Source: Sulfurimonadaceae bacterium
GTDB taxonomy: Bacteria; Campylobacterota; Campylobacteria; Campylobacterales; Sulfurimonadaceae
Reading direction: 5' to 3'
Assembly (NCBI GenBank): GCA_016744905.1
Contig: JADGDM010000025.1
Span: forward strand, 1 to 37,583
DNA length: 37,583 nucleotides
In this document: positions 1-37,583 of the stretch, piece by piece
How the letters are laid out: each line of letters opens with the position of its first letter
Position numbering within the stretch: position 1 is the first letter of the stretch
Position numbers and translations under genes: made by a program
Notes under the pieces: generated by a model
Database searches by the model: none
What the model was told of the DNA's origin: nothing
What the model saw: only the letters and a program-made list of their open reading frames with translations

Positions 1-19
1 TACTTATTTAGGGCTAATA

Positions 20-1225
20 ATGTCAGAAAACACCTTAATGGCTCGACAGCCAATACTGGACCATGAAAAAAAAATCTTTGGTTATGAATTTTTTTATAGA
101 AACAAAGATGGTAGCAGTAATATTGACGATCCTCGTCTCGCAACATCTACAGTTTTAGTAAATATTCTCAATCAAGTTGGCTATCGTAGTAGTGCTGGTG
201 ATGCAAAAGCATTCATTAATATAGGTGAAAATATTCTACTGACTGATATTTTATACACGCTACCAAAAGAGAAATTTGTTTACGAACTCTCACAAGAGAT
301 TCAAATAAGTTCAAAGACAAGAGAGTCCATTAAAAAGCTTTTTGACTTAGGATATACCTTTGCCCTTGATAATGTAGAACTAAATGAAACTTATAATGAC
401 AATATTCAAAGTATTATGCCTTATATTACGTATCTAAAGTTCAATACAAATATGACAGACATAGAGCTATTAACAGAAAGAATCAGTGACTTTAGCAATA
501 AAAAGTTAATTGCACAGTATATTGAGATTCCAGAGATATATGAAGCCTACCGAGATCTTGGTTTTCACTACTTTCAAGGTTATTTCTTTGCCAAACCAAA
601 TATCTTACAACGTAATTCGCTTGATCCCAAACATATTGGCGTCATCCGTATTTTCGAGATGCTTCAAAATGGCGAAAGTATTGAAAATATTTCAGCTGCA
701 TTCTCAAAGCACAATGAACTCTCTTTACAGCTCATGCAATTTTTAAGTTCTACTTATGAGGGTCAAATAGAGCACACTTCGTCAATAGAAGATGTGATTA
801 CACTCGTAGGTAAAGACAAGCTAATGCAGTGGTTACTACTCATCATTTATTCAAAAACCACCCAAACAATAGAACATGAAAAAAGTGCGATCTCTTTGTT
901 GGTTGAGAAACGTATTGATATAATGATTGGGATTATTGAGCTCATCAAGCCTCTTGAGTTTGAAAAAATCATTAAAGAGAGTCGTTATATAGCACTTATT
1001 TCTCTATTGGAAAGTGTTTTTAATGTACCACTGGCAGAAATACTTAAGAACTTTAGTGTCAATGATAGTATTCACGAAGCACTGCTCTCACGTACTGGTC
1101 TATTAGGTAGAGTCTATACCCTTGCGCTAAGTATAGAACAAAATGATTATGCCGCAACTCAAGTTTTGCTTACACATCTAAATCTTAGTGTCGAAGATAT
1201 CGATCACCTTATCAATAAAGTTTAA
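20..1225 (+). CDS. EAL-HDOD signalling protein with degenerate EAL domain
   Basis: 401 aa cytosolic protein. The N-terminal part (about residues 5-190) follows the EAL fold, opening with MARQPILDHEKKIFGYEFFY, where the EAL triad is replaced by EFF. The later metal-binding stretch reads FALDNVEL rather than the usual DDFG, so cyclic-di-GMP hydrolysis is unlikely. The C-terminal half (about 200-395) is an HDOD domain. This is the YuxH/CdgJ-type architecture, whose members usually signal through protein interactions and often affect motility or biofilm. The family assignment is from sequence pattern; the specific role is unknown. The stop codon overlaps the start of the next gene by one base (TAATG), so the two are probably translationally coupled. 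Only 19 bases precede the start, so the promoter lies partly or wholly outside the window. Confidence 0.85.
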   Translation: MSENTLMARQPILDHEKKIFGYEFFYRNKDGSSNIDDPRLATSTVLVNILNQVGYRSSAGDAKAFINIGENILLTDILYTLPKEKFVYELSQEIQISSKTRESIKKLFDLGYTFALDNVELNETYNDNIQSIMPYITYLKFNTNMTDIELLTERISDFSNKKLIAQYIEIPEIYEAYRDLGFHYFQGYFFAKPNILQRNSLDPKHIGVIRIFEMLQNGESIENISAAFSKHNELSLQLMQFLSSTYEGQIEHTSSIEDVITLVGKDKLMQWLLLIIYSKTTQTIEHEKSAISLLVEKRIDIMIGIIELIKPLEFEKIIKESRYIALISLLESVFNVPLAEILKNFSVNDSIHEALLSRTGLLGRVYTLALSIEQNDYAATQVLLTHLNLSVEDIDHLINKV

Positions 1226-2178
1226 TGAAAAAAATATTTTTACTCACCTTAATTTTTCTAAAAAATCTTTTATCTGAAGACATAGAAGCATCAAATGAGG
1301 CAACTTCCTTATACTTGGCCAATATCAATGCGCTTATGATATTTACCTCTCAAAATAATGTGGGTTCAGGAAAATACAATTTTAGTAATATTGATACACA
1401 TATGGTTGTACTTCATGCACCCATTAGATATCATATTCCATCAAAGAAAGATGAAAGTAACTTTTTTCTTACAGGAAATGCTGGATATAGCCAAACGGAT
1501 GGGGCCTTAAATCTACCCATTCAAGAAAGAAGTACAGAAAGTGACGCTGAAGTAGAAGTCAAACCTCTACTATCTACCTATACCGGAGGAATCGGTGGAG
1601 GATGGCGTTATAAAATCACCCCACACTCCAGCATACTTATAGGTGGTGAGTTTATTTATTCACGAGTTGGTGTTGTATTAAGAACAGAAAATGATAGTGA
1701 TTTTGAATTTGTTAAAGAGTTTTTTTCACAGACCTTTAATGACAATCTCTCCTTTAAAGGTCTTCTAGAATATAACTATACAAGAAATTATCGTGACTAT
1801 ATAATCAATGCAAAAATGGGATTTCGTTACTTCAATACCAGTTCAGAGCTCAATATTAAAGAAGCACTGTCCAGTATATACACTATTCGTTCACAGTCCT
1901 ATCTCACTCAATTACGTGTCGGGGTCGAGACACCACCACTTTTTACATTTTATCAGTGGCCATTGACCTTAAAATTCTTTACAGAGGGCGATCTATTATT
2001 TGGAGATGTTAGTCGTATTTTAAAAGTAGACTCTTACGCACTTGTAGGTATGGACACTTTTCTTTACACTAAAAAGCACAATTGGGGGATCACCCGTTTC
2101 TTTATTGAGGGCAGTGCACTTAATGGTTATGGGATTCATGGTTATAACGTAGGTTTAGGTTTTAACGTAGGCTTTTAA
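1225..2178 (+). CDS. Exported outer-membrane beta-barrel protein, unknown function
   Basis: 317 aa. Residues 1-17 form a short basic and hydrophobic signal sequence (MKKIFLLTLIFLKNLLS). The rest is rich in alternating polar and aromatic strands, glycine turns (TGGIGGGWRYKI, GVGLGF-like stretches), and ends in NVGF with a terminal phenylalanine, the usual signature of BAM-assembled barrels. It starts inside the stop codon of the EAL-HDOD gene, so the two are made together. I do not recognise a named family. An outer-membrane protein under a signalling protein could link cyclic-di-GMP-type signalling to the cell surface, but that is inference from position only. Confidence 0.7.
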   Translation: MKKIFLLTLIFLKNLLSEDIEASNEATSLYLANINALMIFTSQNNVGSGKYNFSNIDTHMVVLHAPIRYHIPSKKDESNFFLTGNAGYSQTDGALNLPIQERSTESDAEVEVKPLLSTYTGGIGGGWRYKITPHSSILIGGEFIYSRVGVVLRTENDSDFEFVKEFFSQTFNDNLSFKGLLEYNYTRNYRDYIINAKMGFRYFNTSSELNIKEALSSIYTIRSQSYLTQLRVGVETPPLFTFYQWPLTLKFFTEGDLLFGDVSRILKVDSYALVGMDTFLYTKKHNWGITRFFIEGSALNGYGIHGYNVGLGFNVGF

Positions 2179-2210
2179 AAAAGATATTAAGCCATCAAGG
2201 CTTCAATATC
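2177..2210 (-). terminator. Intrinsic terminator of pepP, overlapping its stop codon
   Basis: On the minus strand an 11-bp stem (arms 2199-2210 and 2183-2193, loop 2194-2198, one bulged base at 2204) is followed by a run of six T. The arms contain AAGCC/GGCTT and GATATT/AATATC. The pepP stop codon (2187-2189) lies inside the stem. The plus-strand gene ends 5 bases before the hairpin, so it may also gain some 3' protection from it, although there is no T run in that direction. Confidence 0.75.
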
Positions 2211-3479
2211 TTCTACATTCTTCACAATAGACTTTGATAAATTTTCATTGCCTTCTTTGGTCACTAAAATATCATCTTCAATACGAATTCCAATACCTCT
2301 ATATTTTTTAGGTACCTCTTTATCATTAGCATTAAGGTAGATACCTGGTTCTATGGTCAAAATCATTCCTTTTGCAAAAGGAATTTCATTACCCTCATCA
2401 TCTCTATACGGACAAGGGTCATGAACATCTAGTCCCATCCAATGCCCTATCCCATGTGGATAATACTTTTTCTGTTTTTTTTCTTTGAGTATCTCGTCTA
2501 AATCGCCTTTTAAAATACCCAAATCTAACATCCCTTGCGCCAAGAACCGCTCACTGGCATCTTGAATATCTTGTTTAACAATACCTGGTTTAATCATCTC
2601 AATAATACGCAGTTGTACATTCAAAACCATTTCATAGACCTCTTTTTGTGCAGGCGTAAACTTTCCATTAACCGGGAAAGTACGTGTCACATCAGAGGCA
2701 TAATAGTTATATTCACTTCCTGCATCGATTAAGACCAAGTCACCATCATTTATCTTTTTATCATTTAATATATAGTGTAAAGTGTTGGCGTTATTTCCAC
2801 TAGCGACAATAGTTGTATACGCATCCCAATACGCCCCATCACTTTTAAAACTTTTTTCTATGCGCGCTTGAGTTTTATATTCGTAACTGTTTGGCTTAAT
2901 TTTTTGCATCGCAATATGATGGGCATTTTTAGTAATCATCACCGCTTTTCGCATCTGTTTGATTTCATTTTCATCTTTAACAAGTCGCATCTTTTGGACA
3001 ATACTCGTGATATCTAAAAAGTTTTTTACACTTCTAGTGCGCCCCTGAGAAAGTGTTTTAGCCACACGTTTAGCCGTTCTTGTTGAAGTTATTTCAGAAT
3101 AAAAATCTAAATAAAGATCATCAACATCTAAAAAATATTTACCTAGCTTACTCCCAAGTGTTTTAATATCAAAACACTTGTCAAAACCTAATGTTCCAGC
3201 GCGCTCAGTCCCCAAACGTTCTCCCGTCCAAAGTTCCATCTGCTCATTACGTTCCGTCAAAAATAGATAAGATTTTATTTTATTGTTTTTCTTGAGTAAA
3301 ACCATGCAGGCATTATCCTCCTTGAAGCCACTCAAGTAGTAAAAGTTACTGTCTTGTCTAAAAGGAAATTCTGTGTCATTTGAACGTTGTTTTAGTGCAG
3401 CAGAACTTAGAACTACAACCGCATCATTTTTAAATTCTTTAAGAAGTTTTTTTCTTCGTTTACTATATATTTTATTCAT
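2187..3479 (-). CDS. pepP: Xaa-Pro aminopeptidase (aminopeptidase P, M24B)
   Basis: 430 aa, normal length for aminopeptidase P. It removes the N-terminal residue from peptides whose second residue is proline, using two divalent metal ions in the cytosol. The AMP_N domain occupies about residues 3-135 (NDTEFPFRQDSNFYYLSGF is typical) and the pitta-bread catalytic domain about 170-410. All five metal ligands are visible: D252 and D263 (LIDAGSEYNYYASDVTRTFP), H346 (HGIGHWMG), E377 (IEPGIY) and E401 (GIRIEDD). Its start overlaps the stop of the upstream 90-aa gene by 4 bases (ATGA), so they form a two-gene operon that ends at the terminator built over the stop codon. Confidence 0.95.
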   Translation of the reverse strand: MNKIYSKRRKKLLKEFKNDAVVVLSSAALKQRSNDTEFPFRQDSNFYYLSGFKEDNACMVLLKKNNKIKSYLFLTERNEQMELWTGERLGTERAGTLGFDKCFDIKTLGSKLGKYFLDVDDLYLDFYSEITSTRTAKRVAKTLSQGRTRSVKNFLDITSIVQKMRLVKDENEIKQMRKAVMITKNAHHIAMQKIKPNSYEYKTQARIEKSFKSDGAYWDAYTTIVASGNNANTLHYILNDKKINDGDLVLIDAGSEYNYYASDVTRTFPVNGKFTPAQKEVYEMVLNVQLRIIEMIKPGIVKQDIQDASERFLAQGMLDLGILKGDLDEILKEKKQKKYYPHGIGHWMGLDVHDPCPYRDDEGNEIPFAKGMILTIEPGIYLNANDKEVPKKYRGIGIRIEDDILVTKEGNENLSKSIVKNVEDIEALMA

Positions 3480-3748
3480 GACTCGATTATATCCAAATCC
3501 ATAATAAAATCGACCACTTTTTCAACAGGCATTTCACAAGGTTTTAGAAGCTTTTTTTCAGCATAATAGTTTAAAGATACGAAGTTATTATCCCCCAACT
3601 CTTCTGCATATAGCTTTATAAGTCTGCCTTCTAAATGGGTCTCTTTTCTACACAAGTAACGCCTGTTTTCATACATCACATCATAAGATCCATTTGCCAG
3701 ATTTTTAATCCTTGTATCAAACATCTCTAAGTTAATATTATCATCCAT
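3476..3748 (-). CDS. Small conserved-looking protein, unknown
   Basis: 90 aa, acidic, no signal peptide or membrane segment. Two cysteines (in YLCRKE and LKPCEM) and a compact mixed pattern suggest a small folded cytosolic protein. I do not recognise the family. It is the first gene of an operon with pepP and overlaps it by 4 bases, which supports it being a real translated gene. Its start is about 65 bases from the divergent NYN nuclease gene, so the two share a short divergent promoter region. Confidence 0.7.
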   Translation of the reverse strand: MDDNINLEMFDTRIKNLANGSYDVMYENRRYLCRKETHLEGRLIKLYAEELGDNNFVSLNYYAEKKLLKPCEMPVEKVVDFIMDLDIIES

Positions 3749-3801
3749 TTAAGTGCCTTTATTAGCTTAGTATTTTAAACTAAACTACTTATGTTAACTT
3801 G

Positions 3802-3807
3802 TATAAT
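3802..3807 (+). promoter_or_regulatory. -10 box TATAAT placed for a leaderless mRNA
   Basis: A perfect TATAAT lies 6 bases before the ATG at 3814. Transcription would start at or within a base of that A, giving no 5' leader. No ribosome binding site is visible before the ATG, which agrees with leaderless translation. There is no clear -35 box, as usual in Campylobacterota. Confidence 0.5.
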
Positions 3808-3813
3808 CCTGCC

Positions 3814-4539
3814 ATGCAAAAAATAATTATTAATAATAAAGATTATGGCTCAATAGAGCTACCAGAAATTAAAGAAGCTAAGAAAATATTTGAAAGACTA
3901 ATCAGTGTTTGGAAGAAGAGACAACCTATTCATATCGGCTATCTTTTAACGAGAAAACGTCAGCATGAACTTAAGGGTTACCAAAAAGGTGGCGCACGTG
4001 ATGAGCTTGCCTTACTTGAGATGTTTATCACCCTAGGCGAGATTTTACGTTTTAAAACCACTGCGGCGCAAAAACTCAAAGAGAGTATCGAGCACATCAA
4101 TGATCAAGCCCATGTGAATCTCAATATTTCAAAACGACTGGAACTTTTTAACAAAAAGAGCGAATCAAAAACGAACAAAACATACCTATTTTGGGATATA
4201 GAAAATTTCTCAAATGTAGGACCCATGTTCTCACATATCATTGAGCCTTTTGAGATAGAAGATGAACACATCTATATCAGTGCCAATCCCGATTCCCTCT
4301 ATCTTTTCAAACGAGAGTGGGAAGCAGATCTGTATGATTTTGGAAAGACACTAAATTCATTTAACTTCACCAAGTGTGATCATGGAAAAAATGTAGCCGA
4401 TACCGTTTTACTAGAGGATTTTAAAAAACTAAAACTACAAAACTCTACTATCTATCTTGTCACCTACGACAGAGAGTTTAAAGAGTTGTTTAAGAACATC
4501 TGTCATAAGTCTAATAATTTATATATTATTGGAAAGTAA
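3814..4539 (+). CDS. NYN/PIN-like nuclease domain protein
   Basis: 241 aa from the ATG at 3814; an in-frame TTG at 3799 would add five residues but lies on top of the TATAAT box, so I prefer the ATG. The C-terminal half (about residues 122-241) has the NYN (PIN-like) nuclease pattern: TYLFWDIENFSN with D128 and N131, an acidic D196 in NVADTVLLEDF, and D219 in LVTYDREFKELF. Such acidic residues bind Mg2+ in this superfamily and cleave RNA. The N-terminal half (1-115) is helical, basic and unrecognised; it may bind the substrate. The SRAP gene follows after 14 bases and is probably cotranscribed. The RNA target is unknown. Confidence 0.7.
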   Translation: MQKIIINNKDYGSIELPEIKEAKKIFERLISVWKKRQPIHIGYLLTRKRQHELKGYQKGGARDELALLEMFITLGEILRFKTTAAQKLKESIEHINDQAHVNLNISKRLELFNKKSESKTNKTYLFWDIENFSNVGPMFSHIIEPFEIEDEHIYISANPDSLYLFKREWEADLYDFGKTLNSFNFTKCDHGKNVADTVLLEDFKKLKLQNSTIYLVTYDREFKELFKNICHKSNNLYIIGK

Positions 4540-4553
4540 GTAAAGGGACGTTA

Positions 4554-5255
4554 ATGCCAGGACGATTGTGTATGTTTGATGATGTCGCTTTTAAACAAGA
4601 CATCGCAGAAAAGTTTGGGGAGTTTCAAGATAGTATTGATACCTTAAATAAGCAGTATAACATTGCGCCCACCTTAGATATCGCTATCTATACCAATACC
4701 AAAGTCTATACCTACGCACATTTTGGGCTCATACCCTCTTGGGCAACGGAACGTTCCAGTATGCAGATTAATGCACGAAGTGAAACGGTGTTTGAAAAAA
4801 GTAGTTTTAAAGAAGCGTATAAACAAAGAAGATGTCTCATCCCCCTTAATGGTTACTTTGAATGGAAGAAAGATCCAACAAGCAAAAAAAGCAAAGCGCA
4901 TTTTATCATATCCAATAGTGGAGATTATTTTGTATTTGCAGGCATCTACGAATCGTGGTATGACAATACACTGAACAAACCCATACTCACCTGCGCGCTA
5001 CTGACAACAGAACCCAATGAAACAATAGCAACACTACACGAGCGTATGCCTGTGATCCTAGAATCACACCAATGGGAACTGTGGTTAGATGCAAAAAGTA
5101 GCTATATACAGCTAAACAGACTTTTTATCCCAATACACAGTGATAAAATAAAATACTTTCGCGTGAGTGAGCAGGTCAATAGTGTCAAAAATGACAGCGT
5201 AGCGTGTATTGCTCAGGAGTTAACAACAGAACCTAGACAAGGGACACTTTTTTAG
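4554..5255 (+). CDS. SRAP / HMCES-YedK-like abasic-site protein, Pro in place of Cys2
   Basis: 233 aa. SRAP proteins shield abasic sites in single-stranded DNA by a covalent link through Cys2, exposed after Met removal. Seen here: YNIAPT (35-40), FGLIPSWA (58-65), N73 in INARSET, E103 in GYFEW and H162 in LHERMPVIL, matching E. coli YedK N75, E105 and H160. The N-terminus however reads MPGRLC instead of MCGR, so the nucleophilic cysteine is replaced by proline, with a cysteine at position 6. The start is well supported by AGGGACG just upstream and the conserved GR following. The change could make the protein inactive, or could let the proline secondary amine do the chemistry, as in Fpg/Nei glycosylases. 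It sits 14 bases after the NYN gene and converges on arfB with a 4-base gap. Confidence 0.9.
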   Translation: MPGRLCMFDDVAFKQDIAEKFGEFQDSIDTLNKQYNIAPTLDIAIYTNTKVYTYAHFGLIPSWATERSSMQINARSETVFEKSSFKEAYKQRRCLIPLNGYFEWKKDPTSKKSKAHFIISNSGDYFVFAGIYESWYDNTLNKPILTCALLTTEPNETIATLHERMPVILESHQWELWLDAKSSYIQLNRLFIPIHSDKIKYFRVSEQVNSVKNDSVACIAQELTTEPRQGTLF

Positions 5256-5259
5256 AGAT

Positions 5260-5676
5260 TTAACCTGTATCTACTTTTCTTCGTAAACTTTTCTTCTGAG
5301 CATGTTGTTTCTTTGAAGTGAGTCGTCGCTTAACACTTCCTTTGCTCGGTTTAGTAGCAACACGTTTTTTCTGGATAATATTGATACTTTTGATAAGAAG
5401 GACAAGACGTTCTGTCGCTTCATCTCGGTTTTGTTCTTGACTACGGTGCTCTTGAGACTTGATGACAATGACGCCCTCTTTTGTGATGCGTTTGTCACTT
5501 AATGCCAAAAGCTTTTCTTTATAAACTTCTGGCAAAGATGAGTCAACAATATCAAAACGAAGGTGAATCGCAGCAGAGACTTTATTCACCTTCTGTCCGC
5601 CAGAACCCTGTGCTCGAATAGCTGAGAACTCTATTTCATTCTCATTTAAGGTGACGTTGTTGGATATCTTTAGCAT
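5260..5676 (-). CDS. arfB: Alternative ribosome-rescue factor ArfB (peptidyl-tRNA hydrolase)
   Basis: 138 aa from the ATG at 5676, the usual ArfB/YaeJ length; a longer in-frame start at 5751 would run through the divergent gene and lacks homology, while AGGAAA lies just before 5676. The protein releases the peptide from ribosomes stalled without a stop codon. The GGQ motif is at residues 26-28 (IRAQGSGGQKVNKVSAAIHL) and the C-terminal 30 residues are strongly basic with repeated Lys/Arg, matching the tail that enters the empty mRNA channel. It is divergent from the endonuclease VII-like gene with 54 bases between starts. Confidence 0.92.
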   Translation of the reverse strand: MLKISNNVTLNENEIEFSAIRAQGSGGQKVNKVSAAIHLRFDIVDSSLPEVYKEKLLALSDKRITKEGVIVIKSQEHRSQEQNRDEATERLVLLIKSINIIQKKRVATKPSKGSVKRRLTSKKQHAQKKSLRRKVDTG

Positions 5677-5690
5677 CGTTTTCCTTTGAT

Positions 5691-5713
5691 TATAATAGTA
5701 CTCAGTATATAAT
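5691..5713. promoter_or_regulatory. Divergent arfB / endonuclease VII-like promoter region
   Basis: Two TATAAT hexamers read on the plus strand at 5691-5696 and 5708-5713. The first sits in a near-palindromic ATTATAAT, so it can also be read as TATAAT on the minus strand, about 15 bases from the arfB start. The second could drive the plus-strand gene, whose GGAG lies at 5723-5726. Confidence 0.4.
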
Positions 5714-5730
5714 ACATTAAATGGAGCCTT

Positions 5731-6273
5731 ATGTACATAGAAATGAAACAAAAAGACATCCGTGTCTTAAAAGAGAAAATTTGGCGGATGAATAATAAAA
5801 AATGTCCAGTCCTCGGAAAAGATATTGCACTTGATAAGATGGTACTTGATCATGCACACAAAAGAAATGATGAGGAGTACTCACCTACTAAAGGTGTTGT
5901 CAGAGAGGCACTTGATAAAAGAGCCAATGCTATTTTGGGTAAGGTGGAAAATGCACTTAAGAGGACAGGTTTAGGGTATGAAGAAGATTTTGATCTGCCT
6001 ACATTTTTAAGAAATGCGGCTGATTATTTTGAGAGAGGTGCCTATGTTGATGAGAGTGGTGATATGTATGTGCATCCCAGTGAAGTACCAAAAGAACCTA
6101 AACTTAGTAAAAGCAACTACAATAAACTTCAAAAACTCTACGATAAAGAGCTATTTGTAGCTACGCGAAAAGGTCAAAAGAAAAAAACTATGCCGAAGTA
6201 TCCTGCGAGTAAAAAGCTAACAAAAGAACTTAAAGAGTTGTTTGAGAAGTTTGATATTTCTCCTTATAATTAA
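5731..6273 (+). CDS. Endonuclease VII-like (T4 gp49-type) nuclease, zinc ligands mostly lost
   Basis: 180 aa. The N-terminal 85 residues follow phage T4 endonuclease VII, which cuts Holliday junctions and branched DNA with a beta-beta-alpha metal site. Visible counterparts are D40, H41 and H43 in VLDHAHKRN, and N66 in REALDKRANAILG, matching T4 D40, H41, H43 and N62, then VENALKRTGL matching the following helix. In T4 a zinc is held by two CxxC pairs; here only C25 (KKCPVLG) remains, the second pair being replaced by DKRA. The lysine-rich C-terminal half (about 105-180) has no recognised fold. GGAG lies four bases before the start. No other phage gene is nearby, so this is either a domesticated phage gene or a resident nuclease. 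Activity is inferred. Confidence 0.72.
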   Translation: MYIEMKQKDIRVLKEKIWRMNNKKCPVLGKDIALDKMVLDHAHKRNDEEYSPTKGVVREALDKRANAILGKVENALKRTGLGYEEDFDLPTFLRNAADYFERGAYVDESGDMYVHPSEVPKEPKLSKSNYNKLQKLYDKELFVATRKGQKKKTMPKYPASKKLTKELKELFEKFDISPYN

Positions 6274-6282
6274 CTCTTTTAT

Positions 6283-6774
6283 TTAAAACGGCATCTTACC
6301 CATCACAACATCTCCATGATTGACAAATCTATCACAGCGCACTCCGCCTAATTTCAAACAGACTTCTTGCCAGCGCGCTGTGTGCCCTTCTTCGCTTAAA
6401 CTCTGTTTATCGAACATAAAAGCATGGGCGTACTCATGTGCGATAACATCATCTAAGACATACTCCAATGATTCTCTCAGACGTTTTTTATTGATAAAGA
6501 CGGTAATATTTCCCTGTTTATCCAAGCGCGCTAGTCCGTAGAGATTTGAGGGGAGTTTATCTGAAATGATCAGTGGCACTCTAAAATCAACACCATAGTA
6601 TTTTTTGATATTTAAAATAATTTCGCGCTCTTTACTATCAATTTGCGTCTGTATTTCTAAAGAGAGTGCACTGTGTTTAAATTGATACGATTGATAAAAA
6701 TTAAAAGCGATGTAAATAAGTGCTAAAAATATAACACTTAAAAAAGCTCTTTGAAGTTGCGCATTAAAAGTCAC
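6283..6774 (-). CDS. Membrane-anchored SprT-like zinc metallopeptidase
   Basis: 163 aa. Residues 10-28 are a single hydrophobic segment (AFLSVIFLALIYIAFNFY), so the rest probably faces the periplasm. The catalytic motif is HEYAH at 113-117 (VIAHEYAHAFMF), with a further histidine at H131 in EEGHTARWQEV, the arrangement of SprT-like zinc peptidases. The typical SprT zinc ribbon is absent. Cytosolic SprT/Spartan proteins act on DNA-protein crosslinks; a membrane-anchored form more likely acts on envelope proteins, but this is inference. It starts 3 bases after the stop of the glucosaminidase-like gene and is in the same operon, suggesting a shared cell-envelope role. Confidence 0.78.
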   Translation of the reverse strand: MTFNAQLQRAFLSVIFLALIYIAFNFYQSYQFKHSALSLEIQTQIDSKEREIILNIKKYYGVDFRVPLIISDKLPSNLYGLARLDKQGNITVFINKKRLRESLEYVLDDVIAHEYAHAFMFDKQSLSEEGHTARWQEVCLKLGGVRCDRFVNHGDVVMGKMPF

Positions 6775-6777
6775 TTA

Positions 6778-7536
6778 TTACCAAGCTTGCTCAAAAGTTT
6801 GATGCTCATCTACCATCTCTTGTGTTAACTTTACCAAGCCTGCTCTATTCATAATATAGATCACTTTTGGTGGCCACGTTTTTCTATAATTAAACGAATG
6901 AGGAACACCCCCTATCGTATGAATAAACTTGATACTGGTACTCTCTTTATATAAAACCTCAACACCCTCTTGCGCTATCAATTCATCTAACCAGATACGT
7001 GCTTTTGAAAAGGCTTCTATCTTAGACTCTTTACGAATCCATCTTGTTGCAAAATCTTCTAAACAACGATAATGCGCTTTTGCTTTTTCCTGCGGCTTAT
7101 ACTTAAAGTAGTCCAATCGATCAACAGTTCCCGCATAAGGTTCTGGACGGTAATCACGTTTTAAACTTTTAGGTCGTTGTTTATAATGTAGCTCTTCTTT
7201 TGGACAAGTGGCAATATCTTTATTGTCATACAAAACTGCTTTTTTACTGTCACACCAGGGCAAATATAAAGAGGGCAATTCATAATCTGATTGGTATGCG
7301 CCAAGACTCAAAATATTGCCACTTATCTGACCCACATATCCACTATCATAACCCGATTCTAATCCAGAAATCGCCAAAATAGCGGCAGGTGGTAGATGAT
7401 ACTTTTTGGCTATTTCTAGCGCGCTGGGTGTTAAATCTTTATAGAAACTTTTAACATGGCCATATTTACGTAAAGAAAAGTCGGAGGAGAAAGAAAAAGA
7501 GAAAAACAGAGTCAAGAATAATATAAATTTAATCAT
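6778..7536 (-). CDS. Exported glucosaminidase-like (GH73) protein
   Basis: 252 aa with a signal peptide at about residues 1-17 (MIKFILFLTLFFSFSFS). Residues 40-85 resemble the N-acetylglucosaminidase (GH73/flagellar FlgJ-type) core: HLPPAAILAISGLESGYD with E60 in the place of the catalytic acid, then GQISGNILSLGAY matching the N-x-FG-like loop. It probably cuts peptidoglycan glycan strands in the periplasm. The middle region with several cysteines (PWCDSKK, TCPKEE, YRCLED) is unusual and could form disulfides. It lies upstream of the SprT-like gene with a 3-base gap. The enzyme assignment is from pattern and moderately sure. Confidence 0.72.
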   Translation of the reverse strand: MIKFILFLTLFFSFSFSSDFSLRKYGHVKSFYKDLTPSALEIAKKYHLPPAAILAISGLESGYDSGYVGQISGNILSLGAYQSDYELPSLYLPWCDSKKAVLYDNKDIATCPKEELHYKQRPKSLKRDYRPEPYAGTVDRLDYFKYKPQEKAKAHYRCLEDFATRWIRKESKIEAFSKARIWLDELIAQEGVEVLYKESTSIKFIHTIGGVPHSFNYRKTWPPKVIYIMNRAGLVKLTQEMVDEHQTFEQAW

Positions 7537-7565
7537 GAAGTAGTCCTAATAAGAAGTAGCACATC

Positions 7566-7591
7566 GGCTCTCTAATAGTATATAGAAAGCC
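7566..7591 (-). other. 3' stem-loop after the cytochrome gene
   Basis: An 8-bp stem (7584-7591 with 7566-7573, loop of 10) sits about 20 bases after the cytochrome stop codon. One pair is a G-U that works only in the minus-strand RNA. No T run follows, so it is more likely a 3' stabilising hairpin or a factor-dependent end than an intrinsic terminator. Confidence 0.35.
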
Positions 7592-7610
7592 TTCTTAAAA
7601 GATTAGACGT

Positions 7611-8027
7611 TTACCAACCACGCACACGTGAATGACAACTGTTACATTGACGCATTAAGAGTGTAGATGAATCAAAAGCAGCTTCATAATCTTTGGCCTT
7701 CATAGACTCTTCAACATCTTTAGAGTATTCCATAATACGACGTAGACTCTTTTCACCAAACTTATGGGCATAAGCAGTATCAGCAGGCAGGTATTGTTTC
7801 AAATCATGTGATTGAATACGTTTAACGCCTCCTTGGATTTTTTTGACACCCATATTGACATTATCAAGATAGTTGTATAAAAGTCCATTCATAATAAGAC
7901 CCATTCCATCTGCCATCTCTTTCATATCACTCGCTTTTGATTCATGTGTTTCACTATAACTTACCGGTGCTGCATTAAGTTGTATACTCAGTACCAATAA
8001 AATAATCGTAAATAGTATTTTTTTCAT
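7611..8027 (-). CDS. Small periplasmic c-type cytochrome with C-terminal haem
   Basis: 138 aa from the ATG at 8027, chosen because AAGGAAT lies just before it; an in-frame ATG at 8042 adds five residues without a binding site. Residues 1-20 are a Sec signal peptide (KKILFTIILLVLSIQLNAA). A single haem site CNSCH is at 128-132, seven residues from the C-terminus, with mostly helical sequence before it. This matches class II (cytochrome c'-like) four-helix cytochromes rather than class I. It is the last gene of the flavoprotein-Rieske-cytochrome operon, 18 bases after the Rieske gene, and is probably an electron carrier for it. Confidence 0.8.
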   Translation of the reverse strand: MKKILFTIILLVLSIQLNAAPVSYSETHESKASDMKEMADGMGLIMNGLLYNYLDNVNMGVKKIQGGVKRIQSHDLKQYLPADTAYAHKFGEKSLRRIMEYSKDVEESMKAKDYEAAFDSSTLLMRQCNSCHSRVRGW

Positions 8028-8045
8028 TTTAATTCCTTTCATATT

Positions 8046-8774
8046 TTAGTATTGAATAACATCTTTAGAATACTCGGTTAATGCTACAGTAGCCACACTA
8101 ATAGAGACCAATTTCTTCGCCTTGCGCTTACCACCCCACTGCTCTTTAAACTCAGCCTTAAAACTTTTAAAGTAATCATGGAACTTATCTTGTCCTAACA
8201 CAGCAACGGCCCAGATTGTATCATCATCTTTATGTTCTAATACAATACTTGCCAAAGGTTGTGCAGCTGGACCACTTAGATTTTCTGCACCACGACGTGG
8301 GTTATAGGCAGACAGATGTGAACCACAAACGATAACTCCACCCTCTTTATACGCCATAGTTTTCATCTTTTTAGGAACATAAGAGATAAAACTATCATTT
8401 TTATTTGGATGTGTTAATTGATGTGGACAGATAGCGGTATACGCAACAATATTTTGATCTTTACCAACCGCCCCACTCCACACATACTCAACTCCATCTT
8501 CACTTTTTAACTTCACTTCATTGTCCGCTTTATCAGGCAGATTCAATAAAAAACATGGGGTAGCCATATGTGGATAATTAAATACATAAGTCTTTTCCGC
8601 TTCTAGCGCGCTGGCCAAGATAGGTTTTCCATCCACGTCCACCAATTGTACTTTTTCATACGCCTTGAATAACATTCCATCTTCGGCGTAAAGAGTCTGA
8701 GAGATCATTGATGGATTGATAACAACCATCGTTGCTCCTGCTCCAACGACCTTTAAAAAATTTCTTCTTTCCAT
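8046..8774 (-). CDS. Tat-exported Rieske [2Fe-2S] protein
   Basis: 242 aa from the ATG at 8774, preferred over 8786 because GGAG sits 8 bases before it. The N-terminus MERRNFLKVVGAGATMVV is a twin-arginine signal. Cluster ligands are C116 and H118 in ICPHQL and C150 and H153 in VCGSHLSAYN, and GPAAQPL (168-174) matches the proline loop. The gap between the two ligand pairs is about 31 residues, roughly twice that of common Rieske proteins, and the two extra disulfide cysteines of the bc1-type protein are missing. It is therefore not the cytochrome bc1 subunit. It lies between the flavoprotein and the cytochrome and probably passes electrons between them in the periplasm. Confidence 0.88.
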   Translation of the reverse strand: MERRNFLKVVGAGATMVVINPSMISQTLYAEDGMLFKAYEKVQLVDVDGKPILASALEAEKTYVFNYPHMATPCFLLNLPDKADNEVKLKSEDGVEYVWSGAVGKDQNIVAYTAICPHQLTHPNKNDSFISYVPKKMKTMAYKEGGVIVCGSHLSAYNPRRGAENLSGPAAQPLASIVLEHKDDDTIWAVAVLGQDKFHDYFKSFKAEFKEQWGGKRKAKKLVSISVATVALTEYSKDVIQY

Positions 8775-8837
8775 TGTGAACTCCATAAATCTTATATTTA
8801 AAGAAAAAGAATTTGATTACAAATTTCTTTGCTTTAA

Positions 8838-8863
8838 ATATCTGCAGCCAAAGCTGCAAATAT
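8838..8863 (-). other. Intercistronic hairpin between flavoprotein and Rieske genes
   Basis: An 11-bp stem (8853-8863 with 8838-8848) closed by a four-base loop begins six bases after the flavoprotein stop codon. The core is TGCAGC/GCTGCA, and the only imperfect pair is a G-U that forms only in the minus-strand RNA. No T run follows. It could protect the upstream message or lower transcription of the two downstream genes. Confidence 0.55.
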
Positions 8864-8868
8864 AGAAA

Positions 8869-10239
8869 CTATGCAAACATATCGCGATACATTCCTTTAG
8901 CCCATTCCATTAGACCTTTACCATTGTTCGTACCTACTTTATCTCTCCACTCTTCATTCATCGCAACACCAGTAAATCCAAAGGCTTTAGCCTCTGCATC
9001 ATATTTATAACCCGCATTAATAGAGATACCATGAACTGGAGACATTGATACAGCTGAGAAACATACGGTTAATGGAGACTCCCATTTAACCTGTGTCCCA
9101 TTAATACGACCTGCAATTACTTTTGCTAAATAGTGACCCTCGGTGTTGGCTGTGTTACCAGATTTTGAGAAGCCCATTGGACGAACATCACCAGAACAGA
9201 AAATATCTTTTTCACCAATAACTTCATAAGTAAATGGATCAATATTTGCCTCGTGTTTGTTAAATGGAGAGTCCTTAGACACACCCGCCACTTCAAGAAG
9301 TTTACCACCACGAACATGTGGATAAAAAGCAGCGTCAGCAAATTCAAACTCTTCAAATTCAGTATAAACCATTTTTTTCTCGAGGTCGATTTTTTCTACT
9401 TTATTTGCTGGATAGTATTCAATGATATCACCATAAAGTTCTTTAAATGCTGAACCAAAACCATCGGCCTTAATAGTAATACCAGCATTTTCATCAAGAA
9501 GAATAACCTTACCTTCAATACCTTCACGTTTGAAGTAATCTGCAATCACACAAGCACGCTCATATGGAGCAGGAAGACAACGATAATTCCCACCGGGAAC
9601 AGTCATAACAAAGTTTCCACCCTCAAAATCTTGAAGTTTAGAACGCAGTGTCATTGTCTCAGAGCCTGGAATAAATGCTGCTGGATATTCAGTTTTTAGA
9701 CGTAACTCTTCCGCTGGATCTGTTGTCCATTGTGAATAATCATAATCAATACCTGGTGCAAGTACTAAATAGTCATAATCAATATCGCCATTAGACGTTT
9801 GAATTGTTTTACCTACCTTATCTACACCAACAACGGTTGCTTGAAAATAAGTATATTTATTTTCACGTGCCGCTTGTAAATAATCATTAGTAATAAAATC
9901 TAAATCCACTTCACCAACCAACCACAAGTTACTTACAGGACCGGACATAAAGCTTTGACGTTGTTCTACTAAGATAACGTCTGCATTAGGTGCCATTTTT
10001 TTAGTATATTTAGCAACAGATAGGCCTGACCATCCACCACCAACGACAACTACACGTGGACCTTTTGCTGGAGGTAAAAATGCTTTTGAACCACTACCTA
10101 CAGTTGCTGTAGAAGCAGCTGCCTCTGGTGCAGACACAGTTGATTCTGCAGTACCTGTATCTTTATTACAAGCGGTAACTCCAATTGCTGCTGCTGCAAT
10201 TGCTGAAAATTTAAGTGCGTTTCTTCTTGAAAATGCCAT
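8869..10239 (-). CDS. FAD-dependent sulfide dehydrogenase-like flavoprotein (FccB family)
   Basis: 456 aa. The N-terminus carries SRRNALKFSAIAAAAIG, a twin-arginine signal, followed by GVTAC with C24 as a possible lipoprotein cysteine. The FAD fold begins with VVVVGGGWSG at 63-72. FccB features include C221 in YRCLPAPYERAC and C393 in VCFSAVS, the positions expected for the redox disulfide that accepts sulfide, and the late FAD motif FCSGDVRPMG. FccB proteins oxidise sulfide and pass electrons to a cytochrome partner. Here the partner would be the Rieske protein and the small cytochrome in the same operon rather than a di-haem FccA. Sulfide as substrate is inference; another sulfur compound is possible. 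The start follows AAGGAATTAAAA. Confidence 0.82.
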   Translation of the reverse strand: MAFSRRNALKFSAIAAAAIGVTACNKDTGTAESTVSAPEAAASTATVGSGSKAFLPPAKGPRVVVVGGGWSGLSVAKYTKKMAPNADVILVEQRQSFMSGPVSNLWLVGEVDLDFITNDYLQAARENKYTYFQATVVGVDKVGKTIQTSNGDIDYDYLVLAPGIDYDYSQWTTDPAEELRLKTEYPAAFIPGSETMTLRSKLQDFEGGNFVMTVPGGNYRCLPAPYERACVIADYFKREGIEGKVILLDENAGITIKADGFGSAFKELYGDIIEYYPANKVEKIDLEKKMVYTEFEEFEFADAAFYPHVRGGKLLEVAGVSKDSPFNKHEANIDPFTYEVIGEKDIFCSGDVRPMGFSKSGNTANTEGHYLAKVIAGRINGTQVKWESPLTVCFSAVSMSPVHGISINAGYKYDAEAKAFGFTGVAMNEEWRDKVGTNNGKGLMEWAKGMYRDMFA

Positions 10240-10551
10240 TTTTAATTCCTTGTTATGTATTGTTATTCTATGTATGAAGCAATGTTATCACTAGAAAACT
10301 TAAAGTAATTTTAATATAACAAAATCTTTTACTTAAATTGTCATAATTGTACAATAAGTGATAACTTTATAATATTGTAACACTTTAAATACCCCAATAA
10401 TAGGGAGTATTGAGAAAATTAATCATTAGTAATTATTATCCCTATATATTTTAATAAAAATAAAATATCAGTAAATTTGATAATAAAAATAATACTAAAT
10501 AGTTTAAATAGTGTGATAAATAAGGGGAACAAAAAATGCTTATGATTACTT
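10240..10551. promoter_or_regulatory. Divergent control region with GTTATCACT inverted repeats
   Basis: This 312-base region holds no gene. GTTATCACT at 10284-10292 and its reverse complement AGTGATAAC at 10357-10365 form a 9-base inverted pair, with a weaker GTGATAAA at 10513-10520. A TATAAT at 10368-10373 follows the second copy directly, and TGTAAC occurs at 10376-10381. ATAGGGA (10400-10406) and TCCCTAT (10439-10445) form a further inverted pair. The layout suggests a regulator acting on both the redox operon and the chemoreceptor gene. Confidence 0.4.
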
Positions 10552-10577
10552 ATGAAAACAAAAATTATTTTATTTAG
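10536..10577 (+). other. Possible 13-codon leader peptide before the chemoreceptor
   Basis: AAGGGG (10522-10527) lies at good spacing before an ATG at 10536, which opens a 13-codon frame ending in TAG at 10575-10577. It overlaps the chemoreceptor start (10552) in another frame. The chemoreceptor ATG itself has no good ribosome binding site, so translation of this short frame may deliver ribosomes to it. Only the sequence arrangement supports this. Confidence 0.25.
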
Positions 10578-11685
10578 CAATGCATTTGCCCTACTCATTA
10601 TCGTATCCATGTTTTTTTCATCACAAGAGACAGTTCCACACAATGTTGACAAAGATGTATTAGATAATTATCATCAACACTATAAAAACATCCAAAACAT
10701 GACAGACAATATTCGTTTACATAGTGAAGATAAAGTTGCATTAATGTATCTCACACAAAGCACCCATGACATACTCAGTTACTCCATCAACATGCAAAAT
10801 TATTCACACAGTGACCTTACTAAAGTCACACAAGCGACCTTAAATAAAATGACTACACTTATCGAAAGTGAACAGAGCACACAAGCACTACTATCACTAA
10901 AAAATGAATATCAAAAGATGAATGCTCTGTCTTCTAAATTAATTCAAGATGCCACCAATCTTAGCCCATCAAGCACAGGTGATTCAACTTATATATATCT
11001 CATTGTATTAATACTCCTACTTCTTTCCAGCAGTCTACTTTTATTCATTAATGAACGTCATATACAGATATCAAATGCGCAGTCTCACAAACAAAGAGAG
11101 AAACAACATCATGATGAGATGGAAAATCTAAGCAGTGAATTACGCATACTTACCAGTAGTATAGAAGAGCAAGATATAGAGATCCAGCGCACTAGAGATG
11201 AAAAACAGAACCTAGATAGCACATTAACTCAAACTAAAGATGAGATATCACAAATCAAAAAACGTCTTAGTGTTGAAGAGAGCAGTGTAGAAATCCAAGT
11301 AAATCTTGTCAAAGAAAAAGAGAGTTTCATTGCACAATTGCAAGAGATTATAGAAGATAGTAACAGTGAAGAAGTCAGTGCAGACAGTGCACACTTTAAA
11401 GATGCCATCTCAGAAATGCTCGTAGATCTTAATGCCCAACTAGAAGGGGTAAGTGAAAGTGTTGACTTTATTAAAGAGATATCTGATCAGACTTCTCTAT
11501 TGGCATTAAATGCTGCTATAGAAGCAGCGCGTGCTGGTGAGCATGGAAGAGGATTTGCCGTGGTGGCTGACGAGGTTCGTAAACTTGCAGAGAGAACACA
11601 AAAAAATCTTGCGGCCATTCAAGCCAATACATCCATCATCAAGCAGACAACCGCAGGTTTTCAAGACCTTATAGAGAGTAATTAA
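10552..11685 (+). CDS. Short methyl-accepting chemotaxis-like protein without HAMP
   Basis: 377 aa. Transmembrane segments are at about 4-22 and 146-166, enclosing a helical periplasmic domain of about 120 residues. No HAMP domain is recognisable; a long charged coiled coil (about 175-275) follows. The conserved chemoreceptor tip is clear at about 308-350 ([20 protein letters not shown], then [13 protein letters not shown]), which binds CheW and CheA. After the tip only about 28 residues remain, so the usual long return helix with methylation sites and the C-terminal tether is missing. An in-frame stop precedes the start, so 10552 is the earliest ATG. The stop overlaps the convergent kinase gene by 4 bases. 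It may signal without adaptation or scaffold other receptors; the ligand is unknown. Confidence 0.82.
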
Positions 11686-12983
11686 CTCCTATCGATACTC
11701 ACTGAAGAGGGTACAAATATAAAGTGATTAAGCCCATCATGGTACTCATAAGCCAGAACACTTTCATGTTCTTTTAATATAGAATCAACAATATATAATC
11801 CTAATCCAAAGCTACTTTCTGCTGTATGTGATTTTGTAAAAGGCTGTACATAATACGACAGTGGATGTGCCAACTTCGTACCACTATTTTCAAAACAGAG
11901 TTCTTGCCCATTTTGAACAATTCTCACCTGAGCATCAGGCGAATATTTCATAGCATTATCAATCATATTTTTAATAGCTGTAGTATAAATTTTATAATCT
12001 ACAGTCACTTTAGAGTCTAGTGCAATATCAACATCAACACTCTCTTTATCGACCATGGCAATATCAATGGCCTCATCAATAAGATCAATCAAACGATACT
12101 CTTTTTTCTCTAAATATTGAAAACCTGTTCCTACCTCTTCGATAAGGGCAAACTCTGTTATCATCTTCTCCATACGGATAAAGATATTTGAAAAACGCTC
12201 TTGTTGTTTAGGTTTTTCTAACATCGCACTGGCGATACGTCCCTTAGCAATAGGTGTTTTTAATTCATGCATCAAGTTGCGCATAAATAGTGTTCTCGAA
12301 TCCATCATAATCTGAATTTTTTTACGTGTATCTTCTAGCTCATTGGCAATAATCGATATCTCGTCATGACCACTTAACTTAAAAGAAACATCCATATTTC
12401 CAGACCCTAAAAGTCGAATCTGTTTTTGAATTCTACGTAGGGGACGAAGACGTTGAAGAATCATAAAAAAAGCAAGTAAAACACCCGCAATAATAGAAAA
12501 ATATGTTGTATAAAGATTCCAAGGATAATAACCCTTTAGTGCCTTATCTTCTAATAATAAAACGACATGTTTTGATTCGATATAAAAATATATCTTTCCA
12601 TTATCAAGCAACATACTCGCACGCATATCATGTAAAATTTTTTGCTTATAAATATGTTCTTTATTAAAAATCAAAGCTTCATTAACAGCTTGAAAGCCTT
12701 CGCGTTTTAAAACCTTAGCCTCAGCAATTATCTTATTAGATTTTGCACCCTCAGGAATTAAGTAAAGATCATAGATTGCAAGATTTGCTTCAAGCATGGT
12801 CAGCGCGCTACGTTTTTGAAAATGCTCTCTAAACACACGTGTAATGACTTGATATTTCATAAAGATGCTGTTAACGTACTGTTCTTTATTCAACTTATAA
12901 AACTCAAAGAATGTGATACTCACACTAAAAAGTGTGACTAAAAGTGCAACAAGAACAGTAATTAAGACGGCGTGTTTTTTCAA
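11682..12983 (-). CDS. Sensor histidine kinase (ArsS-type)
   Basis: 433 aa. Transmembrane segments at about 6-27 and 160-176 enclose a periplasmic sensor of about 130 residues. A HAMP region (about 178-230) leads to the dimerisation helix with the phosphorylated H239 in [14 protein letters not shown]. The ATP site has the N box in [10 protein letters not shown] and the G box in FGLGLYIV. The motif HELKTP rather than HELRTP and the layout resemble the ArsS kinases of Helicobacter and Campylobacter, which respond to acid. The stimulus here is not deducible. The regulator gene lies upstream with a 7-base gap, so they form an operon. Confidence 0.88.
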
Positions 12984-12990
12984 AGAGTAC

Positions 12991-13653
12991 CTATTTTAAA
13001 AGTTTGTAACCTATTCCACGAATAGATTCGATTAAAGACTTATCCCCTAATTTGGTACGAATACGTCCTACCATAACATCAATACTTTTATTTAATGAGT
13101 CTTCATTAATGGCATTGACATTATGAATAATATTTTCACGACTTACCACCATCCCTTGCTTTTGAACCATATATTTTAAGATTCCATACTCAGCGTTGGT
13201 TAAGTCTAAAGATTGTCCTTTATAAACAACTTTCATCGCATTTTCGTCAATAGCAAAATCACTTTTACTCTCAACACCCGCCGCTGCCTTATCACTATAA
13301 CGACGCAATACAGATTGAATACGTGCTTCAAGTTCACGTGGATCATAGGGTTTAGGGAGATAGTCATCAGCACCAAGTTCTAGCGCGCTGACCTTATCAC
13401 TAACATCTGAGCGCGCTGAGCTTATAATGATAGGAATATTTTGACGTTCACGAATAGATTCACAAACTTCTAAACCATCCATGCCAGGTAAGGTAAGATC
13501 TAGAATAACTAAGTCATATTTTTTTAGTTTTAAGATACTAAGGGCTTTAAACGGGTCATCTTCCGTCTCAACATCAAAATCATACTGCTCTAAAAATTCG
13601 GTTAGGATCTCAGCAAGTTCAAGATCATCTTCTATCATTAATATTTTTTTCAT
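12991..13653 (-). CDS. OmpR-family response regulator (ArsR-type)
   Basis: 220 aa. The receiver domain (1-120) has D9/D10 and the phosphorylated D52 in VILDLTLPGMDG, with K102 near DDYLPKPYDPREL. The C-terminal winged helix (about 130-220) ends in SIRGIGYKLLK, typical of OmpR proteins. It acts with the kinase encoded just downstream. Three TGTAAC half sites lie immediately upstream of the start and may be its own operator. Two AGCGCGCT palindromes fall within 36 bases in this gene. Confidence 0.92.
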   Translation of the reverse strand: MKKILMIEDDLELAEILTEFLEQYDFDVETEDDPFKALSILKLKKYDLVILDLTLPGMDGLEVCESIRERQNIPIIISSARSDVSDKVSALELGADDYLPKPYDPRELEARIQSVLRRYSDKAAAGVESKSDFAIDENAMKVVYKGQSLDLTNAEYGILKYMVQKQGMVVSRENIIHNVNAINEDSLNKSIDVMVGRIRTKLGDKSLIESIRGIGYKLLK

Positions 13654-13661
13654 ATTGGAAG

Positions 13662-13706
13662 TGTAACGCGAGAAAGTAAATTTATTGTAACCCAGTTGGG
13701 TTACAA
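13662..13706 (-). promoter_or_regulatory. TGTAAC operator cluster upstream of the response regulator
   Basis: TGTAAC occurs at 13662-13667 and 13686-13691 and inverted (GTTACA) at 13700-13705. The last two belong to a perfect 10-bp inverted repeat (13685-13694 and 13697-13706, two-base centre). It lies between the DUF302 gene end and the regulator start. It could be an autoregulatory site, or a hairpin ending the DUF302 transcript; no long T run follows it. Confidence 0.45.
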
Positions 13707-13717
13707 GTTAATAATGA

Positions 13718-14308
13718 TTAAAAATCACCTTGAGCAGCTTTATCAGCAATCATATACATAGTATCTCTCACTTTTTCAGCCATTTTAAGCATCTTCGGTG
13801 TTAAAGGGTATCCACCAGCAATCATTAAATCAAGTTTCATAGTAGAAAGATAAAGTGCGCCATCAGTACCTCTTGTTAAAGTTACACGACATGGCATAAA
13901 TGCACCAAATGCGACAGAATAATCAATAAAGTCTCTCGCAATTTGCTTGTTACAAAAAGCAACGATTTCAACGTGACGTGTATCATTACCAAAGGTGTCT
14001 TTTTCACCATCACGGAACATAATCGTATCAGAAACAACCAACATATTATTGTCCATAGCTACTGCTTTCATCGAATCAATCACATCTTCAATTTCGATAT
14101 CTTCTTCAACTTTCACTGTATAAATCATAGTCTTTGCAGCGTCACCATGTTCTAAAACACCTTCTGCCATATCCATATACAAACCAATTGCCTTAGGATC
14201 TAATTTGTTCACTTTAGACATCATTCCACCCATAGAGAGTGCGCCAACAATTAAACCAAGAAGTGTAAAACCTCCGATTGCCATTAATACATTTTTGAAA
14301 ATATTCAT
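13718..14308 (-). CDS. Membrane-anchored DUF302 protein
   Basis: 196 aa. Residues 5-28 are one hydrophobic segment (VLMAIGGFTLLGLIVGALSM). The rest resembles DUF302 domains: a conserved IEDVIDSMKAVAMDNNM helix early and CNKQIARDFIDYSVAFGAFM followed by PCRVTL later. DUF302 proteins are small, common in sulfur and metal-handling bacteria, and of uncertain function, with proposals of haem or metal binding. It probably faces the periplasm. It reads toward the ArsR-type regulator and is separated from it by 64 bases containing an inverted repeat. The start follows AAGGATAAAA. Confidence 0.75.
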   Translation of the reverse strand: MNIFKNVLMAIGGFTLLGLIVGALSMGGMMSKVNKLDPKAIGLYMDMAEGVLEHGDAAKTMIYTVKVEEDIEIEDVIDSMKAVAMDNNMLVVSDTIMFRDGEKDTFGNDTRHVEIVAFCNKQIARDFIDYSVAFGAFMPCRVTLTRGTDGALYLSTMKLDLMIAGGYPLTPKMLKMAEKVRDTMYMIADKAAQGDF

Positions 14309-14342
14309 TTTTATCCTTTACTATTCTAAAATGATAAGAAAA

Positions 14343-14367
14343 ACTAATATTTATAAAAATTATTAGT
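14343..14367. promoter_or_regulatory. Inverted repeat ACTAATA/TATTAGT before DUF302
   Basis: ACTAATA (14343-14349) and TATTAGT (14361-14367) form an inverted pair with 11 bases between, 35 bases before the DUF302 start. The spacing suits a dimeric regulator. The gyrA promoter lies on the other side, so either gene could be controlled. Confidence 0.3.
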
Positions 14368-14478
14368 CAGTCTTATAAAAACTAGTATGAAATACTACAA
14401 AAAATGATGTAAAGCGACACTTAAAAAAACATTCTAACTTCGTCACTGCTTCAACAAAACACTTATTAAGCCGCTTTT

Positions 14479-14487
14479 TGCTAAAAT
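14479..14487 (+). promoter_or_regulatory. gyrA promoter, extended -10 TGcTAAAAT
   Basis: TG, one base, then TAAAAT at 14482-14487 gives an extended -10 box about 26 bases before the gyrA ATG. GGAG at 14503-14506 is the ribosome binding site. Confidence 0.5.
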
Positions 14488-14512
14488 AAGCGCAATAAAT
14501 TTGGAGTGATTA

Positions 14513-17026
14513 ATGACAAATCTTTTAGACAACACAGATATTGAAGATATTAATATTGAAGACAGCCTTAAAACCAGTTACTTAGACTACTCGATGAGTG
14601 TTATCGTTGGACGTGCACTTCCTGACGTTCGTGATGGTTTAAAGCCTGTGCACAGAAGAATTCTTTACGCTATGGACAAACTCAACCTCTCAGCAGGTTC
14701 AAAATACAAAAAATCAGCACGTATCGTTGGTGATGTAATCGGTAAATATCATCCTCACGGTGATACAGCTGTTTATGATGCATTGGTTCGTATGGCACAG
14801 CCATTTTCTATGAGAATGGAATTGGTTGATGGTCAAGGAAATTTTGGTTCTGTTGATGGTGATAACGCCGCTGCAATGCGTTATACCGAAGCACGTATGA
14901 CCAAATATGCTGGTGAGTTACTAAAAGATTTAGATAAAGGTACTGTCGATATGATCGACAATTACGACGGTACAACACAGGAACCAGAAGTTCTACCTAC
15001 ACGTGTTCCTAACCTTTTAATTAATGGTTCATCAGGTATCGCAGTTGGTATGGCAACCAATATTCCACCGCATAATCCAGGTGAGATTATTGGTGGACTT
15101 ATGCATTTAATTGATAATCCTCAAGCCTCATTAATCGACTTAATGGAATTTGTTAAAGCACCTGACTTTCCAACAGGTGGTACCATTTATGGTAAAAAAG
15201 GAATTTTAGACGCTTATGAGACAGGGCGTGGACGTATTAAAGTTCGTGCTAAAACCCATATTGAGCAAAAGAAGAGCAAAGAGATTATCGTTATTGATGA
15301 ACTCCCTTACATGGTAAATAAAGCGCGTTTAATTGAGAACATTGCCAACCTCGTAAAAGACAAACAGGTTGAAGGTATCTCAGATATTCGTGATGAATCA
15401 GATCGAGAAGGTATCCGTGTTGTTATCGAGCTTAAACGTGATGCGATGAGTGAGATTGTTCTAAACAATCTTTACAAGTCTACCAATATGCAAACGACCT
15501 TTGGTATTATCATGCTCTCTATCTATAACCAAGAGCCCAAAGTATTTTCTCTAATAGAGATGTTTAACCACTTCTTAAATCATAGAAAAACTGTCATCAT
15601 TCGTCGTACTATTTTTGATCTTCAAAAAGCCAAAGCACGTGCACATATCTTAGAAGGTTTGAAAAAAGCCCTTGATATTATTGAGCAGATTATTAAAGTT
15701 ATTCGTGCGAGTAAAAATATCGAAGATGCACGTGAAAACTTAGTCAGTGAATTTGACTTCTCTCAAATCCAAGCACAAGCCATCGTTGATATGCGTCTAG
15801 GTAAGTTAACAGGCCTAGAGCGTGATAAAATCGAAGCTGAGTTAAATGAACTTTATGCATTAATCGAATACTTAGAGTCTATCTTGAAAAGTGAAGAGGT
15901 ACTAAAAGGTATCATCAAAGACGAACTTGGCGAAGTTAAAGAAGTTTACACTTCTGAACGACGTACAATGATTGAAGACAACTATGATGATATCGATATC
16001 GAAGATCTTATCCCTAATGAGCCAATGGTCGTAACCATTACACATAGGGGTTATATCAAACGTGTTGCTTTAACAAACTATGAGAAACAACGTCGTGGTG
16101 GAAAAGGTAAAACTGCTGTAACCACATATGATGATGACTTTATTGAGAGTTTCTTTACTTGTAATACCCATGACACCCTTCTATTTGTAACAGATCGTGG
16201 TCAACTTCACTGGCTAAAAGTGTACAAGATTCCTGAAGGGTCACGTACGGCTAAAGGTAAGGCAGTTGTTAACCTTCTTAACCTTGTTCAAGATGAAAAC
16301 ATCCGTTCAATCATCCCGACAACAGATTTTAGTAATGACAGATCACTGGTTTTCTTCACACAAAAAGGTATCGTCAAACGTACCAATCTAAGTGAATTTT
16401 CAAATATCAGAAGTAATGGTGTACGCGCTATTGTTCTTGATGAAGATGATGCACTAATCACTGCAAGTATCGCAGAGCCTGATACTCAATATCTATTTAT
16501 AGTAACCAAACTGGCTCAATGTATCAAGTTTGACATCACTAAAACTCGTGAGCAAGGGCGTAGTACACGTGGTGTTCGCGGTATCAAATTCAAACATGAA
16601 GAAGATGAAGTTGTAGATGCAAACGTCATCCGTGATGATGAGCAAGAGATTCTAATCGTAGCAGAAAAAGGTATCGGTAAACGTACCACTGCTTCAGAGT
16701 ACCGTCTAACCAATCGTGCTGGTTCTGGTGTTATTTCTATGAAAATGACTGCTAAAACGGGTAAATATGTAATCGGCTCATTAATGGTTGAAGAGTCTAT
16801 GGATATGATGGCATTAACTAAAACAGGGAAAATGATCCGTGTTGATATGCAAGCCATCTCTAAATCATCTCGCAATACCAGTGGTGTTTATATCGTTAAA
16901 GGTGATGATGTTATCAGTATCTCAAGATGTCCTAAAACGGAAGAAAGCGAAGACGAAGAGGGTCAAATAGAAGGTTCTGAAAATAATGAAACTTCAAGTA
17001 GCAACGAAGAAACACCTACTGAGTAG
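14513..17026 (+). CDS. gyrA: DNA gyrase subunit A
   Basis: 837 aa, normal length. GyrA breaks and rejoins DNA through Y124 ([12 protein letters not shown]), which bonds to the cut end, while GyrB supplies ATP energy. The quinolone region reads [11 protein letters not shown] with T85 and D89, the same residues as fluoroquinolone-sensitive C. jejuni, so no resistance change is seen. The C-terminal DNA-wrapping domain carries the GyrA box QRRGGKG. The last 25 residues are an acidic tail rich in E, N and S. Gene order gyrA-flgP-flgQ-flgR-asd matches C. jejuni. Confidence 0.98.
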
Positions 17027-17031
17027 TAAAC

Positions 17032-17049
17032 TTGGTATGTTTCTTGCTT
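17032..17049 (+). promoter_or_regulatory. Sigma-54 promoter upstream of flgP
   Basis: TTGGTATGTTTCTTGCTT has the invariant GG (17034-17035) and GC (17046-17047) exactly 10 bases apart, as in the RpoN consensus TTGGCACG-N4-TTGCT. The predicted start is near 17059, within the gyrA-flgP gap. FlgR, the sigma-54 activator, is encoded two genes downstream, so the operon may activate itself. Confidence 0.75.
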
Positions 17050-17084
17050 ATATAAAATAACATTTATACATTAAGGACTGTTTT

Positions 17085-17621
17085 ATGAAGAAAACAATCT
17101 TATCACTTTTGTGCGTTAGCGCATTAATGGCAAGCGACAACGTACACCAACTCAACTCTGAGCCAGCTCCGGTAATGGCTGAACCAGCAACTGTAAGCAT
17201 GGCTTCTGAGCCAGCACACACTCATGCAGCAGCACCAGCGGCTTGTAATTGCCCTACTCCTCAAGCTCAAGCACCTGTTCAAGAAGCACATGAGTCTGTT
17301 CTTGATGCAAATTCTGAAATTCGTATCTCGGTTATTGGAGAAGGTGTTGCACCAATGAACACTACTTCACCTGCTCAAGCTTATGCATTGGCTAAGCGCG
17401 CTGCTATCGCAGACGCTTACCGCCAGATTGCAGAGAAAGTTAAAGGCGTACGTGTTGAAGGTCAAGACTTGATTAAAAACATGATGGTAAAACGCTCAAC
17501 TATTCGTACTTCAGTGAACGCAATGGTTCGTGATGCAAACATTGTTGAGACTACATTTAAAGAGGGTCTGTGCGAAGTAGAAATGGAAATCGTTCTTTCC
17601 GGCTCACAATTTATTCGTTAA
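17085..17621 (+). CDS. flgP: Flagellar basal-disk protein FlgP (LPP20 domain)
   Basis: 178 aa. A signal peptide ends near ALMA-SDN (residue 16). A low-complexity Ala/Pro/Glu linker (about 25-70) with a CNC motif precedes the LPP20 domain (about 78-172), recognised by AYALAKRAAIADAYRQIAEK followed by VKGVRVEG. In Campylobacter, FlgP forms the large basal disk under the outer membrane that allows high flagellar torque. The gene order with gyrA, flgQ, flgR and asd supports the name. The signal lacks a normal lipobox (the residues before C10 are SLL), so unlike its relatives this copy may not be lipidated. It is preceded by the sigma-54 promoter. Confidence 0.85.
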   Translation: MKKTILSLLCVSALMASDNVHQLNSEPAPVMAEPATVSMASEPAHTHAAAPAACNCPTPQAQAPVQEAHESVLDANSEIRISVIGEGVAPMNTTSPAQAYALAKRAAIADAYRQIAEKVKGVRVEGQDLIKNMMVKRSTIRTSVNAMVRDANIVETTFKEGLCEVEMEIVLSGSQFIR

Positions 17622-17971
17622 TTTTTGCCTCTTTATTAAACGCAGAAAATTATATTGTTAGTTATCGATCGGTTATTACCAATCAGATAATTAGCAATGA
17701 AAAACTACTTATTTCACAGGCAATGACTGCTTGTGGAACCCCTTCAAGCCAATCACTCAAGCTCATTAGTAATACAGAAACCTTCAAAGACTTAATCAAA
17801 GAAAATCGTGAAGAATTCCTCACTTATCTTGAGCGACAAGGGATCCTAATCTCTTCATCACAGAGCAGTTCAATAAAACACTACAATTCTCAAATGATTC
17901 TCGAATTTCCCTCTCAATGTTTTACAGTCGATTTTAATGATGGCTTTGCTATAATCACGCCTTTAAAATAG
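17570..17971 (+). CDS. flgQ: FlgQ-like flagellar motility protein
   Basis: 133 aa starting at a GTG that overlaps the end of flgP by 52 bases; AGAGGG just before it supports this start, and no ATG is available in this frame near the expected N-terminus. Residues 10-25 form a signal-like stretch (FRLTIYSLIFASLLNA). The mature protein has two cysteines (MTACGTPSS and PSQCFTVDF) and no recognised domain. In C. jejuni flgQ lies directly after flgP and is needed for FlgP stability and motility. The name rests on position and size, not on a clear sequence motif. Confidence 0.65.
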   Translation: MRSRNGNRSFRLTIYSLIFASLLNAENYIVSYRSVITNQIISNEKLLISQAMTACGTPSSQSLKLISNTETFKDLIKENREEFLTYLERQGILISSSQSSSIKHYNSQMILEFPSQCFTVDFNDGFAIITPLK

Positions 17972-17984
17972 GGAGGATACGTTC

Positions 17985-19283
17985 ATGAAGATTGCCATTG
18001 TAGAAGATGATATAAACATGCGTAAGTCCCTAGAAATAGCCTTTAGAGACTTTAAAGAGTATGAAATTGTGAGTTTTAAAAACCCCATTGATGCTCTAAA
18101 AAAGCTAGATGATAGTTTTAATCTTATCATCACCGATATCAATATGCCAAAAATGGACGGTATCGAATTTGTTAAAGAGCTTGATGGCCGGTATGAAGTC
18201 ATCATTATGACAGCGAATGCAACCCTTGGGCGCGCTATCGACTCTATTCAGTTGGGCGTTAAAGATTTTTTACTCAAACCTTTTGAAATTGGAACCCTTA
18301 TCACCGCCATCACACGCGCTGATAAAGTGCAAAGTATCACCAAAGAAGTGAAAACTAAAAAACCACAAAACAGTAAAAGTGATGATGATTTTTTTGGTAT
18401 TTCAGAAGCCTTAGAAAAAAACCTTCGTATTGCAAAAAAAGCAGCACTCACAGATGCTTCTATTTTATTGCTCGGTGAAAGTGGTGTAGGTAAAGAAGTC
18501 TTTGCCAACTATATCCATAAAAATTCACCTCGTGCTAAAAAACCATTTATTGCGATTAATATGGCGGCTATTCCTGACAACCTAATAGAGAGTGAGCTTT
18601 TTGGTTTTGAGAAAGGGGCATTTACTGACGCAATCGAAGCCAAGGCAGGACAGTTTGAGCTGGCAAATGGTGGAACAATTTTTCTTGATGAGATAGGAGA
18701 AATGCCTTATGAGATGCAAGCAAAACTTCTACGTGCTTTACAAGAGAAAGAGGTTCGTCGACTGGGCGCTTCAAAAGCTATAAAGATAGATGTTCGCATC
18801 GTCTCTGCGACCAATGCACAACTTGAAGAGAAGATAGAAAATTCAGAGTTTAGAGAAGATCTTTACTACCGCCTGAATACTATTCCTCTTCATATCGCCC
18901 CACTTCGTGAGCGTAGTGATGAGATACTAAGTATTGCAGTCACTTCACTGGAGCAGATTGTTAAAAAGTATGATTTTGAGACTAAGGTTTTCAGTGACCT
19001 TGCTCAAAAAGAGTTACTTGCTTATAAATGGCCTGGAAATATCCGTGAACTTATCTCTGTCGTTGAGCGCGCTGCGATTTTAAGTGAGGGTGAAGAGATC
19101 ACTCCCGAAGATCTATTTTTACAAAGTCGTGGGCTTAAGCGTAAGAAAAGTATTCAAGACATGGAATCCGAGTTAATCGCTGAAGTTCTAGATCAACATC
19201 AAAATGATTTGGAAGCCAGTGCAAAGATGTTGGGCTTTACACAAAAAGTACTCAACGAAAAAATAAAAACATACAATTTATAA
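17985..19283 (+). CDS. flgR: Sigma-54 flagellar activator FlgR
   Basis: 432 aa. The receiver (1-115) has phospho-acceptor D51 ([13 protein letters not shown]), the position known for C. jejuni FlgR. The AAA+ domain (about 138-365) has Walker A GESGVGKE (164-171), the sigma-54 contact loop GAFTDA (211-216, in place of GAFTGA), Walker [11 protein letters not shown] and the arginine finger region [10 protein letters not shown]. The last 45 residues are a reduced Fis-like helix-turn-helix ([17 protein letters not shown]). FlgR is phosphorylated by FlgS and turns on rod, hook and basal-body genes with RpoN. A strong GGGAGGA lies before the start, 13 bases after flgQ. Confidence 0.92.
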
Positions 19284-19293
19284 AGGACAAAAT

Positions 19294-20319
19294 TTGAGTA
19301 AAACATATAATGTAGCAGTAGTAGGTGCCAGTGGCGCAGTTGGTGAAGAGATTATAAGAATTTTTGAAGAGATTGATTTTCCATTAAATAACCTCGTCCC
19401 ATTAGCAAGTGAAAGAAGTGCCGGTCAAGCTGTCTCTTTTAACAACAATGACTTAATTATTAAAGAGTTAACACACACAGTATTTGAAGAGGAAAAAATC
19501 GACATCGCACTTTTTAGTGCTGGTGGTGATATCTCAGCGAAATTTGCTGATAGTGCTGCTAAAAGTGGTGCGGTAGTGATTGACAATACTTCACACTTTA
19601 GAATGGACGCAGATGTTCCATTGGTAGTGCCTGAAGTAAATCCTGAGGACATAGCGCGCTGGACTGAAAAAGGTATCATCGCAAATCCTAACTGTTCAAC
19701 TATTCAAATGGTTCAAACTTTAAAAGCCCTTGATGATGCTTATGATCTGGTACGTGTTGATGTAAGTACTTATCAAGCAACTTCAGGTGGTGGAAAAGTA
19801 GCCATGGAAGAACTTGTTACTCAAATGCAAGACTTTTTTGCTTTTAAACTTAATGAGAGTGAACACAATGCTTTTCCTCATCAGATTGCTCTGAATGTTA
19901 TCCCTCAAATTGATGTATTTATGGAAAATGACTTCACTAAAGAAGAGATGAAAATGGTTAATGAAACTACTAAAATTATGCATAAAGATATCGAAGTAGC
20001 AGCGACTTGTGTACGTGTTCCAACACTTCGTGGTCACGCAGAATCATTAACACTGACTTTTGATAGTGATGTTAATGCAGCAGAAGCACGTGAACTTCTT
20101 TCAAAAGCACCAAACATCATTATCTTAGACAATCCAGCCGAGAGTGAATATCCAATGCCAGCAGCCTGTGTTGATAAAAATGAGACCTTTGTAGGACGTA
20201 TCAGAAATGATTTGTATAGAGGAAATATGCTTCATATGTTTATCGTAGCTGATAATCTTCGTGTAGGTGCCGCGACCAATGCTGTGCGTATCGCACAAAA
20301 ATGGATTGAGAGCAACTAA
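19294..20319 (+). CDS. asd: Aspartate-semialdehyde dehydrogenase
   Basis: 341 aa from a TTG start, supported by AAAGGA upstream and the NADP motif VAVVGASGAVGEE at the N-terminus. It reduces aspartyl phosphate to aspartate semialdehyde, the branch point to lysine, diaminopimelate, threonine and methionine. The catalytic C134 is in NPNCSTIQM. Placement after flgR matches C. jejuni. The stop overlaps the next start by one base (TAATG). Confidence 0.96.
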   Translation: MSKTYNVAVVGASGAVGEEIIRIFEEIDFPLNNLVPLASERSAGQAVSFNNNDLIIKELTHTVFEEEKIDIALFSAGGDISAKFADSAAKSGAVVIDNTSHFRMDADVPLVVPEVNPEDIARWTEKGIIANPNCSTIQMVQTLKALDDAYDLVRVDVSTYQATSGGGKVAMEELVTQMQDFFAFKLNESEHNAFPHQIALNVIPQIDVFMENDFTKEEMKMVNETTKIMHKDIEVAATCVRVPTLRGHAESLTLTFDSDVNAAEARELLSKAPNIIILDNPAESEYPMPAACVDKNETFVGRIRNDLYRGNMLHMFIVADNLRVGAATNAVRIAQKWIESN

Positions 20320-20828
20320 TGTTTGAACGTATTTTTGAAGGCGCACTGTTTAGGTCACGATTTGTATCATACAGTGCTGTAATATTTAGTATGTTTGGGG
20401 CAGCTATCCTTTTCTTGATCGCTTCGATGGACATTTGGAATGTAATGGTGTTAACATACAACATTGTATTTAATCACCTCCATCCTGAACATATGCATGA
20501 AGATGTGGTTTCTGTTATTATTGGGGCGGTTGATCTTTATCTTATTGCGATTGTTATGTTTATCTTCTCTTTTGGTGTTTATGAGCTTTTTGTCTCAGAA
20601 ATTGATGAAATGGAAAAAAGTGAAAAGAGCTTTAGTGCTTTGAAAATTCACACACTGGATGAACTAAAAGATAAAATTGCAAAAGTCATTGTAATGGTTT
20701 TAGTTGTAAACTTTTTTCAAAGAGTTTTACACACTGACTATAATGGGGCTTTAGAGATGTTGTACTTTTCAGGTTCAATTCTATTTTTAGCCTTAGCGCT
20801 ATATTTTTTACACAAGGGTGATCACTAA
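20319..20828 (+). CDS. YqhA/UPF0114 family inner-membrane protein
   Basis: 169 aa with four hydrophobic segments at about 14-37, 60-85, 107-124 and 143-164. The sequence FRSRFVSYSAVIFSMFGAAI near the N-terminus is typical of the YqhA family, a small inner-membrane group of unknown function. It begins inside the asd stop codon, so it is translationally coupled to it. Its own stop codon lies in the loop of a terminator-like hairpin. Confidence 0.82.
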   Translation: MFERIFEGALFRSRFVSYSAVIFSMFGAAILFLIASMDIWNVMVLTYNIVFNHLHPEHMHEDVVSVIIGAVDLYLIAIVMFIFSFGVYELFVSEIDEMEKSEKSFSALKIHTLDELKDKIAKVIVMVLVVNFFQRVLHTDYNGALEMLYFSGSILFLALALYFLHKGDH

Positions 20829-20845
20829 GATCACCCATTTATTTA
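20816..20845 (+). terminator. Hairpin terminator with the YqhA-gene stop codon in its loop
   Basis: GGGTGATC (20816-20823) pairs with GATCACCC (20829-20836) around a five-base loop that holds the TAA stop. An AT-rich stretch with several T (20838-20845) follows. It probably ends the gyrA-side or flg-asd transcript or partly attenuates hemE, which starts 28 bases later. Confidence 0.55.
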
Positions 20846-20864
20846 TTAATTACAAAGGAATAAA

Positions 20865-21908
20865 ATGTCAAATAAAATTTTCGTAGATGCATGTTTTGGA
20901 AAAGAGACCCCTTATACTCCAGTATGGATGATGAGACAAGCTGGTCGTTACTTACCAGAATACATGAAAGTACGTGCAGAAGCAGGTAACTTTTTAAACC
21001 TATGTCATGATCCAAAAAAAGCGGCTGAAGTAACCCTTCAACCACTTGATATTGTTGGTGTTGACGCAGCGATTCTTTTCTCTGACATCTTGGTTATTCC
21101 TGATGAAATGGGTATGGACTTAGAGTTTATCAAAGGTGAGGGTCCAAAGTTTAATGACCCTATTACTTGTGAAGCAGACATTGATAGACTTATTGGTGGA
21201 GATGAAGCGGCAAGTAAACTGACCTATGTTTTTGACACTATCAAACTTCTACGTACCCAACTTGATGAGCGCGGAGACAACAAGGCACTTATCGGTTTTA
21301 CTGGTGCGCCATGGACACTTGCGACGTATATGATTGAAGGTCAAGGAACTAAAACCTACAATATTTGTAAAAAAATGATGTATTCAAATCCTAAACTTTT
21401 ACATAAAATTCTGGCAAAAGTGACTGAAGTTGTTAAACTTTATATGGAAAAGCAGATTGAATCAGGGATTGATGTTGTTCAAATTTTTGACTCATGGGCA
21501 GCAGCAATTGAGCCATCAAAATATGATGAATTTTCTTGGAAATATATGGTTGAGATTTCTGATTATTTGAAATCAAAATACCCACATATTCCTATCATCA
21601 TGTTCCCTAAGGGAATCCCAGCATTTTTAGATAAAGTGTATGGAAATTTTGATGTATTTGGTGTGGATTGGTCAACACCAATTGCACTGGCTAAAGAGAA
21701 ACTGGGAGACAAATACGTTCTTCAAGGAAATATGGAGCCAACGCGTCTGTACTCTCAAGAGATGACAACAGAAGCTGTTCAAGATATTCAAGATGTTATG
21801 GGTACTTCACGTCACATCTTTAACCTTGGTCATGGAATCCTTCCTGATGTTCCTGTTGCCAATGCTATTCACTTTGTAAAAGAGTGTCAAAGAGTAAGTA
21901 AAAAATAG
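20865..21908 (+). CDS. hemE: Uroporphyrinogen decarboxylase
   Basis: 347 aa, normal length. It removes the four acetate carboxyl groups of uroporphyrinogen III to give coproporphyrinogen III in haem synthesis. The N-terminal signature [16 protein letters not shown] is present, with the conserved [17 protein letters not shown] and [11 protein letters not shown] blocks. AAAGGAATAAA precedes the ATG. The stop overlaps the GTG of the radical SAM gene by one base (TAGTG). Haem supply fits the cytochromes and haem enzymes of such organisms. Confidence 0.97.
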
Positions 21909-22849
21909 TGAATATCACTTTTGGTCCAATCACCTCAAGACGCTTCGGCGTCTCACTCGGGATTGACCTCTCTCCTTCAAAAAAGCAGTGTAATTTTGAC
22001 TGTCTCTACTGCGAACTGGCCCCTGCTCTAACCGTTGAAGCTCAAGACGATATATTAAGTGTTGACTCAATCATCAGCGCACTAGAAGATGCCCTGAAAA
22101 TTCATACCAATGTAGATGTTATTACACTCACAGCCAATGGGGAACCTACACTCTACCCTCACCTTGATGCACTCATAGAAAAAATGGATAGAATTAAAGG
22201 CAATGCACAGACCCTTATTTTGACCAACAGTGCAAACTTGGTAGATCAAAAAATATATCACTCTCTTTTAAAACTTGACCAAGTGAAACTCTCACTTGAC
22301 GCCGTAAGTAAAGAAGTGTTTACAAAAATAGACCGACCACATGAAGAGATAGATATCAACGCGCTGGTTCGTAGTGTCATAGATTTTTCGCATAACTTTA
22401 AAGGTCAGCTTTTCATCGAAATACTTTTTGTAAAAACGATGAATGACACCCAAGAAGAGATAGCCCTTTTAAATACTGTTTTAAAGGACATTAAGGCTTC
22501 GAGGATAGATATCGGAACTATCGACAGACCCTCTGCTTATGATGTTTCTAAGCTCTCTTATGATGAGTTAGTAGAGATCTCTAAACTTTTTGACAGCGCG
22601 CTGCCTATTCATATCGCAAGTCGAAATACCCAGACCCCTACTCTCTCCAACTATAGTAAAGAAGAAATTATCAATACACTGGATAAACGTCCTCTAACAC
22701 AAGTTGATATCGAAAACCTATTTGATGTCTCCAGTCAAAAAAGGCTCAAAGCATTACTTAAGAGTGGAGATATCATCATAAAAACCCAAGCAAATCTCGA
22801 TTTTTACATCCCAAAAAACAATAAAAAAAGAAAACTTGAAAAGAAATAG
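21908..22849 (+). CDS. Radical SAM protein (COG0731-like)
   Basis: 313 aa from a GTG that overlaps the hemE stop. The iron-sulfur motif is CNFDCLYCE, with C28, C32 and C35 (CX3CX2C), and the N-terminus FGPITSRRFGVSLGIDLSP is characteristic of a radical SAM group found next to hemE in Campylobacter. The core barrel spans about residues 1-230; the C-terminal 80 residues (about 225-313) look like a winged helix, with IDNLFDVSSQKRLKALLKSG-like spacing, and end in a lysine-rich tail. Substrate unknown; relatives act on RNA or cofactors. The link to haem synthesis is only positional. Confidence 0.85.
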   Translation: MNITFGPITSRRFGVSLGIDLSPSKKQCNFDCLYCELAPALTVEAQDDILSVDSIISALEDALKIHTNVDVITLTANGEPTLYPHLDALIEKMDRIKGNAQTLILTNSANLVDQKIYHSLLKLDQVKLSLDAVSKEVFTKIDRPHEEIDINALVRSVIDFSHNFKGQLFIEILFVKTMNDTQEEIALLNTVLKDIKASRIDIGTIDRPSAYDVSKLSYDELVEISKLFDSALPIHIASRNTQTPTLSNYSKEEIINTLDKRPLTQVDIENLFDVSSQKRLKALLKSGDIIIKTQANLDFYIPKNNKKRKLEKK

Positions 22850-22867
22850 TGTTTTTTCAAGACTTTA

Positions 22868-22892
22868 AAGGAAAATTCAAGAAGTTTTCCTT
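22868..22892 (+). other. AT-rich hairpin after the radical SAM gene
   Basis: AAGGAAAA (22868-22875) and TTTTCCTT (22885-22892) form an 8-bp stem with a nine-base loop. It ends in the tRNA promoter -10 box. It may weakly end the hemE transcript, but it has few G-C pairs. Confidence 0.3.
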
Positions 22893-22897
22893 ATAAT
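22892..22897 (+). promoter_or_regulatory. tRNA-Asn -10 box TATAAT
   Basis: Perfect TATAAT about 17 bases before the mature tRNA 5' end, giving a short leader. No clear -35 box. Confidence 0.5.
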
Positions 22898-22913
22898 CAC
22901 GTCTCTTAAACAT

Positions 22914-22988
22914 TCCGGATTAGCTCAGCGGTAGAGTAGGGCACTGTTAATGCCTTGGTCGCTGGTTCGAATCCAGCATCCGGAGCCA
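22914..22988 (+). tRNA. tRNA-Asn (anticodon GTT)
   Basis: Complete cloverleaf: acceptor arms TCCGGAT (22914-22920) and ATCCGGA (22978-22984), D arm 22923-22937, anticodon GTT at 22946-22948 in the loop CTGTTAA, T arm with GGTTCGAATCC, discriminator G at 22985 and encoded CCA at 22986-22988. It reads AAC and AAT codons. It stands alone between the hemE operon and the AraC gene. Confidence 0.97.
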
Positions 22989-23085
22989 CTCTTTATTAAA
23001 CCCCACATACAAAGACATTCCAACTAACTTATTTAATCACTGTGCCCAAACATGTCCATTAAATAGAACCTAAAACAATGCTCTT

Positions 23086-24042
23086 TTAATATGTGAGTTC
23101 AACACTCTTAGTTAATGTTTCCGATGGTAAGACGCCAAAAAGTTCTTTGTAATTTTTCGAGAATCTTCCAAAATGTGTAAATCCCCATTTCATTGCAATC
23201 TCAGAAACACTGGTCTGTTCTAAATCTAAACGTGATAAATCTTCATGCGCATGATTAAGTTTTAAAAGAACGAGGAAACGTTTAGGTGTTATCCCAAAAA
23301 GAGAGTTGAAACTATTTTCAAGTGTTTTATTAGAAATCCCAAATTGTTGCGCCAAACGTTCAATACTAATATTTTCATCCAGAGACTTCAACAAAAAGGA
23401 TTTGATTTCAAGCGCTGTTACTTCACCTTTTTTGAGATGTGGAAGCTCACCAATTTGCCCTTTAAATGCACGCTTCATCGCATCAACAATCTTCGCTTCA
23501 ACTTCTTGAAGTTTATCCGTACTTTGATACAATAAAGGAGAGTCTAAAACATTTTTCCACTCATCTTCGATGATATCAGAGAGTATGTTATCTTTGTCTT
23601 TGTACTTTCTATTCGTCTCAAGAAGTAGCTCAGGAACATTTTTAAGAAGAAAGGATTTATCAATACTGATAATTGCCAAAATAGAGTGATGACTTGAACT
23701 AAAGTCATACGCTTTCAAATCATCAATAATAATGACATCACCCACCTCCATAATAAAATGATTGATGCAGATTTTGAATCCACTTTTTTGTCTAATAACA
23801 ATGCTTAAACACTCTGCTGGAGAGACCCCTTCTAAAAACATACCTTCATGTCGAACCGCATGACCAAACTGTAAATTATTAAGCTGTATCCCATCATGCC
23901 GTCCATAAAACTCACCCGTATCAAATCGATATTTTGATAAATAGAGCCAATTTTTTGCACTCTTTTGCATATCTGGATAGTCAAAAAATTCCTGATTGAC
24001 AATTAAACCTGGTTGGAAGATAGAGGCATGGATTTTTTTCAT
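23086..24042 (-). CDS. AraC-family transcriptional regulator
   Basis: 318 aa. The C-terminal 105 residues carry the two helix-turn-helix units of the AraC family: ISIERLAQQFGISNKTLENS (about 224-243) and VSEIAMKWGFTHFGRFSKNY with the PSETL ending. The N-terminal 200 residues form a cupin-like sensing part resembling the AraC-binding-like domain of the catechol or alkane type (HAVRHEGMFLEG, CLSIVIRQKSGF). The effector is unknown. It is divergent from the seven-gene envelope operon, 125 bases away, so it most likely controls that operon and itself. Its 3' end converges on the tRNA gene with 97 bases of otherwise featureless sequence. Confidence 0.88.
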   Translation of the reverse strand: MKKIHASIFQPGLIVNQEFFDYPDMQKSAKNWLYLSKYRFDTGEFYGRHDGIQLNNLQFGHAVRHEGMFLEGVSPAECLSIVIRQKSGFKICINHFIMEVGDVIIIDDLKAYDFSSSHHSILAIISIDKSFLLKNVPELLLETNRKYKDKDNILSDIIEDEWKNVLDSPLLYQSTDKLQEVEAKIVDAMKRAFKGQIGELPHLKKGEVTALEIKSFLLKSLDENISIERLAQQFGISNKTLENSFNSLFGITPKRFLVLLKLNHAHEDLSRLDLEQTSVSEIAMKWGFTHFGRFSKNYKELFGVLPSETLTKSVELTY

Positions 24043-24061
24043 TATTATTTTCTTTTTCTAT

Positions 24062-24073
24062 AAGTTATAACTT
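24062..24073. promoter_or_regulatory. Perfect palindrome AAGTTATAACTT, candidate operator
   Basis: A 12-base perfect palindrome lies 20 bases upstream of the AraC start and about 95 bases before the envelope operon start, a normal place for an operator in a divergent AraC-type region. AraC proteins usually bind direct repeats, so another regulator is possible. Confidence 0.35.
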
Positions 24074-24167
24074 TTATGAGAGATTATACTCAAAATTTCG
24101 AAAAGTGGATAGACAGGCTTGCTTATATCAGTTACTATATATTTAAACAATTTATATGGAGAGTAAA

Positions 24168-25595
24168 ATGAATACTTATAAAAAGATACAGCGCGCTGCT
24201 TTTATAGCGACCGCCTTAGTTTTAGGTGCATTAACCTTTGGGTGTACGGATAATTCCAACACAGCAACTGTGACTAAATCAGAAGTTAAAAGCATCACCA
24301 AAGAAGCGTATATTTACGCCTATCCGATGATGGAACATTATAAGATGGTCTTTGTTCTAAAGGTTTGGAAAGACTCGCCTGTATATGAGGGAACATTCAA
24401 TGAGCTATCACATAATGCAGTTCTACTTGGACCAGAATACACAACAATGGTCCGTCCAAATAATGATACGTTTTATTCAAATGTAGTATTTGATTTACAT
24501 ACTGAACCGATGATTTTAAGTGTTCCAGCCATTACTGATAATCGCTACTACTCATGGCAACTCATAGATCTATTTACACAAAATGTTGATTATATAGGAA
24601 CACGAGCAACAGGCTTTGGAACAGGTAAGTATCTTATTGCTGGACCTAACTGGAATGGTAAAAAGCCTAAAGGCATCACTAAAATCATACAAACAGACTC
24701 TAACATTCTTTTAGCTCTAGCGCGCACACAAGTTTACTCTACCGCTGATGCTAAAAATGCTAAGAAGATCATGAGCAACTATAAAGTAGAGACGCTGAGT
24801 CAATATATGGGTACTCCCACCCCTAAAGCGGTAATTGCCTTAGATTTTCCAGTCTATTCTCTTGAAAAAATCAGATCAGTAGAGTTTATAAATTATCTTA
24901 ATTTTGCACTTAGTCTGATGAAACCAAACCCAAGCGAGAAAGCACTTTTAAAAAGATTTTCAAAAATTGGTATTGGGGCGAATGTTCCCTTTGATGTGAA
25001 CAATATCGATCCTAAGACAAAAAAAATCATGCAAGAAGCTATTGATGAAGCGATGGTAGATATCGAAGCAGAGACAAAGAACTTAGGTACACTAAAAGAT
25101 GGATGGATGCAAGTTTCAGGAGCCTTTGGTTCACCAAAAGAGATGGAAGGTAAATTCCTAACGCGTGCTGCTGCTGCGTATTTTGGACTCTATGGAAATG
25201 ACCTAGAAGAAGCTTTCTACCCTGATACAACGACAGATGAAAATGGGGAAGCACTCGATGGTTCTAAACATAACTATACCCTTCATTTTTCCAAAGACAG
25301 ACTCCCACCAGTAAAAGCATTTTGGTCTTTTTCTATGTATAAATTACCAGAACAGCTTTTTACAGAAAATTCTATCAACCGTTATGTCATCAGTAGTGCA
25401 ACAGAAGGTCTTAAATACAATAAAGATGGTTCTTTGGATATCTATATTCAAAAAGATAAACCATCACTAGACAAAGTATCTAACTGGCTACCAGCCTATA
25501 ATGGAAAATTCTCTTTACAAGCCAGACTTTATTGGCCAGAACCAGCGAGGCTTGATCCACTTTATGTACTGCCAAAAATCACGATAACTAAATAA
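24168..25595 (+). CDS. DUF1254/DUF1214 lipoprotein (first of three)
   Basis: 475 aa from the ATG at 24168; the in-frame ATG at 24156 is unlikely because the GGAG just after it is the ribosome binding site. The signal ends at LTFGC, so C26 is lipidated. DUF1254 covers about 43-175 (EAYIYAYPMMEHYKM, then VRPNNDTFYSNVVFDL) and DUF1214 about 345-465 (PPVKAFWSFSMY, GSLDIYIQKDKP, NWLPAYNGKFSLQARLYWPE). The two domains usually occur together in secreted proteins; their biochemical role is not established. It heads a tight seven-gene operon. Confidence 0.88.
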   Translation: MNTYKKIQRAAFIATALVLGALTFGCTDNSNTATVTKSEVKSITKEAYIYAYPMMEHYKMVFVLKVWKDSPVYEGTFNELSHNAVLLGPEYTTMVRPNNDTFYSNVVFDLHTEPMILSVPAITDNRYYSWQLIDLFTQNVDYIGTRATGFGTGKYLIAGPNWNGKKPKGITKIIQTDSNILLALARTQVYSTADAKNAKKIMSNYKVETLSQYMGTPTPKAVIALDFPVYSLEKIRSVEFINYLNFALSLMKPNPSEKALLKRFSKIGIGANVPFDVNNIDPKTKKIMQEAIDEAMVDIEAETKNLGTLKDGWMQVSGAFGSPKEMEGKFLTRAAAAYFGLYGNDLEEAFYPDTTTDENGEALDGSKHNYTLHFSKDRLPPVKAFWSFSMYKLPEQLFTENSINRYVISSATEGLKYNKDGSLDIYIQKDKPSLDKVSNWLPAYNGKFSLQARLYWPEPARLDPLYVLPKITITK

Positions 25596-25612
25596 AAGTA
25601 CAAGGATACACA

Positions 25613-26671
25613 ATGAATATTCATAATAAAATACACCGCCCGATTATCACAAGAGCATTAGTAGTTACTGGTTTATTAATTTCTGGCTGTTCTACGACAG
25701 CAGACGACAAGTCTATCGATAATAACACAGATACGATTCCTGTGACACTTAAAAACTATAAAGTAGCAGAATCGGACCTAGCTTTTGGAAATGTTATTAA
25801 ATTAGGTCCGGCAAATACGCTTATTCACTTTCCAGTAAAACCGTTTGATTTAAGTAATCAAACAGTTGTACGCATGAATCAAGACACCATTTACAGTGGT
25901 GCTGTGATTGATGTATCAAAAGGTGCAACAATAACCCTACCAGAAGCTGATGGTCGTTATCAATCTGTAATGATTGTACAAAACGATCACTATGTTAATG
26001 ATGTGTTTATTGGGGCGGGTACTTATCAGATTAAAAGCGATACAAACAGTGATTTTGTTAATCTTACCGTACGAACAGAGATTCATCTGAATGATCCAGA
26101 GGATATTAAAAAAGTAGTCGCATTACAACAAGCAGTCAAGCTAGATGTTAAAGGAGATAAAATATTTAAACAACTTAATTATGATATGGATCAGCTCGTA
26201 AAGCTCAGAGGCAAACTTTCAAATGAAGCTTTAGCCTTGGATTCGCTCAATAATTTGCAAGGAGCTCGTGGTACGGTTGATGAGCATTTACACTTACTCG
26301 GTACTGCTGCAGGATGGGGATTATTACCCGATGCTAATGCTAGATACATAGGATATGTTCAAAAAGAAGGAAATGGTACAGGATGCTATAGAGCAAATTA
26401 TAAAGTACCTCCATTTAATGATAGTGGCTTCTTCTCAATCACTATGTATGACGGTGAGGGCTGGATGTTTAGCGAAAAGGCTATTTTAAACAAACACAAT
26501 ATCACTTTTAATGAAGATGGAAGTTTCGATGCTAATTTCGGTGAGTGTGGTAAGAACGCTAAAAATAACTTACCAATCACTAATGGGTGGAATTTTATCA
26601 TGCGTGTATACGAACCAAAATTAGACCAACTCGACGCATATAAATTATCAACAGCAGTCAAAGTAAAGTAA
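25613..26671 (+). CDS. Short DUF1254/DUF1214 lipoprotein (second of three)
   Basis: 352 aa with lipobox LISGC, C26. It has the core of DUF1254 (VVRMNQDTIYSGAVIDVS, then GRYQSVMIVQNDHYVND) and DUF1214 (GFFSITMYDGEGWMF, GSFDANFGECG, NGWNFIMRVYEP), but lacks the N-terminal helix with EAYIY and about 110 residues found in its neighbours. Two extra cysteines (GTGCYRA and FGECGK) may form a disulfide. It starts 17 bases after the first copy. The divergence suggests that the three proteins have different jobs rather than being recent duplicates. Confidence 0.82.
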   Translation: MNIHNKIHRPIITRALVVTGLLISGCSTTADDKSIDNNTDTIPVTLKNYKVAESDLAFGNVIKLGPANTLIHFPVKPFDLSNQTVVRMNQDTIYSGAVIDVSKGATITLPEADGRYQSVMIVQNDHYVNDVFIGAGTYQIKSDTNSDFVNLTVRTEIHLNDPEDIKKVVALQQAVKLDVKGDKIFKQLNYDMDQLVKLRGKLSNEALALDSLNNLQGARGTVDEHLHLLGTAAGWGLLPDANARYIGYVQKEGNGTGCYRANYKVPPFNDSGFFSITMYDGEGWMFSEKAILNKHNITFNEDGSFDANFGECGKNAKNNLPITNGWNFIMRVYEPKLDQLDAYKLSTAVKVK

Positions 26672-26694
26672 AGTAAAAACAAAAGGATAATAAA

Positions 26695-28140
26695 ATGAAA
26701 AAAATACATTTAATACTATTAGCAAGTTTGATGATACTCTCATCAGGCTGTTTTTCAGAACCAAAAAGTGTTACGCAAAAAACTGATCTTACGGTGCAAG
26801 AAGCCAAACAAATTGCCAAAGAGGCTTATATTTATGGTTTTCCTTTAGTACTCAATTACAAAACGATGTACGACTATACTATCGATAAAAAGTCACCTGA
26901 ATATAAAGGCGATTTTAACAAGCTGGTATGTAATGCTAGATTATTTACACCTGAAGATAAAACGATTGTAACGCCAAACTCAGATACGCCTTATTGTATG
27001 ACATGGGTTGATATGAGGGCTGAACCCGTTGTTTTTACTATTCCAAAAATAGAACAAGAACGATATTACAGTGTTCAACTAATAGATCTTTATACGCATA
27101 ACGCAGCTTATATTAGTTCTGTAGCCAATAATGTTCCGGGTAATTACCTTTTAACGGGACCTGATTGGAAGGGAGAGATACCTAAAGGCATTACAAAAGT
27201 CATACCTCTTGAGACAAACTTGTTTTTTAGCATACATCGTACACAACTCTTTAATCCTGAAGATATAGATAAGCTTAAAAAAATTCAAGCTGCGTATCGT
27301 GTTGAGCCATTACATACTTATCTACAAATGAAAGCTCCAGCTACCCCAGCATCTATTGATTTTCCAAAGTGGAAAGAGGGAGCTGAATTTAGTGCTGAGG
27401 CATTTACTTATTTGGATTTCATGTTGACATTAGTTGAAACATCTAAAGATGAGCAAGCCCTTATGAAAAGATTTGCAAGAATTGGATTGGAGGATAAAGG
27501 TAAGTTTGATATCAAAAAATTCTCTCCAGAGATTCAAAAGGCTTTAAAAGAAGGCGCTAAAGAGGGTCTTTTAGCTATCAAAGTATTTGCAACACAAGAA
27601 ACTGTTGATCCATTAGCAAGTGCAAAAATATTTGGTACAAGAGCATTTTTAAAAAAAAGTGCAAAAAAAAATTATAACTTAGACAACTTCTACATCATGC
27701 GTGCAATGGCTGCACAGATGGGTTTATATGGAAACTCAGGTGCTGAAGCTACTTATCCTACCTATTTGGTAGATGCAGAAGGTAAACCATTTAACGCTTC
27801 AAAAAATAACTATACAATGATATTTAAAAAAGGTGAACTTCCTCCAGTTAATGCATTTTGGTCATTTACAATGTATGACGGTAAAACACAACTGCTTATA
27901 GACAACCCTTTAAATAGATATCTACTTAATTCTCCAATGATGGATAGTTTTTTGATGAATAAAGATGGTTCTTTAACTATTTATGTACAAAAAGAGTCAC
28001 CAGGTAAAGAACTAGAATCAAACTGGTTACCTGCTCCAGATGGGCCTTTTTACGCAATAATGAGACTATATGGTCCTAAGACAGAGGCACTTGAGGGTAA
28101 ATGGGTTAATCCAGAACTTCTTAATACCTCAAAAAGATAA
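26695..28140 (+). CDS. DUF1254/DUF1214 lipoprotein (third of three)
   Basis: 481 aa with lipobox SSGC, C19. DUF1254 covers about 38-170 (AKEAYIYGFPLVLNYKTMYD, VTPNSDTPYCMTWVDM) and DUF1214 about 365-470 (PPVNAFWSFTMYDGKTQLL, GSLTIYVQKESPG, NWLPAPDGPFYAIMRLYGP). It is closest in layout to the first copy. The lipid anchor places it at the inner or outer membrane. Function unknown. Confidence 0.88.
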   Translation: MKKIHLILLASLMILSSGCFSEPKSVTQKTDLTVQEAKQIAKEAYIYGFPLVLNYKTMYDYTIDKKSPEYKGDFNKLVCNARLFTPEDKTIVTPNSDTPYCMTWVDMRAEPVVFTIPKIEQERYYSVQLIDLYTHNAAYISSVANNVPGNYLLTGPDWKGEIPKGITKVIPLETNLFFSIHRTQLFNPEDIDKLKKIQAAYRVEPLHTYLQMKAPATPASIDFPKWKEGAEFSAEAFTYLDFMLTLVETSKDEQALMKRFARIGLEDKGKFDIKKFSPEIQKALKEGAKEGLLAIKVFATQETVDPLASAKIFGTRAFLKKSAKKNYNLDNFYIMRAMAAQMGLYGNSGAEATYPTYLVDAEGKPFNASKNNYTMIFKKGELPPVNAFWSFTMYDGKTQLLIDNPLNRYLLNSPMMDSFLMNKDGSLTIYVQKESPGKELESNWLPAPDGPFYAIMRLYGPKTEALEGKWVNPELLNTSKR

Positions 28141-28150
28141 AAGGCTCAAA

Positions 28151-28711
28151 ATGAAATATCTATACATAAGTCTACTAGGACTTTCCCTATTTAGTGGGTG
28201 TGCACAGTTAAGTACTGAGGAAAAAGACACAGCGCGCTCGAAAATTGACATGATGGCTGAAAAAACGATTGAAGCACTTTCACAAAAGAACACTCAAATA
28301 CCCTCAGAAATTGAAAAGTCTGAAGCCTATGCTGTGGTCAACTGGAAAGTCACCAAAGTTCCTGTCGTTGGTGCTGGTGGAGGTAATGGTGTTGTCATTA
28401 ATACAAAAACTGGCAAGCGTAAATATTTTAATGTTACTCGTTTTGACTTCGGTGGAGGATGGGGTGTTAAATCTTTTAAAAACTTAATTATCATTAATGA
28501 TAAAGAGATCATGCAAAGAGCCATGAGAAAAGGTGACTTTAAATTTGAAGCAGGCGCAGAAGTTGCTGCCGGTACAGCAGGTATAGATGGCGGTTCAGGT
28601 CAACTCGTGCAAACAAAATCAAAATCATATATGCTACTCGATGGGGGAGCGTCTGCTACAGTAACAGCCAGATTGCTCTACTATACTATGGATAAAAAAT
28701 TAAATGAATAG
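28151..28711 (+). CDS. SYLF/YSC84-like lipoprotein
   Basis: 186 aa from the ATG at 28151; a longer frame starting at 28070 overlaps the previous gene and has no signal. Lipobox LFSGC gives C17. About residues 55-185 resemble the SYLF (YSC84) lipid-binding domain, with SEAYAVVNWKVTKVPVVGAG, the glycine-rich GGGNGVVINTKTGK and RFDFGGGWGVKS. SYLF domains bind phosphoinositides in eukaryotes; in bacteria they are periplasmic and unexplained. It lies 10 bases after the third DUF1254 gene. Confidence 0.75.
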   Translation: MKYLYISLLGLSLFSGCAQLSTEEKDTARSKIDMMAEKTIEALSQKNTQIPSEIEKSEAYAVVNWKVTKVPVVGAGGGNGVVINTKTGKRKYFNVTRFDFGGGWGVKSFKNLIIINDKEIMQRAMRKGDFKFEAGAEVAAGTAGIDGGSGQLVQTKSKSYMLLDGGASATVTARLLYYTMDKKLNE

Positions 28712-28721
28712 AGGATTTTAA

Positions 28722-29153
28722 ATGAAAAAAATTATTGCTGCTTCAGCATTAGTATTAACAATGGCTTCAACTTCGGCAGTCGCAGATACTGCACTTGGTT
28801 TCACTTCAGGTATGGGTTTTGGTGTGGCGGCTCAGTTTGATGGAAAATATAACTTAAGTGTTGGTAACTCAGGTGTTGCCATGGATTATATTTTTATAAA
28901 CACTGAGATTACTAATGATAAAACTATTGCGCTATCTTGGTACATTGCTGGTGGTGCGGCCTATCACTGGAAAACAGGATATATCAGTGGAAAAGATCAA
29001 ATAGGTGCTATTGATATTCGTGTTCCAGTAGGTTTAGATATGAAATTTGCAAAAGTATGGGATGTTTTTTTAGAAGCGGTTCCTGCTTTAGAAATTAATA
29101 GTGGTCTTCATTTTGGTTATGATGCTGCATTAGGTTTACGTTACCACTTCTAG
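28722..29153 (+). CDS. Small outer-membrane barrel-like protein
   Basis: 143 aa with a Sec signal peptide (cleavage near SAVA-D, residue 21). The mature part of about 120 residues alternates polar and non-polar residues, is rich in glycine and aromatic residues, and ends in LRYHF, the terminal phenylalanine typical of BAM substrates. The size suits an eight-stranded barrel. It follows the SYLF gene by 10 bases. Specific function unknown. Confidence 0.68.
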   Translation: MKKIIAASALVLTMASTSAVADTALGFTSGMGFGVAAQFDGKYNLSVGNSGVAMDYIFINTEITNDKTIALSWYIAGGAAYHWKTGYISGKDQIGAIDIRVPVGLDMKFAKVWDVFLEAVPALEINSGLHFGYDAALGLRYHF

Positions 29154-29220
29154 TTATACTTTATAAGTAGGCTAGAGGGGAATTAAAACTGGTATATATT
29201 TCAAGTTCTAAGGATCAAAA

Positions 29221-30780
29221 ATGAAATACATTTTTTTATTTCTAGTCATAATAATGACAGGATTATTTGCTACTCCATACAATTCAAATGTGCTTATTCA
29301 AAGAGGCATTGATCCACAAATTTTGAATTTGTCAGTGACTACCTTTAGACAAAAAGTAGCGTATAAAGTACATGCAACATATAGTGAATCGTATGGTGAT
29401 GAAAATATAAAACAAGATTTTAATATTTTATATGATCCCTTTGCTGTCTATGGGATAGATATCAAACTCGAGATTCCTAAAAAAGACTTAGTACACATCA
29501 ATATCCGTGATTTAAGAACTAAACTAGATGAGACTATGGGTCTGCAATCGTATCTTCAGACAAGAGCCTTATATGACCTAGATAGTTTAAAAGTAATTAA
29601 TCAAGCAGAATCAAACACGACTATCTCTTTTAAATTTCAAGAAGAGAGTATTCCAAGAGAATTAAAATATTTCAAACAATTAAAAGGCTATATCTATATC
29701 ACAGATAATACCTTGCAAAAGATTGTTTTAAAAAATGAAACTGCTTTTAAAGATGATGGAGTTGAAGTACAAAGCTATGAAAAAACACTTGTATTTTCTA
29801 AAGTGTCCCTCAATGGAGGATACCTTTTAAAAAGTATACACACTAAAACATCTGGATTAAAAGATAAACTAAACTATACAAGTGAACTCTATACTGATGC
29901 TATCAGATATTGGGATGAAGACGAAAAAGAGATTCTATATAATACAAAATCAGATAGTAATAATCCGACACTTAATGAAGAGTATCAAACCATAAAAGTT
30001 GAACTGGATAGACTTTTTCCTTTGCTTGGTCAAGAGGCTAGAAAAGCGGGCTATGACCTCCCTAAACCTTATGGTATCTCTTTGATTAATATGTTCCAAA
30101 ACACAACCATGCATATGACAAGTTTTGAAATTGATGGAATAGATCTTGATTTTAATAAGATCCTTGATGGTGACTCAACCTATCAAAATTTAACCTATGC
30201 CCCTTTACTTCGCGCAGATGTTTGGGTTTTCCCATTTTTGAGTGTTGGCCTACTTCTTGGGGCAACGGATACGTCAACAGATGTGACACTCGAGTCAGCC
30301 AGTGGATTAAGTATAGATCGTCCTCTTCGTCCTCCTTTAGAAATCATAGCACCCAATGCTTCTGTGAAAATAGACACCTTTAAAACAAATTCTCTACTTT
30401 ATGGGGTTGGGGTCACTGTCGCAGGTGGGATTGGAGATTTTTTCTCTACTATTGATTTTCAGTATATCACTTCTTATACCAGTGAGGCAGATGTTTCTGT
30501 AGAGATGGTTGTCATTACACCACTGATTGGATATAACTTTACGTCTGTTGGAGTGAGGGCTTTTATTGGTGCGCAGTATCAAGATTTAAAAGAGTCATTA
30601 ACCTTTGCTATACCTACTAATGATGGAAGCTTAAGTGGAAAAGTAGGACTATATTCAGATGACTGGGCTGGAGTTATCGGTGGTAACTATGATTTCACAC
30701 GTCATTGGAGTACCAACTTACTTCTTTCCTATGGAGTAGATAGATCAAATATGACACTGGCCATTGCTTACCGATGGTAA
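29221..30780 (+). CDS. Two-part exported protein with C-terminal barrel
   Basis: 519 aa with a signal peptide (about 1-17, ending LFATP). Residues 20-240 look like a soluble sheet-rich domain (TLQKIVLKNETAFKDDGVEV, TLVFSKVSLNGGYLLKSIHT) that recalls LolA-type lipoprotein or lipid carriers. Residues about 290-519 look like a beta barrel, ending in LAIAYRW. If right, it would join a periplasmic lipid-handling domain to an outer-membrane pore. Both fold guesses are from pattern only. A 67-base gap before it may hold a weak promoter. Confidence 0.55.
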   Translation: MKYIFLFLVIIMTGLFATPYNSNVLIQRGIDPQILNLSVTTFRQKVAYKVHATYSESYGDENIKQDFNILYDPFAVYGIDIKLEIPKKDLVHINIRDLRTKLDETMGLQSYLQTRALYDLDSLKVINQAESNTTISFKFQEESIPRELKYFKQLKGYIYITDNTLQKIVLKNETAFKDDGVEVQSYEKTLVFSKVSLNGGYLLKSIHTKTSGLKDKLNYTSELYTDAIRYWDEDEKEILYNTKSDSNNPTLNEEYQTIKVELDRLFPLLGQEARKAGYDLPKPYGISLINMFQNTTMHMTSFEIDGIDLDFNKILDGDSTYQNLTYAPLLRADVWVFPFLSVGLLLGATDTSTDVTLESASGLSIDRPLRPPLEIIAPNASVKIDTFKTNSLLYGVGVTVAGGIGDFFSTIDFQYITSYTSEADVSVEMVVITPLIGYNFTSVGVRAFIGAQYQDLKESLTFAIPTNDGSLSGKVGLYSDDWAGVIGGNYDFTRHWSTNLLLSYGVDRSNMTLAIAYRW

Positions 30781-30807
30781 AAGTATTTATAGGAGTCGCT
30801 TCATAAT

Positions 30808-31077
30808 ATGAAAATCATACCGCTTGGATTACTACTATCTATAAAGCTAACTGGCAATGAAAATTGGATTGAAATAAAAACGACAGAGCAAACCCAAACT
30901 CCAAAAGCCACTAAAAATTTAGATATTAATCTTTCTCAAATAGAACCTATCAATAAAATGATGCACAATATAACCCTTGTAAAGCAACTCATGGATGTAA
31001 TCCCTCAAAAAGAGGCTCCAGCACCAAGTGATAATAAAAATTGGTTTATACTAAACGCTGAGGAACCTCAGCAATAA
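30808..31077 (+). CDS. Short exported-looking protein with repeated NxNW motif
   Basis: 89 aa, start supported by AGGAG 12 bases upstream. The N-terminus (MKIIPLGLLLSIKLTG) is hydrophobic enough to be a signal or anchor. A motif occurs twice, NENWIEIKTTEQ (18-29) and NKNWFILNAEEP (76-87), framing a helical middle. No family recognised. It is the last gene of the envelope operon; its final codons form the terminator stem, and it ends 2 bases from the convergent putA stop. Confidence 0.55.
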   Translation: MKIIPLGLLLSIKLTGNENWIEIKTTEQTQTPKATKNLDINLSQIEPINKMMHNITLVKQLMDVIPQKEAPAPSDNKNWFILNAEEPQQ

Positions 31078-31081
31078 TTTT
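31057..31081 (+). terminator. Terminator of the envelope operon, embedded in the last gene
   Basis: GCTGAGG (31057-31063) pairs perfectly with CCTCAGC (31066-31072), followed by AATAATTTTAA. The stem encodes the last residues before the stop at 31075-31077. The symmetric stem could also help end putA transcripts from the other side, though that direction has a weaker T run. Confidence 0.6.
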
Positions 31082-34000
31082 AACCCTCAAGACCTTTTAG
31101 ACCCAAGTTACCATATCTATGATAACTATCAGATATGCTCTGTTCAATAAAGTAATGCATCAGTTCTACTCTTCCATGAGGGACAAATGGCTCACTTGCG
31201 ACGTAAATGGCATTTTCACTCAAAATAGTGTACACATGCGCATTTATACTACGACTGTTTAAACAGCGAGCGCGCTCAGATGTTTTTATAGCCTCTATCA
31301 TTGCTTCTTCATTTTCACTAACAATACTGTCTTCTTCATCAAGGAAAGAATCTTTATTTTCTAACAACCATGTAACCTCAGGTGAATCAATATTTTTTGA
31401 TAGTGAAATATGTACCGTAGACCCTGACATTTTAGCCCCAGAAATAGAACTCAAGATTTCATATAAAGAGTCATTTTCATTGATGACTAAGGCAACATTT
31501 TTCATATTAATATATCTGATGATATTACTCTCACCTCTGATATCTGTATAGTCATGATCTTGCGTAAACTCCTTGTCTAACCAGTAGGCAAAGTTTCCAG
31601 CGGTTTTGATACACTCACTCAAGACATTTTGATACTGCGATGCATCTTTGAGTAAAGTTTCTAGCTTATCGATATATGGATGCGCAGCGCGCTCACTGGA
31701 TATTTTGTCATTAAAACTGATATCTAAAAACTGACTGACATAATTAAATCCACCCGCTTTTTTTCCACTTCCAATGGCAGATTTCCCCATCCCTCCAAAA
31801 GGCTGTCTGGTGACAATGGCACCTGTTGTCATACGGTTAAGATAAAGATTTCCAGCTTTAATACGATCAACAAACTTATTTTTTTCTCTCTCATCTAAAC
31901 TCTCTATCCCTGAGGTCAATCCATAACCCGTTGCATTAACCAGATCAATAGCATCATCAATATTCTCCGCACACATCACACTCAGTACTGGCCCAAAGAG
32001 TTCATTAAGATGACAAAAATCTCCTTTTTTAGTGCCCCAACGAATAGCAGGTTTTAACATATAAGGATTTTCACTGTCTGCGTATGAAGGTTTAATCAAC
32101 CACTCTTCCCCCTCATCCATATACTCTAAAGATTTTTTTAGATTTCCTGAGGGGAGATTTACCAGTGAGCCTATCTTATTTTCAAAGTCCCACACCGATC
32201 CAACATGTAAAGACTCTGTTGCATCAACCAACATTTTTTTAAACTTATCATCTTCAAAAAGCTCTTTTTCCAACACTAAAAGTGAAGTCGCTGAACATTT
32301 TTGTCCTGAGTTATTAAACGCAGAAGCGATAACATTTTTAACGGCCTGATCATGATCACAAAGCGCCGTAGCGATGGTCGCATCCTTGCCTCCAGTCTCA
32401 GCACTAAGATGAAGACTCGGACGACCTTTTAACATACTATATGCGCTTTTTTCACTACCGGTAAAAATTACAAAGTCGATCTCTGTATTTGTTACAAGGT
32501 TTTCTTGTGCCAAGGCAGCAGAAGTAGGTGCAAACTGTAGTGTATTTTTACTCACCCCTCCATCCCAAAAACATTTACACACAAGGTAAGCAGAAAGAAT
32601 TGAGTCTGATGATGGTTTGATAATAACCCTGTTTCCTGTTGCCAGTGCAGCGGCGATTCCACCTGTAGCGATGGCAATAGGAAAGTTCCATGGACTTACT
32701 ACCAGCCCTACTCCCTTCTCTTTAACCTCGATACCATCCAAGGCAGTGAGCTTTTTCATACTATAAGGATAAAAATTTAAAAAGTCTATCGCTTCAGAGA
32801 CTTCTACATCTGTTTCAGTAAAAACCTTACCTACCTCAGCTGCAGCCACACCGATAAGGTCAGCTCTATTTTTTTTAAACTCATGGGCGACATTCATCAA
32901 GATTTCACTTCTCTTACCTAAGCTAAGTTTACTCCATCCATCAACATCCATTTTCGCTGTTGTAGCAGCGCGCTGAAGATCCTCTTTTTGTGCCATCATA
33001 CAATGACCAACAATTATCTTCTCATGATATTGAGACTTGTCTATGATTTCGGAAACCACATCACTTTGAATCTCTTTAGAAGCAATAACAGCAGATATAT
33101 TCATCAAGCCTTCTGCTGATCTGTTTTTCCATTTTTCTCTAATTTGTTCAGACCATTTTTGATTGGCTAAAAGTGTAAAATCCGTATCACTCTCATTTTC
33201 AAAAATATAATTTTCAAAATCAATATTTGGATTTTCTAGTGTAAGGTTTCTGTCTTGTTTTCTGTACGGTTCAGTATCCAGATTTTTCAAGGTTTCAATA
33301 GAATCATCATAACTCTTAATTAAAATCTTCCAAGCGTCACTATCAACATTTAATCCAAAACTGTGTCTTAAAAAATTCTGCTCTGCTGTATTTTCATCAA
33401 AACGACGTACGAGGTATGCTATCGCATTGGTAAATGTTTTATCCGTTGCCGTAGGGGCGTAAAGGATGACATTGATTCCTTCCTCTTTGAGTGTATAGTA
33501 AGCAGTCTCGCTCATCCCCTCAAGCATCTCGGCACTGTAATACTGCGTGACCCCTCTTTGTTGTGCGAGTAAAAAAGCCAAGGCTTGATCAAAAAGGTTA
33601 TGCGAAGCGATACCTACATGAACATAGGGAGTCACTTCTTTATCAATAAGAAAATCCATCAAAAGTTTATAATTGGCATCACTTTTAGACTTCTCTTTAT
33701 ACGTCACACATGGCCATCCTCTAAGTGATGATTCTGTCAGTTCCATCTCTTGGTTGGCACCTTTCACCAAGCGAATTTTAATAGGTGTTCCCCCATCATT
33801 AACTCTTTTTTTTGCCCACACATACAATTTTTTTACATGATTCATCATTTCAGGAATGTAGGTTTGAAGAACGATACCCGCGGGTAGATTTATAAACTTT
33901 GCTTGAGAGAGAGTTTTCATAAACACATCAACAGTCAGGTTAATATCTCTATACTCTTCCATATCAAGGTTGATAAACTTCAGTTCTTTGAGTGCCTGCG

Positions 34001-34628
34001 CATAAATTTTTTCTAATTTTAAAGATATTTGATTAACACTCCAATCATAAGCGAGTGTGTTTATCTGAGAAAATATAGTAGAAACTTTTATAGAGACATA
34101 ATCAATATGTGGATTTTTCAAAATCTCAATATATTTTTCTATGCGTTCTTGTGCTTCCTCTTCGCCAAGAACAGCTTCACCAATAATATTTATATTCACT
34201 CGGGTTTTTTCTGCTTCTCGTTTTTTAAGATGAGCGTTAAGCAGTTTTTCTTCGCCCTTTATGACAATATCTTTAACATCACTTCGAAGGTATTGAATAA
34301 ACAGTGGAATAGAAAGCGCAGGAATGTGTACCCCTACATGACGAAAGGACCAGACAAGTAGTTGTTCAAGTTGCGTAAAAAAAGAGGTGTTTTCATACTT
34401 ATCAAAAATATATTCTAGTTGATTGGCTATACGGGTGCGGTCACCAGAGCGAAAACTCTGGTCTAAAAGTTCAATAAGAAATATTTTATTTTTTGGATCT
34501 CTCAACATTAATTTCATAATGGCATGAAATTTTTTCTCAGCATCACTTCTACTGACTTCTATTTTACTTTGCCATTTGTAGGCAAGTACTTTAGCTTCAT
34601 CTAATACTGTTTGATCTATATTGTGCAT
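31080..34628 (-). CDS. putA: Bifunctional proline dehydrogenase / P5C dehydrogenase
   Basis: 1182 aa, the length of the Helicobacter and Campylobacter enzymes. It oxidises proline to glutamate in two steps at the inner face of the membrane, feeding electrons to quinone. The FAD-dependent barrel (about 145-430) shows IRLVKGANQEMELTE, YSAEMLEGMSE and the substrate arginines R408/R409 in YLVRRFDENTA. The aldehyde dehydrogenase (about 540-1010) has SPWNFPIAIATGG, E744 (AETGGKDA) and catalytic C778 (SGQKCSA). The N-terminus lacks the ribbon-helix-helix repressor domain, so it does not control its own gene. It contains three AGCGCGCT palindromes. Confidence 0.96.
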   Translation of the reverse strand: MHNIDQTVLDEAKVLAYKWQSKIEVSRSDAEKKFHAIMKLMLRDPKNKIFLIELLDQSFRSGDRTRIANQLEYIFDKYENTSFFTQLEQLLVWSFRHVGVHIPALSIPLFIQYLRSDVKDIVIKGEEKLLNAHLKKREAEKTRVNINIIGEAVLGEEEAQERIEKYIEILKNPHIDYVSIKVSTIFSQINTLAYDWSVNQISLKLEKIYAQALKELKFINLDMEEYRDINLTVDVFMKTLSQAKFINLPAGIVLQTYIPEMMNHVKKLYVWAKKRVNDGGTPIKIRLVKGANQEMELTESSLRGWPCVTYKEKSKSDANYKLLMDFLIDKEVTPYVHVGIASHNLFDQALAFLLAQQRGVTQYYSAEMLEGMSETAYYTLKEEGINVILYAPTATDKTFTNAIAYLVRRFDENTAEQNFLRHSFGLNVDSDAWKILIKSYDDSIETLKNLDTEPYRKQDRNLTLENPNIDFENYIFENESDTDFTLLANQKWSEQIREKWKNRSAEGLMNISAVIASKEIQSDVVSEIIDKSQYHEKIIVGHCMMAQKEDLQRAATTAKMDVDGWSKLSLGKRSEILMNVAHEFKKNRADLIGVAAAEVGKVFTETDVEVSEAIDFLNFYPYSMKKLTALDGIEVKEKGVGLVVSPWNFPIAIATGGIAAALATGNRVIIKPSSDSILSAYLVCKCFWDGGVSKNTLQFAPTSAALAQENLVTNTEIDFVIFTGSEKSAYSMLKGRPSLHLSAETGGKDATIATALCDHDQAVKNVIASAFNNSGQKCSATSLLVLEKELFEDDKFKKMLVDATESLHVGSVWDFENKIGSLVNLPSGNLKKSLEYMDEGEEWLIKPSYADSENPYMLKPAIRWGTKKGDFCHLNELFGPVLSVMCAENIDDAIDLVNATGYGLTSGIESLDEREKNKFVDRIKAGNLYLNRMTTGAIVTRQPFGGMGKSAIGSGKKAGGFNYVSQFLDISFNDKISSERAAHPYIDKLETLLKDASQYQNVLSECIKTAGNFAYWLDKEFTQDHDYTDIRGESNIIRYINMKNVALVINENDSLYEILSSISGAKMSGSTVHISLSKNIDSPEVTWLLENKDSFLDEEDSIVSENEEAMIEAIKTSERARCLNSRSINAHVYTILSENAIYVASEPFVPHGRVELMHYFIEQSISDSYHRYGNLGLKGLEG

Positions 34629-34913
34629 CTCTTTTACCTTAGTAACTCAATTCTTATTCAAGTAGGTTCATTGTACCTTTTTTAGATTCAAAAAGGAGAA
34701 AGAATTAAAGTTATCCGTATCGCTAAAAACACTACAACTTCAGACTTGGCATCATCTGGCTTGTGCCAACTCATTTATTTGATTTTATCATAATACTTGG
34801 GCTTAATAAATAAATATGAATTAATTAAACATTAAACTTAGGTTCGATAGTATTTATAATACTATGCTAATAGATTAATTACAAATATGACCCTTTAAGA
34901 TAAAAGTTTAAAA
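34629..34913. promoter_or_regulatory. putA / haemerythrin-cyclase divergent region
   Basis: This 285-base region holds no gene. TTGGCA (34746-34751) and TGCCAA (34764-34769) form a six-base inverted pair with 12 bases between, possibly a putA operator. ATAGTATTtatAATACTAT (34847-34865) is a perfect 8+3+8 inverted repeat whose centre contains TATAAT (34855-34860), the likely -10 box for the plus-strand gene; a regulator bound there would block transcription. Confidence 0.5.
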
Positions 34914-37583
34914 ATGAAAACAATAGATATTTTTCCTTGGAATGCGCACTTTAACACTGGTATCGAACTTATTGACACACAACATAAACAGTTGGTGCTT
35001 CTCCTTAACCGTTTGGCTACACAGGTCGCTTATCAATCAAATATAGATGAATTAAATCATATCTTTGATGAGCTGATAGAATACACTGCGTATCACTTTG
35101 AAACAGAAGAGAAAATTTGGGATACATACTTTAAAGATGATCCTCTTGCTTTAGAACATCATAAAACACATCAAAAATTTATTGATGAAGTGCTTCAGCT
35201 CAAAGGTCATCAGTCTCTTAAGCCCCTAAATGAGCTTGCAGACGAAGCCTTAGAATTTTTAACAAAATGGTTGGTTTCTCATATCCTTGATACAGACAGA
35301 TATATGGCCTACATTATTTTAAATTTAGAAGATGGCCATAATATGGAGCGCGCAAAGATAAAAGCAGAAGAGAAGATGAGTGGTGCGAGTCGTGTACTTG
35401 TTGAAATTATTCTTTCTATCTATACTACACTCTCTTCAAATACCTTAGAGCTTATGCGAGAGCTAAAAACGCATCAAACAAATCAACAAAAAATCAGCTA
35501 TCAAGATAAACATCTAAAATTACTTTTAAAACTGTCAAATTCATTTATTGATTTACCACTTGATCAAATTGAACACGAAACGAATAAGGCTTTAAAAGAG
35601 ATGGCAAGTTTTGTGGATGTTGATCGTGCCTATATTTTTGACTATGATTTTGAGTCTAAGACAACGACCAATACTTACGAATGGTGTCAAGAAGGGATAG
35701 AACCTCAAATAAGTAATCTTCAGAATATTCCTATCGACTTTGTCCAATATTGGCTTGAAAAGCATACGCTCGGAGAGCATATTGTTATTCAAAATACGCA
35801 ATTGATGTCAAAGGGTGATTTACGAGAACTTTTACTTTCACAAGAGATTCAAAGTCTTGTCACTTTTCCACTTTTTGTCGAAAACAAATGTAGTGGATTT
35901 GTAGGTTTTGATGCGGTTAAAAGTATCCATACCTTTACAGACACAGAGATAGGTTTACTGAACTTTTTTAGTAGTTTACTAAGCAATATCGCAAATAGAA
36001 AAAAAGTAGAATCATTACTAATTTATGAGAGAAGTTTTTTTCAGACCTTGATTAAAGAAATTCCGGATCTCATTTGGCTCAAAGATATAGATGGGGTCTA
36101 CTTAGCATGTAACAGCCGTTTTGAAGACTTTTTTGGTGCTAAAGAAGAAGATATTATTGGTAAGACAGATTATGATTTTGTAGAAAAGTCTTTGGCCGAT
36201 TTTTTTCGTGAAAATGACAATAAGGCACTCTATAGTAATCAAGCTGAAAGCAATGAAGAAGAGATCCCTTTTGCAAGTGATGGACACAAAGAGATACTTC
36301 AAACGACGAAGTTACCTATGCGAGATGCAGAAGGTACGCTCATTGGTATTTTGGGAGTAGGACGAGATATTACAAATATACGAACCATTCAAAACAGACT
36401 TGAAGAGAAAGAGTATTATCAAAGGGCCCTTTTAGACAACTTCCCCTTTCTTATTTGGCTCAAAGATGATCAAAGTCGTTTTCTCGCTGTCAATAAAGCC
36501 TTTTCAAAGGCTTGTGGCGTTGATTCAGCAGATTATTTGGTAGGCAAAACAGACCTTGATATTTGGCCAAAAGAGTTAGCAGAAGCCTATCGAAAAGATG
36601 ATGAGGAGGTTCTTCTCTCGAGCAAGCCTAAAAATGTAGAAGAACGTATAGTCTCCGCTGGTGTAGAGACCTGGGCTGAAACATATAAGTCGCCTGTTTC
36701 TATTAATGACAATACTATTGGTACCGTTGGATTTTCTCGAGATATTACACAAAAAAAAGAGTTGGATAAAAAGATACTTCTTGAACGTGACCGTTTTGAA
36801 CGTTACCTTAACACCGTTGAAGCAATTATTGTATCTATAGATGAAAAAGGCCTCATTACCCTTGTTAATCGAAAAGGGTGTGATATTTTAGGGTATACAC
36901 AAGAAGAGCTTTTAGGTAAGCAATGGTTTGAAGTTTGTTTGCCACAACCACAAGGGATGGAAGCAGTTTATCCAGTCTTTTTAGAGATTATGTCTGGAAA
37001 ATTATTAGATTCTGAATATTTTGAAAATGAGATATTGACCAAGAGTGGAGAGATAAAACTCATTGCCTGGCATAACTCATATCTGCCAGATGAAAATGGT
37101 ACGATAATTGGTACCTTAAGTGCGGGAGAAGATATTACCCAAAGTAAGGAGTCCGAAAAGAAACTGCGTCTGGCTGCGAGTGTTTTCACCCACAGTCGTG
37201 AAGGTATTATTATCACGTCAGAGAAAAATAAAATCATAGAAGTCAACAGCGCCGTTGAAGAGATGACAGGATATTCAAGAGATGAACTGCTTGGAAAAAA
37301 TCCAAAAGTCCTCAGTTCTGGACAACAGGTACCATTTTTTTATGAGAGTATGTGGAAAAAATTAAATGAAAATTCTGCTTGGAGCGGAGAGGTCATTAAC
37401 CGTAAAAAAAATGGTGATATTTTCACTGAGATGTTGACTATCAGTGCCGTAAAAGATGAAAAAGATAATATTATTCATTATGTAGGACTTTTTAATGATA
37501 TTACTGTTTTAAAAAATCAACAAAAACACTTGGAGTATATTGCACACTATGACGCACTTACAGGCTTGCCAAACCGAGTTTTA
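34914..37583 (+). CDS. Haemerythrin-GAF-PAS-GGDEF signalling protein, partial
   Basis: 890 codons without a stop, running off the window. The N-terminus is a bacteriohaemerythrin (about 5-130) with all diiron ligands: H24 (IDTQHKQL), H61 and E65 (YHFETEE), H82 and H86 (EHHKTHQKF), H123 and D128 (SHILDTD). This domain binds O2. A GAF-like region (about 205-360) follows, then four PAS domains near 380, 505, 625 and 750, two opening with DLIWLKD-like motifs. The last residues HYDALTGLPNRVL are the start of a GGDEF domain. It is probably an oxygen-responsive diguanylate cyclase; an EAL domain may follow outside the window. No good ribosome binding site precedes the ATG. Confidence 0.92.
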   Translation, partial: MKTIDIFPWNAHFNTGIELIDTQHKQLVLLLNRLATQVAYQSNIDELNHIFDELIEYTAYHFETEEKIWDTYFKDDPLALEHHKTHQKFIDEVLQLKGHQSLKPLNELADEALEFLTKWLVSHILDTDRYMAYIILNLEDGHNMERAKIKAEEKMSGASRVLVEIILSIYTTLSSNTLELMRELKTHQTNQQKISYQDKHLKLLLKLSNSFIDLPLDQIEHETNKALKEMASFVDVDRAYIFDYDFESKTTTNTYEWCQEGIEPQISNLQNIPIDFVQYWLEKHTLGEHIVIQNTQLMSKGDLRELLLSQEIQSLVTFPLFVENKCSGFVGFDAVKSIHTFTDTEIGLLNFFSSLLSNIANRKKVESLLIYERSFFQTLIKEIPDLIWLKDIDGVYLACNSRFEDFFGAKEEDIIGKTDYDFVEKSLADFFRENDNKALYSNQAESNEEEIPFASDGHKEILQTTKLPMRDAEGTLIGILGVGRDITNIRTIQNRLEEKEYYQRALLDNFPFLIWLKDDQSRFLAVNKAFSKACGVDSADYLVGKTDLDIWPKELAEAYRKDDEEVLLSSKPKNVEERIVSAGVETWAETYKSPVSINDNTIGTVGFSRDITQKKELDKKILLERDRFERYLNTVEAIIVSIDEKGLITLVNRKGCDILGYTQEELLGKQWFEVCLPQPQGMEAVYPVFLEIMSGKLLDSEYFENEILTKSGEIKLIAWHNSYLPDENGTIIGTLSAGEDITQSKESEKKLRLAASVFTHSREGIIITSEKNKIIEVNSAVEEMTGYSRDELLGKNPKVLSSGQQVPFFYESMWKKLNENSAWSGEVINRKKNGDIFTEMLTISAVKDEKDNIIHYVGLFNDITVLKNQQKHLEYIAHYDALTGLPNRVL

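Follow-up and report, generated by a model that had tools for sequence, protein, structure and literature searches.

Introduction

Fpg/Nei enzymes use an N-terminal proline to make a Schiff base with abasic (AP) sites, and the resulting iminium is prone to elimination. In mycobacterial Nei2, Pro2 is essential for AP lyase activity on single-stranded DNA (ssDNA), Met1 is absent from the structure and a P2C variant, the reverse of the swap described here, is inactive as an AP lyase (PMC11323726). A peptidase or sensor role was considered possible when SRAP proteins were first described (PMC3765255). Their cysteine at position 2 was called 'absolutely conserved' and 'always the second amino acid' in 2013 (PMC3765255) and 'invariant' in 2022 (PMC9436759). 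In E. coli YedK, Glu105 and His160 open the abasic sugar, the N-terminal amine then makes a Schiff base and the thiol closes a thiazolidine last; Glu105 is the general acid/base for ring opening and Schiff base formation, and the first nucleophile is the amine, not the thiol (PMC9436759). A YedK C2A mutant forms the imine rapidly and cleaves AP-DNA, i.e. it is an AP lyase, with a lyase rate ∼30-fold below that of imine formation (0.05 versus 1.7 in the units of that paper). The crystal structure of its borohydride-trapped adduct was determined (8D2M), and trapping with borohydride had succeeded with earlier C2A and C2S mutants as well (PMC9436759).

Published accounts of SRAP are built on an invariant Cys2 and the near-permanent, protective crosslink that it provides, and a clade with proline at this position is a natural experiment. 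In the open literature searched, no description of a Pro2 SRAP was found. Here, we describe such a protein from a Sulfurimonadaceae genome and the clade to which it belongs.

Results

A SRAP protein with proline at position 2

The window (the whole stretch of DNA analysed, 37,583 nucleotides) encodes a 233 aa protein (MPGRLCMFDD...QGTLF) at 4554..5255 on the + strand. The open reading frame starts with ATG CCA GGA CGA TTG TGT (4554-4571), translated as M-P-G-R-L-C, and the stretch from the preceding stop to this ATG contains no other ATG, GTG or TTG in frame. A likely ribosome-binding motif (AAAGGG, 4542..4547, +) lies within the 20 bases upstream of the start (AAGTAAGTAAAGGGACGTTA). The protein matches the SRAP profile PF02586 over its full length (model 1-214 of 214; 191 bits against a cut-off of 27.1; E 2.3e-56), and it is the only SRAP in its 3.0-Mb genome. 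An AlphaFold model (pLDDT 86.6, pTM 0.86) has the SRAP fold: at E<0.001 a fold search returned SRAP structures only, including BT_1218, with 2f20, HMCES and YedK as the best PDB matches, and the model aligned to 8d2m, the Schiff-base complex of YedK C2A, with a TM score of 0.74-0.79.

Codon 2 (CCA, 4557..4559, +) encodes the proline, which is expected to become the N-terminal residue once Met is off and which replaces the cysteine of other SRAPs. The remaining active-site residues are in place. Alignment with E. coli YedK and human HMCES put N73, E103 and H162 within the expected motifs NARSE, GYFEW and HERMP (H-x-RMP). Asn73 (4770..4772, +) corresponds to YedK Asn75, which positions residue 2, and is invariant in both groups of SRAPs described below (39/39 Pro2, 32/32 Cys2). 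Glu103 (4860..4862, +; YedK Glu105) is likewise invariant in both, and His162 (5037..5039, +), the equivalent of the general acid for ring opening, YedK His160, is present in 38/39 Pro2 and 32/32 Cys2 proteins. The first-pass annotation, which had read this gene as a SRAP with Pro2 for Cys2 and N73, E103 and H162 kept, was therefore correct on both points, with the missing H162 confined to one deleted copy elsewhere in the clade.

Pro2 is fixed in a single Campylobacterales clade

We collected orthologues from the window's family (228 genomes), a phylum sample (397), an order sample (399), a second family, f9 (104), and the GTDB contig collection. Across all of these searches, every same-type SRAP with a readable N-terminus carries Pro2 (40/40), followed in each case by Gly3. 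The start codons are ATG (30), TTG (5) and GTG (5), and among 39 non-identical sequences the proline is encoded by CCT (24), CCA (10) or CCC (5). A frameshifted extra copy (L027) also begins MPGRL. Scattered residues at position 2, the outcome that the first-pass annotation had named as fatal to its idea, were thus not found, as expected if the proline has a role. Chance or sequencing error as the origin of Pro2 was rejected, since 40 orthologues carry it.

Residues G3, R4, Asn36, N73, R75, E77, E103, W104, H162 and R164 are conserved in the Pro2 clade as they are in Cys2 SRAPs, with the exception of one Pro2 copy that has an internal deletion. In that copy (L046 1498-2073, and L174; genome G529) an in-frame deletion takes out the His162 region, and the protein is probably non-functional. 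Several positions changed and became fixed together with Pro2, among them Leu5, which is F/Y/V in other SRAPs, Phe13, His56, Ser62, Met70 and Ser76. Pairwise dN/dS against the window gene was 0.05-0.12, ratios that are approximate because dS is near saturation.

These data bear on two other readings of the locus. A decaying or inactive paralogue, or an artefact, could be suspected from the deletion in L046/L174 and from a few further broken copies; we regard this as very improbable, given Pro2 in 40 sequences, the low dN/dS and the fact that the Pro2 copy is the sole SRAP in nearly every genome with one. For the clade as a whole, decay is already refuted by this conservation and by the intact active site. 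It is just as improbable that another cysteine, Cys6 or Cys94, has taken over from Cys2 as the crosslinking nucleophile. Cys6 lies near the N-terminus of the window protein, and the first-pass annotation had proposed it as an alternative nucleophile, but residue 6 varies among the 40 Pro2 SRAPs (A 15, S 12, C 9, V 4), so Cys6 was rejected in this role. Each of 14 diverse Pro2 SRAPs has Cys94, but this residue occurs in Cys2-type SRAPs as well (L006, L008 and L029), and in either case a thiazolidine requires the thiol on the same residue as the free amine.

The hosts of Pro2 SRAPs are Campylobacterales of Sulfurimonadaceae, Sulfurovaceae and f9, the last taken to be Arcobacteraceae. Named members belong to Sulfurimonas and Sulfurovum, and one record filed as Arcobacter was placed in the window's family. 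SRAP genes are patchy, being present in 16/228 genomes of the window's family and 30/104 of f9, and in these two families a genome almost never has two. A 75-protein tree places the Pro2 SRAPs in one clade (support 100/99) that needs one change and that stays single when the first ten residues are left out. Its closest relatives are Cys2 SRAPs of the same family. The simplest history is therefore a single replacement of Cys by Pro that was strictly retained afterwards. Cys2 is present in other SRAPs from this order, six of them from the window's own family, and was found in all 32 SRAPs compared and in every viral SRAP whose N-terminus is intact (70/70; 62 and 8 from two scans). These viral scans gave no Pro2 form, and in the search for plasmid- or phage-borne Pro2 forms no match reached 60% identity. 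Pro2 SRAPs were not found outside Campylobacterota, where sampling was thin and the one scan of a genome collection used patterns from close relatives, so that further Pro2 or non-Cys2 SRAPs may occur. Broken remnants of Cys2-type SRAPs (L048, L171-L177) were seen in other Campylobacterales genomes, e.g. G372 and G697.

On the sequences compared, Pro2 is fixed in one clade in which the other SRAP active-site residues are kept. Such conservation indicates that the proline matters, not why.

Repair genes and genomic context

The Fpg/Nei N-terminal domain was detected in 0/26 Campylobacterales genomes tested, 20 of them with a Pro2 SRAP, and in 8/14 control genomes. Since the other 6/26 have no Pro2 SRAP, the absence of Fpg/Nei does not track the Pro2 gene. 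Other enzymes probably deal with AP sites in duplex DNA, since the window genome encodes two HhH-GPD proteins and an endonuclease IV-type protein; ssDNA would be the natural niche of a Pro2 SRAP.

We found no fixed neighbour or operon partner across the clade, only patterns within sub-lineages. In the window, an NYN-domain protein gene (3799..4539, +; PF01936, 5.5e-6) ends 14 bases short of the SRAP start codon; this neighbour is not conserved across the clade and is a possible operon partner in the window genome only. In four Sulfurimonas genomes a gene for a RecD2-type helicase lies directly upstream of the Pro2 SRAP in the same direction (L120 5753-7990; L122 8640-10877; also L119 and L121). 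The two intergenic gaps that were measured are 13 and 16 bases long, and the helicase match, at 471.6 bits, is slightly under the 500 that NCBIfam sets as cut-off. Most f9 genomes have uvrC nearby in the opposite, divergent direction, and in other genomes of the clade a hydrogenase-maturation protease is upstream. The RecD2 and uvrC neighbours are suggestive of repair, though not constant.

Two further window genes were noted. An Endonuclease VII-like HNH protein is encoded at 5731-6273 (+; PF02945, 1.3e-5), and a close copy occurs downstream of the Pro2 SRAP in L007/L118 with other genes between. A gene for an Xaa-Pro aminopeptidase-like protein (2187-3479, −) lies ∼1 kb from the SRAP gene and is not a conserved neighbour; its product could in principle remove Met before Pro, and its proximity is probably coincidental.

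Discussion

We consider it probable that the window protein is a natural, selected N-terminal-proline SRAP acting on ssDNA AP sites through an Fpg/Nei-like imine, most likely as a lyase. A stable thiazolidine crosslink is chemically impossible for a Pro2 SRAP, which lacks the Cys2 thiol, and with proline in 40/40 members the clade does not belong to the thiazolidine-forming Cys2 type of YedK and HMCES. Judged by its residues, the clade has everything that ring opening and Schiff base formation require, and the thiol alone is missing. Proline followed by glycine after Met makes a good substrate for methionine aminopeptidase. This enzyme would take off Met1, and the conserved proline codon at position 2 together with a removable Met is what the sequence of an N-terminal-proline AP lyase should contain. 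By analogy with YedK, Glu103 and His162 would then open the abasic sugar in ssDNA and the secondary amine of Pro2 would attack C1′ to give an iminium (Schiff base). As no thiazolidine can close without the thiol, the iminium would proceed either to β-elimination (AP lyase, as in Fpg/Nei) or to hydrolysis back.

The imine chemistry suggested in the first-pass annotation is therefore plausible, as the amine is the first nucleophile in YedK and C2A gives a Schiff base and lyase activity, and the sequence would suit a lyase as well as a reversible enzyme. We prefer the AP lyase outcome because YedK C2A behaves in this way and because the permanent positive charge of a proline iminium favours elimination. 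The C2A rates (lyase ∼30-fold slower than imine formation) make a long-lived imine possible. Pro2 SRAPs might, then, be reversible shields: the iminium would stay in the pocket and revert by hydrolysis, and the ssDNA AP site would be protected with no lasting crosslink and little cleavage. Such a shield would retain the protective role of SRAP, and the residues that hold the N-terminus and the DNA (Gly3, Arg4 and Asn73) are unchanged; imine formation by C2A is also much faster than elimination (PMC9436759). We nevertheless think it rather unlikely, because AP-DNA is in fact cut by C2A, and from established Fpg/Nei chemistry elimination should be at least as easy for a proline iminium.

The loss of the crosslinking thiol, together with the possible peptidase or sensor function first put forward for SRAP (PMC3765255), would also suit a non-covalent binder or sensor of AP sites or ssDNA, with Pro2 kept just for N-terminal processing or shape. 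This we hold to be improbable: Glu103 and His162, whose counterparts YedK requires for ring opening and the imine, are invariant (one deleted copy is without His162), and Ala, Ser, Thr or Gly would permit Met removal too, yet Pro alone is found.

Returning to the imine-forming lyase, we lean slightly towards an evolutionary account in which SRAP acquired an Fpg/Nei-type proline device independently and once, in Campylobacterota, and so went from suicide crosslinker to turnover AP lyase or reversible cap where Fpg/Nei was not found. If true, a protector of ssDNA AP sites has been remodelled in lineages without detected Fpg/Nei, and unrelated folds would offer a clear example of convergence in active-site chemistry. 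Cys2 has been replaced clade-wide by the residue famous elsewhere for abasic-site imine chemistry, which bears on whether SRAP is of benefit only through the crosslink or whether capture as an imine, or controlled cleavage, is enough. Annotation of Pro2 SRAPs as YedK/HMCES-like crosslinkers is likely to be wrong in mechanism.

In comparison with known systems, the Pro2 proteins share with E. coli YedK and human HMCES full-length homology, the fold, the Asn, Glu and His residues, the DNA-binding Arg residues and a small single-domain architecture, and differ in that Cys2 is proline throughout, precluding the thiazolidine, and in Leu5 and the other clade-specific residues (F13, H56, S62, M70 and S76). 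YedK C2A (8D2M) resembles them in having the SRAP fold and an N-terminal amine without a thiol; it is, however, a laboratory mutant with the primary amine of alanine, whereas Pro2 is natural, fixed and a secondary amine. With Fpg/Nei enzymes such as mycobacterial Nei2, which is active on ssDNA (PMC11323726), the expected common feature is a mature N-terminal proline as the Schiff-base nucleophile, on an unrelated fold. The window protein has neither the Fapy_DNA_glyco/H2TH sequence nor the fold of that superfamily; its only Pfam match is SRAP, with none to PF01149, and therefore its likeness to Fpg/Nei would be convergence, not membership. By fold, the window protein is a SRAP; it belongs neither to the Cys2 thiazolidine type nor to Fpg/Nei.
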